A stretch of DNA of 64,000 bases from Robiginitalea sp. SC105. GTDB lineage: Bacteria > Bacteroidota > Bacteroidia > Flavobacteriales > Flavobacteriaceae. The DNA is taken from contig NZ_JACLZF010000001.1 in assembly GCF_014243345.1 (NCBI RefSeq), forward strand, positions 1,426,001 to 1,490,000, given 5' to 3'. The translations under genes were made by a program, and so were the position numbers. Under the pieces are notes generated by a model. The model worked only from the letters and a program-made list of their open reading frames with translations, searched no databases and was not told the DNA's origin. Shown here in pieces: positions 1 to 64,000 of the stretch; positions within the stretch are counted from its first letter, which is position 1; each line of letters begins with the position of its first letter.

Positions 1-570
1 GAGTTGCGGATCGCCTACCGGGAACAGGTAATCGGGTTGCTCGACGGGGGGGTGGACCTTTTGTTGGTGGAGACCGTTTTTGATACGCTGAATGCGAAGG
101 CCGCCCTCTTTGCCATCGAGGAGGTCCGGGCCGAGCGGCAGCTCGATACCCCGGTGATGGTGAGTGGCACCATTACCGATGCCTCGGGGCGGACGCTTTC
201 GGGGCAGACGGCCGAGGCCTTCCTGATTTCCGTATCCCACATCCCCATGCTGACCATCGGTCTGAACTGTGCCCTGGGCGCCTCCCAGCTGGTCCCCCAC
301 CTGGAGGTACTGGCTGCCCGCGCAGAGGTCGGGGTGTCCGCACACCCTAATGCTGGTTTGCCCAACGCCTTCGGGGAATACGACCAGGACCCGCAGCAGA
401 TGGCCGCACAGATCCGGGAATACCTGGAAAAGGGACTGGTCAATATCGTCGGCGGGTGTTGCGGGACCACCCCGGAACATATCCGGGCCCTGGCAGACCT
501 TGTCAAAGACTACCCACCCAGGCCCGTCCCGGATTGGACGGCGGCGGCCCCTAAAATAGCCACCCGCTGA
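1..570 (+). CDS. metH: methionine synthase, homocysteine-binding part (5' truncated)
   Basis: This is the C-terminal part of a homocysteine S-methyltransferase domain; the frame is open to the left edge, so the start is missing. Zinc/thiolate ligand motifs are visible: the Cys in GLNCALG and the Cys pair in GGCCGT near the C-terminus. In flavobacteria methionine synthase is commonly split, with this Hcy-binding half encoded separately from the pterin/B12/activation half. That arrangement is seen here: the TGA stop shares its A with the ATG of the next gene (TGATG), implying translational coupling. The product would act with the downstream protein in methyl transfer from methyl-THF via cobalamin to homocysteine. 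Confidence 0.93.
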
Positions 571-3269
571 TGGAAAGGACCCCGCGATATCTGAAACTGG
601 CCGGGCTGGAACCCCTGGTGGTCACCCCGGAGAGCAACTTCGTCAACGTGGGGGAGCGGACCAACGTGGCCGGTTCCCGGAAGTTCCTCCGCCTGATCAA
701 GGAAGGCAATTTTGAGGAGGCCCTGGAGGTTGCACGCGACCAGGTGGAGGGGGGTGCCCAGATCATCGATGTAAACATGGACGACGGGTTGATCGACGGG
801 AAGACCGCCATGGTCAGCTTCCTGAACCTGATGCTGGCAGAACCCGATATCGCCCGGGTGCCGGTGATGATCGACAGTTCGAAATGGGAGATCATCGAGG
901 CCGGGCTGCAGGTGGTGCAGGGCAAATGCGTGGTCAATTCTATCAGCCTGAAGGAAGGGGAGGCCGTTTTCCTGGAGCAGGCCCGCAAGATCCGCCTGTA
1001 CGGCGCTGCGGTCATCGTGATGGCCTTTGATGAGACCGGGCAGGCCGACAATTACCAGCGCCGCATCGAGATTGCCGAACGCTCCTACCGCCTGCTGACC
1101 GAAAAGGCGGGCTTCCCCCCGGAGGACATCATCTTTGACCTGAATATCTTCCCGGTGGCCACGGGTATGGAAGAACACCGCCGCAATGCGCTGGATTTCA
1201 TCGAAGCCACAAGCTGGGTCCGGGAGCACCTGCCCCATTGCAGCGTCAGTGGGGGCGTGAGCAACGTATCCTTCAGTTTCCGGGGAAACACCCCGGTGCG
1301 GGAGGCCATGCACTCGGCCTTCCTCTACCACGCAATCCGCGCCGGGATGAACATGGGGATCGTCAACCCGACCCTCCTGGAAGTCTACGACGATATCCCG
1401 AAGGAATTGCTGGACCATGTGGAGGATGTGCTGCTCGACCGGCGGGACGATGCCACCGAGCGATTGCTGGAATACGCAGAAACCGTTCAGGGTACGCAGA
1501 AAGAGCGGAAAACGGATTTAAGCTGGCGGGAAGCCCCCCTGCAGGAGCGGATCACCCGGGCCCTGGTCAAGGGGATTGACCAGTTTATCGAGGAGGACGT
1601 GGAAGAGGCACGGCAGGCAGCCGGACGGCCCATCGAAGTCATCGAAGGCCATTTGATGACCGGGATGAACGTGGTCGGGGATCTCTTCGGCAGTGGCAAG
1701 ATGTTCCTGCCCCAGGTGGTCAAGTCGGCACGGGTCATGAAAAAGGCCGTGGCCTACCTGACCCCGTTTATCGAGGAGGCAAGGGCGGCCGAGCCGGGGA
1801 GCAACCGGGCTGCCGGGAAGGTGCTGATGGCCACGGTCAAGGGGGACGTACACGATATCGGCAAAAATATCGTCAGCGTGGTACTCGCCTGCAACAACTA
1901 CGAAATCATCGACCTCGGGGTGATGGTCCCGCCGGAGCGCATCATCGAAAGGGCCCGGGAGGAGCAGGTGGACATCATCGGGCTGAGCGGCCTGATCACC
2001 CCCTCCCTGGACGAAATGGTGTTCCTGGCCAAGGAAATGGAACGTCAGGGCTTCCAGGTTCCCCTCCTCATTGGCGGGGCCACCACCAGCAAGGCGCATA
2101 CGGCTGTGAAGATCGACCCCCAGTACAGCGCCTCGGTGGTACACGTCAACGATGCCAGCCGGGCGGTAACCGTGGTGGGGGATCTGTTGCAGGAACGGCA
2201 TTCGGACAACTATAAAAAGGCCATCAAGCTCGACTACGAATCGTTCCGGGAAAAATTCCTGCAGCGCGGGAAGGCCAGGGAGTACCTGTCGCTGGAGGCG
2301 GCGCGTGCCAACCGGCTGGTCCTGGATTTCGGGCCGGAAACGATCAAAATACCCCGCAGGCTGGGAATCCAGGTGCTGGATACCATTGACCTGAGGAAGC
2401 TCGAGCCCTTCATCGACTGGTCCCCGTTTTTCCGGTCCTGGGACCTGCACGGGAAATTCCCCGACATCCTGGAGGACCCGGTGGTGGGGCAGCAGGCCTC
2501 TGGCCTGTACGGGGATGCCAGGAAGATGCTGCGCAAGATCATCCGGGATAAATCCCTTACGGCCAAAGCCGTTTTCGGGCTGTTCCCTGCCGCGTCCACC
2601 GGACGGGACGATATCGAAATTACAGGGACGGACAACCATCCCTATGTGTTCCGCACCCTCCGCCAGCAATCGCTAAAAAAAGCCGGTGTGCCCAACCGGG
2701 CGCTTTCGGATTATATCGCCCCCGCAGCCTCGGGGATCCAGGATTATATGGGGTGTTTCTGCGTGACTGCCGGCCTGGGCACCCAGGAGCTTGCCCAGGG
2801 GTACCAGGACCGTCTGGACGATTACAACAGCATCCTGGTCAAAGCCCTGGCCGACCGCCTGGCGGAAGCCGCCGCCGAATACCTCCACCGGGAGGTGCGC
2901 GTACTGCACTGGGGATATGCGCCGGGGGAGACCCTGGACAACGCCGCCCTGATCCGGGAAGCGTACAAGGGGATCCGTCCCGCTCCGGGATACCCCGCCT
3001 GCCCGGACCACCTGGAGAAGGAAACCATCTGGGAGGTACTCGATGTGGAGAATGCCATCGGCGTCCGCCTGACGGAAAGCCTGGCCATGTGGCCGGCAGC
3101 GAGCGTCAGCGGCTATTATTTCGCCCACCCGGAAGCCAGGTACTTCGGGTTGGGGAAGATTGCCCGTGACCAGCTCGAAGACTACGCAGAGCGCAAGGGA
3201 ATCCCTCTGGAAGTTGCCGAAAAATGGCTGCAGCCCAACCTGGCCGAGGTAACGGCCCTCGTCCGATAA
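570..3269 (+). CDS. metH: cobalamin-dependent methionine synthase, pterin/B12/activation part
   Basis: The 899-residue protein carries the remaining methionine synthase modules in order: pterin-binding domain from about residue 15 (FVNVGERTN), B12-binding cap from about 310, cobalamin-binding Rossmann domain with the axial-ligand motif DVHDIG (His about 428), and a C-terminal SAM-dependent reactivation domain. No Hcy-binding domain is present; the preceding gene supplies it, with overlapping stop and start codons. Together they transfer the methyl group of 5-methyl-THF to homocysteine in the cytoplasm. metF, which makes 5-methyl-THF, follows after 22 bases, so the three form a methionine/one-carbon operon. 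Any riboswitch controlling it would lie left of the window. Confidence 0.97.
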
Positions 3270-3291
3270 ACCGACCGAACAGAAACTGTAT

Positions 3292-4242
3292 ATGAAAGTT
3301 ACCGAACATATTGCAAACGCCAGGGAAACCCTTTTTTCCTTCGAAGTCATCCCGCCCCTGAAGGGCCGCAAGATCGAGGAGCTCTACCGCAATATCGACC
3401 CGCTGATGGAATTCAAGCCGCCGTTTATCGACGTGACGACCTCCAGGGAGGAGTACGTGTACATCGACCGGGACGGACTCTTCGAAAAGCAGGTAACCCG
3501 CATGCGGCCCGGGACGCTGGGAATCTGTGCCTCCATCAAGCACAAGTACGATGTGGACACCATCCCCCATGTGCTTTGCGGCGGTTTTACCAAGGAGGAG
3601 ACCGAATACCTGCTGGTGGACTGCCACTACCTGGGTATTGACAACGTCATGGCGCTGAGGGGGGATGCCATGAAGGAACAGAAGTACTTTGAGCCCACCC
3701 AGGGGGGCCATCCCTATGCCTCCGAACTCGTCCGGCAGATCGAGCACCTCAACCGGGGGCAGTACCTGCACGATGTCGTGGAGACGGACAATTGCCCGGA
3801 TTTCTGCATCGGGGTGGCGGGGTATCCGGAAAAGCACCTGGAATCCCCGTCCCTCCGCACCGACATCAAATGGCTCAAGCACAAGGTGGACCTGGGGGCC
3901 GACTATATCGTTACCCAGATGTTTTTCGACAACCGGAAGTATTTTGAATTCGTCGCCCTGGCGAGGGAAATGGGGATTACCGTGCCCATTATCCCGGGGA
4001 TCAAGCCCATTGCTGTGAAGCGGCACCTGCAATTGCTACCCCAGGTATTCCGCACCGAATTGCCGGAAACCCTGATCGAGGCCGTGGAGGCCTGCAAGGA
4101 CAACAAGGCGGTCCGCCAGGTGGGCATCGAATGGGCCATTGAGCAATCCAAAGAACTCCGGGAGGCCGGGGTACCCGTGTTGCACTACTATTCCATGGGG
4201 AAATCGGACAATATCGAGGCGATTGCCCGGGCGGTTTTTTAG
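3292..4242 (+). CDS. metF: methylenetetrahydrofolate reductase
   Basis: A 316-residue flavin-dependent TIM-barrel enzyme that reduces 5,10-methylene-THF to 5-methyl-THF, the substrate of the methionine synthase encoded just upstream. The N-terminal FSFEVIPP segment is the family signature containing the catalytic Glu, and MALRGD plus the FCIGVAGYPEKH stretch match the flavin and folate region. Length is typical (about 300 residues). The ATG at 3292 is 22 bases after the previous stop, so it is likely cotranscribed with both metH pieces. Confidence 0.96.
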   Translation: MKVTEHIANARETLFSFEVIPPLKGRKIEELYRNIDPLMEFKPPFIDVTTSREEYVYIDRDGLFEKQVTRMRPGTLGICASIKHKYDVDTIPHVLCGGFTKEETEYLLVDCHYLGIDNVMALRGDAMKEQKYFEPTQGGHPYASELVRQIEHLNRGQYLHDVVETDNCPDFCIGVAGYPEKHLESPSLRTDIKWLKHKVDLGADYIVTQMFFDNRKYFEFVALAREMGITVPIIPGIKPIAVKRHLQLLPQVFRTELPETLIEAVEACKDNKAVRQVGIEWAIEQSKELREAGVPVLHYYSMGKSDNIEAIARAVF

Positions 4243-4276
4243 ACAGGCGCCCCTGCCGCCAATAGCCCAAAAAACC

Positions 4277-4284
4277 TACCTTTG
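4277..4284 (+). promoter_or_regulatory. TAnnTTTG -7 promoter element (PagL-like gene)
   Basis: The sequence TACCTTTG matches the Bacteroidetes -7 consensus TAnnTTTG and ends 6 bases before the ATG at 4291. The transcript would therefore have almost no 5' leader. No clear -33 TTTG was seen. Confidence 0.55.
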
Positions 4285-4290
4285 GAGCGC

Positions 4291-5385
4291 ATGAGGCATC
4301 CAACCCTGTTCTTGATTGCAGCCTTCCTGTTCCTGGCACCGGCGTCCGCCCAGTCGGACAAACCGGTCCGCAACCTGGACCTGAATGCCTTCTATGGCTC
4401 CGTGCTGCTGCACAACACGGATATCTCCCACCTGATCCGTTCCCATCCCTCCGGCCTCATCCTGGGCTGGAACACGAAAACGTTTGGTTCGGAGGCCTGG
4501 CAGGCCGCTTACAATTATCCGGATACGGGCATTTCCTTTGTGTATCAGGACATGCGCAACGAAACGCTGGGGGAAAACTTCGGGCTCTATGCCCATTATA
4601 ATTTCTATTTTTTCCGGAGGAACCTTCAAATGCGCATCGGGCAGGGGATCGCCTTTAACACCAACCCGTACGATGCCAGGGAAAACTTCAGGAACAACGC
4701 CTATGGCAGCCACCTGCTCAGTTCCACCTACCTCATGCTGCAGTACTACCGGCAGCGGATCTGGGGGCGTTTGGGCCTGCGGGCCGGCCTGACCCTGGTG
4801 CATTACTCCAATGCGAACTTCAGGGCGCCCAATACCTCCACGAATACATTGGGCCTGACCGCGGGCCTCCTCTACGAACTGGATGCCGAAGACCGCCCCT
4901 TTGAGTCGCCGCCTTCGGAGCCTATCTCGGAACCCGTCCGTTTCAACCTGGTGTTTCGCTCCGGAATCAACGAAAGCGATGTGATCGGGTCCGGGCAGTA
5001 TCCCTTCTACATCTTTTCGGCCTATGCAGACAAAAGGCTGGGCCGGCTGAGTGCGCTGCAACTGGGTACGGACCTCTATTATTCCAATTTCCTGAAAGAA
5101 CTGATCCGCTTCCAGGCCACCTCCTTCCCGGAACTGGACGTTTCCCCGGATACGGACTACAAACGGGCGGGCGTTTTCCTGGGACACGAATTATTCATCA
5201 ACAAGCTCAGCGTGATCACCCAATTGGGGTATTACGTGTACTATCCCTTCGATTTTGAAGGCCGTACCTATAACCGGGTGGGGATAAAACGGTATTTTGG
5301 ACCGAAGTGGTTCGGCGCCCTGAGCCTCAAATCGCACGGCGCCAAGGCCGAAGCCCTCGAATTTGCAATCGGAATACGACTCTAG
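4291..5385 (+). CDS. acyloxyacyl hydrolase / PagL-like lipid A deacylase
   Basis: An outer-membrane beta-barrel protein of about 364 residues with an N-terminal signal peptide (hydrophobic segment ending ASAQ). The segment VHYSNANFRAPN carries the His-x-Ser-Asn signature of the PagL/acyloxyacyl hydrolase family (PF09411), whose His and Ser belong to the catalytic triad. The inferred role is trimming of acyl chains from lipid A at the outer membrane. The in-frame TTG at 4282 overlaps the probable promoter, so ATG 4291 is preferred. The next gene begins 2 bases after the stop, suggesting one operon with the GIN-domain lipoprotein. Confidence 0.8.
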   Translation: MRHPTLFLIAAFLFLAPASAQSDKPVRNLDLNAFYGSVLLHNTDISHLIRSHPSGLILGWNTKTFGSEAWQAAYNYPDTGISFVYQDMRNETLGENFGLYAHYNFYFFRRNLQMRIGQGIAFNTNPYDARENFRNNAYGSHLLSSTYLMLQYYRQRIWGRLGLRAGLTLVHYSNANFRAPNTSTNTLGLTAGLLYELDAEDRPFESPPSEPISEPVRFNLVFRSGINESDVIGSGQYPFYIFSAYADKRLGRLSALQLGTDLYYSNFLKELIRFQATSFPELDVSPDTDYKRAGVFLGHELFINKLSVITQLGYYVYYPFDFEGRTYNRVGIKRYFGPKWFGALSLKSHGAKAEALEFAIGIRL

Positions 5386-5387
5386 GT

Positions 5388-6155
5388 ATGAAGACACAAC
5401 CCACAGCCCCGTTTGCCCTCCTGATGCTCCTTGCGGTTTTTATTGCCGGTTGCGGGGAAAAGGGACCCGACTGCCTGCAGGCAGCCGGGGAAGTAGTGCG
5501 GGAAGAGCTTGCGGTGCCGGCTTTCACGGATATCACCGTCTTCGAGAACGTACAACTGGTCCTGCGCCAGGGGACGGAGCAGCAGGTCCTGCTGGAAACC
5601 GGGAAAAACCTGAGGTCCGATGTTTCAGCCACCGTGACGGACGGGACGCTGGAATTGCGGGACGAAAACGGGTGCAACCTGTACCGGGAATACGGCCTTA
5701 CGACTTTCTATGTAACCACCCCGGACCTGGGGGTCCTGCGCAGCAGCACCGGCTGGCCCATCCGGAGCGAGGGGGTTCTGGCCTTCGACAATTTCAGGCT
5801 GGTTTCGGAAAGCTTCAACAACCCTGAAACGGTCACCACCGATGGCGCTTTTGACCTGGAGGTCGCCACCCGACAACTGCGGATCGTTGCCAACGGGATC
5901 GCTTTTTTCCGGTTAAGGGGTAGTACGGACCTGCTGCAGGTGACCATCGCTGCCGGCGATTCGCGGGTAGAGGCCCCGGACCTGGACGCCCTGCGCGTCT
6001 CCCTGAACCACCGCGGCAGCAATGAAATCCTGGTGCGGCCTATAAACCGTATCGACGGGGTGATCCGGGGCTACGGAGACGTGCTGAGCTATAACCGACC
6101 GGATACGGTGGAGGTGGAAGAAGCCTTCCGGGGCCGGTTGATCTTTGTGGAGTAG
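5388..6155 (+). CDS. GIN-domain (DUF2807) putative lipoprotein
   Basis: The 255-residue product begins with a lipoprotein signal peptide (hydrophobic stretch then IAGCGEK, Cys about residue 21). The rest resembles the putative auto-transporter adhesin head GIN domain (DUF2807): repeating short beta strands, with an early FTDITVFENVQLVLRQG segment typical of the family. DUF2807 proteins are common in Bacteroidetes and have no agreed function. It follows the PagL-like gene by 2 bases and precedes the serine hydrolase by 2 bases, so all three may form an operon. A second GIN-domain protein lies at 16540. Confidence 0.78.
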   Translation: MKTQPTAPFALLMLLAVFIAGCGEKGPDCLQAAGEVVREELAVPAFTDITVFENVQLVLRQGTEQQVLLETGKNLRSDVSATVTDGTLELRDENGCNLYREYGLTTFYVTTPDLGVLRSSTGWPIRSEGVLAFDNFRLVSESFNNPETVTTDGAFDLEVATRQLRIVANGIAFFRLRGSTDLLQVTIAAGDSRVEAPDLDALRVSLNHRGSNEILVRPINRIDGVIRGYGDVLSYNRPDTVEVEEAFRGRLIFVE

Positions 6156-6157
6156 GG

Positions 6158-7252
6158 GTGGTTTTCTGGAAGCATTTTCGGGATTTATTTGGCGGCCGGG
6201 GATCCAGGTCCGGAGTCTGGGAATCCGGGCCCGAAACCATTATCGCACCCCAGGTGGCGGAGGCGGCTGCCTTGTTGCAGGCCCTTGCCGATGGGGGGCA
6301 GGTCCCGGGCCTGGCCGTGCGGATACAGTACAGAGGCACCCCGCTCCTGCGGGCAGCTTACGGGTACGCAGACCTGGAAAACCCGGTCCCGGCCTCCCCG
6401 GGGACCCTTTTCCGCATCGCCAGCGTTTCCAAGCCGATTACCGCAACCGCCCTTGCCAGGCTGGTGGAAGCGGGGAAACTCCGGTTGGAGGATCCCCTGG
6501 AGGACTATGTACCCGAATTTCCCCAGCGTGGCATCCATCTGGAACAACTGGCTGCCCATACGGCCGGCCTGAGGGGGTACAGGGGAAAGGAATACGCCCT
6601 GAACAAGCCCTTTTCCATAGCGGAAAGCCTGGAAATTTTCAGGGACGACCCCTTGGTTTTCCGGCCCGGGAAGGGGTTTTTATACAACAGTTTTGACTTT
6701 GTATTGCTTTCCCTGGCCATGGAGCGGGCCCTGGGCATACCGTTTCACGAGTTGGTCCGCCGGTACGTGCTGGAGCCCCTCGGCATGCAGGATACCTGCA
6801 TGGAACTCCCCGGGCAGCTTCGCAGGGGGCAGGCCCGTCCCTATACCCGCGGTGCCCGTGGTTTCCGGCCGTCCATACCCGTGGATAACCGCTACAAGCT
6901 GGCCGGGGGAGGGTACCTCTCGACGGTAGACGACATCTGCCGGCTGGGACAGGCCTACCTTGACAGGAAGGCGGTGGACCCGGTGGTTGCCAGGGAGTTC
7001 CTCACCTCCCGGGAAATTTCCGGGGAACCTACCTGGTATGGCCTCGGCTGGCAGGTCAGCAGGGATGCCGGGGGCCGTGAATACTACGGGCATGTCGGCA
7101 ATGCCGTGGGCGGCTACAGCAACTTCTTTGTATATCCGGAGCGGGAACTCGTTGTGGCCATACTGATCAATTGCACGGATCCCGGGTTGCAGCCCATGCT
7201 GGATACGGCGGTGGAAGCCGTACATGCTGGGATCGGCCGGGTTGCGCCATAA
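6158..7252 (+). CDS. serine hydrolase of the beta-lactamase/class C family
   Basis: The protein has the S-x-x-K motif of penicillin-binding-like serine hydrolases (SVSK, Ser89 and Lys92 counted from the GTG at 6158), a Tyr motif at about 176 that reads YNS instead of the usual YxN, and a late HxG (His312). The family includes esterases, D-amino-acid peptidases and class C beta-lactamases, so substrate cannot be assigned. No convincing signal peptide follows the GTG start, which is unusual for the family; the true start or localisation is uncertain. The gene lies 2 bases after the GIN lipoprotein. Confidence 0.83.
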   Translation: MVFWKHFRDLFGGRGSRSGVWESGPETIIAPQVAEAAALLQALADGGQVPGLAVRIQYRGTPLLRAAYGYADLENPVPASPGTLFRIASVSKPITATALARLVEAGKLRLEDPLEDYVPEFPQRGIHLEQLAAHTAGLRGYRGKEYALNKPFSIAESLEIFRDDPLVFRPGKGFLYNSFDFVLLSLAMERALGIPFHELVRRYVLEPLGMQDTCMELPGQLRRGQARPYTRGARGFRPSIPVDNRYKLAGGGYLSTVDDICRLGQAYLDRKAVDPVVAREFLTSREISGEPTWYGLGWQVSRDAGGREYYGHVGNAVGGYSNFFVYPERELVVAILINCTDPGLQPMLDTAVEAVHAGIGRVAP

Positions 7253-7286
7253 GTTTGTCCCAAACCCCGGGGAAATGGCATAAAAA

Positions 7287-7312
7287 AAAGGAGGGCAAGT
7301 TTGCCCCCCTTT
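7287..7312. terminator. bidirectional intrinsic terminator
   Basis: A near-perfect hairpin (arms AAAGGAGGGCAA and TTGCCCCCCTTT, one mismatch) lies between the convergent serine hydrolase and barrel-protein genes. A-rich and T-rich flanks allow it to work in both directions. Confidence 0.8.
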
Positions 7313-7336
7313 ATAATACATTTATTGTTGGGCCCG

Positions 7337-7840
7337 TTACAAGGCAAGCAACAGGCCGATGTTGATGTTACCAAAGTTTACATCGCTATTGAAAATGGTC
7401 TCGTAGGAGGCATTTAATTCGAGGATGTCCAGGATGTCCAGGCCCACGACCGGCCGGAAATAAAACCCGCCATCCAGCCCATCGGTCAGGCCAAGGGCAT
7501 ATCCGGCATCTGCACCCCCGGTCAAAATACCGAGAATCGTCAGCCGAGCGGCTGCCCCGATAGGCAGAAAGGTGGCATCATCCGCTTCAATACCAGGGGA
7601 AATTTCATCGCCAAAGAAATTGCGAATGCCCACTGTCGGTCCAAGATTTAGGAGGGCATCTTCCTTATTGAACATGTAGTATGCGTCAGCCCCCAAGACA
7701 AAACCGTAAAAGTCCGAAACCGCTTCCTCATGTGAAGCGATGCCTGCAACTACACCCAGTTTAAAAACTCCCTGCGCCTGCACACCGGCAAAGCATAGGA
7801 AGGCAATTAAAGCTAATCCTGTTTTTTTCATGATTTTCAT
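7337..7840 (-). CDS. small secreted/outer-membrane protein, unknown function
   Basis: A 167-residue protein with a clear signal peptide (basic MKIMKK start, hydrophobic core, cleavage near VQAQ) followed by alternating, glycine-rich strands ending in IGLLLAL. This suits a small outer-membrane beta-barrel. No specific family was recognised. It is monocistronic on the minus strand, converging on the serine hydrolase across a shared terminator. A second Met (MKKTGL) three codons in could be the real start. Confidence 0.7.
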   Translation of the reverse strand: MKIMKKTGLALIAFLCFAGVQAQGVFKLGVVAGIASHEEAVSDFYGFVLGADAYYMFNKEDALLNLGPTVGIRNFFGDEISPGIEADDATFLPIGAAARLTILGILTGGADAGYALGLTDGLDGGFYFRPVVGLDILDILELNASYETIFNSDVNFGNINIGLLLAL

Positions 7841-8107
7841 GTTTAAGTTAAAACCAAGATAGCAAAAATTTAAAAATCAGGAAGATGGACATGCCGTTTC
7901 GGATACTCCCAAAACTGCAGCAGCGAATACCCTCAACCAATGCGCCGATAATTGATTCGAAATCCGGACCTCGTGACGGGGACAAATGAAGGGTTGACTC
8001 ATCGAGCGTGGTTCTTGGCTCATCCGCAGGGGATGATTGAGGATTCCTGCATACATTTGGCATGGTCCCTGCAGGTAACAGGTGACATCTTTTTTAAAAA
8101 CAACATC

Positions 8108-8806
8108 ATGAAGAAACAAATCCTGATCGCACTGGTGCTGATGGCTTCGGCAGGCGCCTGGGCACAAGACAAGAATTTCCTGGACCAACCCTATCTGGAA
8201 ACATCGGCTACGGCGGATACCCTGGTGGTCCCGGACCGTATTTACCTGGGAATTGTAATCCGGGAGGCGGACACAAAAGGGCGAACCACGGTAGAGGAAC
8301 TCGAACAAAAATTATCCGCCCGGCTCAGGGCCATCGGCATCGATACCGAAAAACAACTGGCCGTATCGGGCCTTTCAAGCGATTTTCGCAGGTACTTCCT
8401 CCGGGGACAGGAGATCAACAAGGACAAGTCCTTTGAGCTGGTCGTCTACGATGCGCAAATGGCCGGCCGGGTGCTATTTGAGTTGGAGAAGCTTGGGATT
8501 GCCAATGTCTCCCTGAACCGGACCGAGTATTCCGGGATGGAGGCGCTGCAGATGGAATTAAAAGCCCGGGCAATGAGAAAAGCCCGCCAACAGGGCCGGC
8601 TGATGAGTGAGGCCATCGGGCAGGGACTCGGCAAGGCTATTTATATCTCGGATTCCGGGTACAATGTCTACCCGATGTTGCGGGGCAAGGTTGCCGGGGT
8701 GCAAATGAGCGCGATGGACCAGTCGGAAGCCTACCAGCCCATCGATTCGGATTTCCAGAAAACGCGGGTGGAAGTGAATGTCCAGGTCAAATTTATCCTG
8801 GAATAG
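8108..8806 (+). CDS. SIMPL-domain (DUF541) secreted protein
   Basis: The start is set at ATG 8108 because it opens a typical signal peptide (MKKQ, hydrophobic core, cleavage near WAQ). The mature part resembles SIMPL/DUF541 proteins: an early TADTLVVPDRIYLGIVI strand, a helical region beginning EELEQKL, and a C-terminal TRVEVNVQVKFIL strand. Family members are periplasmic with poorly defined roles. The frame stays open upstream to 7952, but that region lacks a signal peptide and looks non-coding. The 267 bases before it hold no promoter matching TAnnTTTG. A second SIMPL protein is encoded at 10402. Confidence 0.75.
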   Translation: MKKQILIALVLMASAGAWAQDKNFLDQPYLETSATADTLVVPDRIYLGIVIREADTKGRTTVEELEQKLSARLRAIGIDTEKQLAVSGLSSDFRRYFLRGQEINKDKSFELVVYDAQMAGRVLFELEKLGIANVSLNRTEYSGMEALQMELKARAMRKARQQGRLMSEAIGQGLGKAIYISDSGYNVYPMLRGKVAGVQMSAMDQSEAYQPIDSDFQKTRVEVNVQVKFILE

Positions 8807-9003
8807 GCGGCTGATTCGGGGCATTTGCTTTGTGCCGACCCAACCGGCCGGATTTTCGTAACTTTTGGGGACATGAAACCGGGTGTGAAAATTCCCGGAC
8901 CAGGAGATAGCCGGAACCAGAAAACCCGGAGGCCCAAATAAACCCGGGGCCCGGAAAACCAGGGAAATAAAACAGGGATATGCCATCAACAGGAGTTGAC
9001 AGA

Positions 9004-9459
9004 ATGGAACGAGTATACACCCGGGCAGTGGGTTGTTGCCTGGTCCTGGTATTGTTTTCAGGCACCCTGGAGGCCCAGGACCTCCGGAACTATCGATGGG
9101 AAAACCGGCTGGTGGTGCTTTTGACGCCGGACCTGCAGGACCCGGTATTCCTCCGGCAGCTTGCAGAAATGCAAGGAGCTGCAAAAGCCCTGAAAGAGCG
9201 GAAGGGGGTGGTCCTTACGGTCACCCCGGACGGATACGCCACCGGACTGGACCCTGTGAAGGCTCAGGACCGTAAACCCGGGAAACAAACCGGTGCTATT
9301 TCCCGAATGGACCCGTCTGATGGATTCCGCTTGGTCCTGCTGGGGCTGGACGGGGGCATTAAGCTGGAATCCCGGGAGTTTGTACCGGCGGAGAGCCTCT
9401 GGGCGCTCATCGATTCCATGCCCATGCGGCAACGGGAGATGGGGGAGAAGGGAAAGTAA
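9004..9459 (+). CDS. DUF4174-family secreted protein
   Basis: A 151-residue protein with a signal peptide (hydrophobic VGCCLVLVLFSG, cleavage near LEAQ). The body matches the DUF4174 pattern: an RWENRLVVLLTPD strand at the start, and near the end DGFRLVLLGLDGGIKLES followed by LIDSMPMRQREM. The fold is thioredoxin-like by family resemblance, function unknown. ATG 9004 is chosen over ATG 8980 because AGGAG lies 8 bases before it. A possible promoter, TAACTTTTG, sits at 8859-8867, leaving a long 5' leader that contains a 22-codon open frame (8873-8941) of unknown significance. Confidence 0.75.
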   Translation: MERVYTRAVGCCLVLVLFSGTLEAQDLRNYRWENRLVVLLTPDLQDPVFLRQLAEMQGAAKALKERKGVVLTVTPDGYATGLDPVKAQDRKPGKQTGAISRMDPSDGFRLVLLGLDGGIKLESREFVPAESLWALIDSMPMRQREMGEKGK

Positions 9460-9522
9460 TGCTTTTCGGCTGCAGCCGGCGAGCTTAATTTTAATTGGGG
9501 GGTGCCCCCGGAACACACAGTT

Positions 9523-10287
9523 ATGTGCTACGATATCCGCGCCAGCCTGGAAGCCCAGCTGAAACGCGCCCTGAGGCGGGGGGACGATGAAGCGGCAGAA
9601 GAAATCCGTGAAAAGCTGCTGCCTTTCACGGACCTGCCCCTGTTCCACGCTTCCGGGTTCAGCCACCCGCGCCTGCTTATCTACACGAATACAGAACCGG
9701 ACTTCCCCTCCGTGGCTACCTGGGGACTGACCCCCCACTGGGTGCGCGATACCGGCCAACAAAAGAAAATCTGGAACCAGACCCTCAACGCCCGGGGCGA
9801 AACCATCTTTGAGAAGCCTTCCTTCCGGCTGGCCGCGCGCAGCAACCGCTGCCTCATCTATGTGGACGGGTTTTTTGAACACCACCACCACAAAGGCGCC
9901 ACCTACCCGTACTATATTTCCCGGATGGATGGGGAACCCCTGATACTGGCGGGCCTCTACAGCGACTGGGCCAACCCGGAGACGGGGGAGATCCTCACTT
10001 CTTTCTCCATAGTCACTACGGAGGGCAACCCGATGATGGCCCGCATCCACAACAACCCGAAACTCGAAGGCCCCAGGATGCCACTTATATTGCCGGAGGA
10101 GCTCGCAGACCGCTGGCTTGGGCCCTGTGAGGACCTTCCGGACCAGCAAGCGCTGCAGGAACTCATCCATGCTTACCCCGAAGCAGCCCTGACAGCTTAT
10201 ACGGTGGGAAAACTCCGGGGGAAGGCCTATCCGGGCAACGTGCCCACGGTGGTAACACCCGTGGAATACCCGGAGCTCCAGCCGTGA
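9523..10287 (+). CDS. SRAP-domain DNA-protein crosslink sensor/peptidase (YedK/HMCES family)
   Basis: The protein begins MCYDIR, placing the catalytic Cys at position 2, as required in the SOS response-associated peptidase family, where this Cys forms a thiazolidine crosslink with abasic sites in single-stranded DNA. Other family residues are visible: Asn in LNARGET, Glu in VDGFFEHH, and His in ARIHNNPK followed by RMPLIL. The ATG at 9523 is chosen because it places Cys second after Met removal; upstream in-frame codons are not conserved-looking. TAATTTTA at 9486-9493 may be its -7 element, and a short G5/C5 hairpin lies between it and the start. Confidence 0.93.
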   Translation: MCYDIRASLEAQLKRALRRGDDEAAEEIREKLLPFTDLPLFHASGFSHPRLLIYTNTEPDFPSVATWGLTPHWVRDTGQQKKIWNQTLNARGETIFEKPSFRLAARSNRCLIYVDGFFEHHHHKGATYPYYISRMDGEPLILAGLYSDWANPETGEILTSFSIVTTEGNPMMARIHNNPKLEGPRMPLILPEELADRWLGPCEDLPDQQALQELIHAYPEAALTAYTVGKLRGKAYPGNVPTVVTPVEYPELQP

Positions 10288-10401
10288 AATCCGGAAACCG
10301 CGCCGGCCGCGTATATAAAACAGGGAGTTGCTCTCACCAAATAACCGACCCCGTTTACCGCAACGTAAATTCATTCAGGCTTTTTTCAATTCAAAATCCA
10401 C

Positions 10402-11112
10402 ATGAAACATTCCTATCTGATTCCGGCCCTGGTCATTGCCCTGGGGCTCACCCTGGCGGGTTATTTTATCGGGGATACCTTCCTGAGAGGCAAAAAATTT
10501 GACCGCTACGTCTCCGTAAAGGGGCTTTCGGAACGGGAAGTCCCCGCCGACCTGGCCGTCTGGCCCATCAACATCGTCCTCACGGGCAATGACCTGCAAA
10601 CGCTGCGCAGGGAGATAGAATCCCAGAACCAGAAGGTGTATCAATTCTTTATGGACCAGGGGTTCGATGCGTCCGAGGTCACCCGCGGGGGCGCCAATAT
10701 CAGCGATGCGCAGGCAAATATCTACAATTCCAACGCTCAGTACAGTGCGTTCCGCTACCTGGCCAAATCGGAACTGACGGTGCGCACCTCGGATATCGAA
10801 AAATTGCAGCGTTCCCTGGACGCATCCCTGGGCCTGCTTTCTGAGGGGATTCTCTTTGGCTCCAAGAACGAATGGCAGCCGGTGGAATACATCTATACGG
10901 GCCTAAACGAAATCAAACCGGAAATGATTGAAGAAGCGACCAAAAACGCCCGGGAGGTGGCCGACAAATTTGCCCGCGACTCGGATTCCGAGGTGGGGGA
11001 GATACGAGTGGCCCGCCAGGGCCTCTTCACCATCAGCGACCGGGATGCCAATACCCCCCAGATCAAGAAGGTGCGGGTGGTATCTACCATCGATTTCCAA
11101 TTGGTCGACTGA
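10402..11112 (+). CDS. SIMPL-domain (DUF541) protein with N-terminal membrane anchor
   Basis: The 236-residue protein starts with one transmembrane segment (about residues 5-24, LIPALVIALGLTLAGYFIG) and continues with a SIMPL/DUF541 domain: FDRYVSVKGLSEREVPADLAVWPI near the start and a C-terminal KKVRVVSTIDFQL strand. It lacks an obvious cleavage site and so is probably anchored facing the periplasm. It differs from the SIMPL protein at 8108, which has a cleavable signal. It is convergent with gldA, with 55 bases between them and no clear terminator. Confidence 0.8.
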   Translation: MKHSYLIPALVIALGLTLAGYFIGDTFLRGKKFDRYVSVKGLSEREVPADLAVWPINIVLTGNDLQTLRREIESQNQKVYQFFMDQGFDASEVTRGGANISDAQANIYNSNAQYSAFRYLAKSELTVRTSDIEKLQRSLDASLGLLSEGILFGSKNEWQPVEYIYTGLNEIKPEMIEEATKNAREVADKFARDSDSEVGEIRVARQGLFTISDRDANTPQIKKVRVVSTIDFQLVD

Positions 11113-11167
11113 TCGGACGCAACCGACAGAGCCCACGGGTCGGGGGTTAAAAGTTGAGGTGTGACCT

Positions 11168-12085
11168 TCAGTTGTTGAGTGGCTGCCCTGCACCGGACGT
11201 CAGTTCGGTAAACAGGCTTTCCAGGTTCTTCGTCTTCCGGGCCAGCTGCAGCGTCTTAAGCTCGTTGTCGTGGGCAAAATCAAAAACCGCCGGGCGCATA
11301 TCGGTGTCCGTGCTGAACTGCAACTCATACACAAAGCCCCCTGTGTTCCGCACCGCGGTTACATGGGGCAACCGCTCCAGCAAAACTTCCTCTACCCGGT
11401 AATCGAACTCCACCTCGATTATCTGGGCCTCGTCCTTCCGCAATTCCTTCAGGGAGGCATCCGCAACCAGCTGCCCTTTGTTGATGATGAGCACCCGGTC
11501 GCAAACTGCCTCCACCTCCTTCATGATGTGGGTGGAGAGCAGGATGGTCTTTTCCCTTGAAATTTCCCGCAATAGCTTGCGGATTTCCAGCAGCTGGTTC
11601 GGGTCCAGGCCCGTGGTGGGCTCATCCAGGATGAGCACTTCCGGGTTGTGCAGGAGGGCGGCGGCCAGGCCCACCCGCTGCCGGTAGCCCTTGGATAGCT
11701 GGCCGATTTTTTTGCCGGCTTCCGGGCCCAGGCCCGTCTGTTCCACCACTTCCCCGATCCGCTCCCGGGGCGTGCCGTAAACCGAGGCGCAGAACCCGAG
11801 GTATTCCCGGACATACAGGTCCAGGTAAAGCGGATTGTGTTCCGGGAGGTACCCCAGGCTGCGTTGCACTTCCCGGGGTTGCCGCGCCACGTCAAAACCG
11901 TTGACCTCCGCGGTACCCGAATCTGCGCGATAGTAGGTGGTCAGGATCTTCATCAGTGTGGATTTACCGGCCCCGTTGGGCCCGAGGAAGCCGACTACTT
12001 CGCCTTTCTTGACAGTGAAACTGATCCCGTCCAGGGCCAGCTGTGACCCGAATTTTTTGGATACCCCCGATACGCGGATTGACAT
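11168..12085 (-). CDS. gldA: gliding motility ABC transporter ATPase GldA
   Basis: A 305-residue ABC ATPase with Walker A GPNGAGKST (residues 35-43), Q-loop region GYLPEHNPLY, signature LSKGYRQRV and Walker B VLILDEPTTGLDP. The N-terminal sequence MSIRVSGVSKKFGSQLALDGISF and overall pattern match GldA, the ATPase that with GldF and GldG forms an ABC transporter tied to gliding in flavobacteria. gldF/gldG are not in the window. The start at 12085 begins the ABC domain; the frame continues 17 codons upstream across the probable promoter, so the longer start is rejected. Confidence 0.88.
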   Translation of the reverse strand: MSIRVSGVSKKFGSQLALDGISFTVKKGEVVGFLGPNGAGKSTLMKILTTYYRADSGTAEVNGFDVARQPREVQRSLGYLPEHNPLYLDLYVREYLGFCASVYGTPRERIGEVVEQTGLGPEAGKKIGQLSKGYRQRVGLAAALLHNPEVLILDEPTTGLDPNQLLEIRKLLREISREKTILLSTHIMKEVEAVCDRVLIINKGQLVADASLKELRKDEAQIIEVEFDYRVEEVLLERLPHVTAVRNTGGFVYELQFSTDTDMRPAVFDFAHDNELKTLQLARKTKNLESLFTELTSGAGQPLNN

Positions 12086-12102
12086 GTGCGGTTCTTTTGA
12101 GG

Positions 12103-12110
12103 TAAAAATA
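12103..12110 (-). promoter_or_regulatory. -7-like element for gldA
   Basis: Read on the minus strand this is TATTTTTA, one base off TAnnTTTG, 17 bases before the gldA ATG. A TTTG on the same strand at 12134-12137 lies 23 bases further upstream, a plausible -33 partner. Confidence 0.4.
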
Positions 12111-12324
12111 CGCAAACCCCCGGAGTTGGGCATCAAACCAGTCCCGACCGGCGGCAGCGGACGTGGCGAAGCCCCTGGAACCCTGACCCTGCGGGGATAA
12201 CAAATTCTCAGTAAAATCCGGATATTGTTTTATAATCTTCAACATCCCGGGGATTTCGTTTGTTTTTTTCAAAAATTTCCGGGTGCGGGCAGGCATTCAA
12301 AATTAATGGCTACATTAGCCGCAA

Positions 12325-12332
12325 TATTTTTG
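12325..12332 (+). promoter_or_regulatory. TAnnTTTG element before the aromatic leader peptide
   Basis: TATTTTTG is an exact match to TAnnTTTG and ends 2 bases before the ATG of the leader peptide at 12335. If functional, the leader transcript is leaderless or nearly so. No TTG was found at the expected -33 distance, so promoter activity is uncertain. Confidence 0.45.
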
Positions 12333-12334
12333 AG

Positions 12335-12406
12335 ATGACCAAAGCGTATTTCTGGAACGGGTTTTACTACTTCTTCTTTTTTAAAGGGAGTGCGGGACCG
12401 TTGTAG
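12335..12406 (+). CDS. aromatic-rich leader peptide of the pheA operon attenuator
   Basis: A 23-codon open frame ends at TAG 12404-12406. Six residues are Phe, three Tyr and one Trp; residues 10-16 are seven aromatic codons in a row (FYYFFFF, 12362-12382). It sits 78 bases before the gene for prephenate dehydratase, the committed enzyme of Phe synthesis, and directly before a terminator. By analogy with the enterobacterial pheL peptide, ribosome stalling at Phe/Tyr codons would report scarcity of charged tRNA. The peptide itself probably has no function. It was too short for ordinary gene calling. Confidence 0.8.
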   Translation: MTKAYFWNGFYYFFFFKGSAGPL

Positions 12407-12439
12407 CATACGTAAAATGTATATAAAACCAGGTCCCGT
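12392..12439 (+). promoter_or_regulatory. predicted antiterminator hairpin (2:3) of the pheA attenuator
   Basis: CGGGACC at 12393-12399, inside leader codons 20-22, is exactly complementary to GGTCCCG at 12432-12438, the 5' arm of the terminator; a G-U pair (12392/12439) extends it. A ribosome stalled on the aromatic run would leave 12393-12399 largely free to pair, blocking the terminator. A ribosome that reaches the TAG at 12404 would cover it. The intervening loop holds a small ATAC/GTAT hairpin (12408-12411 with 12419-12422). Confidence 0.7.
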
Positions 12440-12460
12440 TCGTAACGGGACCTTTTTTTT
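12431..12460 (+). terminator. attenuator terminator (3:4) before pheA
   Basis: A perfect 10-bp stem (AGGTCCCGTT with AACGGGACCT) closes a 3-base loop and is followed by eight T residues. It lies 24 bases before the pheA ATG, so it would stop transcription before the structural genes when it forms. Confidence 0.92.
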
Positions 12461-12484
12461 AGGGGTATACCAGCCCCCATTCGA

Positions 12485-13315
12485 ATGAATCTGAGAAAAA
12501 TCGCCATACAGGGGATCCGTGGATCCAACCACCACAAGGTGGCCGCCGAATACTTCGGGGAGGGCATCGAACTGGTCGAATGCATGTCTTTTACAAGCCT
12601 TGTGGACAGCCTCCTGGACGGGAAGGCGGAGAAGGGGGTGATGGCCATAGAGAATTCCATTGCCGGCTCCATCATCCCGAACTACAACCTGGTTTGCGAC
12701 AACGGCCTGCATATTATCGGGGAACATTACCTGAACGTACACCACCATTTGATGGCCCTTCCCGGGCAGCGGCTGGAAGATATCCGGGTGGTGCGGAGCC
12801 ATCCGATGGCGCTTTTGCAGTGCGCCGAGTACCTGAAAAAGCAACCCGGGATAACCATGGTGGAGGATGCCGATACGGCCGAACCCGCCCGGAAGATCGG
12901 GGAGGAGCGCCTCGAGGGAGTGGGCGCCATCGCCCCCTCCCTGGCCGCCGAATTGTTCGGCCTGGAAATCCTGGCTTCCGAAATACAGACCATTAACAAC
13001 AATGCCACCCGGTTTATCATCGTAAAAACCGTCAACAAAGAATGGCCCAGGGAATCCATCAACAAAGCTTCCATGCGGTTCCTTACGGACCATAAGCGGG
13101 GCAGCCTGGCCACGGTCCTCAACGTGATGAGCGACTGCAACCTGAACCTGACCAAGATACAGTCCCTTCCCGTTATCGAAACGCCCTGGAAATACTCCTT
13201 TTTTGTGGATGTGACTTTCGAGGCCTACGCCCATTTTGAAAAGGCCAAGGCCCTGCTGGCGATCATGACCGAAGACTTCCGGGTACTGGGGGAATATAAA
13301 AACGCACGGCAATGA
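12485..13315 (+). CDS. pheA: prephenate dehydratase with ACT domain
   Basis: A 276-residue protein: catalytic prephenate dehydratase domain (about 1-185) with the essential Thr-Arg-Phe motif at residues 175-177, followed by an ACT regulatory domain starting near GSLATVLNVMSDCNLNL that normally binds Phe for feedback inhibition. It makes phenylpyruvate from prephenate. There is no chorismate mutase domain; that activity is fused to the DAHP synthase three genes downstream. It is the first gene after the attenuator, and its TGA overlaps the next gene's ATG (ATGA). Confidence 0.95.
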   Translation: MNLRKIAIQGIRGSNHHKVAAEYFGEGIELVECMSFTSLVDSLLDGKAEKGVMAIENSIAGSIIPNYNLVCDNGLHIIGEHYLNVHHHLMALPGQRLEDIRVVRSHPMALLQCAEYLKKQPGITMVEDADTAEPARKIGEERLEGVGAIAPSLAAELFGLEILASEIQTINNNATRFIIVKTVNKEWPRESINKASMRFLTDHKRGSLATVLNVMSDCNLNLTKIQSLPVIETPWKYSFFVDVTFEAYAHFEKAKALLAIMTEDFRVLGEYKNARQ

Positions 13316-14484
13316 TCGAAGAAGCCAAAAGACTTTCGGCGGTAGCGGAATATTACTTTTCCACCAAGCTTCGCGAGGTGCGGGGCCTGATGGCCCAGGG
13401 CCGCCCCGTGATCAACATGGGGATCGGGAGCCCGGACCTGTCGCCTTCCCAGGAGGTGCTGGACTCCCTTTCACAGTCCATCCGCGAAGCCGGCGCGCAC
13501 CAGTACCAGAGCTACCAGGGCCTTCCGGAATTGCGCCAGACCATTTCGGAATTCTATAGCCATAAATTCGGGGTAAACCTCGATCCGGATTCGGAGATCC
13601 TGCCCCTGATGGGGTCCAAGGAAGGCATCATGCACATCAGCATGGCTTTCCTGAACCCGGGCGACCGGGTGCTGATCCCGGACCCGGGCTATCCCACCTA
13701 TGCCTCGGTGACCCGGCTGGTGGGCGCAGAACCGGTCTTTTACCCGCTTTCAGAAGCAGGCGGCTGGTTCCCGGACCTGGAAGCCCTGTCCCGAACGGAC
13801 CTCAGCAGCGTTAAAATGATGTGGGCCAGTTACCCGCACATGCCAACCGGGGCGCGGGCCTCGGAGCGCCAGCTGGAGGCACTTGTGACCTTTGCCCGCG
13901 AGCACGACATTCTGCTGGTCAACGACAACCCCTACAGCTTTGTGCTCACCGATAAACCCCTCAGTATCCTGGGGGCACCCGGGGCACCCGGGCAGGTACT
14001 GGAACTGAATTCCCTCAGCAAAACCTTCAACATGGCCGGCTGGCGCGTGGGGATGGTGCTGGGCGATAAACGGCTCCTCAATGCAGTGCTGAAGGTGAAG
14101 AGCAATATGGATTCCGGCATGTTTTACGGGATTCAGAAGGGGGCGGTAGCAGCATTGAAAAGCGACCCCTCCTGGTTTGACCGCCTGGATGCGGTCTACC
14201 ACCGCCGTCGGGAAGCCGTCCACGAACTGGCCGACCTGCTGGGTTGCCGGTACGACCGGGATGCGGTGGGGATGTTTGTCTGGGCGCGGCTTCCCGATGG
14301 AAGCCCGGGGTCAGAAACGTTTATCGACGACCTACTTTACCGGCACAATATCTTTGTGGCACCCGGCACCATCTTCGGCAGCCAGGGGGCCGGTTATATC
14401 CGCTTTTCGCTCTGTGTCCCCGAGGAAAAGATCCGGGAAGCGGTGGGGCGGCTGCAGGCCGATAAATCGAAAAAGGAAGATTAG
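13312..14484 (+). CDS. class I/II PLP-dependent aminotransferase, probably aromatic
   Basis: A 390-residue fold-type I aminotransferase with PLP lysine K237 in SLSKTFNMAGWRVG and the substrate/PLP region PDPGYPTY. It lies between prephenate dehydratase and prephenate dehydrogenase with a 4-base overlap upstream and the next ATG right after its stop. The likely job is transamination of phenylpyruvate and 4-hydroxyphenylpyruvate to Phe and Tyr. By sequence alone it also resembles Asp and LL-diaminopimelate aminotransferases, so the substrate is assigned from context. Confidence 0.88.
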   Translation: MIEEAKRLSAVAEYYFSTKLREVRGLMAQGRPVINMGIGSPDLSPSQEVLDSLSQSIREAGAHQYQSYQGLPELRQTISEFYSHKFGVNLDPDSEILPLMGSKEGIMHISMAFLNPGDRVLIPDPGYPTYASVTRLVGAEPVFYPLSEAGGWFPDLEALSRTDLSSVKMMWASYPHMPTGARASERQLEALVTFAREHDILLVNDNPYSFVLTDKPLSILGAPGAPGQVLELNSLSKTFNMAGWRVGMVLGDKRLLNAVLKVKSNMDSGMFYGIQKGAVAALKSDPSWFDRLDAVYHRRREAVHELADLLGCRYDRDAVGMFVWARLPDGSPGSETFIDDLLYRHNIFVAPGTIFGSQGAGYIRFSLCVPEEKIREAVGRLQADKSKKED

Positions 14485-15345
14485 ATGAAAGTAGTGATCA
14501 TAGGAATCGGGTTGATTGGCGGTTCGATGGCCCGCGATATCCGCCGGGCCGAGGCAGCCGCTGAAATCCTGGGAATGGATGCCAGCAGCTCCCACCTCGA
14601 AATGGCGCGGGAGCTGGGTCTGATCGATGGGGAAGCAAAGCCGGCCGACCTGGCCTCGGCCGACCTGGTCGTGGTCAGTATTCCGGTAGACCGGATCGTT
14701 GAGGAACTACCGGGCATCCTCGGCCAGGTAGGGGACCAGACCCTGGTCATCGATGCGGGGTCCAACAAGGGGCCCATCTGCCAGGCCGTGGCAGGGCATC
14801 CGAAACGGAGGAATTTCCTGGCATGCCACCCGATAGCGGGGACGGAATTCACGGGTCCGGCAGCCGCCCTCGAAGGGTTGTTCGACGGGAAGGTCAACAT
14901 CATCTGCGAGGTGGAACAGACCGCCTTTGCCATACAGGAGCGCGCCCTGGAACTCTTCGGGAAACTCGGGATGCGCATCCGGTACATGAACCCGGAGGCA
15001 CACGACCGGCACATTGCCTACGTGTCCCACCTGTCGCACATCAGTTCCTTTATGCTGGGGAAAACGGTGATCGAAAAGGAGAAAAACGAACGGGATATCT
15101 TTGATATGGCAGGCAGCGGCTTCGAAAGCACGGTGCGGCTCGCCAAGAGCTCCCCAGCCATGTGGGCCCCGATATTCCGGCAGAACAAAAAGAACGTCCT
15201 GGAAACCCTGGACGAGTACATCGAAAACCTCAGCCAATTCCGGACCCTGCTGGAAACAGACCAGTATGAGGCCCTTTTCGAGGAGATGGAGCAAACCAAC
15301 CGCATAAAAGAGATATTAAAAGGAATACCATTGAATAAAAGCTGA
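14485..15345 (+). CDS. tyrA: prephenate dehydrogenase
   Basis: A 286-residue protein with an N-terminal NAD-binding GxGxxG (residues 7-12, GIGLIG) and TyrA-family segments, including ACHPIAGTEFTGP and a late AHDRHIAYVSHLSH. It oxidatively decarboxylates prephenate to 4-hydroxyphenylpyruvate, the Tyr branch. It starts immediately after the aminotransferase stop and is followed 9 bases later by the DAHP synthase gene. There is no fused chorismate mutase or ACT domain. Confidence 0.93.
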   Translation: MKVVIIGIGLIGGSMARDIRRAEAAAEILGMDASSSHLEMARELGLIDGEAKPADLASADLVVVSIPVDRIVEELPGILGQVGDQTLVIDAGSNKGPICQAVAGHPKRRNFLACHPIAGTEFTGPAAALEGLFDGKVNIICEVEQTAFAIQERALELFGKLGMRIRYMNPEAHDRHIAYVSHLSHISSFMLGKTVIEKEKNERDIFDMAGSGFESTVRLAKSSPAMWAPIFRQNKKNVLETLDEYIENLSQFRTLLETDQYEALFEEMEQTNRIKEILKGIPLNKS

Positions 15346-15354
15346 AATCAGACT

Positions 15355-16437
15355 ATGGAGAATTCAAGACAACTGCGCAAATGGCTGGACGACATGGACC
15401 TGCCACACCCATTGGTGATCGCCGGCCCCTGCAGTGCCGAAACGGAGGAACAGGTGCTGGGGATCGCCCACCAGTTAAAGGATACGGACGTTAACTATTA
15501 CCGGGCCGGGATCTGGAAACCACGCACCCGCCCAGGTAACTTTGAAGGCGTGGGCGCTATCGGCCTGAAGTGGCTGCAGAAGGTCAAACGGGAAACCGGC
15601 CTGAAGACCGCCACCGAGGTAGCCAACCGGGCCCATGTGGACCTGGCTCTGGAACACGACATCGACCTGCTGTGGATCGGGGCGCGTTCCACGGTCAGCC
15701 CGTTTATCGTACAGGAAATCGCCGACGCCCTGGAAGGGACCGACAAGGTGGTGCTGATCAAAAACCCGGTAAACCCCGACCTGTCCCTCTGGCTGGGGGC
15801 GGTGGAACGCCTCTACACGGCGAACATCCAAAAGCTGGGGGTCATCCACCGGGGGTTTTCAACCTATGAGAAAACCAAGTACCGGAACATCCCGGAATGG
15901 CAGCTCGCCATCGAACTGCAGACCCGCTTCCCGGACCTGCCGCTCATCAACGACCCCTCCCATATCAGCGGGCGTCGCGACCTGATCTTCGATGTTTCCC
16001 AGACGGCCCTCGACCTGAATTTCGACGGCCTGATGATCGAGACCCACAGCGATCCCGACAATGCCTGGAGCGATGCGGCCCAGCAGGTCACCCCGGCCCG
16101 GTTGGTCCAGATCATGAAGGACCTCCGCATCCGGAAGGAATCGGACGAAGAAACCGAGTACAACAACAAGTTGAGCAACCTGCGGGCCCAGATCGACGTG
16201 ATCGACAACCAGCTGATCGAAACCCTCGGGAAGCGGATGCGCATTTCCGATGAGATCGGCGCCCTGAAGAAGCAGCGCAACGTGGCGGTCCTGCAGACGG
16301 GCCGCTGGAATGCCATCCTGGGCAACATGATCCTGGAAGGGGAGTCCAAGGGCCTGAGCGAGGAATTCGTCCTGAAGATGTTCAAGGCCATCCACCAGGA
16401 GTCCATCAACCACCAGGAGAAGGTGATCAACAACTGA
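15355..16437 (+). CDS. aroG-pheB: DAHP synthase fused to type II chorismate mutase
   Basis: A 360-residue bifunctional enzyme. Residues 1 to about 265 are a DAHP synthase of the AroF/KDO8P-like class (IAGPCSAE, RAGIWKPRTRPGNFEG, INDPSHISG). After a linker, about 275-360 form an AroQ chorismate mutase (NLRAQIDVIDNQLIETLGKRM). It therefore supplies both the first step of the shikimate pathway and the branch-point step to prephenate, matching the prephenate-using enzymes in the same operon. The operon ends in a strong hairpin at 16473. The symbol is descriptive. Confidence 0.94.
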   Translation: MENSRQLRKWLDDMDLPHPLVIAGPCSAETEEQVLGIAHQLKDTDVNYYRAGIWKPRTRPGNFEGVGAIGLKWLQKVKRETGLKTATEVANRAHVDLALEHDIDLLWIGARSTVSPFIVQEIADALEGTDKVVLIKNPVNPDLSLWLGAVERLYTANIQKLGVIHRGFSTYEKTKYRNIPEWQLAIELQTRFPDLPLINDPSHISGRRDLIFDVSQTALDLNFDGLMIETHSDPDNAWSDAAQQVTPARLVQIMKDLRIRKESDEETEYNNKLSNLRAQIDVIDNQLIETLGKRMRISDEIGALKKQRNVAVLQTGRWNAILGNMILEGESKGLSEEFVLKMFKAIHQESINHQEKVINN

Positions 16438-16472
16438 TCCCTCGACGGGGATTTGACATTTTTAACAAAATT

Positions 16473-16514
16473 CGGGCGGGCCCGGGTGTAACAACCCGGG
16501 ACTCTGCCCGTCTT
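16473..16514 (+). terminator. terminator of the aromatic operon
   Basis: Nested hairpin: outer CGGGC (16473-16477) with GCCCG (16506-16510), inner CCCGGGT with AACCCGGG. A short TCTTT follows, so the T tract is weak. Confidence 0.6.
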
Positions 16515-16539
16515 TAATTTAAAGAAAAAACAAATCCAG

Positions 16540-17214
16540 ATGAGAACACTAATTATTGCGCTGATGGTGCTGGGCCTCGGAACGGTCCGGGCCCAGCAGA
16601 TCATCGACCGGGAAGTAGGCGATTTCCACGAAATAAAAGTCTTTGACCTGATCGAGGTAAACCTGATCAAGTCGGATGAGAACCGGATCCTGATTAAGGG
16701 CGACCGCTCTTCCGAAATCGAGTATGTCAACCGGGACGGCGTCCTGAAGCTCCGGATGGAATTTGACAAGAAATTCCGGGGGGAGGACATGCTCATCGAG
16801 GTGTATTACACCGATATCCGGGTGTTGGATGCCAACGAAGGCTCCCGTATTGTCTGCAACGAACTCGTTGAACAGGATAAAATCGAACTCCGGGCCCAGG
16901 AAGGGGCGCGCATCGAAATCGGCATGAAGGTCCGGGATGCGGAAATCCGCGCGGTAACCGGGGGGATGGTCTATGCTTCCGGGCTGGCCACGAACCAGGT
17001 GATCACCCTGAATACAGGCGGCATCTTCGAGGGCCGCGACCTCAAAACGGACTATAGCAGCATCCGTGTTTCCGCCGGGGGCGAAGCGGAACTTTTCGCC
17101 AGCGAGGAAGTGGATATCCGGATCCGTGCAGGTGGGGATGTGTACGTCTACGGGAACCCCAACCAGGTCCACAAGGACCGGATTTTCGGGGGGCGCATCT
17201 ACCTGAAAGATTAG
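16540..17214 (+). CDS. GIN-domain (DUF2807) secreted protein
   Basis: A 224-residue protein with a signal peptide (cleavage near VRAQ) and a GIN/DUF2807 body: FHEIKVFDLIEVNLIKSD at the start, then regular short strands ending in GDVYVYGNPNQVHKDRIFGGRIYL. No lipobox is present, unlike the other GIN protein at 5388. Function unknown. It follows the aromatic operon terminator and has its own terminator at 17235, so it is probably a single-gene unit. Confidence 0.8.
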   Translation: MRTLIIALMVLGLGTVRAQQIIDREVGDFHEIKVFDLIEVNLIKSDENRILIKGDRSSEIEYVNRDGVLKLRMEFDKKFRGEDMLIEVYYTDIRVLDANEGSRIVCNELVEQDKIELRAQEGARIEIGMKVRDAEIRAVTGGMVYASGLATNQVITLNTGGIFEGRDLKTDYSSIRVSAGGEAELFASEEVDIRIRAGGDVYVYGNPNQVHKDRIFGGRIYLKD

Positions 17215-17234
17215 GGCTGCACCAGACAGCCAAT

Positions 17235-17268
17235 AAAAAACCGGGGTATTTCCACCCCGGTTTTTTTT
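17235..17268. terminator. bidirectional intrinsic terminator
   Basis: AAAAAACCGGGGT pairs with ACCCCGGTTTTTT around a short loop; A and T tracts on the two sides serve both the GIN-domain gene and the convergent gene at 17289. Confidence 0.92.
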
Positions 17269-17288
17269 ATGGATGCCTGGCTGCCGGC

Positions 17289-17729
17289 CTATTTGCGGAA
17301 GATATACCGCGTAATGAAAATACCCTGCCCGTCATCCTTGCCGCTTTCACTTTCGACGGCACTGCTTACAAAGACCAGTTCCCAGCCATTGGCCGTCATG
17401 TCATTGATCATGGAGGTGATCAGCGCATCGTTCGCCGCGATGTTCTGGAAGCGGATACCCCCGAGGTTGTAGAAATTCAGCAACTTGGTTTCCTCGAAGT
17501 TCTTGACCCGGATTTCCGAGCGGTCCGATTTGTTCCGCGTATTGTCGTCCTCGGTCTGCACACTGGAGTATTCCTTGTAATCCTTGTCCTCCAGGGCGTT
17601 GATGATCCGGGAACGCCCCAGGCCGTTGGGCACGATGGATTCCACGCTGGTGATGACCTTGTAGGTCTGGGCGCTGAGCTCCGGCAGGGAAGCCAGGAGG
17701 CATAAAGCCAGGAAAAACAGTTTTTTCAT
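17289..17729 (-). CDS. secreted protein of unknown function
   Basis: A 146-residue protein with a signal peptide (MKKLFFLALCLLASLPELSA). The mature part is hydrophilic, with a GLGRSRIINALED segment and a C-terminal NDMTANGWELVFVSSAVES...GIFITRYIFRK that recalls small DUF4177-like domains, but I do not recognise it firmly. Met at 17729 is chosen because it opens the signal peptide; the frame extends nine codons further. It is divergent from rsgA and converges on the terminator at 17235. Confidence 0.7.
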   Translation of the reverse strand: MKKLFFLALCLLASLPELSAQTYKVITSVESIVPNGLGRSRIINALEDKDYKEYSSVQTEDDNTRNKSDRSEIRVKNFEETKLLNFYNLGGIRFQNIAANDALITSMINDMTANGWELVFVSSAVESESGKDDGQGIFITRYIFRK

Positions 17730-17820
17730 AAGCTTGCTATTAGGTTTAATTGACAATGAAGGATGTTGTATACTACAATGTTACTCGATAATTCTTAATT
17801 TGCGAGCGCCAAGAATCGAA

Positions 17821-18771
17821 ATGCAGGGAACCGTATATAAATCGACCGGGAGTTGGTATACCGTCAGGGATGCGTCCGGCGAATTCCACAATTGCCGGAT
17901 CAAGGGGAAATTCCGCCTGCAGGGCATCAAAAGCACCAACCCGGTGGCAGTCGGGGACCAGGTCACCTTCCGCCTGGAGACGATCGGGGATGAAACCGTG
18001 GGCAACATCGAGGAAATTGCCCCCCGCAGGAATTACATCATCCGTAAATCCGTCAACCTCTCCAAACAAACCCATATCATCGCCGCCAACATCGACCAGG
18101 TCTTCCTCCTGGTCACCCTGGAAAACCCAAAGACCTACCCGGCCTTTATCGACCGGTTCCTGGCCACGGCGGAAGCCTACCAGGTGCCCTGTGTCCTGTT
18201 GTTCAACAAAACGGATGCAACGGCCCCCGACATGGAGGAGGAGGTAAACGAAATGTATGAGCTCTATTCCGATATCGGCTATAACTGCCTGCGTATTTCG
18301 GCCCGGACGGGGGAACGGGTAGACGAGGTCCGGCAGCTGATGGTAGGGAAGACTTCCATGTTCGCGGGGCATTCGGGGGTCGGGAAATCCACCCTGATCA
18401 ACCAAATCGAACCCGGCCTGGAACTGCGGACCTCGGAAATTTCAGAGCAGCACCGACAGGGGCAGCACACCACGACCTTTGCGGAGATGTACGACCTGTC
18501 CTTCGGGGGGCGCATCATCGATACGCCTGGTATCAAAGGCTTTGGCCTGGTGGATATGGAACCGGAGGAAATCGGGGATTACTTCCCGGAGCTCTTTGAG
18601 CTGAAATCCGAATGCAAGTTCAACAACTGCCTCCACCTGGATGAGCCCAGCTGTGCGGTCAAGGAGGCGGTAAGGGAAGGGCGGATCCGCAAGAGCAGGT
18701 ACCGTTCCTATGTACAAATGGTAACCGGGGAGGAAGATACCTACCGGCAGGACCCCTTTCAGGAAGCATGA
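17821..18771 (+). CDS. rsgA: ribosome small subunit-dependent GTPase A
   Basis: A 316-residue circularly permuted GTPase: N-terminal OB fold ([15 protein letters not shown]), then G4 NKTD, G1 [10 protein letters not shown]3 DTPGIKGFG, and a C-terminal zinc finger with Cys/His ligands in [14 protein letters not shown]. RsgA acts in late 30S subunit maturation. The start is ATG 17821; the longer open frame upstream overlaps a probable promoter (TTAATTTG, 17795-17802). The stop overlaps the dtd start by 4 bases. Confidence 0.96.
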
Positions 18772-19220
18772 GGGCGGTGGTACAAAGGGTCCGGGAGGCC
18801 CGTGTTTCGGTGGAAGGGGCTGTGGTATCCGAAATCGGGGAAGGGCTGCTGGTGCTCCTCGGGGTGGAAACCGGGGACACCCGGGATGAAATGGAGTGGC
18901 TCTGCCGGAAAATCGCCAACCTCCGCATCTTCCCCGATTCCGAGGGGCAAATGAACCGGTCCCTCCTGGAAACGGGGGGACGCGCCATCGTAGTCAGCCA
19001 GTTTACCTTGCTGGCTGCCACCAAAAAGGGGAACCGGCCCTCTTATATCCGCGCCGCACCCCCTGAAGAGGCCATCCCCCTGTACGAAGCCTTTGTGGCC
19101 CTGCTGCAGGAATTGCTGGGCCTGGAGGTGGGTACAGGCGAATTCGGGGCAGACATGCAGGTAGCCCTGGTCAACGACGGGCCGGTAACGATCTGCATCG
19201 ACAGCCGCCGGCGGGAATAA
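18768..19220 (+). CDS. dtd: D-aminoacyl-tRNA deacylase
   Basis: A 150-residue protein of normal length for DTD. It starts [15 protein letters not shown] and contains the active-site [17 protein letters not shown] (the conserved SQFTL motif) and the cross-subunit Gly-Pro motif NDGPVT near the C-terminus. It hydrolyses D-aminoacyl-tRNAs and mischarged Gly-tRNA(Ala). It overlaps rsgA by 4 bases and is cotranscribed with it. Confidence 0.96.
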
Positions 19221-19295
19221 AGCCCGGTTTAGCCGGGGCGCGTGCCTGCGGCCATGAATAAAGCCCGGGGCATCCCGGGAATTGCACCAGATTTA

Positions 19296-19327
19296 TTGTG
19301 AAGAATCCGCCGGAACAAGTAGTTTTG
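19296..19327 (+). promoter_or_regulatory. promoter TTG-N21-TAGTTTTG (MazG-like gene)
   Basis: TTG at 19296-19298 and TAGTTTTG at 19320-19327 are separated by 21 bases, matching the Bacteroidetes -33/-7 arrangement. The ATG lies 16 bases after the -7 element. Confidence 0.65.
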
Positions 19328-19343
19328 GCAAAAACACCATCGG

Positions 19344-19670
19344 ATGGAACTCAAGGGAGCACAACAGGCAGTGGATAACTGGATACAGGCCCACGGGGTC
19401 CGCTATTTTGACGAGCTGACCAATATGGCCCAGCTTACCGAAGAGGTAGGGGAGGTGGCCCGGATCATTGCGCGCCGGTACGGGGAGCAGAGCGAAAAGG
19501 AATCCGACAGGGAGAAAGACCTGGGCGAGGAACTGGCAGACGTAGTCTTTGTGGTGCTCTGCCTGGCCAATCAGACCGGGATTGACCTGGAGGCCTCCTT
19601 CAACCGGAAACTCGAGCTGAAAGCCCGCCGGGACCACGACCGCCACCAGGGGAATGAAAAACTGAAATAG
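19344..19670 (+). CDS. MazG-like nucleotide pyrophosphohydrolase
   Basis: A 108-residue all-helical protein with the MazG/iMazG metal-binding pattern: LTEEVGEVARIIARRYGE (E-E-x-x-E) and later DLGEELADVVFVVLCLANQ (E-x-x-D). These short proteins hydrolyse nucleoside triphosphates to monophosphates, acting as house-cleaning enzymes; substrate is not predictable. It has its own promoter and lies 33 bases before aroA, which also has its own. Confidence 0.88.
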   Translation: MELKGAQQAVDNWIQAHGVRYFDELTNMAQLTEEVGEVARIIARRYGEQSEKESDREKDLGEELADVVFVVLCLANQTGIDLEASFNRKLELKARRDHDRHQGNEKLK

Positions 19671-19673
19671 GCT

Positions 19674-19681
19674 ATCTTTGC
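19674..19681 (+). promoter_or_regulatory. TAnnTTTG -7 element for aroA
   Basis: TATCTTTG begins 4 bases after the MazG-like stop codon and ends 21 bases before the aroA TTG start at 19703, giving a short leader. Confidence 0.6.
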
Positions 19682-19702
19682 CCCGGACCAAAAGCCCTTG
19701 AT

Positions 19703-20932
19703 TTGAATCTGCAACTAAGCGGCCCCAAGCAGCAGCGCCTGCAAAAAGACCTTACCATTACCGGCTCAAAAAGCGAGTCCAACAGGTTGTTGCTGCTGCA
19801 AGCCCTCTTCCCGGATATCCGGATCGAAAACCTCTCCAATTCCGACGATGCACAGGTCATGAAGGCCGGCCTGCAATCCCGGGCGGATACCGTGGACATC
19901 CACCATGCGGGTACGGCCATGCGTTTTTTAACCGCCTATTTTGCCAGCCGTCCCGGTCGGGAAGTGACCCTTACCGGCTCCCCCCGTATGAAAGAACGCC
20001 CCATCCGGGTTCTGGTGGATGCCCTCCGGGACCTCGGTGCACAAATCGAGTACCTGGAAACCGAGGGCTGCCCGCCCCTGCGGATCCGCGGGACCCGGCT
20101 TGGGAAGTCCCGGGTGTCCCTGCCGGCCGATATCAGCAGCCAGTACATTTCCGCCCTGTTGCTCATTGCCGCCGACCTCCCGGGCGGTTTGGAGATCACC
20201 CTGGAAGGGACCATCACCTCCGTGCCCTATATCCGGATGACCCTGCGTTTACTGGAGCGTATCGGCATCGAGACCGAATTTGAGGGGAACACGATCCGTG
20301 TCCATCGTGCCGCCACTCTGCCCGGGCAAACCTGTACGGTGGAATCTGACTGGAGTTCGGCCTCCTATTTTTACAGCATGGTGGCCCTGTCCCCGGTCAC
20401 CAGCCAGATCGGGCTGAGGTCCTACCGGCGCGATTCCCTCCAGGGCGACAGCATCCTGCCCACCCTCTTCGGGAAGCTAGGGGTGGAATCTCATTTTGAA
20501 GGGGACCGGCTCGAAATCACCCGCAGCGGTGACCCCGTGTCTGAGATGCTGCAACTGGACCTGATCCGGACCCCCGACCTGGCACAAACCATCGCCGTTT
20601 GTTGCTTCGGCCTCGGGATTGGTTGCGAGCTCACCGGCCTGCACACGCTGAAAATTAAGGAAACCGACCGCCTGGTGGCCCTGGAAAGGGAACTCTCCAA
20701 ACTCGGCGCGCCCATCCGCGTAACCGACAGCTCCCTCCACCTGGAACCCAGCCGCCGGATCATCGCCATGCAGCGTATCAGCACCTACAACGACCACCGG
20801 ATGGCCATGGCCTTTGCACCCCTGGCGCTGAAGACGGACCTGATCATCGAGGATGCCGGGGTGGTATCCAAATCCTACCCGGATTTCTGGTCGGACCTGG
20901 AGCAGCTGGGGTTCCTCAGCAGGGAAGTGTAG
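19703..20932 (+). CDS. aroA: 3-phosphoshikimate 1-carboxyvinyltransferase (EPSP synthase)
   Basis: A 409-residue EPSP synthase that joins PEP to shikimate-3-phosphate in the chorismate pathway. Visible active-site signatures are GSKSESNR (Lys, Ser and Arg binding substrate), GTAMRFLTAYFA, PRMKERPI, and late KETDRL and NDHRMAMA. Translation appears to start at TTG 19703; the region between it and the -7 element at 19674 has no ATG in frame. The gene lies apart from the aromatic operon at 12.5-16.4 kb and lacks that operon's attenuator. Confidence 0.95.
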   Translation: MNLQLSGPKQQRLQKDLTITGSKSESNRLLLLQALFPDIRIENLSNSDDAQVMKAGLQSRADTVDIHHAGTAMRFLTAYFASRPGREVTLTGSPRMKERPIRVLVDALRDLGAQIEYLETEGCPPLRIRGTRLGKSRVSLPADISSQYISALLLIAADLPGGLEITLEGTITSVPYIRMTLRLLERIGIETEFEGNTIRVHRAATLPGQTCTVESDWSSASYFYSMVALSPVTSQIGLRSYRRDSLQGDSILPTLFGKLGVESHFEGDRLEITRSGDPVSEMLQLDLIRTPDLAQTIAVCCFGLGIGCELTGLHTLKIKETDRLVALERELSKLGAPIRVTDSSLHLEPSRRIIAMQRISTYNDHRMAMAFAPLALKTDLIIEDAGVVSKSYPDFWSDLEQLGFLSREV

Positions 20933-20983
20933 GCTGTCCGAACTGCAATTTCCAAGCATTTTTCACATAAGTCCCGGATTTTC

Positions 20984-21015
20984 TTGACATCCCCTGTTTA
21001 TGGGTCGTATATTTG
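20984..21015 (+). promoter_or_regulatory. promoter TTG-N21-TATATTTG (queA)
   Basis: TTG at 20984-20986 and an exact TAnnTTTG (TATATTTG, 21008-21015) are 21 bases apart, the textbook Bacteroidetes spacing. queA starts 27 bases downstream. Confidence 0.75.
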
Positions 21016-21042
21016 CAGCCGCAAAAAACACGAACTCCGGAT

Positions 21043-22092
21043 ATGAAACTATCGCATTTTAATTTTGAGCTTCCCAAGGAACTCCTTGCCGAATACCCGA
21101 CTGAAAACCGGGACGAGTCCAAACTGATGGTCGTACACAGGGATACCGGCAAAATCGAACACAAACTGTTCAAGGACCTGATCGACTACTTTGAGGAAGA
21201 CGATGTGATGGTACTCAACAACACCAAGGTTTTTCCGGCCCGCCTCTACGGGAACAAGGAAAAGACCGGGGCACGTATCGAAGTATTCCTGCTCCGCGAG
21301 CTGAATGAAGAGCAGCGCCTGTGGGACGTGCTGGTAGACCCGGCCCGGAAAATCCGGATCGGCAACAAGCTGTATTTCGGGGAGGACGAAGCACTGGTGG
21401 CTGAAGTGATCGACAACACCACCTCCCGGGGTCGGACCCTTCGCTTCCTCTATGACGGTTCCTATACGGATTTCCGCCGGAAACTCCGGGAACTGGGGCA
21501 GACCCCCCTGCCGAAGTACATCAAGCGGGACCCGGAGCCCCAGGACGAGTCCCGCTACCAGACCATCTATGCCAAGTACGAGGGCGCAGTGGCTGCCCCG
21601 ACCGCCGGGCTCCACTTTTCCAAACACCTGCTGAAAAGGCTGGAGATCAAGGGGATCAATTTTGCGGAACTCACCCTCCATGTGGGCCTGGGAACTTTCA
21701 GCCCGGTTGAGGTGGAGGACCTTTCCAAGCACAAGATGGACAGCGAGGAGCTGGTCATCGACGAGCGGGCCACGGAAATCGTCAATACGGCAAAGCGCCA
21801 CAAAAGGAAGGTATGCGCCGTGGGCACCACGGTGATGCGCGGCCTGGAGAGCGCCGTCTCCTCCGAGCACATGCTCAATACGCACGAGGGATGGACCAAC
21901 AAGTTTATCTTCCCCCCCTATGAATTCAGCATTGCCAATTGCATGGTGACCAATTTCCACCTGCCCAAGTCGACGCTGCTGATGATGGTTTCCGCCTTTA
22001 TGGGCCACGACCTGATGAAGCGCGCCTACAAGGAAGCCATCCTGGAGCAGTATCGCTTTTACTCCTACGGGGATGCGATGCTGATCCTGTAA
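21043..22092 (+). CDS. queA: tRNA preQ1(34) S-adenosylmethionine ribosyltransferase-isomerase
   Basis: A 349-residue QueA, which transfers and isomerises the ribosyl group of SAM onto preQ1 in tRNA to form epoxyqueuosine. Family signatures include the start [51 protein letters not shown] and the C-terminal [19 protein letters not shown] 21043 is favoured because it follows the promoter at 20984-21015 and fits the family N-terminus. rlmN follows 40 bases later. Confidence 0.96.
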
Positions 22093-22132
22093 CCCGAACC
22101 GGCTGCGCAGCAGCCAAAAACGAACCGAACTT

Positions 22133-23176
22133 ATGAAGGCCGAGGCAAAAAAGGACATCCGTGCCCTGAGCAGGGAAGCGCTTCGGGACTTTTTCGAAGG
22201 GCGGGGACTGCAGGCGTTCCGGGGGAACCAGGTCTATGAATGGCTCTGGAAAAAGGGGGCGCATTCCTTTGAGGAGATGACCAACCTGTCCCTGGACCTG
22301 AGGGAACAGCTCGCCACGGAGTTTACCATCAACCACATCGAGGTGGACCGCATGCAGCGGAGCGCCGACGGCACGGTAAAAAACGCCGTCCGCCTCCACG
22401 ACGGCCTGGTGGTGGAATCCGTGCTCATACCCACCGAGAACCGCACCACGGCCTGCGTCTCCAGCCAGGTGGGCTGCAGCCTGGATTGCAAATTCTGCGC
22501 AACGGCCCAGCTCAAGCGGATGCGCAACCTGAACCCCGATGAGATTTACGACCAGGTCATGGTGATCGACCGGCAGAGCCGGCTGTATTACAACCGCCCG
22601 TTGAGCAACATCGTATTCATGGGGATGGGGGAACCGCTCATGAACTACCCCAACATGATGAAGGCCATTGCCAAGATCACTTCCCCGGAGGGTTTGGGCA
22701 TGTCGCCAAGGCGCATCACGGTCTCCACCTCGGGCGTACCCAAGATGATCCGCCGCATGGCCGATGAAGGCCCCCGGTTCAACCTCGCGGTTTCCCTCCA
22801 TTCCGCCATTGACCGGACCCGCTCCTCCATTATGCCCTTCAACGAAACCTTCCCGCTTGCGGATCTGCGGGAGGCCATCGCTTACTGGTACAGCCAGACC
22901 GGGAGCCGGGTGACCTACGAATACGTGGTCTGGGAGGGGATCAATGACCAGCCCGAGGATGTGGCTGCCCTACTCGAATTCTGCAGGGCAGCCCCCTGCA
23001 AGGTCAACCTGATCGAATACAACCCCATCGGGGACGACGGCTTCCGCCAGGCCCCCGAGCCGGCCCTGAATGCCTATATCGACGCCCTGGAAAATGCCGG
23101 CATCACCGTCACGGTCCGCCGGTCGCGCGGCAAGGACATCGATGCGGCCTGCGGGCAGCTGGCCAATAAATCCTGA
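22133..23176 (+). CDS. rlmN: 23S rRNA (adenine2503-C2)/tRNA A37 methyltransferase RlmN
   Basis: A 347-residue radical SAM methyltransferase. The [4Fe-4S] ligands are in CSLDCKFC (CxxxCxxC), with QVGC just before and FMGMGEPLMNYPN after, both typical of RlmN. A C-terminal Cys (DAACGQL) corresponds to the methyl-carrying catalytic Cys. It modifies A2503 of 23S rRNA and some tRNAs. It follows queA by 40 bases and is probably cotranscribed. Confidence 0.96.
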   Translation: MKAEAKKDIRALSREALRDFFEGRGLQAFRGNQVYEWLWKKGAHSFEEMTNLSLDLREQLATEFTINHIEVDRMQRSADGTVKNAVRLHDGLVVESVLIPTENRTTACVSSQVGCSLDCKFCATAQLKRMRNLNPDEIYDQVMVIDRQSRLYYNRPLSNIVFMGMGEPLMNYPNMMKAIAKITSPEGLGMSPRRITVSTSGVPKMIRRMADEGPRFNLAVSLHSAIDRTRSSIMPFNETFPLADLREAIAYWYSQTGSRVTYEYVVWEGINDQPEDVAALLEFCRAAPCKVNLIEYNPIGDDGFRQAPEPALNAYIDALENAGITVTVRRSRGKDIDAACGQLANKS

Positions 23177-23194
23177 AGCGTCTCCGGGAAGGGG

Positions 23195-23953
23195 TTATCT
23201 TTCTGCAAGGGTGCTGTCGATGGCCCCCAGGAGGTTGATGGCGTACTCCCGGGCCCCCCGGATGCGGTCTATGGTTTCTTTTTTTCGCATGGCGCTGGTG
23301 CGCAGCATGTTGCGGACCCTGGGAGTCTTTAACAGGCGTACCAATTCACTTTTGCGAGCCGTTTCGGATTGCAGGGCGGGCAGGGAATCACCGACAAAAA
23401 TCTCGTGGTAGTAATTCTCGAAGTCCGGGTTGTAATACCAGAACTGCGCCTCATTCAATGCCGATTTGGAATCCCAGTCAATAAAGTTGCGGTAGTTGTT
23501 CTGGATGGTGGTGTAATAGTCGTTCACCCGGTCAAAGAGGTCCCCGAAACCGGCAAGTTCCGTCAGGCCGATACTTTCCATTTTGTGAAAGGTAGGGGAC
23601 ACGAAATCCACGGTCCGGTATTTGGGGGTTACCAAATCCATGATCGAATCCCCGGGCATATCCCCAAAATCCCGGGTGCCCAGTGCTTTCAGTCGATCCT
23701 GGTAGATCTCCGTATACATTTCGATGACCTCCTTCAAATTGGCAGTGTCCCGCACCAGGTCGCTGCGGAGGTTGCGGACGAGCTCCAGGGACTGCCGCTC
23801 CTGTTTTTTCAGGATGTCCCAGTTATTGACCTGGAAGGCGATCAGGATCCCGATAACGATGAGCAGGATCTCGCCCAGGGCATAGAGCAGGTACCTTTTG
23901 ACCTTTTGGTCTTCGATCAGCCGATACCGGAGTTTATGCCAGAGTCTTACCAT
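23195..23953 (-). CDS. DUF6090-type membrane protein
   Basis: A 252-residue protein with one transmembrane helix near the N-terminus in the characteristic context KRYLLYALGEILLIVIGILIAFQVNNWD, which matches the flavobacterial DUF6090 pattern. The remainder is mostly helical and hydrophilic, predicted periplasmic, and function is unknown. It converges on rlmN with 18 bases between stops. Such proteins are abundant and often duplicated in Flavobacteriia. Confidence 0.8.
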   Translation of the reverse strand: MVRLWHKLRYRLIEDQKVKRYLLYALGEILLIVIGILIAFQVNNWDILKKQERQSLELVRNLRSDLVRDTANLKEVIEMYTEIYQDRLKALGTRDFGDMPGDSIMDLVTPKYRTVDFVSPTFHKMESIGLTELAGFGDLFDRVNDYYTTIQNNYRNFIDWDSKSALNEAQFWYYNPDFENYYHEIFVGDSLPALQSETARKSELVRLLKTPRVRNMLRTSAMRKKETIDRIRGAREYAINLLGAIDSTLAER

Positions 23954-24095
23954 TACTGAAGTACTGCTTGTTCCGGTCCGGCGCGGATTTCACCGGGACC
24001 CGTCAGGGGAAAGTTACAAAAAAACGAGTTTGGGGGCCGGGGGCGCAAAGTAGGCTGTTTGGGCACTTTCATGACGGGGGTGCCGCCATTTTACC

Positions 24096-24103
24096 TACTT
24101 TTA
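24096..24103 (+). promoter_or_regulatory. -7-like element for the polyprenyl synthase gene
   Basis: TACTTTTA differs from TAnnTTTG by the last base, a variant also seen before dnaG. The TTG start lies 34 bases downstream. Confidence 0.45.
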
Positions 24104-24137
24104 TAGCCACTAAGCCAGACCTTCCAAAAAGAGCAGT

Positions 24138-25115
24138 TTGAAGACCAGCGCCCGCATTCGTGAGCCCATTGAAAAGGAGATGGAACTCTTTGAAAAAAAG
24201 TTCCACCAGTCCATGTCTTCCCAGGTGCCCCTGCTCAACCGGATCACGTACTACATTGTCAACCGGAAGGGCAAGCAGATGCGGCCCATGTTCGTGTTCC
24301 TGACTGCCAAACTGCTCAACGACGGGGTCGTAAATGAACGCACCTACCGGGGTGCCTCGGTCATCGAGCTGATCCATACGGCCAGCCTGGTGCACGACGA
24401 TGTGGTGGATGAGAGTTTCAAACGGCGGGGCTTCTTTTCCATCAACGCGCTCTGGAAGAACAAGATCGCGGTGCTGGTGGGGGATTTCCTGCTGGCCAGG
24501 GGGATGTTGCTCTCCGTCGACAACGGGGATTTTGACCTGCTGCGCATCATTTCGGGTGCGATGCGGGAGATCAGCGAAGGGGAACTGCTGCAGCTGGAAA
24601 AGGCGCGCCGCCTGGACATTACCGAAGATGTGTACTACGAGATCATCCGACAGAAGACAGCCACGCTGATTGCAGCCTGTTGCAGCCTGGGCGCGGCTTC
24701 CGTAAAACCGGATACCGAGTATGTGGAAACCTTCCGGAAATTCGGGGAACGCTGCGGTATGGCCTTCCAGATCAAGGACGATTTGTTCGATTACGGGGAA
24801 AACCGGATCGGCAAACCCACGGGGATCGACATCAAGGAGCAGAAAATGACGCTCCCGCTCATACACGCCCTGAATTCGGCATCGGACAGGGACCGGAAAT
24901 GGCTCATCAATTCGGTCAAAAACCACAACACCGACAAAAAGCGGGTGAAGGAGGTGATCGCATTCGTCAAGGATTCCGGCGGGCTCCAGTACGCCGAGCA
25001 GCGCATGCTGCATTTTAAGCAGGAAGCCCTGCAGATGCTCACGGCCTATCCGGAGAGCCCATACCGGGAGGCCCTGGAGCTGATGGTAAACTACGTGGTG
25101 GACCGGAAGCAATAA
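24138..25115 (+). CDS. trans-polyprenyl diphosphate synthase
   Basis: A 325-residue all-helical prenyltransferase with the first Asp-rich motif LVHDDVVDES (FARM) near residue 88, the K-Q/M-R start signature GKQMRPM, and the second Asp-rich region KDDLFDY (SARM). It condenses isopentenyl diphosphate units into a long-chain product, probably the side chain of menaquinone. Small residues before FARM (IHTASL) fit a long-chain rather than C15/C20 enzyme. Translation begins at TTG 24138 since no upstream ATG is in frame after the promoter. Confidence 0.9.
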   Translation: MKTSARIREPIEKEMELFEKKFHQSMSSQVPLLNRITYYIVNRKGKQMRPMFVFLTAKLLNDGVVNERTYRGASVIELIHTASLVHDDVVDESFKRRGFFSINALWKNKIAVLVGDFLLARGMLLSVDNGDFDLLRIISGAMREISEGELLQLEKARRLDITEDVYYEIIRQKTATLIAACCSLGAASVKPDTEYVETFRKFGERCGMAFQIKDDLFDYGENRIGKPTGIDIKEQKMTLPLIHALNSASDRDRKWLINSVKNHNTDKKRVKEVIAFVKDSGGLQYAEQRMLHFKQEALQMLTAYPESPYREALELMVNYVVDRKQ

Positions 25116-25152
25116 CATACTTTATGAATGAATCCGTACAAAAAGCGTAGAT

Positions 25153-25599
25153 ATGAAAAGTACATTTAAGGTTTTTATTTTTATTGGCATCACGTTCCTC
25201 CTGATGTCCACTCACAGTGTTTACAGCCAAAAACAACTGGATGAAGAGACAATCGCCGATTTGCAAAAAACGAGTCAGTATGCCTTTGGGGTCAGTGAGG
25301 AACTCTATTTCAGGGGTGTGCTTGGGATGTACGATCTGTTGGTGGGCAACGGGGTGGAAGTGACAGACTATGAGATAGTCGTCAAGGGAAAACTCGTTGC
25401 AAAACTGGTAAAAGGATCCGAACTGGAGGAGTTTTTCCGGAAATACCGGTCTAAAGTCCGGGTAAGCATTTGCAGCGTTGCAATGGAAAAATTAAATGTT
25501 ACCGAAGACCAGTTATTCGATGGCCTGGATGTGGTGGCAACTTATTCCGTGCGCTTATTGCAATTGCAGGCCAGGGGATACAACACCCTGTTCTATTAG
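25153..25599 (+). CDS. secreted DsrE-family protein
   Basis: A 148-residue protein with a signal peptide (about 1-25, cleavage near VYSQ) followed by a DsrE/DsrF-like domain. The pattern VTDYEIVVKGKLVAKLVKGSELEEF, then VRVSICSVAMEKLNVTEDQLFDGLDVV and LLQLQARGYNTLFY matches DsrE-like sulfur-relay proteins, with a single Cys in SICSVAME at the usual reactive position. Export to the periplasm is unusual compared with cytoplasmic DsrEFH but occurs in this subfamily. It lies 37 bases after the polyprenyl synthase, but base composition is a little lower. Confidence 0.7.
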   Translation: MKSTFKVFIFIGITFLLMSTHSVYSQKQLDEETIADLQKTSQYAFGVSEELYFRGVLGMYDLLVGNGVEVTDYEIVVKGKLVAKLVKGSELEEFFRKYRSKVRVSICSVAMEKLNVTEDQLFDGLDVVATYSVRLLQLQARGYNTLFY

Positions 25600-25804
25600 G
25601 GATTCCCGGCAGGGTACGGTTCTCGGACAAAACGAAACCTTATGTCCCGTGCTGTCTTTGCCCTTCCTTCCAGCACCCGGTTGAGGGCATCGCAGAAACA
25701 TCCCCTGACTGGCAGGATTCTTGTGCTTTATAAAAAATTACGTACCCACGGGCAACCCTTTTTGCCCGGATTCCGTCTTTATAAACAGAAGCCGACAACA
25801 CACT

Positions 25805-26365
25805 GTGAAGATCATTGCCCTGTTCCGAAATGAAAAGGCCCTTATCAAAAGAGCTCAGGCAGGCCATCGCGAAGCCCAGCAGCAGCTGTACGAGCAATGG
25901 TCGCCAAAGATGCTGGCAGTCTGCAGGCGGTACATACGCGACCTGCATTTTGCGGAGGACGTAATGATCGAGGGGTTTGTCAGGGTTTTCAAGAATCTCG
26001 GAACTTTCCGCCACGACGGGAGTTTTGAGGGCTGGATCCGACGGATCATGGTGCGGCAGGCAATTGATTTTCTCCGGAAAAAGCAATTTGTCGTCCTGGA
26101 TGAGACACTGCCCGAAACGCCGGACCATACGGTCGGGGAATCGGATTTCCTGGAACTGCGCCAGATTCACGAGTTGATCGACGCGCTGCCGGAAGGCTAC
26201 CGGACCGTATTTGTGCTTTATGTCGTGGAAGGCTACAAACACCCGGAAATTGCCGAACTGCTGGACATTTCGGAGAGCACCTCCAAATCGCAGCTGTATA
26301 AGGCGCGAAAATTGCTGCAGGAGCAGCTAGAAAAACACCAAATCACCCGTTATGGCACCCGTTGA
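25805..26365 (+). CDS. ECF-type RNA polymerase sigma factor
   Basis: A 186-residue sigma-70 family protein: region 2 (EAQQQLYEQWSPKMLAVCRRYIRD then FVRVFKNLGTFRHDGSFEGWIRRIMVRQAIDFLRK) and region 4 (LDALPEGYRTVFVLYVVEGYKHPEIAELLDISESTSKSQLYKARK), separated by a short linker. The probable start is GTG 25805; the frame is open upstream to 25721 but that part is not sigma-like. A hairpin (CGGGCAA/TTGCCCG, 25749-25768) lies in the 205-base gap before it and may be a weak terminator. The following gene overlaps its 3' end by 14 bases. Confidence 0.9.
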   Translation: MKIIALFRNEKALIKRAQAGHREAQQQLYEQWSPKMLAVCRRYIRDLHFAEDVMIEGFVRVFKNLGTFRHDGSFEGWIRRIMVRQAIDFLRKKQFVVLDETLPETPDHTVGESDFLELRQIHELIDALPEGYRTVFVLYVVEGYKHPEIAELLDISESTSKSQLYKARKLLQEQLEKHQITRYGTR

Positions 26366-27170
26366 ATTTGAAAAGAATATCAAAGAGAAATTGCAGCGGC
26401 AGGAAATCCAGCCGTCGAAGGAGGCATGGGAGCGCATCGAAGCCCGGCTGGGCGACAGGGGCCCGAGGCGTAACCGGAACCGGTTGGCGCCCTGGGCATA
26501 CGGGGCTGCGGCAGCCCTGGTGATCGCCCTGGGGGTGCGGATGATGACCCTGACGGATCCGGATCCTGTCTCCGGGGAAAACCCGGAGCTCGCCTCCCCT
26601 GAGGCGGGTAAAACCTTGCCGGCCCAGGATTTGCCGGGGGTGGAACCGGGGCAACCGGCCGATCCCGTGCCCTCCACGGACGCGGTACCCCCAACGGGCA
26701 CCCTCGCCTCTGACGGACCCACAGGATCCCAGCCGGAAGGCGCGGACCGGGATCGCACAGGGCAAACCCCGAAGGCCGCATACCGGAAGCCGGGGAAAAC
26801 CGATGCAGCCCTTGCCCTGTCCGGCAAAAAGCCGGATACAGGAGAAACGCACGGCCGGCTGGCCCCGGAAGAGACAGCGGACCTCGCATCGCAAATCGAC
26901 CGGCAGGTGGGAGCCGTCCTGGAAGAAGTCGCACTGCTCGAATCGGAAGGGGCACGTGTGAGCGATGCCGAAATCGATTCCCTGCTTCGGGAGGCGCGGG
27001 AGCGGATAGCGGCCGGATCCTACCGGATGCCCCGGGATTCGGTGGATGCCCTTTCCCTGCTCTCGGATGCGGAGGAGGAACTGGACCAGACATTCCGGGA
27101 GGAATTGTTCGACAAGCTCAAAACCGGATTTATGAAGGTGCGCACCGCCGTCGCCGACCGGAACAACTAA
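26352..27170 (+). CDS. single-pass membrane protein, candidate anti-sigma regulator
   Basis: A 272-residue protein with a soluble N-terminus (about 1-45, with EKNIKEKLQRQEIQPSKEAWERIEARL), one transmembrane segment (about 47-65, WAYGAAAALVIALGVRMM), a Pro/Gly/Asp-rich low-complexity linker, and a helical C-terminal region. Its start lies inside the sigma factor gene, the usual sign of translational coupling. Topology and context suggest a membrane-bound regulator of the sigma factor, but no ZAS or DUF motif was recognised, so this is inference. Confidence 0.75.
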   Translation: MAPVEFEKNIKEKLQRQEIQPSKEAWERIEARLGDRGPRRNRNRLAPWAYGAAAALVIALGVRMMTLTDPDPVSGENPELASPEAGKTLPAQDLPGVEPGQPADPVPSTDAVPPTGTLASDGPTGSQPEGADRDRTGQTPKAAYRKPGKTDAALALSGKKPDTGETHGRLAPEETADLASQIDRQVGAVLEEVALLESEGARVSDAEIDSLLREARERIAAGSYRMPRDSVDALSLLSDAEEELDQTFREELFDKLKTGFMKVRTAVADRNN

Positions 27171-27251
27171 CACCCAATGATACCGTAAAAATCACCGATC
27201 CCGAAAGGGGTCCGGGAGGAGTCTATTCATCAATCATCAAATCACAAAACA

Positions 27252-28316
27252 ATGAACACCATTACACGATTTATCATCCCCCTGTTGCTACTCACCCTTG
27301 CCCAGTTCGCACAGGGGCAGGAACCCTATGAAAGACGCATCGAAAACCTGGAGCAACTCCGGGAACAGGTGCCCACACAGGAAAAGGAGGCGCTAAAACA
27401 GGAAATACTTGGCATTGAGGAGCGCCTGATCGACGGGGAAATCTCCGAGGCGGAGTCGCGCCGTCTCAAGGAAGAGGCTGCCGGGAAGCGTGCGCGGAAT
27501 ATCGAGGACCGGCTGGCCATGATCGAGCGGGAAATCGCCCTGTTGGAGCGAAACGAGGGGGATGTGCTGGGCACGGGCCGCAGATACACCGATGAGGGAG
27601 AGGTTACTGCAATCAATATCCGCTTCAACGACGAGGACATCTTCGGGTGGCGCAAACGGGACCACCCCGTCCGGTACGACAGGAGGACCTATTCGGACCT
27701 GGTGGTGGCCGTGGGCTTCAACAATGCCCTGGCCAAGGGCCGCAGCCTGGAGGAATCCCCCTATAAACTGGCGGGCAGCCGGTTTTTTGAGATCGGCTGG
27801 ACCTGGCGTACCCGCGTTTTTAAGAACAGCAACTTCATGCGATTCCATTACGGGGTATCTTTCCAGTTCAACGGCCTCAAGCCGGAGGGGAACCAGACCT
27901 TCGTGCCCGAAGGCGGCCAGACCACCCTGCAGGAATTCGAGTACGACCTGGACAAATCGAAATTCCGAATGGATAACCTGGTGGTGCCCGTATACCTGGA
28001 ATTCGGGCCTTCCCGGTACAGGGAGTACAAAGACCATTTCAGGTATTCCCTGGACGACCAGTTCCGCATTGGCCTGGGGGGGTATGCCGGGTTTAACCTC
28101 GGGGCCCGTCAGAAACTCAAGTACGACCGGGAAGGGGAGCGCGCCAAGGATAAGTTGAAAAGGGGGTACAATACCTCGGACCTGGTCTACGGCCTGGCAG
28201 GTTATGTGGGCGTGGAAGGCGTGCTGCTCTATGCCAAATACGACCTGAACCCGATTTTCGAAAATGCAGAAGTGGATGAGCACAACATCTCCCTGGGCCT
28301 GCGATTTGACCTTTGA
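27252..28316 (+). CDS. coiled-coil plus outer-membrane barrel protein, unknown function
   Basis: A 354-residue protein with a signal peptide (cleavage near FAQG), a strongly helical Glu/Arg-rich segment at about 25-105 predicted to form a coiled coil, and a C-terminal half of alternating aromatic strands ending LGLRFDL, a typical outer-membrane barrel C-terminus. It follows the sigma factor and membrane protein genes by 81 bases and is the likely third member of that operon. It may be the regulon's output or envelope sensor (inference). Confidence 0.75.
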   Translation: MNTITRFIIPLLLLTLAQFAQGQEPYERRIENLEQLREQVPTQEKEALKQEILGIEERLIDGEISEAESRRLKEEAAGKRARNIEDRLAMIEREIALLERNEGDVLGTGRRYTDEGEVTAINIRFNDEDIFGWRKRDHPVRYDRRTYSDLVVAVGFNNALAKGRSLEESPYKLAGSRFFEIGWTWRTRVFKNSNFMRFHYGVSFQFNGLKPEGNQTFVPEGGQTTLQEFEYDLDKSKFRMDNLVVPVYLEFGPSRYREYKDHFRYSLDDQFRIGLGGYAGFNLGARQKLKYDREGERAKDKLKRGYNTSDLVYGLAGYVGVEGVLLYAKYDLNPIFENAEVDEHNISLGLRFDL

Positions 28317-28346
28317 GCCGGAGTTCCGTAAGATGAATCCGGAAGG

Positions 28347-28373
28347 GGCGCCCGCATGGCGCCCTTTTTTTAT
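28347..28373 (+). terminator. intrinsic terminator
   Basis: GGGCGCC (28347-28353) pairs with GGCGCCC (28359-28365), followed by eight T residues. It ends the sigma factor operon and overlaps the 3' end of the convergent zinc-ribbon gene. Confidence 0.9.
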
Positions 28374-28618
28374 TGAATTTCGTCCAGGGCAGCGACCATA
28401 TCAGGACTGAGTTCGGGTCCGGCGTATCCCTTTTTGCAATGGGAGCAGGTTACCTCCCGGAAAAGCTTCAACCTGAAAACGGGCAACCAGAAAATGTGGA
28501 CATAATGGGGGGTCACCCGCCCTGTCATTTGTCCGCTCTGGCCGCAGAAAGGACATTTCAGCCCTTGCAGCAGGGCCTCCCTGGGCTTTCCGGTTCGCGT
28601 TCCGAAAAAGAGGATCAC
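28370..28618 (-). CDS. zinc-ribbon protein
   Basis: An 82-residue protein with two Cys pairs, CPFC and CSHC, about 35 residues apart, forming a zinc ribbon around a central HYVHIFWLPVFRLKLF strand. The N-terminus ILFFGTRTGK is typical of small Bacteroidetes zinc-ribbon proteins. The start is set at GTG 28618 because an exact TAnnTTTG element lies at 28645-28652 on this strand; the Met codons at 28657 and 28678 lie in or upstream of that promoter. Role unknown. Confidence 0.75.
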   Translation of the reverse strand: MILFFGTRTGKPREALLQGLKCPFCGQSGQMTGRVTPHYVHIFWLPVFRLKLFREVTCSHCKKGYAGPELSPDMVAALDEIQ

Positions 28619-28644
28619 ATCGGGGGTATTTAGCGGGTTCGAAG

Positions 28645-28652
28645 CAAAGGTA
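28645..28652 (-). promoter_or_regulatory. TAnnTTTG -7 element for the zinc-ribbon gene
   Basis: On the minus strand this reads TACCTTTG, an exact match, 26 bases before the GTG start at 28618. Confidence 0.6.
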
Positions 28653-28712
28653 CGCATTTGAAAACTCCGGGAATCCACATGAATTACCCTTTCCCGGTGC
28701 GGTGCGTTTTCG

Positions 28713-28720
28713 TACTTTTA
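28713..28720 (+). promoter_or_regulatory. -7-like element for dnaG
   Basis: TACTTTTA lies 23 bases before the TTG start of dnaG. It excludes the in-frame GTG at 28702 as the start. Confidence 0.5.
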
Positions 28721-28743
28721 CCAGTGCCAAAATTTCGAATTAC

Positions 28744-30720
28744 TTGATAGCGAGGAGCACCATTGACAAGGTTTTTGACGCCGCCCGGGTAGAGGAGGTG
28801 ATCGGGGATTTTGTGCAGCTGAAAAAATCCGGATCCAACTTCAAGGGTCTCAGCCCGTTTACGGACGAGCGCACCCCGAGCTTTATGGTATCCCCGGTCA
28901 AGCAGATCTGGAAGGATTTCAGCAGCGGCAAAGGGGGCAACGTGGTGGCCTTTTTGATGGAGCACGAGCATTTCACCTATCCGGAGGCCATCCGCTACCT
29001 GGCCCGGAAGTACCAGATAGAGATCGAGGAGACCCAGCGGACGGACGAGGAAAAAGAACAGGCCAGCGAACGGGAAAGCATGCTGCTTGTCAGCGAGTTT
29101 GCCCGGGACTTCTTCCAGGAGTGCCTGTGGGAAACAGAAACTGGCAAGGCGATTGGACTGAGTTACTTCAAGGAGCGGGGCTTTTCGGAGGATACCATCC
29201 GGGAATTCGGCCTGGGGTACAACCCGGACCAATGGTCGGCATTTACGGATGCGGCCCTGGAAAAGGGGTACCAACTGGAATTCCTTGAAAAAACGGGGCT
29301 GACCATTGTCAAGCCCGCCCAGGACCCCGGGCAGGATCCCCGGAAGTTCGACCGGTTCAAGGGGCGGGTGCTATTCCCCATCCAATCCATGAGCGGACGC
29401 GTGCTGGGCTTCGGGGGGAGGACGCTGAGCTCCGAAAAGAAGGTTGCCAAATACCTGAATTCGCCCGAAAGCGAGATTTACCACAAGAGCAAGGTGCTCT
29501 ATGGGATTTACCATGCCAAAAAAGCGATTGCCCGTGACGACGTTTGCTACCTGGTGGAAGGCTATACCGATGTCATCCAACTCTACCAAAGCGGGATCGA
29601 GAATGTGGTGGCCTCCAGCGGGACCGCCCTCACCCCGGACCAGATCCGCCTGATCCGCCGGCTCACGAAAAACGTGGTGGTGCTTTTTGACGGGGACGCG
29701 GCTGGTCTCCGGGCTTCCCTCAGGGGGATCGACCTGATCCTGGAAGAAGGCCTGAATGTCCGCGTTTGCAGCTTTCCGGAAGGTGAGGACCCCGACAGTT
29801 TTGCCAGGGCGCATTCCCGGGATGCCATCGAGGCGTACCTCAAGGAGCACGCCCGCGATTTTATTCAGTTCAAAACCGCCCTGCTGACCAAAGAGGCCGC
29901 AGACGACCCCATCCGGCGGGCGGAAACCATCCGGGACATCGTGAGCAGCATTTCCCGGATCCCGGACCGGATCAAGCAGGAGGTCTACGTGCAGGAATGC
30001 GCTTCGCTCATGGGCATTTCGGAGCAGGTGCTTTTCAATACCCTGGCTCAGATGTCCCGGAAGGCCCAGCGGGATGCATCCCGGAAGCCCGAGCAGCGTT
30101 CCATGGAAGTGGTCCGGCAGGAACCCGCTGCCGAAAAGGTAGACCCGCAGTACGAACTGGAACGCAAGATCATCGAGGTGCTCTTGCTGTACGGGCAGGA
30201 ATCCGAGGAATTCGAGGACCTGATCCTCAAGGAGAATGAGCAGGGGGAACTGGTGCTGGAGCCCGAGCGGAGCGAGGCCAAGGTATTCGAGAAGATCTTC
30301 CTGGACTTGCAGGAGGACGAGATTGAGCTGAGCCACGACCGGTTCCGCAGCCTGTACTACAAACTCATTGAAAAGTTGAACTCGGAGCCGGAGTTCAGCG
30401 TGCAAAGCCTGACCGGGGAGGCCGATGCCGAACTGGCCGGGGAACTGTCTACCATCCTCATGGAGGATGAGAAGTACGAGCTGCACCATTGGGAGCGCAA
30501 GGACATCTTCCCCAAGCAGAAACAGGACAGCCTGGGCCAGCTGGTCAGTGAAACCATCCTGTCCCTCCGGTGTTACCTGATACAGAAACGCATCGATGCC
30601 CTCCGGGGGCAAACCGAATCCCGGCCAGGTGAAACCAATGCGGAAATCCTGGAGGAAATCATCAACTACCTGCACCTGAACAAGCTGTTGAACAAAAAGC
30701 TGAACCGGGTCTTGTCCTGA
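28744..30720 (+). CDS. dnaG: DNA primase
   Basis: A 658-residue primase. After an N-terminal CHC2-like domain come the catalytic core with the TOPRIM motifs VEGYTDV and FDGDAAGLRA, and a C-terminal helicase-interaction region. It makes RNA primers for replication. The N-terminal domain reads GLSPFTDERTPSF and KDFSSGKGGNVV where most primases have the Cys-His/Cys-Cys zinc ligands; none of the four is present. TTG 28744 (then IARSTIDKVFDAARV) fits the family N-terminus and the promoter position. Monocistronic, ending in a terminator at 30758. Confidence 0.95.
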   Translation: MIARSTIDKVFDAARVEEVIGDFVQLKKSGSNFKGLSPFTDERTPSFMVSPVKQIWKDFSSGKGGNVVAFLMEHEHFTYPEAIRYLARKYQIEIEETQRTDEEKEQASERESMLLVSEFARDFFQECLWETETGKAIGLSYFKERGFSEDTIREFGLGYNPDQWSAFTDAALEKGYQLEFLEKTGLTIVKPAQDPGQDPRKFDRFKGRVLFPIQSMSGRVLGFGGRTLSSEKKVAKYLNSPESEIYHKSKVLYGIYHAKKAIARDDVCYLVEGYTDVIQLYQSGIENVVASSGTALTPDQIRLIRRLTKNVVVLFDGDAAGLRASLRGIDLILEEGLNVRVCSFPEGEDPDSFARAHSRDAIEAYLKEHARDFIQFKTALLTKEAADDPIRRAETIRDIVSSISRIPDRIKQEVYVQECASLMGISEQVLFNTLAQMSRKAQRDASRKPEQRSMEVVRQEPAAEKVDPQYELERKIIEVLLLYGQESEEFEDLILKENEQGELVLEPERSEAKVFEKIFLDLQEDEIELSHDRFRSLYYKLIEKLNSEPEFSVQSLTGEADAELAGELSTILMEDEKYELHHWERKDIFPKQKQDSLGQLVSETILSLRCYLIQKRIDALRGQTESRPGETNAEILEEIINYLHLNKLLNKKLNRVLS

Positions 30721-30757
30721 AACGGGCTGCCCGGAATCCGCTGGCAAATCGCAAAAT

Positions 30758-30785
30758 AAAAAAGCCCCGAAACCGGGGCTTTTTT
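30758..30785. terminator. bidirectional intrinsic terminator
   Basis: AAAAAAGCCCCG and CGGGGCTTTTTT flank a 4-base AAAC loop. It serves dnaG and the convergent response regulator gene. Confidence 0.93.
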
Positions 30786-30817
30786 AATGGGAATCCCAAT
30801 TGGGGATCCGAAGGGGT

Positions 30818-31447
30818 TCAGTAGAGCTCAAGGGCTTTGGCCTGCTGAAGCAGGTCCACCATATTGTCCACGTTGAGTTTTTTCATCAGGCGTGCCTTGT
30901 AGGTGCTCACCGTCTTTTCGTTCAGGTTCAGCCCCAGGGCGACCTCTTTGTTGCGCTTTCCGTTTGCCAGCATCTTGAGGACCTCGACCTCGCGGGTGGA
31001 GAGTTTCCGGAAAAAGCGGCGCGGCTTCTGGGTGCCTTCGTCAAAGGCCAGGCGCTGGGCCAGTTCGTTGGTGATGAACATCCCGCCTTCGCTCACTTTT
31101 TCGACAGCTACGCTCAGGTAGGAGACATCTGCACTCTTGGAAAGGTACCCGCGCGCTCCGGCGCGTATGGTACTCAAAGCATAAACATCCTCGGACTGCC
31201 CACTGTATATCAATACCTGGACATCCGGGTATTCGTCCTTCATTTTACGCAGGGTGGCAATCCCGTTGATATCGGGAATATCCATTTCCAGGATCAGTAC
31301 ATCGGGGGTAGCTTCCGACAGCATCTCGAAAAGGGCGTTGGTGTTCCCGACATCGCCGAGAACTTTAATCGCGTCGTCATTTTCAAGAACCTGTTTGATG
31401 CCAAGGCGGACAATGGGGTGGTTATCCGCAATAATTACATTGATCAT
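30818..31447 (-). CDS. NarL/FixJ-type response regulator with Glu at the phospho-acceptor position
   Basis: A 209-residue protein with an N-terminal receiver domain and a C-terminal LuxR-type helix-turn-helix (LSTREVEVLKMLANGKRNKEVALGLNLNEKTVSTYKARLMKKL). Aligning VLILEMDIPDINGI with NarL-type receivers puts Glu54 (codon 31286-31288, GAA) where the phosphorylated Asp should be; the acidic pocket also reads DN instead of DD. The switch Lys (GYLSKS) is kept. It may be locked in an active-like state or phosphorylation-independent. Met at 31447 gives the usual receiver N-terminus; an in-frame ATG 17 codons earlier (31498) is also possible. Confidence 0.88.
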   Translation of the reverse strand: MINVIIADNHPIVRLGIKQVLENDDAIKVLGDVGNTNALFEMLSEATPDVLILEMDIPDINGIATLRKMKDEYPDVQVLIYSGQSEDVYALSTIRAGARGYLSKSADVSYLSVAVEKVSEGGMFITNELAQRLAFDEGTQKPRRFFRKLSTREVEVLKMLANGKRNKEVALGLNLNEKTVSTYKARLMKKLNVDNMVDLLQQAKALELY

Positions 31448-31612
31448 TTGGGTTAGTTTATCGATTTCAAGGCTCGGCACGTCCTTAATATCTGACATGC
31501 AATGTAAGGCTTAAATCCGTTATTACCTGAACAAAATTGTCAAAAAATTCCGGTCCTGGCGGGAAATGCCCCGCAATAATCGAGATAATGCACTGAATTG
31601 GGGCTGAGTGGT

Positions 31613-32401
31613 TTATTTCAGCGAATCGGGAATTTCGCACACAGGGATAGGAAGCATTTTGTGTCGATTAACGGTATTCAGGTGTTTGTAAATCCGGAAC
31701 ACCTCCTGCTCTCTGCCTTCGAAGTCACCGGCTTTTTTCCCCTGTTCGTCCATGGCCATGGCCCATTCGAGTTCCGGGTAACTGGCCCCGATCTGGTCTT
31801 CGTCCGTGCGGTTGTCGCCCCACAGCCCATCCGTTGGCGGGGCATTGAGGATCTCTTCCCGGATGCCCAGGTGGCGGGCCAGCTCGTAAACTTCGGTTTT
31901 CAACAGGTCGGCAATCGGGCTGAGGTCCACCCCCCCGTCTCCGTATTTGGTATAGAACCCCACGCCGAAATCCTCCACCTTGTTGCCCGTCCCTGCCACC
32001 AGGTACTTCTCCAGGGCCGCAAAGTAATAGAGGGAAGTCATGCGCAGTCGGGCCCGGGTATTTGCCAGGGACATAAAGCGCTCCTCTTCCGAATCCACAT
32101 CGGGAAGGACCCCGAGGAGGCTGTCGAATACCGGGGTGAGGTTGATCCACTCCGAACGCACATTGGGGTGGTGCGTTTTCAACCAACCGATGTGGTTGGC
32201 TGCCCGGGTCACCTGGCTTTCGGATTGGTGGATGGGCATTTCCAAACAAAGCACTTCCAGGCCGGTCCGGGCACACAGGGTCGAGGTGAGTGCGGAGTCA
32301 ATCCCACCGGAAACCCCGACCACAAAACCCTTCATCCCGGCATTCTGCGCATATTCCTTTAACCAGGCTACTATATAATCGATGATCTTTTCCCTGTTCA
32401 T
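31613..32401 (-). CDS. nadE: NH3-dependent NAD+ synthetase
   Basis: A 262-residue ATP-pyrophosphatase with the PP-loop VSGGIDSAL near residue 30 and the later segments YTKYGDGGVDLSPIADLLKTEV and PTDGLW. It converts nicotinate adenine dinucleotide to NAD+ using ammonia; no N-terminal glutaminase domain is present, so it is the short form. Divergent from gldB with overlapping promoter elements between them. Confidence 0.95.
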   Translation of the reverse strand: MNREKIIDYIVAWLKEYAQNAGMKGFVVGVSGGIDSALTSTLCARTGLEVLCLEMPIHQSESQVTRAANHIGWLKTHHPNVRSEWINLTPVFDSLLGVLPDVDSEEERFMSLANTRARLRMTSLYYFAALEKYLVAGTGNKVEDFGVGFYTKYGDGGVDLSPIADLLKTEVYELARHLGIREEILNAPPTDGLWGDNRTDEDQIGASYPELEWAMAMDEQGKKAGDFEGREQEVFRIYKHLNTVNRHKMLPIPVCEIPDSLK

Positions 32402-32429
32402 TCGGCTTCAGTTTCAATTGGAAAACCAC

Positions 32430-32449
32430 TAACTTTGCCCGTAAAAATA
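32430..32449. promoter_or_regulatory. overlapping divergent promoters of gldB and nadE
   Basis: On the plus strand TAACTTTG (32430-32437, exact TAnnTTTG) points to gldB. On the minus strand TATTTTTA (32442-32449, one mismatch) points to nadE. Each -7 element lies about where the opposite transcript should begin, so the two initiations may exclude each other. Confidence 0.5.
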
Positions 32450-32475
32450 GCACCTGACCTCCTAAAAATAAAGCC

Positions 32476-33450
32476 TTGTTGCGAATACTTAAGATTGGAT
32501 TGCCTGTTTTGGTGCTCACAGTGCTCAGCGCCTGCGGTGATGACGCGGCAAAAATCTCCGAAAAGGTGGCGCAGATTCCCGTGGACCTGGAAGTAAGCCG
32601 GTTCGACAGGGCCTTTGACCAAATGGAGCCGGAAAACCTGCCGGACCTCAAGGCCCGGTACCCCTATCTTTTCCCTCCCCAATTCCCTGACAGCATCTGG
32701 CTGGCCAAAAAGGCCGACACCCTGCAGGTGCACCTGCGGGAAGAGGTGGCCCGGGCGTTCCCGGATTTTGCGCCCTATGCCTCGGGCCTGGAACTGCTCT
32801 TCAAGCATGTGAAGTTTTATTTTCCGGAGCAGCAGGTCCCCCGGGTGGTCACCCTTACCACGGATGTGGATTACCGCAGCCGGGTCGTGCTCACGGACAC
32901 CCTGCTGTTGATCGGCCTCGATAATTACCTGGGCCCGGACCACCCCTTCTACGGAAATATGGACCGTTACATCGCCAGGAGCCTGGACGCGACCTACCTG
33001 GTAAGCGACGTGGCAGCGGCCTTCGCGCAAAAAGTCGTCCCGCCCCCCTCGGAGCGCAGCCTGATATCCCAGATGGTTTACTACGGGAAATTACTCTACC
33101 TGAAAGACCGGCTGCTTCCATTGGCACCGGACTCGGTGAAAATTGCCTATACAGGGGAAGAACTGGAATGGGCCCGGGCCAATGAGTCCCAGATCTGGCG
33201 GTATTTTATCGAGCGGGAACTCCTTTACAGCACGGACAGGGAACTCGGGCCACGGTTCCTGGACCCCGCCCCTTTCAGCAAATTCCGGCTGGAACTCGAC
33301 AACGAAACGCCCGGGAGGATTGGGCGCTACATGGGTTGGCAGGTGGTCCGTGCCTATGCGGAGTCGCATCCGGATACCCGCCTGAAGCAACTGCTGAACC
33401 TGCCCGGGGAAGAAATCTTCAGGCAATCCAACTACAAACCCCCCAAATAA
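32476..33450 (+). CDS. gldB: gliding motility lipoprotein GldB
   Basis: A 324-residue lipoprotein (signal peptide ending LTVLSAC, lipid-attached Cys about 20). The body matches GldB: VDLEVSRFDRAFDQM near the start, DVDYRSRVVLTDTLLLIGLDNYLGPDHPFY in the middle, and a C-terminal LNLPGEEIFRQSNYKP. GldB is required for gliding and type IX secretion-linked functions in flavobacteria; its biochemical role is unclear. Two TTG codons (32476, 32479) could start it; no ATG is available after the promoter. gldC follows after 2 bases. Confidence 0.9.
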   Translation: MLRILKIGLPVLVLTVLSACGDDAAKISEKVAQIPVDLEVSRFDRAFDQMEPENLPDLKARYPYLFPPQFPDSIWLAKKADTLQVHLREEVARAFPDFAPYASGLELLFKHVKFYFPEQQVPRVVTLTTDVDYRSRVVLTDTLLLIGLDNYLGPDHPFYGNMDRYIARSLDATYLVSDVAAAFAQKVVPPPSERSLISQMVYYGKLLYLKDRLLPLAPDSVKIAYTGEELEWARANESQIWRYFIERELLYSTDRELGPRFLDPAPFSKFRLELDNETPGRIGRYMGWQVVRAYAESHPDTRLKQLLNLPGEEIFRQSNYKPPK

Positions 33451-33452
33451 TT

Positions 33453-33800
33453 ATGTCAAAACTGCATACATCGGAAATCACCCTGAGGGTGTCCCTGGAC
33501 GAAAACCGGGTGCCGGAAAAACTCCATTGGTCTGCCCAGGACGGCGGCATCGACGATGAGGAGGCCAAAGCCATGCTGCTGTCCGTCTGGGACAGCCGGA
33601 ACAAGGAATCCCTGAAGATTGACCTGTGGACCAAGGACATGCCGGTAGAGGAGATGAAGATTTTCTTCCACCAGACCCTGGTTGCCCTGTCAGATACCTT
33701 TATGAAGGCCACCCAGGACGAAAAGATGACGGCTACCATGAAGGATTTCTGTGATTACTTTGCCGAAAAGCTGGAGCTCAAGGGCGATCAGGCCTTGTAG
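33453..33800 (+). CDS. gldC: gliding motility protein GldC
   Basis: A 115-residue cytoplasmic protein that begins MSKLHTSEITLRVSLDENRVPEKLHWSA, the GldC signature, and is rich in acidic helices. In flavobacteria gldB and gldC are adjacent, and GldC enhances gliding. Here they are separated by 2 bases. Its last 13 bases overlap the 3' end of the convergent phosphorylase gene, with no terminator between. Confidence 0.92.
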   Translation: MSKLHTSEITLRVSLDENRVPEKLHWSAQDGGIDDEEAKAMLLSVWDSRNKESLKIDLWTKDMPVEEMKIFFHQTLVALSDTFMKATQDEKMTATMKDFCDYFAEKLELKGDQAL

Positions 33801-35446
33801 AGCTCCCGGTAATAGGCATCGGCCATCCGGTGGCTCGAGAATGCAGGCACCACTTCCTCTTTGGCCCGCGTAACCATTTCCATCCATCTGTCGGGTTGTT
33901 CGTAGTACATGGGGAGTACCTCCGATTCCAGTAAACCGTAGAGGTTTTTGCTGTCCTGCTCGTCCTGTACGCTATGGGGCTGGCCCGGATCCGCTTCCGG
34001 GAGGACGAAGGCGTTTTCGCCATGCCGCGCAAATTCCGGGATCCACCCGTCGTTCACCGTCAGGTTCAGGGAGCCGTTCATGGCCGCCGTCATCCCACTG
34101 GTGCCCGAAGCTTCCCGCGTAATCCGGGGGGTGTTGAGCCAGATGTCGGACCCATCTTTCAATTTTTTAGAAAGCCCAATTTCATATCCCGTAAGCACGC
34201 TCAGGTTCGGGAACTGCCAGCTGACTTCAATGAGCCGGTTAAAGATGTTGATTGCCCCGAAGTCTTCGGGAAACGGCTTCCCGGCCCAGATAATCTGTAT
34301 GGGCTTTTCCCGGTCCGACAGCAGCCTGCGGAACCGTTCAAAATCCCGCAGCAGCAGGTCGGCCCGTTTGTAGGCAGCAAAACGGCGGGCCCATACCACC
34401 GTGAGCACCTCCGGGTCAAAGCGCTTGCCGGTCTGGTCCAGCACCTCGCGGAAGAGGTCCGCTTTCATCTCGGCTTTCCTGCGCCTGAACGCCCGGGTGT
34501 TCCCTTTTTCAAAGGCCTTGTGCAGGGCCGGGTCGGTCCAGAAGCCGGGGTGCTGCGCGTTGGTTATGGGCACGATTTTGGCATCCAGCCCGAATGGCTG
34601 CCACATCTGACGTGCCACGCGGGCGTGGAGTTTGGAGACGGCATTCGCCTTTTTGACGTGCCTCAGGGCGGCAACCGTATAATTCAGGTCTTCCCCCACC
34701 AGTTCCTTTCGCAGTTCCGGGTCGGGCAGTCTGCGGCCAAAAAAGCCCCGGTTATTCAGGTGGTAGCCGTTGCGCGTTTCGTTCCCGCCCACTTCGGGGG
34801 TATGTGTGGTGAACACCATTTGGGAGGCGGTTACCCCCTGGTCCCGGAGGTAATAGAATGCAGGGAGGGCATGTCCCTCGTTGAGGTGGTAGCAGTCTGC
34901 ACCTCCCAATGCCTGGACCAGTTTGGCCCCGCCCACCCCGAGGACAATGCTCTGAGAAATACGGGTTTCGTCATTAGGGTCGTACAGCCGGTCCGTGATG
35001 GTGCGGGACAGGTGGTCGTTTCCATCCACATCCGTGCTGAGGAGGTAGAGGGGAACCGTCTGGAATACCTCCGGGGGCAACACCCACACCCGGATTCGGA
35101 CGTTTGGGTTGTCGCCGATGGCAACGGAAATTTCAATTCCCGTGTCTTCCAGGTAGTCGTAGCGCTTCCGGGTCAGGCGGGCATCCATGGTGGCATCCTC
35201 CTTCCGGCCCTGGTCGTAGTAGCCGTATTTCCAGAGCATGCCGATCCCGATCATGTTCTGCTTCAGGTCGAAGGCCGACTTCAGGTGGGACCCTGCGAGG
35301 AAACCGAGGCCCCCGGAGTAGATCTTCAGGCCCTGGTCGATGCCGAATTCCATGCTGAAATAGGCAGCACGCCTCACGTATTTTCGGTCTGGTTTATAGG
35401 GGTGGTGCCAGTTGCGGTACAGGCTGGTGGATGGTTCCATGATCAA
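33788..35446 (-). CDS. alpha-glucan phosphorylase-like enzyme (GT35), PLP lysine apparently absent
   Basis: A 552-residue member of the short alpha-glucan phosphorylase type: FSMEFGIDQGLKIYSGGLGFLAGSHLKSA at the N-terminus, HLNEGHALPAF and THTPEVGGNE in the middle, then VWARRFAAYKRADLLL and EASGTSGM. The family phosphorolyses glycogen to glucose-1-phosphate. The PLP-binding Lys expected directly after EASGTSGM is Thr (residue 453, ACG). The enzyme may work without a PLP Schiff base, use another residue, or have another activity. It is downstream of usp and pirin genes on the same strand. Confidence 0.85.
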   Translation of the reverse strand: MIMEPSTSLYRNWHHPYKPDRKYVRRAAYFSMEFGIDQGLKIYSGGLGFLAGSHLKSAFDLKQNMIGIGMLWKYGYYDQGRKEDATMDARLTRKRYDYLEDTGIEISVAIGDNPNVRIRVWVLPPEVFQTVPLYLLSTDVDGNDHLSRTITDRLYDPNDETRISQSIVLGVGGAKLVQALGGADCYHLNEGHALPAFYYLRDQGVTASQMVFTTHTPEVGGNETRNGYHLNNRGFFGRRLPDPELRKELVGEDLNYTVAALRHVKKANAVSKLHARVARQMWQPFGLDAKIVPITNAQHPGFWTDPALHKAFEKGNTRAFRRRKAEMKADLFREVLDQTGKRFDPEVLTVVWARRFAAYKRADLLLRDFERFRRLLSDREKPIQIIWAGKPFPEDFGAINIFNRLIEVSWQFPNLSVLTGYEIGLSKKLKDGSDIWLNTPRITREASGTSGMTAAMNGSLNLTVNDGWIPEFARHGENAFVLPEADPGQPHSVQDEQDSKNLYGLLESEVLPMYYEQPDRWMEMVTRAKEEVVPAFSSHRMADAYYRELYKA

Positions 35447-35549
35447 TGGGATATTAAAGGTGCAAAATACACATAATTCCCATCCAGCCGAACAGCTGCC
35501 CCCTCAAAGGATCAATTGGCCCGACGACCGGAAGCGGGATTGCCCGGGG

Positions 35550-36335
35550 TCAGTGCTCGATGGCCAGCAGCGGGATGCGGGTCTGCATGGAGAGGATGCG
35601 CGTCAGGCGGCCCTCGGAAGGGGTTCCTTTTTTGACGTGGTTCCTGGGGAGGACGGCCAGCAGGTCGATTTCCTTTTCCGCGGCGTAATCAAAGATCCCC
35701 TGTACCACATCTTCGCTTTCGATATAGGAGTGCTGCGCATAGAAATCCTCCAGGTAATATTCCAGCAGGTCCTCGTTTTTCTCATCTTCTCTGGAATATC
35801 CGTATACCCCGGGGGTATTCTGGATGGTAAGCACGTGTACCCGGGCATTGAACATGCGGGCAAAGTTCAGCAGGGTCGCCAGGTCCTTGGGGTCGTCAAT
35901 TTCGTTCTGCCCCAGGATCAACGCAATTTTCCGGAGCTTGAATTCCTCGTCCACCCCCTGGGGGACCACCAGAACGGGTATTTCTGCGGCAAGTACGGTA
36001 TCTGCCGTCTTGGTGGTACCCTCCGGGTCCTGCGAGCCGGAGGTACCCATCAGGATGAGGTCGGTTTTCAGGGCCTGGGCGCGTCGGATGAATTCCGGTA
36101 CGGAAGGGGGGGAGAAATGGATATATTCCAGGGTGGAGCGAAAGGCCCTGCTCACCCCGGATTTAATGGTGTCGAACCGGGTTTCCAATGCCTTCAGGTC
36201 TTCCTTTTCCTGCATAAAGCAGAGGGTGACTTTTTTGCCTTCCCGGTTCCCGACAAAGTCCAGGGCATAGCGCAGGGCTTCTTCGGTGGGGGGTGAAAAA
36301 TCGTAAGGGACCAGAATGTCATTGATGCGTTCCAT
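35550..36335 (-). CDS. tandem universal stress protein
   Basis: A 261-residue protein of two UspA-like domains. The first begins RINDILVPYDFSPPTEEALRYAL and ends with LILMGTSGSQDPEGTTKTADTVLAAEIPVLVVP (the ATP-binding G-rich region is modified). The second starts at about KIALILGQNE and ends LLAVLPRNHVKKGTP...RIPLLAIEH without a full G-x2-G-x9-G motif. Cytoplasmic, role in stress response unresolved. Its start codon abuts a 9-bp inverted repeat (36335-36374). Confidence 0.85.
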   Translation of the reverse strand: MERINDILVPYDFSPPTEEALRYALDFVGNREGKKVTLCFMQEKEDLKALETRFDTIKSGVSRAFRSTLEYIHFSPPSVPEFIRRAQALKTDLILMGTSGSQDPEGTTKTADTVLAAEIPVLVVPQGVDEEFKLRKIALILGQNEIDDPKDLATLLNFARMFNARVHVLTIQNTPGVYGYSREDEKNEDLLEYYLEDFYAQHSYIESEDVVQGIFDYAAEKEIDLLAVLPRNHVKKGTPSEGRLTRILSMQTRIPLLAIEH

Positions 36336-36374
36336 AGCGGGTATTTGGTGTTTAGGGTGTAAAACTACCCGCTA
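36335..36374 (-). promoter_or_regulatory. inverted repeat in the usp 5' leader
   Basis: TAGCGGGTA (36335-36343) and TACCCGCTA (36366-36374) are perfect 9-bp arms separated by 22 bases. In the usp transcript the 3' arm ends on the A of the ATG, so the hairpin could mask translation initiation; as DNA it could be a dimer-binding operator. Confidence 0.5.
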
Positions 36375-36428
36375 GGATACGAATAAATCATGACAAATAT
36401 CAAATTCACGGGAATAAGCCCGAACGCA

Positions 36429-37145
36429 CTATGGCTGTTCCATGGGTACTTCCATCAGCAGGATCCTGCTGTCTTCGAGAATGTCCAGTTCCAGTTCCTG
36501 TATATCCCAGATGCCCATCGCATCCCGGGCCGACAGACGGGTATCCGCCACCTCTACAGAGCCTTCCAGAACAAACAGGTAGAGCCCGTGCCCGGGGCTT
36601 TTCAGTTGATAGCCCGGACGTTTTCCGGCATCGAACCGCCCCATGTGGAACCAGGCATCCTGGTGGATCCAGAGGCCATCGTGCTTCCCTCTTGGGCCGA
36701 GTACCGTAAACCATCGGTTTGCAAGGTCTTCGGGTTCCAGGTGTATCTGGTCATAGCGCGGTTCCACCCCGGCCGTATCGGGAAGGATCCAGATTTGCAG
36801 GAAGGCCACTTCGCGGTCCGGGTTTTTGTTGTATTCGCTGTGCCGGACCCCGGTTCCGGCGCTCATCACCTGTACATCACCTTCGCGGATTACGGCGGTA
36901 TTGCCCATGCTGTCCTTATGTTCCAGGTCGCCCTCCAGGGGAATGGAGATGATTTCCATGTCGCGGTGCGGGTGCGTGCCAAAGCCTTTCCCAGGGGCCA
37001 CCCGGTCGTCATTGAGCACACGCAGCGCCCCGAACTGGATCTTCTGCGGGTCATAAAAAGAGGCGAAACTGAAGCTGTGGTAGCTTTGGAGCCATCCGTG
37101 GTCCGCGCGGCCACGGGAATCGGAAGGGTGTACGATCTTTTTCAT
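36429..37145 (-). CDS. pirin-family cupin protein
   Basis: A 238-residue bicupin pirin. The N-terminal cupin holds the metal-binding pattern FGTHPHRDMEI and later GVRHSEYN plus a Glu before FLQIW, as in pirin and YhhW-type quercetinases. Start MKKIVHPSDSRGRADHGWLQSYHSFSFASFYDP is typical, so ATG 37145 is used; the frame is open for 72 further codons upstream but non-conserved. Function in bacteria is uncertain (quercetinase activity or redox-sensing). It precedes the usp gene on the same strand by 93 bases. Confidence 0.92.
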   Translation of the reverse strand: MKKIVHPSDSRGRADHGWLQSYHSFSFASFYDPQKIQFGALRVLNDDRVAPGKGFGTHPHRDMEIISIPLEGDLEHKDSMGNTAVIREGDVQVMSAGTGVRHSEYNKNPDREVAFLQIWILPDTAGVEPRYDQIHLEPEDLANRWFTVLGPRGKHDGLWIHQDAWFHMGRFDAGKRPGYQLKSPGHGLYLFVLEGSVEVADTRLSARDAMGIWDIQELELDILEDSRILLMEVPMEQP

Positions 37146-37276
37146 AACTTTTAGGTGTACTGCGGTCGGGCTGTTTGTCGGGCTAAGATACCAAACAGTC
37201 CCACCCGGGTTGCCTAAGAAAAGGTTAAAGCGGCTTGGTTGTAAGTAGTGGCGGCTAACCGGTACGAATACTATAT

Positions 37277-37675
37277 ATGGATAAGGCATTAACGGCATTA
37301 CTGGATGATGAAGGCGCCCTGATATTCGTCTACAACGCGGATACCGGGTGGCGGCAGGCATTCTGGGATACCCTGCACAAATACATGCGTCCGGAAACCT
37401 ATGGCTGTAACCTGTGCAAACTCACCCATGGCCCCATAGGGCCAAAGGAAACCTGGAAAGCCTTCCTGCGGGATGTCGGCCGGCCGGTGCATTTCCTGCA
37501 TCGGGATGAATACCGACAGCTTCAGGCTGAATCGGACCTGGACCCCATGGAACTCCCGGCTGTGCTCCGGATACGCGGGGGGAGGCCGGAGATTTTGATT
37601 CCTGCCAGGGAAATGAATGGGATGGACAGGTTGGAGGATCTGGTGAGCACCATACGCGAGCGGTTGGAGCGATAG
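37277..37675 (+). CDS. conserved small protein with CxxC, unknown function
   Basis: A 132-residue soluble protein with no signal peptide. A thioredoxin-like start (LDDEGALIFVYNADTGW) is followed by a C-x2-C (GCNLCKLTHG, about residue 48) and a C-terminal LPAVLRIRGGRPEILIPAREMNGM segment. I do not recognise a named family. The Cys pair is not at the thioredoxin active-site position, so a metal- or redox-linked role is only possible. It is divergent from pirin and convergent with engB. Confidence 0.72.
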   Translation: MDKALTALLDDEGALIFVYNADTGWRQAFWDTLHKYMRPETYGCNLCKLTHGPIGPKETWKAFLRDVGRPVHFLHRDEYRQLQAESDLDPMELPAVLRIRGGRPEILIPAREMNGMDRLEDLVSTIRERLER

Positions 37676-37702
37676 GTGGTTGCAGTCAGGTTGGTTACCT
37701 TA

Positions 37703-38329
37703 TTATTGGGGGGTTCCCCAGGCTGCCTCCCGGAACGAGCGGTTGATCCCATCGATATAGCCAAGCACTTCGTCCTTGCCCTCGCCTTTCAGGGAGGAGG
37801 TCACAAAATAAGGGGGCACGTCCTCCCATCCTGCGGCGCGCATGGCCTGCAGGTATTCCCCGGTGCGCCGTTCTACCGCCCCGGGCTTCAGTTTGTCCGA
37901 TTTGGTGAATATGATAGCAAAGGGCACCTGTTGCCCGGTCAGCCATTCCATGAATTCCAGGTCAATCGGCTGCGGCTCGTGCCGGATATCCACCAGCAGG
38001 AAAGCAGAAATCAGTTGGCGCCTTTCCCGGAAATACCGGTGGATCAGCTTCTGGAAGGCGGCCTTATCCTTCTTGGAGGTCCGGGCATAGCCATAGCCCG
38101 GCAGGTCCACCAGGAACCAGTTTTCATTGATCCGGAAGTGGTTGATCAGCTGGGTTTTACCCGGCCTTCCCGAGATCTTTGCCAGGTGCTTGCGCTCCGT
38201 GAGCATATTGATCAGCGAAGATTTACCCACATTGGAGCGGCCGATAAACGCGTATTCCGGCAGCGGTTCCGACGGGCATTTGGAAACGTCCGTATTGCTG
38301 ACGATGAATTCTGCGGATCGGATTTTCAT
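37703..38329 (-). CDS. engB: ribosome biogenesis GTP-binding protein EngB/YsxC
   Basis: A 208-residue GTPase with G1 GRSNVGKSS, G2 GKTQ, G3 DLPGYG, G4 TKSD and a G5-like SSLKG in order, and length normal for the YihA/YsxC family, which acts in 50S subunit assembly. It lies 47 bases downstream of the alpha/beta hydrolase gene on the same strand and may be cotranscribed with it. Confidence 0.96.
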   Translation of the reverse strand: MKIRSAEFIVSNTDVSKCPSEPLPEYAFIGRSNVGKSSLINMLTERKHLAKISGRPGKTQLINHFRINENWFLVDLPGYGYARTSKKDKAAFQKLIHRYFRERRQLISAFLLVDIRHEPQPIDLEFMEWLTGQQVPFAIIFTKSDKLKPGAVERRTGEYLQAMRAAGWEDVPPYFVTSSLKGEGKDEVLGYIDGINRSFREAAWGTPQ

Positions 38330-38376
38330 AAAAAAGGGGATTCTCCGGATAGTCCCGGCTTAAGGCAGCCCGCCTG

Positions 38377-39141
38377 CTAAAAATTGCGTTTTTCAAGCCA
38401 GCCGGCGAGGATGCGGTTGAAATCTTCCGGGTGTTCCATCATGGGGGCATGCCCGCATTCGGGAATCCAGTAGAGGTCGGAGTCGGGCAGCAGCTCATGG
38501 AATTCCTTGGCCACGTTCGGGGGGGTTACCGTATCGTTTTCACCCCAGATAATACAGGTGGGCGTTTTCATCCCCGGCAGGTCCTTGGACATATTGTGGC
38601 GGATTGCGCTTTTCGCTATGGAAAGCGTTTTGACCAGCTTCATCCGGTCGTTGACGGTGGCATACACTTCGTCTACGATCTCCTTGGTGGCGACCCTGGG
38701 GTCGTAGAAGACATCCTCGGCCTTTTTCTTGATGAATTCGTAATCCCCCCGCTTCGGGTAGCCGTCGCCCATGGCGCTTTCGTACAGGCCCGAACTTCCG
38801 GTGATGACGAGAGCCTTCACCATCTTGGGGTACATCTTGGTATGCAGCAGGCCGATATGGCCACCCAGGGAGTTCCCCAGCAGGATCACGTCCCTGAGGC
38901 CCTTGTATTCGATGAATTGTTCCAGGAAACGCGCGAAGTTCTTGACATTGGTCTTGATCAGCGGCATATCGTATATAGGGAGTTCCGGGATCAGCACCTG
39001 GTAGCCCTTCTCGGGAAAATAGTCGGAAACACCCTGGAAATTGCTGAGGCCGCCCATCAATCCGTGCAGGATAATCATCGGGGTGCCTTCGCCCTTTTCA
39101 ATATACCGGAATTTACCGTCCTTGATAATCTGATCTTTCAT
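38377..39141 (-). CDS. alpha/beta hydrolase
   Basis: A 254-residue cytoplasmic alpha/beta hydrolase: oxyanion region MIILHGLMGG, nucleophile elbow GNSLGG, acid in WGENDTVTPP and catalytic His in PECGHAPMMEHPEDF. Substrate is not predictable. ATG 39141 is chosen because the promoter at 39167-39174 lies just upstream and the family N-terminus starts there; the frame extends 18 codons further. In several flavobacteria such a gene lies next to engB and mraZ, as here. Confidence 0.88.
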   Translation of the reverse strand: MKDQIIKDGKFRYIEKGEGTPMIILHGLMGGLSNFQGVSDYFPEKGYQVLIPELPIYDMPLIKTNVKNFARFLEQFIEYKGLRDVILLGNSLGGHIGLLHTKMYPKMVKALVITGSSGLYESAMGDGYPKRGDYEFIKKKAEDVFYDPRVATKEIVDEVYATVNDRMKLVKTLSIAKSAIRHNMSKDLPGMKTPTCIIWGENDTVTPPNVAKEFHELLPDSDLYWIPECGHAPMMEHPEDFNRILAGWLEKRNF

Positions 39142-39166
39142 ACAGGGGCTTGCTGCTATCAGTTGG

Positions 39167-39174
39167 CAAATATA
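39167..39174 (-). promoter_or_regulatory. TAnnTTTG -7 element for the alpha/beta hydrolase gene
   Basis: On the minus strand this is TATATTTG, an exact match, 25 bases before the ATG. A TTG on that strand at 39193-39195 lies 18 bases upstream of it. Confidence 0.65.
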
Positions 39175-39249
39175 GGCATTTCCGCCATATGGCAAGGCGA
39201 TGCGCCATCCCGCTTTTCCGGTTTTTCGGCCTGGTCCCGGAGTGAAATG

Positions 39250-39317
39250 GCCGGGGAGGTTCTACCACCTGATCAACATCCCGTAGAATGGGGTAAGACC
39301 CGCCTATCCTCCCCGGC
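39250..39317. other. three-stem inverted-repeat element between hydrolase and mraZ promoters
   Basis: Outer arms GCCGGGGAGG (39250-39259) and CCTCCCCGGC (39308-39317) pair perfectly over 10 bp. Inside are TTCTAC/GTAGAA (39260-39265 with 39283-39288) and GGGT/ACCC (39291-39294 with 39298-39301), together a possible three-way junction. No open reading frame or T tract explains it. It could be a structured RNA on either strand or a DNA-level element; I do not recognise it. Confidence 0.45.
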
Positions 39318-39340
39318 ACATCCCAAAAATTATGAACAAA

Positions 39341-39370
39341 GTGGTAATTTGTGGTAAAATGTGGTAATAA
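39341..39370 (+). promoter_or_regulatory. MraZ operator: three 10-bp direct repeats
   Basis: GTGGTAA occurs three times, starting at 39341, 39351 and 39361, so repeats recur exactly every 10 bases, one helical turn. MraZ is known to bind direct repeats with a GTGG-type core upstream of its own gene in other bacteria. The array lies immediately upstream of the mraZ -7 element (39377) and over the expected -33 region, fitting autorepression of the dcw operon. Confidence 0.85.
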
Positions 39371-39376
39371 TTTCTA

Positions 39377-39384
39377 TATATTTG
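39377..39384 (+). promoter_or_regulatory. TAnnTTTG -7 element of the dcw cluster
   Basis: TATATTTG, exact match, 34 bases before the mraZ GTG. The MraZ boxes end 6 bases upstream of it. Confidence 0.7.
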
Positions 39385-39418
39385 AGTTCTATATAAGCAA
39401 ACCGCCAACTTTTAAACT

Positions 39419-39883
39419 GTGATCAGCTTCATCGGGACATATGATTGTAAGGCCGATACCAAGGGTCGTATCATGATCCCCGTGGCGCTGAAAAACCAGA
39501 TGGTCCCGGTCCTCAACGAGGGCTTTGTCATCAAGCGGTCGGTCTTCCAGCCCTGCCTGGAATTGTACCCGATGGCGGAGTGGAACCAGCTGATGCAGCA
39601 GATGCACAAGAAGAACCGTTTCCGAAAGAAGAACAACGATTTTATCCGGCGTTTTACCGCCGGAGTGAAGCTGGTGGAGATCGATGCTACCGGGAGGTTG
39701 CTGATACCCAAAAACCTGATGGCGGTTGCCGGGATTGAAAAGGAAGTCGTGCTGAGCTCGGCGATCAACATTGTCGAGATCTGGGATAAGGACAGCTACG
39801 AGCATGTCCTCGAAGAGACCGCTGCCGATTTCGCGGACCTCGCCGAGGAGGTGATGGGGGATGACGGGGATGAAGTATCATAA
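39419..39883 (+). CDS. mraZ: transcriptional repressor MraZ
   Basis: A 154-residue protein with two SpoVT/AbrB-like DNA-binding halves: ISFIGTYDCKADTKGRIMIPVALK and FTAGVKLVEIDATGRLLIPKNLM. MraZ proteins form rings and repress the dcw cluster by binding direct repeats, which are present just upstream. The start is GTG 39419, preceded by TTTAAACT and no nearby ATG. Its 3' end overlaps rsmH by 23 bases. Confidence 0.95.
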   Translation: MISFIGTYDCKADTKGRIMIPVALKNQMVPVLNEGFVIKRSVFQPCLELYPMAEWNQLMQQMHKKNRFRKKNNDFIRRFTAGVKLVEIDATGRLLIPKNLMAVAGIEKEVVLSSAINIVEIWDKDSYEHVLEETAADFADLAEEVMGDDGDEVS

Positions 39884-40781
39884 GCCCGTCCTGCTCAGGG
39901 AGTCGGTCGACGGGCTGGCGATCCGCAAAGACGGCACCTATGTGGACGTCACCTTCGGAGGGGGCGGCCATAGCCGGGAAATACTCAGCAGGCTTGGGCC
40001 GGAAGGCAGGTTGATCGCATTTGACCAGGACGAGGACGCCCTGGCCAACAAACCGGAAGACGAGCGGCTGGTGCTGATCGGTGAGAACTTCCGGTATATG
40101 AGACAGTTTTTGAAGTTCTATGGCATTCTGAAAGTTGACGGCATCCTGGCCGATTTTGGGGTTTCCTCCCACCAGTTCGACCAGCCGGAACGCGGTTTTT
40201 CGACCCGTTTCGACAGCGACCTGGACATGCGGATGAGCCGGAGGGCGGATACCACCGCCCGGGATGTGGTCAATACCTACCCCTTTGACCGGCTGCGGGG
40301 TATCCTGCAGCGCTACGGGGAGCTGCGCAATGCCGGCAAGGTGGCCGGTGCATTGGTCGAGGCAAGGGAAAAAAAACCCATCCAGACCACGGCAGCCCTC
40401 AACCTGGCGGTGCGGCCGTTTTTGCAACGGGGCAAGGAGAACAAGGTATTGGCGCAGATCTACCAGGCGATCCGGATGGAGGTAAACCAGGAGCTGGCGG
40501 CACTGGAGGCATTTTTGCAACAGACCGCGGAGGTGCTGCCACCCGGTGGCCGGCTTAGCCTGATCAGCTACCATTCCCTGGAAGACCGGCTGGTGAAACG
40601 GTTTATCCGGACGGGAAAGTTCGAGGGGGAAGTGGAGAAGGATTTTTACGGGAACCCGCTGGCGCCCTTCAGGAAGGTGGGCAAGCTGGTCGTCCCACAG
40701 GCCGCTGAACTGGAAGTCAACCCAAGGGCCCGGAGTGCCAAGCTCAGAATAGCAGAACGAACAGATATAAATGTGAAATAG
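39861..40781 (+). CDS. rsmH: 16S rRNA (cytosine1402-N4)-methyltransferase
   Basis: A 306-residue SAM-dependent methyltransferase with DVTFGGGGHSREIL (SAM motif I), GILADFGVSSHQFDQPERGFS, and C-terminal ISYHSLEDRLVKRF, all RsmH hallmarks. It methylates C1402 in the ribosomal P site. Two starts are possible: ATG 39861, 9 bases after GAGGAGG, or ATG 39870 (MKYHKPV), which better fits the family. Either overlaps mraZ. Second gene of the dcw cluster. Confidence 0.96.
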   Translation: MTGMKYHKPVLLRESVDGLAIRKDGTYVDVTFGGGGHSREILSRLGPEGRLIAFDQDEDALANKPEDERLVLIGENFRYMRQFLKFYGILKVDGILADFGVSSHQFDQPERGFSTRFDSDLDMRMSRRADTTARDVVNTYPFDRLRGILQRYGELRNAGKVAGALVEAREKKPIQTTAALNLAVRPFLQRGKENKVLAQIYQAIRMEVNQELAALEAFLQQTAEVLPPGGRLSLISYHSLEDRLVKRFIRTGKFEGEVEKDFYGNPLAPFRKVGKLVVPQAAELEVNPRARSAKLRIAERTDINVK

Positions 40782-40786
40782 GAAAC

Positions 40787-41107
40787 ATGAGAAAGCGTAT
40801 TGTATCCATCCTCAGAGGCACCTTCCTGGTGAGCGGGGACGCACCCAAGAACTGGGCCTTTATCGTGTTTGTATCGGGCCTTGCCACCATCATGATCGCC
40901 AGTTCGCATGCCGCCGACAAAAAGGTGCACCAACTGGCGGCCCTCAACGAAGAAGTCAGGGAACTCCGCAGCGAATTTGTGGAGATCCGCTCCCAGGCAC
41001 AGCGCCTGAAACTGGAATCGACCATCAGGGAGAGCGTCAAGGAGGCCGGCTTGCTCCCGGCCGATACCCCCCCGCACAAAATCATTGTAACCCCAGAGAA
41101 AAAATAA
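40787..41107 (+). CDS. ftsL: FtsL-like cell division protein
   Basis: A 106-residue bitopic protein: basic cytoplasmic N-terminus, one transmembrane helix (about 23-42, NWAFIVFVSGLATIMIASS), then a heptad-rich coiled coil (VHQLAALNEEVRELRSEFVEIRSQAQRL). Size, topology and position between rsmH and the division transpeptidase identify it as FtsL, a partner of FtsQ/FtsB in the divisome. Sequence identity within FtsL is low, so the call rests partly on synteny. Confidence 0.85.
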   Translation: MRKRIVSILRGTFLVSGDAPKNWAFIVFVSGLATIMIASSHAADKKVHQLAALNEEVRELRSEFVEIRSQAQRLKLESTIRESVKEAGLLPADTPPHKIIVTPEKK

Positions 41108-41108
41108 C

Positions 41109-43115
41109 GTGGCCATCACCCCCAAACACATACTGACCCGTCTTTATATGGTTGCAGGAGGTCTTTTCCTCTTTGCGGGTGCCGTGGTGTTCAAGCTGGT
41201 GAACATACAGACGGTGGATGGTGACAAGTACCGGGAACTCGCCCTGCAGCGTACCGAGAAACTGTTTACCATTGCCCCCAACCGGGGCAACCTGTATTCG
41301 GAGGACGGCAGCCTGCTTGCAACCTCGGTTTCCAAGTACACCATCCGCTTTGATGCGGTCACGGTTTCCGAAACCGATTTTTCCGAAGGGGTAGGGCCAC
41401 TGGCGAGGTCACTGTCCGATTTGCTCGGCAAGCCCTCGGGGCATTACGAGCAACTGCTGCGCAAAGCCCGCGCCAACAAAAACCGTTACACCCTGATCGC
41501 CCGCAACCTGGACTATTCCGAGTTTACGGCCGTAAAGGAATTCCCCCTGTTCCGCAAAGGCCCCTATAAAGGCGGTATGATCGTGGAACAACGGACCGTG
41601 CGGGAGCACCCGCTCGGGAAAATCGCGGAGCGCAGCGTGGGGTACGAGCGGTATGACGACAAAGGCTATGCCACCCGCGTTGGCCTGGAAGGGGCGTTCG
41701 GCTCCTACCTCCGCGGGGTGGAGGGCAAACGCCTCAAACAAAAAATAGCCAAAGGACAGTGGAAACCCATTGGCCTGGACAACATCATCGAGCCGCAGGA
41801 CGGGTACGACGTGATTTCCACCATTGATATCAATATACAGGATATCGCCCACCATGCCCTGCTCCGGCAACTCGAGCACTACAAGGCCGAGCACGGGTCG
41901 GTCATCGTAATGGAGACCCGGACAGGGGAGATCAAAGCGATCAGCAACCTGGGCCGGACCTCCGAGGGGACCTATTACGAACGCCTGAACTACGCCATCG
42001 GGGAATCCCACGAACCGGGGTCCACCTTCAAGCTGATGTCCCTGGTAGCCGCCCTGGAGGACGGGGTTGTGGATACCAGTACGGTGGTGGATACCGAAAA
42101 GGGGTACTGGCGCATCTACGATCGCATTGTCCGGGATTCCAAGCACGGCGGGTACGGTGAAATCTCTGTGGGCAAGGCCTTTGAAGTATCCTCGAATACG
42201 GCTTTTGCGAAGATGATCCACAACGGCTACAAGGACAATCCCCAGCGGTTTGTCAACCGCCTTATGGAAATGGGGCTGGACCAGGAACTGGGCATGCCCA
42301 TCAAGGGAGAAGGGAAACCCGTCCTGCGCAACCCGGGGGATAAAGGCTGGTCCGGTATTTCCCTGGCCTGGATGTCCCACGGGTATGAGGTATCCCTGAC
42401 CCCCCTGCAGACACTTGCCTTTTACAACGCCATTGCGAACGACGGGGAGCTGTTGCGCCCCCGCCTGATCAAGGAGGTCCGGGAATGGGACCGTACCGTG
42501 GAGCGGTTTGGAAAAGAAGTGCTCAACCCGGCCGTCTGTTCAAAAGAGACGGTCCGGAAGGTACAGCGACTGCTCAAAAATGTGGTCTCCGGGGATCACG
42601 GAACGGGCCGCAGCCTGTATTCGCCTTACCTCTCCCTGGCCGGCAAGACCGGTACGGCACAAAAGAACTACGCCCAGAAGGACCCCGAAAAACTGGCATA
42701 TATCTCGACCTTTGCAGGATATTTCCCGGCGGATGACCCGCAGTATTCGTGCATTGTGGTCATCCATGAGCCGGACAAAAGCGTGGGCTATTACGGCGCC
42801 GACGTCTCCGGGCCCGTGTTCCGTTCGGTGGCCCAGAAGATCATCGCGAACAAACCGGTGGAAGAACTGATGGCTGGTATCGAAATCGACCGGCCGGACC
42901 TGGAGGCGGCCTATGAGGCTTATTACGAAGCGGCGCGGCAGACCCCTGAACTCCTTCCCGACCTGCGCGGGATGAGCGGCATGGATGCGGTATCCATCCT
43001 CGAAAACCTCGGGCTGAAAGTCGAGGTGCGCGGCAACGGGAAAGTCCGGCGGCAATCGGTTTCAAAAGGCACCAAAATCAAAGAAGTCAAACGAATCGTC
43101 CTGGAACTCTCATGA
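41109..43115 (+). CDS. ftsI: division-specific penicillin-binding transpeptidase with PASTA domain
   Basis: A 668-residue class B PBP: N-terminal transmembrane helix (about 12-32), PBP dimerisation domain, transpeptidase domain with S305-TF-K308, S361-S-N363 and K513-TG, and a C-terminal PASTA domain (about 605-668, LPDLRGMSGMDAVSILENLGLKV). It crosslinks septal peptidoglycan. Start GTG 41109 follows the ftsL stop by 1 base, and its TGA overlaps the murE ATG. A PASTA tail on FtsI is common in Bacteroidetes but absent in E. coli. Confidence 0.96.
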   Translation: MAITPKHILTRLYMVAGGLFLFAGAVVFKLVNIQTVDGDKYRELALQRTEKLFTIAPNRGNLYSEDGSLLATSVSKYTIRFDAVTVSETDFSEGVGPLARSLSDLLGKPSGHYEQLLRKARANKNRYTLIARNLDYSEFTAVKEFPLFRKGPYKGGMIVEQRTVREHPLGKIAERSVGYERYDDKGYATRVGLEGAFGSYLRGVEGKRLKQKIAKGQWKPIGLDNIIEPQDGYDVISTIDINIQDIAHHALLRQLEHYKAEHGSVIVMETRTGEIKAISNLGRTSEGTYYERLNYAIGESHEPGSTFKLMSLVAALEDGVVDTSTVVDTEKGYWRIYDRIVRDSKHGGYGEISVGKAFEVSSNTAFAKMIHNGYKDNPQRFVNRLMEMGLDQELGMPIKGEGKPVLRNPGDKGWSGISLAWMSHGYEVSLTPLQTLAFYNAIANDGELLRPRLIKEVREWDRTVERFGKEVLNPAVCSKETVRKVQRLLKNVVSGDHGTGRSLYSPYLSLAGKTGTAQKNYAQKDPEKLAYISTFAGYFPADDPQYSCIVVIHEPDKSVGYYGADVSGPVFRSVAQKIIANKPVEELMAGIEIDRPDLEAAYEAYYEAARQTPELLPDLRGMSGMDAVSILENLGLKVEVRGNGKVRRQSVSKGTKIKEVKRIVLELS

Positions 43116-44581
43116 AACAGCTCAAGGACCTTCTTTTTGGCGTTTCCCTGCATGCAGTCAGCGGGACTACCACCCTGGAAGTCGGGACCATCCATTTCGA
43201 TTCCAGGGAAATAGGGAAAGGGGACGTATTTGTCGCCATCCGCGGCACGGCTGCCGATGGCCACCGCTTTATCCGGGCTGCTGTAAAAAGCGGGGCCCGG
43301 GCTGTGATCTGCGAAGCACTCCCCGAAAGCCTCGAAGACGGGGTGACCTATGTGGAAGTGGCCGACACCCAGCAGGCGCTGGCGGTCATGGCTTCCAATT
43401 TTTACGGGAACCCGTCGGCCAACCTCCGCCTGGTTGGGGTTACCGGCACCAATGGCAAAACCACGGTCAGCACGCTCCTCTACCAGCTGTTCAAAAAGGC
43501 AGGGTACAAGGTGGGGCTCATTTCCACCATCCGGATCATGGTCGACGACCAGGCCTTTGATACGCGCCTGACCACCCCGGACTCCCTGACCATCAACAAA
43601 TACCTCGCCCGTATGAACGAAGCAGGGGTCGAATTCTGCTTTATGGAAGCCAGCTCCCATGGCATTGCCCAGAGGCGCACGGAAGGGCTCCAGTTCGAAG
43701 GGGCGGTTTTTACGAACCTCTCCCACGACCACCTGGATTACCACAAGGATTTTGCCGACTACCGGAATACCAAAAAGCGGCTGTTCGACGGCCTGTCAAA
43801 AAGTGCCTTTGCCCTGACCAACGGAGACGACAAGAACGGGCTGTTCATGATACAGAATACCCGTGCCCGGAAGTACACCTACGCTTTGCGGTCCTATGCG
43901 GACTACCGGGCGCAGATCCTGGAGCAACAACTGGACGGGCAATTGCTCAAAATCCAGGAAAACGAGGTTTGGACCAAGCTCATCGGGCAGTTCAACGCAT
44001 ACAATATCCTGGCGATCTATGCGACCGCCAGCCTGCTCGGGCTCGAACAGCTCGAGATCTTAAAACTTATCAGCGGCCTGCAAACAGTTGACGGCCGCTT
44101 CCAATATTTTGTGTCGAAGCAGCGCATAACGGCTATTGTTGATTATGCCCATACTCCGGACGCCTTGAAAAATGTGTTGGTAACAATCAATGCATTGAGG
44201 ACTGGAAATGAACGCGTCATCACCGTAGTGGGGTGTGGTGGTGATCGCGACAAGTCTAAGCGTCCGGTTATGGGTCATATCGCATCCGATATGAGCCAGA
44301 CCACAATCTTTACCTCGGACAACCCGAGGTCGGAACCTCCGCGTGCGATCATTGCCGAAATGGAAGCCGGGGTGGAACCGCAGAATACCAGGAAAGTCCT
44401 CTCCATCGAAGACCGGGAACAAGCTATCCGCACTGCCTGTAAAATGGCAGCCGGCGGGGATATCATCCTGATCGCAGGGAAGGGGCATGAAACCTACCAG
44501 GAAATCGCCGGGGTCCGCAGGGACTTTGACGATTATAAACTGGTCAGCGAGGTGCTGGAGCACCTGGCTTCGGAGGTTTGA
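43112..44581 (+). CDS. murE: UDP-MurNAc-L-Ala-D-Glu:meso-diaminopimelate ligase
   Basis: A 489-residue Mur ligase with ATP-binding GVTGTNGKTT (about 109-118), the carbamylated-Lys region and the C-terminal DNPR motif (FTSDNPRSEPPRAI), which marks mDAP rather than Lys specificity. It adds the third residue of the peptidoglycan stem peptide. It overlaps ftsI by 4 bases. The wall is therefore predicted to be of the mDAP type. Confidence 0.96.
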   Translation: MKQLKDLLFGVSLHAVSGTTTLEVGTIHFDSREIGKGDVFVAIRGTAADGHRFIRAAVKSGARAVICEALPESLEDGVTYVEVADTQQALAVMASNFYGNPSANLRLVGVTGTNGKTTVSTLLYQLFKKAGYKVGLISTIRIMVDDQAFDTRLTTPDSLTINKYLARMNEAGVEFCFMEASSHGIAQRRTEGLQFEGAVFTNLSHDHLDYHKDFADYRNTKKRLFDGLSKSAFALTNGDDKNGLFMIQNTRARKYTYALRSYADYRAQILEQQLDGQLLKIQENEVWTKLIGQFNAYNILAIYATASLLGLEQLEILKLISGLQTVDGRFQYFVSKQRITAIVDYAHTPDALKNVLVTINALRTGNERVITVVGCGGDRDKSKRPVMGHIASDMSQTTIFTSDNPRSEPPRAIIAEMEAGVEPQNTRKVLSIEDREQAIRTACKMAAGGDIILIAGKGHETYQEIAGVRRDFDDYKLVSEVLEHLASEV

Positions 44582-44641
44582 ACCAAAGGATGAAGAGAAG
44601 GGCACCCCAGGTGCCGGGAATCATAAAAAAACGCGCAGCGC

Positions 44642-45862
44642 ATGTTGTATTACCTGTTTGAATATCTGGAAAGCACGTACCAGTTTCCCGGTGCGTCGCT
44701 CTTTGGGTTTCTGACCTTCCGCGCTGCCATGGCGGTATTGCTTTCACTCATACTGGCCACCGCTTACGGCAAGCGGGTAATCAACTTCCTAAAACGCAAG
44801 CAGATCGGCGAGACCGTCCGGGACCTGGGCCTCGAGGGGCAGCAGGAAAAATCCGGTACGCCCACCATGGGGGGCATCATCATCATTGCCTCCACCCTGG
44901 TCCCCGTGTTGCTGTTTGCGCGCCTGGACAACATCTACGTGATCCTGTTGATCATCACTACGGTATGGATGGGCGTCATCGGTTTTATCGACGATTATAT
45001 CAAGATCTTCAAAAAGAACAAAAAAGGCCTGAAGGGCCGGTTCAAGATCACCGGACAGGTTGTACTGGGGCTCATTGTGGGCGCCACGCTCTATTTCCAC
45101 CCCGGAGTGACCATGAAGGAAAAGAACACCACTGTAATCACCCGGAATTTTGACGTGGAGGAAGTAGAGGGCAGGGAGGTCAAATCCCTGAAGACGAATG
45201 TGCCCTTCTTCAAGGACAACCAGCTGGATTACGCCCAATGGGTCAGCTGGATCGGGGAAGGGGCCGAAAAATACGGCTGGATGCTGTTTATCCCCATCGT
45301 CATCTTTATCGTCACTGCCGTCTCCAACGGCGCCAACCTCACCGATGGGATCGACGGGCTGGCCGCCGGATCTTCCGCCATTATCGTACTGACCCTGGGC
45401 ATCTTTGCCTGGGTATCCGGCAACGCCATTTTTTCGGATTACCTGGACATCTTTTTCATACCCCGGGCCGGGGAGCTCGTGGTATTTATCGCCGCCTTTG
45501 TGGGAGCCCTGGTGGGGTTCCTCTGGTACAACGCCTATCCGGCCCAGGTATTTATGGGCGACACGGGGAGCCTGACCATCGGGGGGGTCATCGCGGTAAT
45601 TGCCATCATCGTGCGCAAGGAATTGCTGATCCCGCTCCTCTGCGGCATCTTTTTCGCCGAGTCCATCTCGGTGATGCTGCAGGTGAGCTATTTCAAATAT
45701 ACCCGGCGGAGGCTGGGAGAGGGAAAACGGATTTTTCTGATGGCACCCCTCCACCACCACTACCAGAAAAAGGGCTACCACGAAAGTAAGATCGTGACCC
45801 GGTTCTGGATTATCGGGATCCTGCTGGCCATAGTCACCATCGTAACCCTGAAGGTGCGCTAG
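44642..45862 (+). CDS. mraY: phospho-MurNAc-pentapeptide transferase
   Basis: A 406-residue polytopic membrane enzyme (about ten helices) that makes lipid I on undecaprenyl phosphate. Signatures: [18 protein letters not shown] with the Asp pair, [12 protein letters not shown] and [11 protein letters not shown]. The cytoplasmic loop around residues 155-210 is longer than in E. coli MraY (360 residues), which is usual in Bacteroidetes. It lies 60 bases after murE. Confidence 0.96.
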
Positions 45863-45864
45863 GG

Positions 45865-47259
45865 ATGGCAGCAGGCAGGAAGCCGGACACGGCCCGACGC
45901 ATTGACGCACTCAGGCAGGGTGGACTGCTGGTGGTGCTGGGTTCCGGGGAAAGCGGGGTGGGGGCCGCGGTCCTGGGGCAAAAAAAAGGATTTGAGGTAT
46001 TTGTCTCCGACAAGGGGGCCATTGCCGAAAAGTACAAGGACGTTCTTATCCAGACTGGAATCGATTGGGAAGAAGGCGGACATTCCGAAGGCCGAATCCT
46101 CGGTGCGGACCTCTGCGTGAAGAGCCCGGGCATCCCGGATGGGGTGCCGATTGTCCGGCAGTTGGTGGAAGAGGGGATCCCGGTAATCTCGGAAATCGAA
46201 TTTGCCTCCTGGTATTGCGGGGCGACGCTGATCGCGATTACCGGCAGCAACGGGAAGACCACCACGGCAATGCTCACCTACCACCTGCTCCGCGAAGGCG
46301 GGCTGGACGTGGGCCTGGCGGGAAACATCGGCGATAGTTTTGCGGGCATGGTGGCCCGGGAAACGCACGCCTACTATGTGCTGGAGGTCAGCAGTTTCCA
46401 ACTGGACGGTATCCTGGGGTTTGGGCCGCACATCGCGGTGATCACCAACATAACCCCGGACCACCTGGACCGGTATGGATACAAAATGGAGAATTACATC
46501 CGCTCGAAGCTGCGGATTACGGAAAACCAGGGGCCTGAGGACTTCCTGCTTTTTGACCGGGACGACCCGGTGCTTTCCGGGGAGATGGTGCAGGGGCGGT
46601 TTGCCGCACAGCTGCTGCCACTGACGCTGGAGGAGGACCCGTCGGCAACCGGATGGATGGAACAAAACGAATTGAGGATACAACTGAACAACGAAAAATC
46701 GCCATTGAAAATGAGTACGGATTCACTTGCCCTTGAAGGGCGCCACAATATCAAAAACACCATGGCCGCTGCCACGGTAGCCCGCCTTGTGGGTATCCGT
46801 AAGGAGAGCATACGCGAAAGCGTTGCCAATTTCCAGGGGGCACCGCACCGGCTGGAGAAAGTGCTGAAGATCCACCACGTGCAATATATCAACGATTCCA
46901 AGGCCACCAATGTGAACGCGACGTTTTACGCGCTGGACAGCATGTCCGCCCCGACAGTCTGGATCGTGGGCGGTGTGGACAAGGGCAATGATTACAAACC
47001 GCTGATGCCCCTGGTGAGGGAAAAGGTGAAGGCCATCATCTGCCTTGGGACCGATAACAGCCGGATCGTGGACGCCTTTGGCAATGCCGTGGACCTGCTG
47101 GTGGAAACCTATGCGATGTCCGAGGCGGTAAAGGTGGCCTACAAGATCGCAGAGCGGGGCGACACCGTATTGCTGTCGCCCGCCTGTGCGAGTTTTGACC
47201 TTTTCAAAAACTACGAGGACCGGGGCAACCAGTTCAAGGAAGCGGTAAAAGCACTGTAA
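45865..47259 (+). CDS. murD: UDP-MurNAc-L-alanine:D-glutamate ligase
   Basis: A 464-residue Mur ligase with an N-terminal Rossmann-like domain (LVVLGSGESGVGAA), ATP loop ITGSNGKTTT, and C-terminal domain with INDSKATNVNAT and LSPACASFDLFKNYEDRG, the MurD-specific ending. It adds D-Glu to UDP-MurNAc-L-Ala. The ATG comes 2 bases after the mraY stop, and ftsW begins at the base after its stop. Confidence 0.96.
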   Translation: MAAGRKPDTARRIDALRQGGLLVVLGSGESGVGAAVLGQKKGFEVFVSDKGAIAEKYKDVLIQTGIDWEEGGHSEGRILGADLCVKSPGIPDGVPIVRQLVEEGIPVISEIEFASWYCGATLIAITGSNGKTTTAMLTYHLLREGGLDVGLAGNIGDSFAGMVARETHAYYVLEVSSFQLDGILGFGPHIAVITNITPDHLDRYGYKMENYIRSKLRITENQGPEDFLLFDRDDPVLSGEMVQGRFAAQLLPLTLEEDPSATGWMEQNELRIQLNNEKSPLKMSTDSLALEGRHNIKNTMAAATVARLVGIRKESIRESVANFQGAPHRLEKVLKIHHVQYINDSKATNVNATFYALDSMSAPTVWIVGGVDKGNDYKPLMPLVREKVKAIICLGTDNSRIVDAFGNAVDLLVETYAMSEAVKVAYKIAERGDTVLLSPACASFDLFKNYEDRGNQFKEAVKAL

Positions 47260-48459
47260 ATGAAAACGATCCTGAAAAATCTGGAAGGGGATAAGGCGAT
47301 ATGGGGCGTAGTGGCCCTGCTGGCGCTCTTTTCCTTCCTGCCCGTCTACAGCGCCAGCAGCAACCTGGTCTATGTAGTGGGCAACGGGACCACGGTGGGC
47401 CACCTGCTAAAGCACGGCTTGCTGCTGGTACTCGGTTTCGGGATCATCTACGGGGTCCACAAGATCCCGACCCATTTTTTCAAGGGCCTCTCCATCATCG
47501 GACTGCCAGTGGTCCTGCTGTTGCTCGGGTATACGCTCGCACAGGGGACCACCATCGAGGGCGCCAACGCCAGCCGCTGGATACAGGTGCCCCTGGTGGG
47601 GATCACCTTCCAGACCTCCAACCTGGCCGCCGTGGTGCTCATGATCTACACCGCCCGTTACCTGACCAAGATCAAGGACCGGCAAATCCGGTTTTCTGAA
47701 AGCATTTTGCCCTTGTGGCTGCCTGTATTCCTGGTGCTTATCCTGATCCTGCCCGCCAACTTTTCGACGGCGGCCATCCTTTTCTGCATGGTGCTGATGC
47801 TCTGTTTCCTCGGGGGATACCCGTTGAAATACCTGATGAGCATCGTAGGGGCCGGAATCCTTAGCCTGGTACTGTTCGTGCTCCTTGCCAAAGCGATGCC
47901 CGGGGTCTTCCCGAACCGCGTGGATACCTGGATCAGCCGGGTGGAGAGTTTCTGGGACGGTACGGACAGCGAAGGGGACTACCAGATCGAAAAAGCGAAA
48001 ATCGCCATCGCCAGCGGAGGCCTGATCGGCAACGGGGCCGGTAAAAGCGTCATGAAGAATTTCCTGCCGCAGAGCTCCTCCGATTTTATCTATGCGATCA
48101 TCATCGAGGAATACGGCCTGCTCGGCGGGCTGAGCCTGATGTTTTTCTATTTGTTGCTGCTCTTCCGGATCGTGGTGGTTGCCAATGCCAACCAGACGGT
48201 ATTCGGGAAGTTGCTGGTGATCGGGGTGGGCCTGCCCATCGTGTTCCAGGCACTGATCAACATGGCGGTGGCCGTGGAGTTGTTCCCGGTAACCGGACAG
48301 ACGTTGCCGCTGATCAGCTCCGGGGGGACCTCCATCTGGATGACCTGCCTGGCGATCGGGGTGGTCCTGAGTGCGAGCCGGAAGCAACAGGCGCAGGAAA
48401 GAGAATGGGAACAAAACAAGGAGGAGCATCCTCTGGAAGTGCTCAGTGGACAGTTATAG
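47260..48459 (+). CDS. ftsW: septal peptidoglycan polymerase FtsW
   Basis: A 399-residue SEDS-family protein with about ten membrane helices; the segment [32 protein letters not shown] and the late [10 protein letters not shown] are diagnostic. SEDS proteins polymerise glycan strands from lipid II with a partner class B PBP, here FtsI. Placement between murD and murG marks it as FtsW rather than RodA. Its end overlaps the probable murG start by 14 bases. Confidence 0.95.
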
Positions 48460-49537
48460 GTTTTTACTCTCCGGGGGAGGTACCGGAGGACATATATACC
48501 CGGCGATTGCGATCGCCAACGAACTGAAGTCGCGACACCCGGATGCCCGGTTTCTGTTTGTGGGCGCAAAGGACCGGATGGAAATGGAAAAAGTACCGCA
48601 GGCGGGATACGAGATCCGGGGACTCTGGATCAGCGGCCTGGCGCGGAAGCTCAGCTGGAAGAACCTCCTTTTCCCGCTGAAACTGATAAAAAGTATGATG
48701 CAGGCACGAAAAATAATCCGTGAATTCAAGCCCGACCTGGTGATCGGCACCGGCGGGTTTGCCAGCGGCCCCACCCTGCGGGTGGCAGCGGGCAGGGGCA
48801 TCCCCTGTGTCCTGCAGGAACAGAATTCCTATGCGGGGATCACCAACAAGCTGCTGGCCCGGAAGGCGCGTAAAATATTCGTGGCCTACGAGGGGATGGA
48901 GCGCTTCTTCCCTCAGGAATCCATCGTGTTTACCGGGAACCCGGTAAGGGGAAGCCTGGCGGGCGATTTGCCGGACCCGGCCCGGAGCCGGGAGCAATTC
49001 GGCCTGGAGCCCGGGGGCAGGACCCTGCTGGTCCTCGGGGGCAGCCAGGGGGCCCGCCGGATCAACGAACTGATTGCTGCAGAACGGGATTTCCTCCTCG
49101 GGCAGGGGCTGCAGATCATCTGGCAGTGCGGGAAGGGATACTATGAAACCTACAGGGCTTTCGATTCGGACGGCATCCGGGTCAGGGCCTTTATCCCGGA
49201 TATGGAAACGGCTTATGCCGCGGCCGACATCATCATCAGCCGGGCCGGTGCCGGTTCGGTCTCCGAACTCTGCCTGATCGGCAAACCCGTGGTCTTTATC
49301 CCGTCCCCCAATGTGGCCGAGGACCACCAGACCAAAAATGCGCGGGCCATGGTGGCGCATGATGCGGCCGTCATGCTGACGGAATCGGAACTTGAAACAG
49401 GCTTCCAACCCTGCATTGAGGGACTGTTGTCCGATCCGGGACGGATGTCCCGCCTGGGGAGCAACCTGCGCAGGCAGGGACGCCCCGAGGCGACCCGGCA
49501 GATCGCGGACGAAATTGAAAAAATACTCAACCCCTGA
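48446..49537 (+). CDS. murG: lipid II synthase MurG
   Basis: A 363-residue GT28 glycosyltransferase: G-rich loop [15 protein letters not shown] at the N-terminus, [22 protein letters not shown], and the UDP-GlcNAc-binding [10 protein letters not shown]. It transfers GlcNAc onto lipid I at the inner face of the membrane. GTG 48446 is chosen since it places the first beta strand at the N-terminus; the longer frame from 48371 lies inside ftsW. Confidence 0.95.
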
Positions 49538-49538
49538 T

Positions 49539-50891
49539 ATGGAACTCGCAGGCGTACATAGGGTCTATTTTATCGGTATCGGCGGCATTGGGATGTCTGC
49601 CCTGGCCCGGTATTTTGTGCGCAGCGGCAAGGAAGTCGCCGGATACGACAAGGTACCCACCCCCCTGACCCGCGCCCTGGAATCGGAAGGTGCCTACGTG
49701 CATTACGCGGATTCGGTGGCCGAGGTCCCGGGGGCGTTCAAGGAGGCAGCGGGCACCCTGGTGGTTTATACGCCGGCTGTGCCTGCGTCCCATGCGGAAC
49801 TGGCCTTTTTCCGGCAGGAGGGCTTCCAGGTGGTCAAACGTTCCCAGCTGCTGGGGATGATCAGCCGGGAAACCCGTTGCCTGGCCGTGGCCGGGACGCA
49901 CGGAAAGACAACCACTTCCTGTATCCTGGCGCACCTGCTCAAGGAAGCCGGATTGGAAGTCATGGCCTTCCTGGGGGGCGTCTCCGAGGATTTTGGCAGC
50001 AACTTCCTGATGGAAGGTACCGAATTTTCCGTGGTGGAGGCCGATGAATACGACCGTTCCTTCTTATGGCTGGAACCCGAGGTGGCCTGTGTCACCTCCA
50101 TGGATGCGGACCATCTGGACATCTACGGGGACGATGCCACCCTGAAGGCGACCTTCGCGGAATTCGCCCGGAAAGTCCGCCCCGGGGGCACCCTGGTGGT
50201 CCGGAACGGCTTACCTCTGCAAGGCCTGACCTACGGGATCGATGACGATGCCCAGTACACGATCCGCAACCTGCGGACCGAGGAGGGGGCCTACCGGTTC
50301 GATATCCATACCCCGGAGCACACCTACCGTTCGGTCCGCTTTGCCAAGCCCGGACGCCACAACCTGTTGAATGGATTAGCTGCCTTTACGATGGCGGTCC
50401 AGGTTGCACCGCAGCCGGACCGCCTGGTTAAAGCTCTGGCCACCTTTAAGGGCGTCGAAAGGCGCTTCTCATATAAGCTCAATACCGAGCAACTCATCTT
50501 TATCGATGACTATGCCCACCACCCGACCGAGATCGACGCGGTTTGCGACGCGATCCGGGAAATGCACCCCGGCAGGGAGATCCTGGCTGTGTTCCAGCCG
50601 CACCTCTTCAGCCGCACCCGGGATTTCGGGGCGGAGTTTGCCCGGAGCCTTTCCCGATTCGACGCCATCTGGCTGCTCGACATCTATCCGGCACGGGAAG
50701 AACCCATCGAGGGGATCGATTCGGCCTGGTTGCTGGGCCAGATCCGGAACCCAAGAAAAAGACTGATCGAAAAGTCCCGGCTCATCCCGGAAATCACCCG
50801 GGAAAACCCCCAGATCCTGCTGACCATCGGAGCGGGGGACATTGGCCTGGAAGTTAACCCAATCAAAGATGCACTGAGTCATGCAAGTTAA
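49539..50891 (+). CDS. murC: UDP-N-acetylmuramate:L-alanine ligase
   Basis: A 450-residue Mur ligase with the N-terminal FIGIGGIGMSALARYF dinucleotide-like fold, ATP loop AGTHGKTTTS, then DEYDRSFLWLEPEVACVTSMDADHLDIYG and C-terminal DDYAHHPTEI and FQPHLFSRT. It performs the first Mur ligase step. ATG 49539 is one base after the murG stop; the open frame further upstream belongs inside murG. The 3' end overlaps ftsQ by 11 bases. Confidence 0.96.
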   Translation: MELAGVHRVYFIGIGGIGMSALARYFVRSGKEVAGYDKVPTPLTRALESEGAYVHYADSVAEVPGAFKEAAGTLVVYTPAVPASHAELAFFRQEGFQVVKRSQLLGMISRETRCLAVAGTHGKTTTSCILAHLLKEAGLEVMAFLGGVSEDFGSNFLMEGTEFSVVEADEYDRSFLWLEPEVACVTSMDADHLDIYGDDATLKATFAEFARKVRPGGTLVVRNGLPLQGLTYGIDDDAQYTIRNLRTEEGAYRFDIHTPEHTYRSVRFAKPGRHNLLNGLAAFTMAVQVAPQPDRLVKALATFKGVERRFSYKLNTEQLIFIDDYAHHPTEIDAVCDAIREMHPGREILAVFQPHLFSRTRDFGAEFARSLSRFDAIWLLDIYPAREEPIEGIDSAWLLGQIRNPRKRLIEKSRLIPEITRENPQILLTIGAGDIGLEVNPIKDALSHAS

Positions 50892-51600
50892 ATGGAAATC
50901 CATCAAATTGATCGCATTATTGATCTGTATCACAGGTCTTTATGCATTTTCCGAAGTACGCAACAGCCGGCGGAACATCACCGGGGTCACCGTCCGTTTT
51001 GAAGGTTCGGACAACCTCTATCTGACGGAGAGTATGGTTAATAAATTGTTAATACAAAAATTTGGCAGCCTCCGGAATACCGCCAAAGATGCGATAGTTT
51101 TGGATACTGTGGAATCGGTCCTTAGGACCCATGAAATGGTGAAAAATGCCCAGGTTTATCTTACTGTAGACGGTCAGCTTAACACGAAAATAATCCAAAG
51201 GCATCCAATCGGACGCGTGGCGGGTGACACCCAGTTTTATCTGGACGACGAAGGCAGGAAAATGCCCCTTTCACCCAACCATTCCGCGCGTGTCCCCATC
51301 ATTACGGGCAAAATTACAGGCAAAAGCCTCGAGGACGCGTATGAAATCCTGAAGTTCATCAACGAGGACCCGTTCCTCAGCAGGAACGTCATCGGGATCC
51401 ACATTGAGGATGAGTCTGATTACCGGCTGAAATTCCGCCTGGACAATTTTGTGGTCCGCCTCGGGGATATAACGGACCTGGAAGAGAAATTCGACAATTT
51501 CAAGGCCTTTTATGCAAAGGCCTCACAAGATAAAACACTGGCGCACTACCAGGTGGTAAGCCTGGAATTCGACAACCAGGTGGTGTGCACTAAAATCTGA
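50881..51600 (+). CDS. ftsQ: cell division protein FtsQ
   Basis: A 239-residue bitopic protein with one N-terminal transmembrane helix (about 9-23, LIALLICITGLYAFS) and a periplasmic region that begins with a degenerate POTRA domain (ITGVTVRFEGSDNLYLTESMVNKLL). It scaffolds the divisome. Position between murC and ftsA, size and topology support the call. Base composition dips slightly in this gene. ftsA follows by 6 bases. Confidence 0.9.
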   Translation: MQVKWKSIKLIALLICITGLYAFSEVRNSRRNITGVTVRFEGSDNLYLTESMVNKLLIQKFGSLRNTAKDAIVLDTVESVLRTHEMVKNAQVYLTVDGQLNTKIIQRHPIGRVAGDTQFYLDDEGRKMPLSPNHSARVPIITGKITGKSLEDAYEILKFINEDPFLSRNVIGIHIEDESDYRLKFRLDNFVVRLGDITDLEEKFDNFKAFYAKASQDKTLAHYQVVSLEFDNQVVCTKI

Positions 51601-51606
51601 CAGCTC

Positions 51607-52938
51607 ATGGAAGAAGCGAAATATTCAGTAGGACTGGACATTGGAACCACGAAAATCGTCGCCATCATCGGCAAGGAAAACGAGTACGGCAAGATCGAGG
51701 TGCTGGGGATCGGCCGCTCCAAAAGCCTGGGGGTCCACCGGGGGGTGGTCAACAATATTACCCAGACCATCCAGTCCATCCAGCAGGCGATCGAGGAAGC
51801 CCAGTCGGATTCCGGCCTGAAGATCGGTGCGGTGACCGTGGGCATTGCAGGCCAGCACATACGTTCCCTCCAGCACAGCGACTACATCACCCGGGCCAAT
51901 TCGGAGGAGGTGATCGGGGAAGGCGACCTGGAAAAGCTCGTCAACCAGGTCTACAAGCTGGTCATGCTGCCCGGGGAGGAGATCATCCACGTGCTGCCCC
52001 AGGAATACAAAGTAGACGGGCAGGCGGAAATCAAGCAGCCCATCGGCATGTACGGCGGGCGCCTGGAAGCCAATTTCCACGTGGTGGTCGGGCAGATTTC
52101 CTCTATCAAGAACATCGGACGGTGCATCAAGAGCGCGGGCCTCGACCTGGAAAACATTACCCTGGAACCGCTGGCATCGGCCAATGCCGTACTGAGCCAG
52201 GAGGAAAAGGAAGCCGGGGTTGCCCTGATCGATATCGGGGGCGGTACCACGGACCTGGCCATTTTCAAGGACGGCATCATCCGGCATACGGCCGTGATCC
52301 CCTTCGGCGGGAATGTCATTACCGAGGATATCAAGGAAGGCTGCTCCATCATCGAAAAACAGGCGGAATTGCTGAAAATCAAATTCGGTTCTGCCTGGCC
52401 GGGCGAGAACAAGGACAACGAGATCGTTTCCATCCCCGGCCTCAGGGGGCGCGAACCCAAGGAAATTACCCTGAAGAACCTTTCCAAGATCATCCATGCC
52501 CGCGTGGTGGAGATCATCGAACAGGTCTACCTGGAAATCAAGAACTATGGCCATGAGGACCAGAAACGCAAACTGATTGCCGGCATCGTCCTTACCGGAG
52601 GCGGTAGTCAGCTCAAGCACCTGAAGCAGCTGGTGGAATACATCACCGGCATGGACACGCGTATCGGCTACCCGAACGAACACCTGGCCGGGGATTCGGA
52701 CGCTGAGATCGCCAGCCCCACCTATGCGACTGCGGTGGGCCTGCTGATGAACGCCGTGGAGAACAAGCACCGGCATCTGCGCCGGGACGGACAGGAGGAA
52801 TCCGAGCCTTCCCGGGAGGAAATGGTACTCGAGGGCGTGTCGAACTCCGGCAAGTCACGGACGGTCGACAAACCGCGCAAGACCGTATTCGACAAATGGG
52901 CGGACCGTCTCAAGGAATTCCTGGACAACGCAGAATAA
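51607..52938 (+). CDS. ftsA: cell division protein FtsA
   Basis: A 443-residue actin-like ATPase: YSVGLDIGTTKIVAIIG (phosphate 1), IDIGGGTTDLAIF (phosphate 2) and GIVLTGGGSQLKHL (adenosine motif). The C-terminus ends in an amphipathic segment (FDKWADRLKEFLD), the membrane-targeting helix that tethers FtsZ. It precedes ftsZ by 45 bases. Confidence 0.97.
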   Translation: MEEAKYSVGLDIGTTKIVAIIGKENEYGKIEVLGIGRSKSLGVHRGVVNNITQTIQSIQQAIEEAQSDSGLKIGAVTVGIAGQHIRSLQHSDYITRANSEEVIGEGDLEKLVNQVYKLVMLPGEEIIHVLPQEYKVDGQAEIKQPIGMYGGRLEANFHVVVGQISSIKNIGRCIKSAGLDLENITLEPLASANAVLSQEEKEAGVALIDIGGGTTDLAIFKDGIIRHTAVIPFGGNVITEDIKEGCSIIEKQAELLKIKFGSAWPGENKDNEIVSIPGLRGREPKEITLKNLSKIIHARVVEIIEQVYLEIKNYGHEDQKRKLIAGIVLTGGGSQLKHLKQLVEYITGMDTRIGYPNEHLAGDSDAEIASPTYATAVGLLMNAVENKHRHLRRDGQEESEPSREEMVLEGVSNSGKSRTVDKPRKTVFDKWADRLKEFLDNAE

Positions 52939-52983
52939 AACGAATCAAATCACCCACTGAACAACACTAAAAAGAGCAACAAT

Positions 52984-54951
52984 ATGGAAATGGACAACAT
53001 CACCTTCGATCTGCCTAAGAATCAAAGCAACGTGATTAAGGTAATCGGCGTGGGCGGTGGCGGAAGCAATGCGATCAACCACATGTTCCAGGCCGGGATC
53101 AACGGGGTCGATTTTGTAATATGCAATACAGATGCTCAGGCGCTGCAAAACAGCTCCGTGCCCAACAAGATCCAGTTGGGCGTTTCGCTGACGGAAGGGC
53201 TCGGCGCAGGAGCCAACCCGGAAGTGGGGGAACAGGCAGCCCTGGAGAGCATGGAGGAGATCAAACAAATGCTGCAGCACACCACCAAGATGGTCTTTAT
53301 CACGGCCGGGATGGGTGGAGGTACCGGCACGGGGGCCGCGCCCATCATCGCCAAGCAGGCCAAGGAAATGGACATCCTCACTGTAGGCATCGTAACCATC
53401 CCCTTCCTCTTCGAAGGGAAAATGCGGTGCGAGCAGGCGCAGCGGGGCATCGAGCGGCTCCGCAACAACGTGGATTCCCTGATCGTGATCAATAACAACA
53501 AGCTGCGGGAAGTATACGGCAACCTGGGTTTCAAGGCCGGCTTCTCCAAGGCGGACGAGGTGCTGTCCACAGCGGCCCGGGGCATCGCCGAAGTCATTAC
53601 CCACCACTATACCCAGAACATCGACCTGCGCGATGCCAAAACGGTACTCTCCAACAGCGGGACGGCTATCATGGGGTCTGCTGCGGCCACAGGGTCGGCG
53701 CGCGCCCAGGAAGCCATCATGAAGGCACTGGATTCCCCCTTGCTGAACGACAATAAGATTTCGGGAGCCAAAAACGTGTTGTTGCTCATCGTTTCGGGAT
53801 CCCAGGAGATCACCATCGACGAGATCGGGGAAATCAACGACCATATCCAGATCGAAGCCGGTCACGGGGCCAATATCATCATGGGGGTCGGCGAAGACGA
53901 GAGTCTCGGGGAAGCCATTGCGGTAACGGTAATTGCCACCGGGTTCAACATCGACCAGCAGAACGATATCGTCAATACCGAATCCAAGAAAATCATCCAC
54001 ACCCTGGAGGATGAACAAAGGGCCCAGCAGGACCTCTCTGAACCCAGGACGCCCCGGCGCGTGATACACACCCTGGAAGTGGAGGAAGAACCTGCAGAAG
54101 AGGATATACAGGAAGCGGCCCAAGTGGCGGAAGATGCGATCGAAGCAAAGCGGGAACCCCAGGCCGAACCGGATAGGCCCGCGGATGCTGAATTGATCCC
54201 CACCACCCAGTACATCCGCAACTTCAACGTATTCTACGAAGAGGTGATCGCCGAGGGTGTAGGGGAAGACAACTTTATCATCATCGACTCCAAGGACCTG
54301 ATCAATGACATTGAGGTGATCGACCCCGAGGTGGTCATGGCCGAGGAGGCAGCGGAAAAGGAGCAGATCAGCCTGCACTTTGACATGCCCCTGGACAAAA
54401 CGCCGGACGAAGATGAAAAGCAGCATGTGATCACCTTTGACCTGGACGAGGATGTCCGGGACCTGGAAGTGCATGAGCATATCGAGATCACCCCTATACT
54501 CGAATACAAAAAGGAGGGGGAGACCCGATACAGCCTGGACGATTATATGGATCTGGAACAACGGCTTACCGGGGCCAAGTCAAAGGCTGAGAAGTTCGAG
54601 CCCAAGATCGTGGAAGACGAACTCGTCTTCGAGAAGAAAACCGTGGAGGAATCCCCTTCCGACAAGCCGGGCAACGATGCGGACCCGACCGACCGCCCGA
54701 TCAGTGAGATCCTGAGGGAACGCGCCGACGAGCGCCGCAGGAAGCTCAAGGATTTCAACTACAAGTTCCAGCACAACCGGACCACGATCGACGATATCGA
54801 AAAGGAGCCCGCCTACAAACGCCAGGGAGTGGACCTGACGGATGCCAAGCGGGGCGACTCCAAGGTGTCCAGGACCACGCTCAGCGAGGACAGCAATGAG
54901 GAAATGAGGTTGCGTTCCAACAATTCCTTCCTGCACGATAACGTGGATTAG
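52984..54951 (+). CDS. ftsZ: cell division tubulin homologue FtsZ with long C-terminal extension
   Basis: A 655-residue FtsZ. The GTPase domain (1 to about 325) has VGGGGSNAIN and the tubulin signature GGGTGTGAAP. The following 330 residues are an acidic, low-complexity linker (many Glu/Asp runs) ending in LRSNNSFLHDNVD. E. coli FtsZ is 383 residues, so the extension is long, though extended linkers are typical for Bacteroidetes. It forms the Z ring. Last gene of the dcw cluster, with a terminator at 54974. Confidence 0.97.
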   Translation: MEMDNITFDLPKNQSNVIKVIGVGGGGSNAINHMFQAGINGVDFVICNTDAQALQNSSVPNKIQLGVSLTEGLGAGANPEVGEQAALESMEEIKQMLQHTTKMVFITAGMGGGTGTGAAPIIAKQAKEMDILTVGIVTIPFLFEGKMRCEQAQRGIERLRNNVDSLIVINNNKLREVYGNLGFKAGFSKADEVLSTAARGIAEVITHHYTQNIDLRDAKTVLSNSGTAIMGSAAATGSARAQEAIMKALDSPLLNDNKISGAKNVLLLIVSGSQEITIDEIGEINDHIQIEAGHGANIIMGVGEDESLGEAIAVTVIATGFNIDQQNDIVNTESKKIIHTLEDEQRAQQDLSEPRTPRRVIHTLEVEEEPAEEDIQEAAQVAEDAIEAKREPQAEPDRPADAELIPTTQYIRNFNVFYEEVIAEGVGEDNFIIIDSKDLINDIEVIDPEVVMAEEAAEKEQISLHFDMPLDKTPDEDEKQHVITFDLDEDVRDLEVHEHIEITPILEYKKEGETRYSLDDYMDLEQRLTGAKSKAEKFEPKIVEDELVFEKKTVEESPSDKPGNDADPTDRPISEILRERADERRRKLKDFNYKFQHNRTTIDDIEKEPAYKRQGVDLTDAKRGDSKVSRTTLSEDSNEEMRLRSNNSFLHDNVD

Positions 54952-54973
54952 CCCTGGCTGATCTGCCGCGTAC

Positions 54974-54998
54974 AACCCCGTGGGATTTCCCCGGGGTT
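54974..54998 (+). terminator. terminator of the dcw cluster
   Basis: AACCCCG (54974-54980) pairs with CGGGGTT (54992-54998), followed by TCTTTTT. It runs straight into the yqeY promoter. Confidence 0.7.
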
Positions 54999-55004
54999 TC
55001 TTTT

Positions 55005-55012
55005 TATATTTG
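55005..55012 (+). promoter_or_regulatory. TAnnTTTG -7 element for yqeY
   Basis: TATATTTG, an exact match, 20 bases before the yqeY ATG and directly after the ftsZ terminator. Confidence 0.65.
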
Positions 55013-55032
55013 CACTGGTAAAAACCTGAGCT

Positions 55033-55485
55033 ATGAGTTTACAAGATCGTGTCATGGAGGAGATGAAAGCCGCCATGAAAGCCAAAGATTCCGTGGCCCT
55101 GGAATCTCTCCGGGCCATCAAGTCGGCCCTGTTGATGGCCAAAACGGAAAAGGGAGGGGGCAAGCCCCTGACGGAGGCCGACGAGATTGCGCTGGTACAG
55201 AAACAGGTCAAGCAACGGAAGGAGAGTGCTGCCATCTACCAGGAACAGGGAAGGGAAGACCTGGCCGGCCCGGAACTGGCCCAGGTGGCTGTCCTGGAAC
55301 GTTTCCTACCGGAACAGCTCAGCGAAGCCGAGATCGAGCAGGTCGTGGCCGAAACCATTGAAAAGCTCAATGCCGGCGGTATGCAGGATATGGGGAAGGT
55401 CATGGGCGCGGTTACCCAGCAGCTTGCCGGTTCCGCAGATGGCAAGACCATTGCGGCCATCGTACGTAAGAAACTCGCATCCTAG
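55033..55485 (+). CDS. yqeY: GatB/YqeY-domain protein
   Basis: A 150-residue YqeY-type protein: N-terminal four-helix part (LQDRVMEEMKAAMKAKDSVALESLRAIKSAL) and C-terminal helical domain (LERFLPEQLSEAEIEQVV...GKVMGAV). It resembles the tail domain of GatB and may act on tRNA, but function is unsettled. It has its own promoter. The 244 bases after it contain no gene; they hold only the likely start region of the next lipoprotein gene (TATCTTGA about 55704). Confidence 0.9.
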   Translation: MSLQDRVMEEMKAAMKAKDSVALESLRAIKSALLMAKTEKGGGKPLTEADEIALVQKQVKQRKESAAIYQEQGREDLAGPELAQVAVLERFLPEQLSEAEIEQVVAETIEKLNAGGMQDMGKVMGAVTQQLAGSADGKTIAAIVRKKLAS

Positions 55486-55729
55486 AATTCTTCTACAGGA
55501 GCCTTCAGCAGGTAGATTTTCACCCGTTTAACAAACGGACCTGGCATCGGTACGTTAATGGAAATACCAATCTGGGAAGAATTTCCTTTTTAAAATATTG
55601 AACGCATCCGAAAAATTCGTGCTGAACGGTTAGGTGCCCGATCAGTTTGTCCGGATTTATCGGCCAAGCAGGAATTCGGACACCCTACCGGTTCCCCCGG
55701 GTTATCTTGAATCATGATAATCCGACCCC

Positions 55730-56107
55730 ATGCGTGCAAGTAGCAATATCCTGAATGCCTCCTTCATTTTGGCGATGCTTTTCCTGATGCAATCCTGTAT
55801 TGTTTATTATCCGGCCCCGGTTAAACTTGAGGAAGCAGTGATGGCGGAAACACCGGTTAAAATAAGGCGGCATGCCGATCCCACCCTTCGGCTCAAATAC
55901 CTGGAGGAACAGCAGGGCCAGCTGCTGGGCCATACCCGTCGCGGGGACACGATCCTCATTGATCGGTCGGAAATCAGCGAAGTGTTACTTATGGATAAAT
56001 CCGCATCGACCCACGGGACGGTATTGATCTCCATTCTCGCGGGCGGGGTTTTAATCGGTCTTATTGCCATGGGTATCTGGGCAGCCAACTTTTCCATAGG
56101 GGGATAG
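55730..56107 (+). CDS. small lipoprotein, unknown function
   Basis: A 125-residue protein with a lipoprotein signal peptide (LFLMQSC, lipid-attached Cys about 23) and a hydrophobic segment near the C-terminus (VLISILAGGVLIGLIAMGIWA). A middle region of short strands (DTILIDRSEISEVLLMDK) is unassigned. Two hydrophobic regions in a small envelope protein are unusual. It lies at the left edge of the lower-GC block and a weak CCCTT/AAGGG hairpin follows. Confidence 0.65.
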   Translation: MRASSNILNASFILAMLFLMQSCIVYYPAPVKLEEAVMAETPVKIRRHADPTLRLKYLEEQQGQLLGHTRRGDTILIDRSEISEVLLMDKSASTHGTVLISILAGGVLIGLIAMGIWAANFSIGG

Positions 56108-56226
56108 CCTGGGTACATCTTCCCTTGGAACGATAAGGGAGAAAACGAATTTTGATTATATTGTAGGAACTTGGTCCTGCTCGGGAATTTCCCCTGCCCG
56201 TCGGGGTTAAATACACACCGGTGCAT

Positions 56227-57276
56227 ATGATTTCTTACAGAACCGCCACCGCTGGGGATAACTCGCAATTACTGAGCCTTACCCGTTCTTCGGGGATGTC
56301 CGGGACGATAGCACTGCGTACGGATCGCGACCCTGACTTTTTTGCGATAATGAAACTTCGGGGGGAAAGCCGGGTGTTCGTTGCCTTGGATGGTGAAAAG
56401 CTGGTTGGGAGTATTTGTGTTTCCAAAGAAGAAGTTTTTGTCAGCGGGGGGAATACCCCCCTTTTTTATATAACGGATTTTAAAGTTGACCCAGCATACC
56501 GAAATCTGGGGATCGGCCTTGAGCTGACCTGGGAGGTTGTCCGTTATTTGGTTGCCCGTAAAGCGGACCTGGCCTTGCTGCATGTTGCTCATGGAAACAA
56601 ACGCCCCTTCGTCTTTTTCAGGGATCGTGAAAAATATCCCGATTTTGAAAGTATCGGACTTTTTCGGATCTATCAGTTCCCTGCAGCGCGGAAGCGCTTA
56701 AAGAAAAGACCTGACATTCGTGTCCTTAAATCCGGCAAGATGGTGCTCGAGTTCCTCAACGGCCATTACGGCAATCGGGAATTGGCCCGATTGATTGTGC
56801 CCGGCGACCTGGAAGGAGTTCAGACCCTGGCCGTTTTCCGCAACGACCAACCTGTGGCGATGCTTTGCCTTCAGGATATCAATAGCATCAAACGACACGT
56901 CGTTTTGGGGATGCCCTGGTATTTGAAGGCAACCGTGGCTGTTCTTAATGTAATGCGGCCCATCACGGGTACACCGCGGCTTCCTCGCGTTGGAGAGCCC
57001 ATTCGGATGCTTCATATCAAGTACCTCGCCTCGCCGAAGGCAGATCGGAATGCAGTCCGTAATCTTATTGCCTTTGCCAGGAGGGAGGCTTACTCAAAAT
57101 CCTGTGTTTTTCTGTCACACGGACTTCACGAAAAGGACCCGCTGATCGGATGCCTGCCACGTCGGGGCAACATTGTTTTCAAATCCACCGGGATGCTGGT
57201 AAGTATGCTGCGAAGCCATCGCAAATTGGAACGTATCCGGCATGGAGTACCCTTCAAGGATTTCAGTACTGTTTAA
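56227..57276 (+). CDS. GNAT-fold acyltransferase, probably two GNAT-like halves
   Basis: A 349-residue protein. The N-terminal half is a GNAT domain with the acetyl-CoA-binding R-x-x-G-x-G motif in DFKVDPAYRNLGIGLELTWEVVRYL (about residue 95). The C-terminal half (about 180-349) has similar secondary structure and may be a degenerate second GNAT. Substrate unknown; it could acylate an amine or amino-acid headgroup. It ends 24 bases before the ADO-like gene and is probably cotranscribed with it. An upstream in-frame GTG (56221) is two codons earlier. Codon use is visibly more AT-rich than in the dcw genes. Confidence 0.8.
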   Translation: MISYRTATAGDNSQLLSLTRSSGMSGTIALRTDRDPDFFAIMKLRGESRVFVALDGEKLVGSICVSKEEVFVSGGNTPLFYITDFKVDPAYRNLGIGLELTWEVVRYLVARKADLALLHVAHGNKRPFVFFRDREKYPDFESIGLFRIYQFPAARKRLKKRPDIRVLKSGKMVLEFLNGHYGNRELARLIVPGDLEGVQTLAVFRNDQPVAMLCLQDINSIKRHVVLGMPWYLKATVAVLNVMRPITGTPRLPRVGEPIRMLHIKYLASPKADRNAVRNLIAFARREAYSKSCVFLSHGLHEKDPLIGCLPRRGNIVFKSTGMLVSMLRSHRKLERIRHGVPFKDFSTV

Positions 57277-57300
57277 ATCTATTCACCAAAAACAACCAAT

Positions 57301-58038
57301 ATGGAAACCTTTCAGATTGATTTCAGCTTACCGGAAGTACAAAGTGTGGTATCGGATATCTATTCCCAGGCCATAACCGGGGAACTCGTGGGCATGAGCA
57401 ATTTTGCCGCCCTGGCCGGAACGATTGATGACCCCCATGAAAAAATGGAAGCCGTTGAACACGCCGACAGTGAACGCAAGCATGCAGAGGGTTTTATGGC
57501 CTATGCCCGCAAGGCGGGATTACCCGTGAACATCAATATGGAAGGTGCGTATTGGAAAAGAGTTCGTCGGCAGTTTCTGAACTATGCGGATAAGAATGAT
57601 TTTATTGCGTGTGTCATCATACAGGAAGTGATGCTGGAATCGTTTGCCGTTTCCATGTACACCGATGCCGGCAAGGCACTTGGAGGAGAATCCGAGCGCT
57701 TATTCCTTGCTATCGCCGATGAGGAACGGGAACATTTGGAGCATTCAATAGATTTGTTGAAGCACGAATTGAGTAAAGATCCTGTGGGCTTTGTAGATAA
57801 ATTTGAGGAGATCCATTTCAATTGTATGAACATCCTGTCCGAGTTTTCGGCGACTACCGACCTGGGCGGACACTGCGGGGTATGTCATGGGGATTGCATG
57901 AAGGAATCGCTACATCATGTAGGTCTTGAAGCCGCTACATTGCGGGGCAATGCCCTCAAGCTATACGCCAGTACGCTGGATCGTATTGGAATTCCCGGGG
58001 AAAAATCAATTGTATGGATCGCCAAACTACCGGCCTAG
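57301..58038 (+). CDS. aldehyde-deformylating-oxygenase-like ferritin-fold diiron protein
   Basis: A 245-residue all-helical protein that aligns by eye with cyanobacterial ADO along its length. All six iron ligands have counterparts: E28; E58 and H61 in ERKHAEGF (ADO: EMRHKKGF); E113 in IIQEVMLESFAVSMY (ADO: LIQALIIECFAIAAY); E142 and H145 in DEEREHLEH. The C-terminal LYASTLDRIGI also matches. ADO converts fatty aldehydes to alkanes plus formate. A distinctive loop holds C192-x2-C195-x3-C199, not known to me in cyanobacterial ADO. It overlaps the AAR-like gene by 25 bases. Product and activity need proof; another diiron oxygenase role is possible. Confidence 0.82.
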   Translation: METFQIDFSLPEVQSVVSDIYSQAITGELVGMSNFAALAGTIDDPHEKMEAVEHADSERKHAEGFMAYARKAGLPVNINMEGAYWKRVRRQFLNYADKNDFIACVIIQEVMLESFAVSMYTDAGKALGGESERLFLAIADEEREHLEHSIDLLKHELSKDPVGFVDKFEEIHFNCMNILSEFSATTDLGGHCGVCHGDCMKESLHHVGLEAATLRGNALKLYASTLDRIGIPGEKSIVWIAKLPA

Positions 58039-59087
58039 ACTTTGCGGTTATCGGCCATCAGGATAACTGGGCCAACATCCGGAGTCTGATCAATATCATG
58101 CGGACGGATGCCCTGGAGGCTTTACCTGTCTCAAAAATCAGGGAGGTCTATGATTATATACCTCCCAGGGCAATTTTCAGGATGCATGTGACATCCCCGC
58201 TGGGGATGACGCGGAGCGGACTCTATATAGAAACTTTTATTGCACCAGATAAGCTAACAGCGGATCACCTTCGGGAGAATATTCAAAAGGTCCGTGATGC
58301 GGTAGCCGCAACCTACCGGCTGGGGATCCCCATGGTAATCCTCGGGGGTTTTACATCCTTGTTGCTGGAGGGAAACATTGATGATTTTCGGGAATACGGC
58401 ATGGCAGTCACCACGGGAAACACACTTACCGCAGCCTACGTGATCAAAGGTATTGAAAAGGCCGTCCGGCAAGAAGGCAAGCGACTTCGGGATTGCCGTG
58501 TTCTGATCATCGGTGCCACGGGTGATATCGGAATGGCTTGTACGAACTACCTCAAGGGAAAAACAAAGGGTGTGCTCCTGTGTGCCCGGAACCGCGCCAG
58601 ACTCGAGCGTTTCGGCAGGAGAATTGAAAATGAAGGACACGAGGTAAAATGGTCAACCCGGATTGACGAGCTCTCTGGTTCTGCTGACATTATTATCAGC
58701 GTAGCCAGCTCAAGTGACATTGGGGTCAGCCATCTCAAAGGCGATGTAATAATCTGCGATGCCGGTTATCCGAAAAACCTTGAAGAGAAATTAAAAGATC
58801 ATCCCTCCGTGAAGTTATTTCATGGTGGTATGGGACAACTCCATCACGGATACTTGTTCGATCCGGATTACACCACTGGCTTTTACAGATACCCAGCAGA
58901 GCATCTGGGGCATGGCTGTATCATTGAGGTAATCCTCCTGGCCCTGGAAAACCGGTTGGAGAACTATACGATCGGCAAGGGAAATATATCGGAGGAGAAG
59001 ATAGAGGAAATCTACGCATTAAGCCTGAAACACGGGATTACGCTGGCGCCGTTTTACAACGGCAACGGATTGTGGCCGGATCAGTAA
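58014..59087 (+). CDS. long-chain acyl-ACP reductase homologue (cyanobacterial AAR type)
   Basis: A 357-residue protein closely patterned on cyanobacterial acyl-ACP reductase. It shows FAVIGH near the start, LGGFTSLLLEG, TTGNTLTAAYVI, the NADPH-binding GATGDIG (residues 167-173), CDAGYPKNL, and Cys302 in GHGCIIEVILLALE, which aligns with the catalytic Cys of the Synechococcus enzyme (ACFAEAMLLEFE). AAR reduces acyl-ACP to fatty aldehyde. It overlaps the ADO-like gene by 25 bases, so the two products are probably made together, as the cyanobacterial alkane pathway requires. The BtaA-like gene follows by 12 bases. Confidence 0.9.
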   Translation: MDRQTTGLDFAVIGHQDNWANIRSLINIMRTDALEALPVSKIREVYDYIPPRAIFRMHVTSPLGMTRSGLYIETFIAPDKLTADHLRENIQKVRDAVAATYRLGIPMVILGGFTSLLLEGNIDDFREYGMAVTTGNTLTAAYVIKGIEKAVRQEGKRLRDCRVLIIGATGDIGMACTNYLKGKTKGVLLCARNRARLERFGRRIENEGHEVKWSTRIDELSGSADIIISVASSSDIGVSHLKGDVIICDAGYPKNLEEKLKDHPSVKLFHGGMGQLHHGYLFDPDYTTGFYRYPAEHLGHGCIIEVILLALENRLENYTIGKGNISEEKIEEIYALSLKHGITLAPFYNGNGLWPDQ

Positions 59088-59099
59088 GAAAAATCAATC

Positions 59100-60209
59100 A
59101 TGAATAAGAATAAAGAACAGGTTCAACTGTCCAAACTCGTTTTCACCCAGAGCTGGGAGGATCCGCTCTGTGATCACAGGGCCCTTGAAATCCGAAAGGG
59201 GGATACTGTGGTTGCAATTACTTCAGGAGGATGCAACATCCTGGGTTTTCTACTTTTTGATCCCGGGAAAATATTCTGCCTGGACATTAACCCGGCACAA
59301 TCCTATTTACTTGAATTAAAAATCGCGGCAATGCGAGTTCTTACATTTGATGAGTTTCAGTGCTTTTCAGGTTTGACATCTGGCTTTGACCGGATGACCC
59401 TCTTTGCGAAGGTGGTGGAGCAACTCGGACCCGGCGCAACTTCCTTCTGGGCATCCCGGACCGCAATTATCGAAAACGGATTTATTATGCAAGGCAGGTA
59501 TGACCGGTTCGTGAAATTCGCCGGGCGCGTTTTGAAGGTCCTGCAGGGAAAAGACCGTATCAACCGTCTGATGGAGAAAAAGAGTGAGGGGGAGCAGCAC
59601 AAATTCTATGACGAGGTCTGGGACACGTGGCAATACCGGGCGATTTACAAATTGCTTTTCAATAAGCACGTACTGGCAAGGAAAGGGCTATCGGCGGACT
59701 ATTTCCACTTTGACGACGGAAGTGCCTCATTTGCGGAGAGTTTTTATCGCAGGGCTCGGAATGCCTTCCGCAATTTGCCGATAGAAGGAAATTATTTTCT
59801 TTCTCTTTATGTTACGGGAAGCTATGCCGACCCCCATCAGGTACCGGATTATTTGAAACAGGAATACTTTGAAATTATCCGATCTCGCCTGGATCGTTTA
59901 AATATTCTGACCACGGACGCTCAATCCTGGCTTGATAATCAGGGCATGGAGCAGATTGATTGCTTTGCCCTATCTAATATTTGCGAATTGATGAGCGAAG
60001 ATGAGACCAACAGGCTTTTTGAAGCGGTTGGCAGGATAGCCAGTCACCGGGCCCGTGTTATTTTTCGAAACCTGATTATCCCGCGAGAGGTACCACACTA
60101 CTTAAATAATACCATAGTCAAAAATGAGCAGTTAAGCCGTGAGTTGCTGAGCAGCGACCGCTCATTCGTCTATGGGAAGGTTGCGGCCTATTCGGTGGTC
60201 AAAGGATAG
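59100..60209 (+). CDS. BtaA-like (DUF3419) SAM 3-amino-3-carboxypropyl transferase
   Basis: A 369-residue protein with the DUF3419/BtaA hallmarks FTQSWEDPLCDHRAL, AITSGGCNILGFLL and CLDINPAQSYLLELKIAAM, the last two forming the SAM-binding Rossmann core. BtaA transfers the aminocarboxypropyl group of SAM to diacylglycerol, the first step of betaine lipid (DGTS) synthesis. The partner methyltransferase BtaB is absent from the window, so the product may be an unmethylated or different homoserine-type lipid. It is 12 bases after the AAR-like gene and ends 19 bases before the convergent exporter gene. Confidence 0.85.
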   Translation: MNKNKEQVQLSKLVFTQSWEDPLCDHRALEIRKGDTVVAITSGGCNILGFLLFDPGKIFCLDINPAQSYLLELKIAAMRVLTFDEFQCFSGLTSGFDRMTLFAKVVEQLGPGATSFWASRTAIIENGFIMQGRYDRFVKFAGRVLKVLQGKDRINRLMEKKSEGEQHKFYDEVWDTWQYRAIYKLLFNKHVLARKGLSADYFHFDDGSASFAESFYRRARNAFRNLPIEGNYFLSLYVTGSYADPHQVPDYLKQEYFEIIRSRLDRLNILTTDAQSWLDNQGMEQIDCFALSNICELMSEDETNRLFEAVGRIASHRARVIFRNLIIPREVPHYLNNTIVKNEQLSRELLSSDRSFVYGKVAAYSVVKG

Positions 60210-60228
60210 GGTTTCAGACGCCCTGCAA

Positions 60229-62127
60229 TTACTCATTTTTTTTGTGCACGAGCCTCAGGAAATGAGGAAGCAGCAGGATATCTCCCAAAAGCGCCATCGC
60301 GATGGCCGAAATACTGAGCAAACCAAAATACCGGACAGGCGGGGAACCGGACAATAACAAAATCACAAAACCGGAACAAATGACAAAAGAGGTAATCACA
60401 ATTCCGGGACCCGCTTTCTGCAATGCCAATTCCTCGTCCCTGGTGACTTTATACCAATGCATGAAGTGGAAAGTGTCATCCACTACGATGCTCAGAAGGA
60501 GGCATCCAATCGGGATAGTGACCATGTCCAGGCGGATATTCAACCAGCCCATGAGTCCCAGCATTACCAGAATCGGGAGTATATTAACCACCATCGCAGG
60601 CAGCAGGAGTTTCCATCGCCCCAGATAAATTGCCATGATAATGGAAATAACAATAAAGCCGAATAGCAGACTTTGTCGAAATGCCTCTAGCAACGCATCC
60701 GCTATATTGGCATAGAGGGTCATAAAGCCCTGCAGTAGGGGTCTCTGGGATTTAAAATATGGCTTCCCCAGTTCGTCGATCCGCTCGGTCAGCAATTTTC
60801 CATCGGAAGTCGACATCAACGGGACAAAAAATGTAATCCGGTGCTTGTCCGGATCAGCCTTTGAACGATAACCGATGGCCTGCAGATCTTGAAGGGGCGG
60901 GAACCGGTGGAAGGAAGCCACAGCACCTACTTCCGGCATATCGTAAACGTCGTGTACCCAACGGCTAATCAGGTTCCTTGGTGTCCGTTCGTCGTCAATT
61001 ACATACTCCAGGGGGAAATAGGGGCCCACAAGTTCTTCGACCTTTTCGTGGTCATAGAAAGCTTTACTGGAAGGATCCAGAATGGCCAGGCTGTAGATTT
61101 CCGATTTCAGTTGCCATATCCCGGGGAAAGCAACCAGGCATAGTGCTAGTGAGGCAGGTACCAGCCAGCGGCTATCAGGTCTGGGAAAATGTATTATTCT
61201 CTTGAAAAACAATCTCTTGCGGTATCGGTATGTATTCGGATAAAACATCAATATTGAAGCGCCGAAGACCCCTGCAATACCTGTAATGCCCAGAACGGCA
61301 AAATCCGTAAGAAGCGGAATTCCGCTAAAAAGAAAGGCCGAAAACCCCAAAACCGTGGTAGACGAAACCCAAATAGCAGGCACCAGGATTTTCCGGAAAT
61401 CACCCTTATGGGACAGCACGTGCATGGAAATCGAGGTGCTGTAAAAAAGGATCAGCAGTGGGATTACGGTATGAGCTATACTCAACGGAATCCCGGCGAG
61501 AACCGAAATGAATACCAAGGAAGCAATAGCTGCAAGGGCTACCAGGAGGGTTTGCAGGATTGCTATCAGGTCGCCTATCACAATAACCACAAATACCAGA
61601 AGGACCAAAATCCCGGTCAGCAGGAATCGTGTAGCATCGCGGGAGGTCTGCTGGTTTATGGCACGGGCAATGACCCCTGTTCCAGCCAGGTGATAATCCA
61701 TGCCCCGGTCATTCATAATGGCATCGATCCGATCAAGCAATTCCGGCCGGTTCGGATTTGAATGTGATTCTGGCCGGAAGCGGATCAGGTAGGTTGTATA
61801 GCCTTCCCCGGCAGGTTTCTTATGCTGCACATACCTTGCGGGCCAGTTTCCGACCCCCATAACGTAGTCCAGTTCTTCCAAAGACAGCAGTTCTGTATCA
61901 ATGCTTTTCTCAGCCTGCGGATTGTCGCGTGTATCCAGTACGAGAATCAGCAAGGCGTCGGATCCGAAATCTTCAATGAAATTCTGATATTGTTTCAGTT
62001 CCTGCGATTGCACGGGCAACCACCGCTCCAGCGAATTGTCCAGATCTATTTCCGGAATCAAAAAAATGGCGGATAGAATATACAGAAGGGCTCCGGTTAT
62101 CCTTATGAGTGGTTTTTTCTGAGCCAT
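60229..62127 (-). CDS. RND/MMPL-superfamily exporter
   Basis: A 632-residue membrane protein with one N-terminal helix, a periplasmic loop (about 30-170), a block of five helices, a second loop (about 350-470) and another five helices, the duplicated RND layout in the short form seen in MmpL and hopanoid (HAE3-type) transporters. The intramembrane segments LFYSTSISMHVLSH and IVVDDTFHFMHWY occupy the place of RND proton-relay helices. Such transporters move lipids or hydrophobic molecules. It converges on the AAR/ADO/BtaA-like operon, so an export role for that product is inferred. The 245 bases before its start hold only a weak TTTATTTG element. Confidence 0.85.
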   Translation of the reverse strand: MAQKKPLIRITGALLYILSAIFLIPEIDLDNSLERWLPVQSQELKQYQNFIEDFGSDALLILVLDTRDNPQAEKSIDTELLSLEELDYVMGVGNWPARYVQHKKPAGEGYTTYLIRFRPESHSNPNRPELLDRIDAIMNDRGMDYHLAGTGVIARAINQQTSRDATRFLLTGILVLLVFVVIVIGDLIAILQTLLVALAAIASLVFISVLAGIPLSIAHTVIPLLILFYSTSISMHVLSHKGDFRKILVPAIWVSSTTVLGFSAFLFSGIPLLTDFAVLGITGIAGVFGASILMFYPNTYRYRKRLFFKRIIHFPRPDSRWLVPASLALCLVAFPGIWQLKSEIYSLAILDPSSKAFYDHEKVEELVGPYFPLEYVIDDERTPRNLISRWVHDVYDMPEVGAVASFHRFPPLQDLQAIGYRSKADPDKHRITFFVPLMSTSDGKLLTERIDELGKPYFKSQRPLLQGFMTLYANIADALLEAFRQSLLFGFIVISIIMAIYLGRWKLLLPAMVVNILPILVMLGLMGWLNIRLDMVTIPIGCLLLSIVVDDTFHFMHWYKVTRDEELALQKAGPGIVITSFVICSGFVILLLSGSPPVRYFGLLSISAIAMALLGDILLLPHFLRLVHKKNE

Positions 62128-62372
62128 TGAAAATGCGATTTTCCAACCCCGTGAGGCATGTTAGGAGAATACGGGACAAATAAAGCAATCAGGAAGTTAG
62201 GAATAAAATTCGATCTCGTCCTTAAGGTAAGGCAGGTTATATACCTTACTACCGGGGTATAAGTAATTCTGGCCCGGAAAGTCTTATTTGGAAGATAGCC
62301 ATGATCAGATTTCATAAAGGCGGGCATACCGGATGTTTTTGGTATCTTCCGTATACCTAAAACTCGGAGATC

Positions 62373-63263
62373 ATGCGTACACTTAAAACCCTTTTACTGC
62401 CGGTTGCCCTACTTATTGTGCAGCTGCTGCCTGCCCAACGGGACTGGGACCAGGTTCAGATTACCCCGGAAAAAGTAACCGATAACCTGTACGTCCTTTT
62501 TGGAGCCGGCGGGAACATCGGCCTGGCGCTGGGGGAGGAATACGCCTACGTCATCGACGACCAGTTCGCCCAGCTGACCGACAAGATCCTTGCCGCCATC
62601 CGTGGCATCACCGATAAGCCAGTGCGCTTCGTGGTAAATACCCACTGGCACGGCGACCACGTGGGGGGCAATGAAAACCTGGCCGCCCAGGGGGCCATCC
62701 TGGTGGCCCATGAAAACGTGCGCAAGCGGATGAACTCCCGTACCGACCGGGGGGACCGGGGCGTTTCTGAACCGGCGCCTTACGGGGCTCTCTCCAAGAT
62801 CACTTTCAGTGAGGAAATGACCATCCACCTGGGCCCTGACCGCAGCCTGCACCTGATGTATGTGGACCCTGCCCATACGGACGGGGACTCCTACAGCTAC
62901 TTTCCACAGGAGAATGCTATACATATGGGGGATAACTTTGTGGACGGGTACCCGTTTATCGATATCAGCTCCGGGGGCGATATCGACGGGCTGATCAGGA
63001 ACCTGAACATGGCCCTATTCATTGTGGATGACCAGACGAAAATCATCCCGGGTCACGGCCCGGTGATGGGGCGCACCGACCTGATTGCCTTCCGCGATAT
63101 GCTATCGGCCATCCGGACACGCGTGAAACAGGCCCGCGACAGCGGGAAATCCCTAGAGGAGGTGCAGGCCATGGGGCTGACCAAAGAATGGGACGCTGCC
63201 AAAGGGCAGGGCTTCATCGGCCCGGCCCAGATTGTGCAGTTCGCCTTCGAGACCGCGGACTGA
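62373..63263 (+). CDS. secreted metallo-beta-lactamase-fold hydrolase
   Basis: A 296-residue MBL-fold protein with a signal peptide (cleavage near LPAQ). The zinc motif is H91-W-H93-G-D95-H96, with further ligands in DPAHTDGD and PGHGPV. The family includes B3-like beta-lactamases, lactonases and quinoprotein relay enzymes, so substrate is open. It is outside the low-GC block by composition. The 245-base gap upstream contains its probable promoter (TATCTTCC, about 62351). Confidence 0.88.
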   Translation: MRTLKTLLLPVALLIVQLLPAQRDWDQVQITPEKVTDNLYVLFGAGGNIGLALGEEYAYVIDDQFAQLTDKILAAIRGITDKPVRFVVNTHWHGDHVGGNENLAAQGAILVAHENVRKRMNSRTDRGDRGVSEPAPYGALSKITFSEEMTIHLGPDRSLHLMYVDPAHTDGDSYSYFPQENAIHMGDNFVDGYPFIDISSGGDIDGLIRNLNMALFIVDDQTKIIPGHGPVMGRTDLIAFRDMLSAIRTRVKQARDSGKSLEEVQAMGLTKEWDAAKGQGFIGPAQIVQFAFETAD

Positions 63264-63340
63264 ATTTATCCGCACCCGGTGTCAAACGTCACGGGACAGG
63301 TCATTTCCTAGGAGAACAGGAATCCCCAGCAGGCGCTACC

Positions 63341-64000
63341 TTATTTTTCCTGGGCAGCCAGCCACTCCATCACGGTCACGGGCCGGCCATCCACCAGCAC
63401 CGGGCCCCCGTCCAGGTCGTGGCGGGCGATATTGGCATGGGAATAGATCCAGGACCAGTGGCCGCTGTAATGGAATCCCGGGCCTCCGTAAATCCCGGTT
63501 ATATCCACCACATGGTCAAAATAGGAAAAGTGGACATTCCGTGCGCCGGCGGCAACCAGCCGGTTGTATACGGGCACCACGGTATCTTCCGGTTTGGTGA
63601 CGGGGTCGTCTTTGGCGTGCATGAACCAGATGGGGACCTTGCGGATGCTGCTGATCTGGCTGTCGCTCAGATATTCCGAATGGTAGGCCAGCGCACTGAT
63701 GTAAGCCCCCGCAAAATACCCCGGGTCTTTCAGCAATAATTTCAGGCTCATATACCCCCCATTGCTGCAACCCCCTACATAAACCCGGTCAGTGTCGATA
63801 TCCGCGTGGTCGGCGACGTAATTTTTAATGAGCGCCAGCAGACCCTCGTTGTAGATGTCTTCCGCATCGCCCCGCGTATACCCGCCCCCTTCGCGGTTCA
63901 TCCAGAAGGTAGGCGCCTGGGGCACCAGTACGTGGGCGCCCCCGAAAAGGACCTGTATGTCTTCCGAGGCATAATTGGCAGCGCGGTTGCCCAACAGGGC
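63341..64000 (-). CDS. alpha/beta hydrolase, esterase/PHB-depolymerase-like (5' truncated by window)
   Basis: The C-terminal 220 or so residues of an alpha/beta hydrolase; the frame is open at the right edge, so the N-terminus lies outside. The nucleophile elbow is GCSNGG, the acid is probably in HAKDDPVTKPEDT, and a His lies in FDHVVDITG. The pattern resembles secreted esterases of the LpqC/PHB depolymerase type. It converges on the MBL gene with 77 bases between them and no clear terminator. Confidence 0.82.
   Translation of the reverse strand, partial: ALLGNRAANYASEDIQVLFGGAHVLVPQAPTFWMNREGGGYTRGDAEDIYNEGLLALIKNYVADHADIDTDRVYVGGCSNGGYMSLKLLLKDPGYFAGAYISALAYHSEYLSDSQISSIRKVPIWFMHAKDDPVTKPEDTVVPVYNRLVAAGARNVHFSYFDHVVDITGIYGGPGFHYSGHWSWIYSHANIARHDLDGGPVLVDGRPVTVMEWLAAQEK

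Follow-up and report, generated by a model that had tools for sequence, protein, structure and literature searches.

A patchy Bacteroidota operon pairing ADO-like and AAR-like genes, a candidate route to a fatty-aldehyde-derived lipid

The analysed stretch of DNA (hereafter the window; 64,000 nucleotides of Robiginitalea sp. SC105, contig NZ_JACLZF010000001.1) contains four co-directional genes in the order GNAT-ADO-AAR-DUF3419, separated by short gaps or overlaps; an RND/MMPL-type gene comes next, convergent with them. AAR and ADO together are usually regarded as the way in which cyanobacteria make alkanes, and a first-pass annotation of the window had described the architecture of that pathway here, in two open reading frames that share 25 bases and that we located as described. 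The GNAT and DUF3419 genes were absent from that annotation. The features of the region are as follows.

55486–62372, no strand: low-GC insert between yqeY and a metallo-beta-lactamase-fold gene; gene GC 0.47–0.51
56221–57276, plus strand: tandem-GNAT protein, proposed long-chain N-acyltransferase, first operon gene; 351 aa; PF00583, 40.3 bits
57301–58038, plus strand: ADO-like ferritin-fold diiron protein with conserved C-terminal Cys; 245 aa; PF11266
58014–58038, plus strand: overlap of the ADO-like stop and the AAR-like start; 25 bases
58014–59087, plus strand: AAR-like NAD(P)H-dependent acyl reductase with putative acyl-Cys C302; 357 aa; TIGR04058
59100–60209, plus strand: DUF3419/BtaA-like protein, proposed SAM 3-amino-3-carboxypropyl transferase; 369 aa; PF11899, 227.5 bits (cut-off 28.2)
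60229–62127, minus strand: RND/MMPL-type membrane protein, possible lipid exporter; 632 aa; MMPL, 20.8 bits (cut-off 20.5)

Scanning contigs of 84,980 species genomes with a five-row ADO profile yielded 26 loci, all from Bacteroidota by record title, a scan in which distant ADO-like relatives elsewhere could be missed because both of its peptide patterns derive from Bacteroidota. From 31 initial loci, L004, L005, L006 and L020 were dropped, their ADO being identical to that of L021, L034, L031 and L042, respectively, leaving 27 loci including the window. Carriers include named strains or isolates of Algoriphagus, Tamlana, Aestuariibaculum, Rhodocytophaga, Muricauda and Aquiflexum. The genome of the window shares its family with genomes whose ADO-like proteins are identical to those of a Maribacter MAG and of Tamlana haliotis, in keeping with a Flavobacteriaceae-type member of the Bacteroidota.

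In a Pfam profile search, the ADO-like protein matched PF11266 at 47.6 bits, above the cut-off of 28 and ahead of Rubrerythrin at 30.1 bits. Its top NCBIfam match was the cyanobacterial ADO equivalog TIGR04059, but the score of 49.9 bits lies far below the cut-off of 222.65. PF11266 and TIGR04059 were both matched at E<=1e-3 by the ADO-like proteins of all 27 loci, as was the Rubrerythrin model; an encapsulin-cargo ferritin model was matched by 17 of the 27, as ferritin-like proteins may. Searching the PDB with a profile of five ADO-like members returned 20 distinct sequences at E<=1e-3, every one an ADO, and a 27-row profile placed 20 ADO sequences first (E 2.7e-16 to 1.5e-10), the sole further match at this threshold being a DPS-like protein (7.9e-4). 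An AlphaFold2 model of the protein (pLDDT 89.5, with residues 181–200 weak at block means of 59 and 67) led to the same family: of the 27 PDB entries that its fold matched at E<=1e-3, 26 were cyanobacterial ADO and one was an R2-like oxidase chain, with TM scores of 0.80/0.90 to 5k53 but an identity of only 17–20% in the fold alignments. PDB entry 6d9f from Kitasatospora setae, whose title names ADO activity outside cyanobacteria, appeared at rank 32–33 for this fold. We also considered whether the protein belongs to an unrelated ferritin family and set this aside, since ADO outscores Rubrerythrin by profile and leads by fold.

The six iron ligands claimed for the ADO-like protein, E28, E58, H61, E113, E142 and H145, align with the diiron ligands E32, E60, H63, E115, E144 and H147 of S. 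elongatus ADO, as given in the excerpted text of PMC4286721, and are invariant in 27/27 loci, with a ligand spacing of 30/3/52/29/3 that closely follows the 28/3/52/29/3 of the S. elongatus enzyme. Y120, likewise invariant in all loci, aligns with S. elongatus Y122, a Phe variant of which is described in the same excerpt of PMC4286721. Similarity of the ADO-like sequence to ADO stops near residue 157–165. The C-terminal part that lies beyond carries H172, C192, C195 and C199 in 27/27 loci and C175 in 25/27, and we know of no counterparts of H172, C192, C195 or C199 in cyanobacterial ADO. By profile and predicted fold, the product of 57301–58038 is thus best described as a distant member of the ADO superfamily.

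The AAR-like protein matched the AAR equivalog TIGR04058 along its full length (148.2 bits over residues 10–342), below the cut-off of 449.7, with PigE as the second NCBIfam match at 93.6 bits; both models were matched in 27/27 loci, TIGR04058 at E<=1e-10. Aligned with PDB 6jzq (E 4.4e-30), C302 falls on C294, the residue that is Ser in 6jzz (C294S variant) and that the excerpted text of PMC7089970 describes as the acyl-enzyme Cys of cyanobacterial AAR. The first-pass annotation had named a GATGDIG motif together with this catalytic Cys. Whereas C302 is invariant in 27/27 loci, the GATGDIG loop, which aligns with positions 162–168 of 6jzq, is strict only as G-x-x-G-D-I-G (27/27), A168 being replaced by Ser in six proteins and by Gly in one, and T169 by Ser in one. 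Y247 of the cyanobacterial enzyme is present as Y252 in 26/27. The likeness to cyanobacterial AAR therefore comprises a whole-length match, the NAD(P)H loop and both of these residues, while the score lies under the equivalog threshold; as judged from these alignments, the product of 58014–59087 is a full-length AAR homologue with a predicted acyl-Cys.

The two genes are tightly coupled, as had been proposed: 22/27 loci have precisely this 25-base overlap, with an ATG in frame for AAR, and it is therefore not a matter of chance. In S. elongatus, according to the excerpted literature, AAR R73 and R79 pair with ADO E196, and AAR K80 pairs with ADO E200. The equivalents of R73 and R79 in the AAR-like proteins are H85 and Q91, both of which vary, whereas K80 is retained as K92 in 27/27. 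On the ADO side, where the alignment of helix 7 is weak (<=2 bits), E196, E200 and D201 correspond to A212, G216 and N217, and by the same weak alignment the A212 position is variable, with Glu or Asp in 3/27. The residues through which the S. elongatus proteins dock hence appear mostly lost in the Bacteroidota pair.

AAR accompanies ADO in 27/27 loci, a GNAT gene lies upstream in 26/27 and a DUF3419 gene follows AAR in 22/27. Among the loci without DUF3419, L028 and L034 end at a contig edge, and L035, L045 and L046 have none nearby (3 of the 25 with room); L046 also lacks the GNAT gene, so that the ADO-AAR pair stands alone. Given these exceptions, the ADO-AAR step does not strictly require GNAT and DUF3419. 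Flanking neighbours, counted as BLAST clusters with one or two members per cluster identified through Pfam, comprised a desaturase at 9 of the 27 loci, MMPL-type at 5, MmgE/PrpD at 5, P450 at 4 and AhpC/TSA-type at 2. The RND/MMPL-type homologues lie in the fetched flanks of the window, L021, L033, L035 and L043. In L034 and L035 (2/27), the AhpC/TSA-type gene sits between ADO and AAR; ADO is sensitive to peroxide, which this placement would fit. Pairwise distances of the four operon proteins correlate (r 0.84–0.91), with shared species history contributing.

The AlphaFold2 model of the tandem-GNAT protein (pLDDT 92.5) resembles N-myristoyltransferases, which make up its top 24 PDB matches (TMq 0.60–0.64) among the best 50 of 671 at E<=1e-3, other GNATs appearing in the same best 50 at ranks 25 and 42. 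NMT catalysis uses the enzyme's own C-terminal carboxylate. The C-terminal end of the GNAT copies is nearly fixed, 24 of 26 ending D[FY]xx[VI], four residues past a conserved Asp, with L041 and L042 one residue longer and the last residue Val or Ile in 26/26; the structure alignment comprised 24 GNAT copies. This fixed end alone is no proof, because the ADO-like end is equally fixed (LPx, 27/27). Set against the shared tandem GNAT fold and the near-fixed end are a TM score of about 0.6, an rmsd of about 4–6.5, an identity of 10–13% and the lack of detectable sequence kinship, NMT being absent from the ten PDB sequence matches at E<=0.1. Because the TM score is moderate, other tandem GNATs follow from rank 25 and no NMT was found by sequence, the likeness may reflect only the tandem-GNAT layout.

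DUF3419 (PF11899), which we take to be the BtaA family, is matched whole-length by the operon copy, and SGGCN-like and DIN stretches are conserved across the 22 operon copies. We compared these with 16 control loci that were picked rather than drawn (12 from the 46 phylum genomes with DUF3419 and 4 from 13 plasmid matches), one of which, L098, gave no blastp match and was left out of the tree. In this quick tree, which has some long branches, the 22 operon sequences form a single clade (SH-aLRT 98) against the 15 others. A BtaB-like methyltransferase was detected in 0/27 operon loci versus 6/16 controls, three of them query sources, and a PEP/pyruvate-binding-type protein in 0/27 versus six other control loci of the 16 (tblastn E<=1e-4 for both). 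R. leguminosarum has an annotated DUF3419 and methyltransferase pair; in the present genome, the best match to a BtaB-like protein reached just 24.2 bits, on a different contig. BtaA-type chemistry is inferred for the operon clade, which differs from BtaA in its separate branch, its lack of a BtaB partner and its position after AAR.

Within the phylum, the ADO-like protein was found in 2/395 genomes, both by protein search and by PF11266, one of the two being the present genome, and in 0/9 same-genus genomes, one of which is 74% complete. DUF3419 occurs in 46/395 and is therefore more widely spread than the operon. The 27 loci were mostly gathered via ADO, so pairing was tested independently by searching for AAR. 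At E<=1e-3, TIGR04058 was matched in 120/395 phylum genomes, full-length only in the two ADO carriers (163.8 and 147.8 bits), with the next-best match at 42.6 bits over positions 154–264. Similarly, the AAR-like protein had matches at E<=1e-3 in 17/299 same-family genomes, 4 of them strong (E<=1e-131) and 13 weak and partial (E 1e-5 or worse), and in 4/4 genomes with a strong match, ADO lay in the same cluster.

The low-GC insert is bordered by DNA of higher GC, 0.569 at 44.0–55.5 kb and 0.593 at 62373–63263. A second, milder dip to 0.52 occurs at 50.5–52 kb. Six same-genus stretches were fetched and five compared, L062 ending at a contig end. The four operon genes had no match in any of the five, and an RND-type fragment was matched in L058. 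The far-side gene directly follows yqeY in L061, is separated from it by other genes in three more stretches, and was not detected in L060. The contig that holds the operon is 2.06 Mb long and belongs to a 3.58 Mb genome with a rated completeness of 99.99% and contamination of 0.2%. Beside the operon lie yqeY (assigned by Pfam) and genes identified by eye as ftsA and ftsZ; in this setting, assembly contamination is unlikely. Two Algoriphagus species (L027 and L042) fall in different 98/97 clades of the ADO tree, and the three families represented by three or more rows each fail to form a single clade in either the ADO or the AAR tree, a pattern compatible with horizontal transfer without proving it. 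A scan of viral contigs turned up no relative of the ADO-like protein, which also had no plasmid match at E<=0.01, and PHROGs gave no match to the ADO-like or AAR-like protein; the AAR-like protein matched only two plasmid records at E<=1e-8, annotated as class III aminotransferases. Altogether, the operon is patchy and has probably spread horizontally in Bacteroidota.

The reading that we tentatively prefer is that this probably horizontally spread operon encodes a dedicated fatty-aldehyde lipid pathway that ends in an N-acyl amino-lipid and not in a free alkane. The AAR-like protein, judging by its conserved catalytic residues, would load a long-chain acyl group from acyl-ACP or acyl-CoA onto C302 and, with NAD(P)H as reductant, turn it into a fatty aldehyde. 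The ADO-like protein, with its ADO fold and diiron ligands, could then use O2 and electrons to convert the aldehyde to a one-carbon-shorter alcohol or alkane plus formate; ADO-type enzymes can yield alcohols. The DUF3419 enzyme might transfer the 3-amino-3-carboxypropyl group of SAM to a lipid, for example to the hydroxyl of a fatty alcohol, and the tandem-GNAT, NMT-like protein might N-acylate the resulting amine, while desaturase, P450 or MMPL-type genes near some copies may serve in tailoring or export of the product. The end product would most likely be a phosphorus-free N-acyl amino-lipid of the O-alkyl-homoserine kind, in preference to a free alkane. The firmest link of the proposed pathway is the fatty aldehyde passed from the AAR-like to the ADO-like protein, because the AAR searches gave no strong AAR without ADO (4/4 in the family, 2/2 in the phylum). 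The amino-lipid end product is a weaker proposal, free alkanes being possible, and the O-alkyl-homoserine structure is guessed from the classes to which the enzymes belong. A more far-reaching version, which we regard as a long shot, is that the operon makes a new Bacteroidota lipid class of phosphorus-free N-acyl-O-alkyl-homoserine type, with an alkyl chain derived from acyl-ACP via AAR-type reduction and then oxidative deformylation by an ADO-type diiron enzyme, which would receive its electrons through a built-in Cys-bound metal or Fe-S unit.

A possible, though doubtful, alternative is a non-cyanobacterial AAR/ADO route to Cn-1 alkanes or alkenes, in which GNAT and DUF3419 act elsewhere or travel along. 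The conserved ADO fold, six ligands, Tyr and AAR acyl-Cys agree with such a route, as does AAR being the only partner present at all 27 ADO loci and, with ADO, the only one left in L046; Flavobacteriaceae-related 'fatty aldehyde decarbonylase' genes from Lake A metagenomes, as excerpted from PMC10176705, also point this way. Against it, GNAT and DUF3419 adjoin the pair in most loci and neither is needed for alkanes, both equivalog cut-offs are missed, and docking residues are not conserved at two of three positions in AAR or at the aligned acidic positions in ADO. The pathway architecture proposed by the first-pass annotation is partly right: it stands for the homology of both proteins, the diiron ligands, the acyl-Cys and the close linkage of the two genes, but not as regards the equivalog scores, most of the docking residues, the ADO match that ends near residue 157–165, or the accompanying tandem GNAT and DUF3419 genes, superfluous to a plain alkane route. 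Between the alkanes and the other aldehyde-derived lipid that it had offered as options, the second fits better.

Less probable still, the ADO-like protein may oxidize an acyl or amino-lipid substrate in some new way, by hydroxylation, N-oxidation or C-C cleavage, with the AAR-like protein reducing another thioester. The invariant H172, C192, C195 and C199 and the Rubrerythrin matches in every locus would suit such a role, and a precedent is offered by BioE of Elizabethkingia, also a ferritin-like diiron protein that acts on long acyl chains and has a centre analogous to that of cyanobacterial ADO, as described in the excerpted text of PMC12915131. However, the ligand spacing of the ADO-like protein is that of S. 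elongatus ADO and unlike the 27/3/69/30/3 of BioE, taken from the published residue numbers alone (PMC12915131, excerpted); we consequently rejected BioE identity, on the distance of 52 versus 69 between the two halves in those same numbers. Also, no biotin gene was found among the scanned genes of the window, and the pairing with an AAR homologue favours an aldehyde substrate. Finally, a variant form of betaine-lipid (DGTS) synthesis in phosphate-limited cells, assisted by ADO/AAR as accessories, to which the presumed BtaA membership of DUF3419 and the methyltransferase adjoining other DUF3419 genes could point, is highly improbable and was rejected, because the operon DUF3419 forms its own clade, apart from btaB-linked genes, with no btaB-like match in 27 loci and only the faint one elsewhere in its own genome.

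We found no published description of a GNAT-ADO-AAR-DUF3419 operon in the open-licence PMC literature, and none there on the lipids of five carrier species. PMC10176705, which in its excerpted text proposes a hydrocarbon role for the Flavobacteriaceae-related genes and gives no operon or residue detail, is a partial forerunner of this finding. A Bacteroidota counterpart of AAR/ADO would mean a second branch of this chemistry, so that aldehyde-based lipid chemistry of this type may extend beyond cyanobacteria, and the operon offers a testable lipid pathway together with diverse ADO-like enzymes for alkane biotechnology. Whichever product it makes, something new would follow: a heterotrophic source of hydrocarbons, or else a lipid that is secreted or placed in the membrane.

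Within the ADO-like protein of the operon, whose gene lies at 57301-58038 of the window, the residues H172, C192, C195 and C199 were found to be invariant, and C175 nearly so, in a C-terminal segment (residues 172-199, window 57814-57897) that lies past the end of the sequence match to cyanobacterial ADO. These conserved His and Cys residues could form a metal or Fe-S unit. Among the control genomes, matches to PF11266, the Pfam ADO family, were obtained at E<=1e-3 in Synechococcus elongatus and Caulobacter vibrioides, only one of which passed the family cut-off.

At three other Bacteroidota loci carrying the operon, an additional gene is set between the ADO-like and AAR-like genes:

L034, 10751-11446: AhpC/TSA-type gene
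L035, 10749-11468: AhpC/TSA-type gene
L038 (Rhodocytophaga aerolata), 10647-11657: desaturase-cluster gene

MmgE/PrpD-type genes were also observed close to the operon at five loci (L037, L041, L042, L043 and L044). Outside the operon set, a second DUF3419 group (L066, L090, L091, L092, L097 and L100) has a large PEP/pyruvate-binding-type protein as its partner, with UbiA and AMP-binding genes additionally present at L066.

One further feature lies in the low-GC insert (55486-62372 of the window), at its left end:

55730-56107: small ORF, lipoprotein-like start as judged by eye

A Pfam search with this ORF returned no match. The region that follows yqeY varies among same-genus genomes (L058, L059, L060, L061 and L063) and may therefore be an insertion hot spot.
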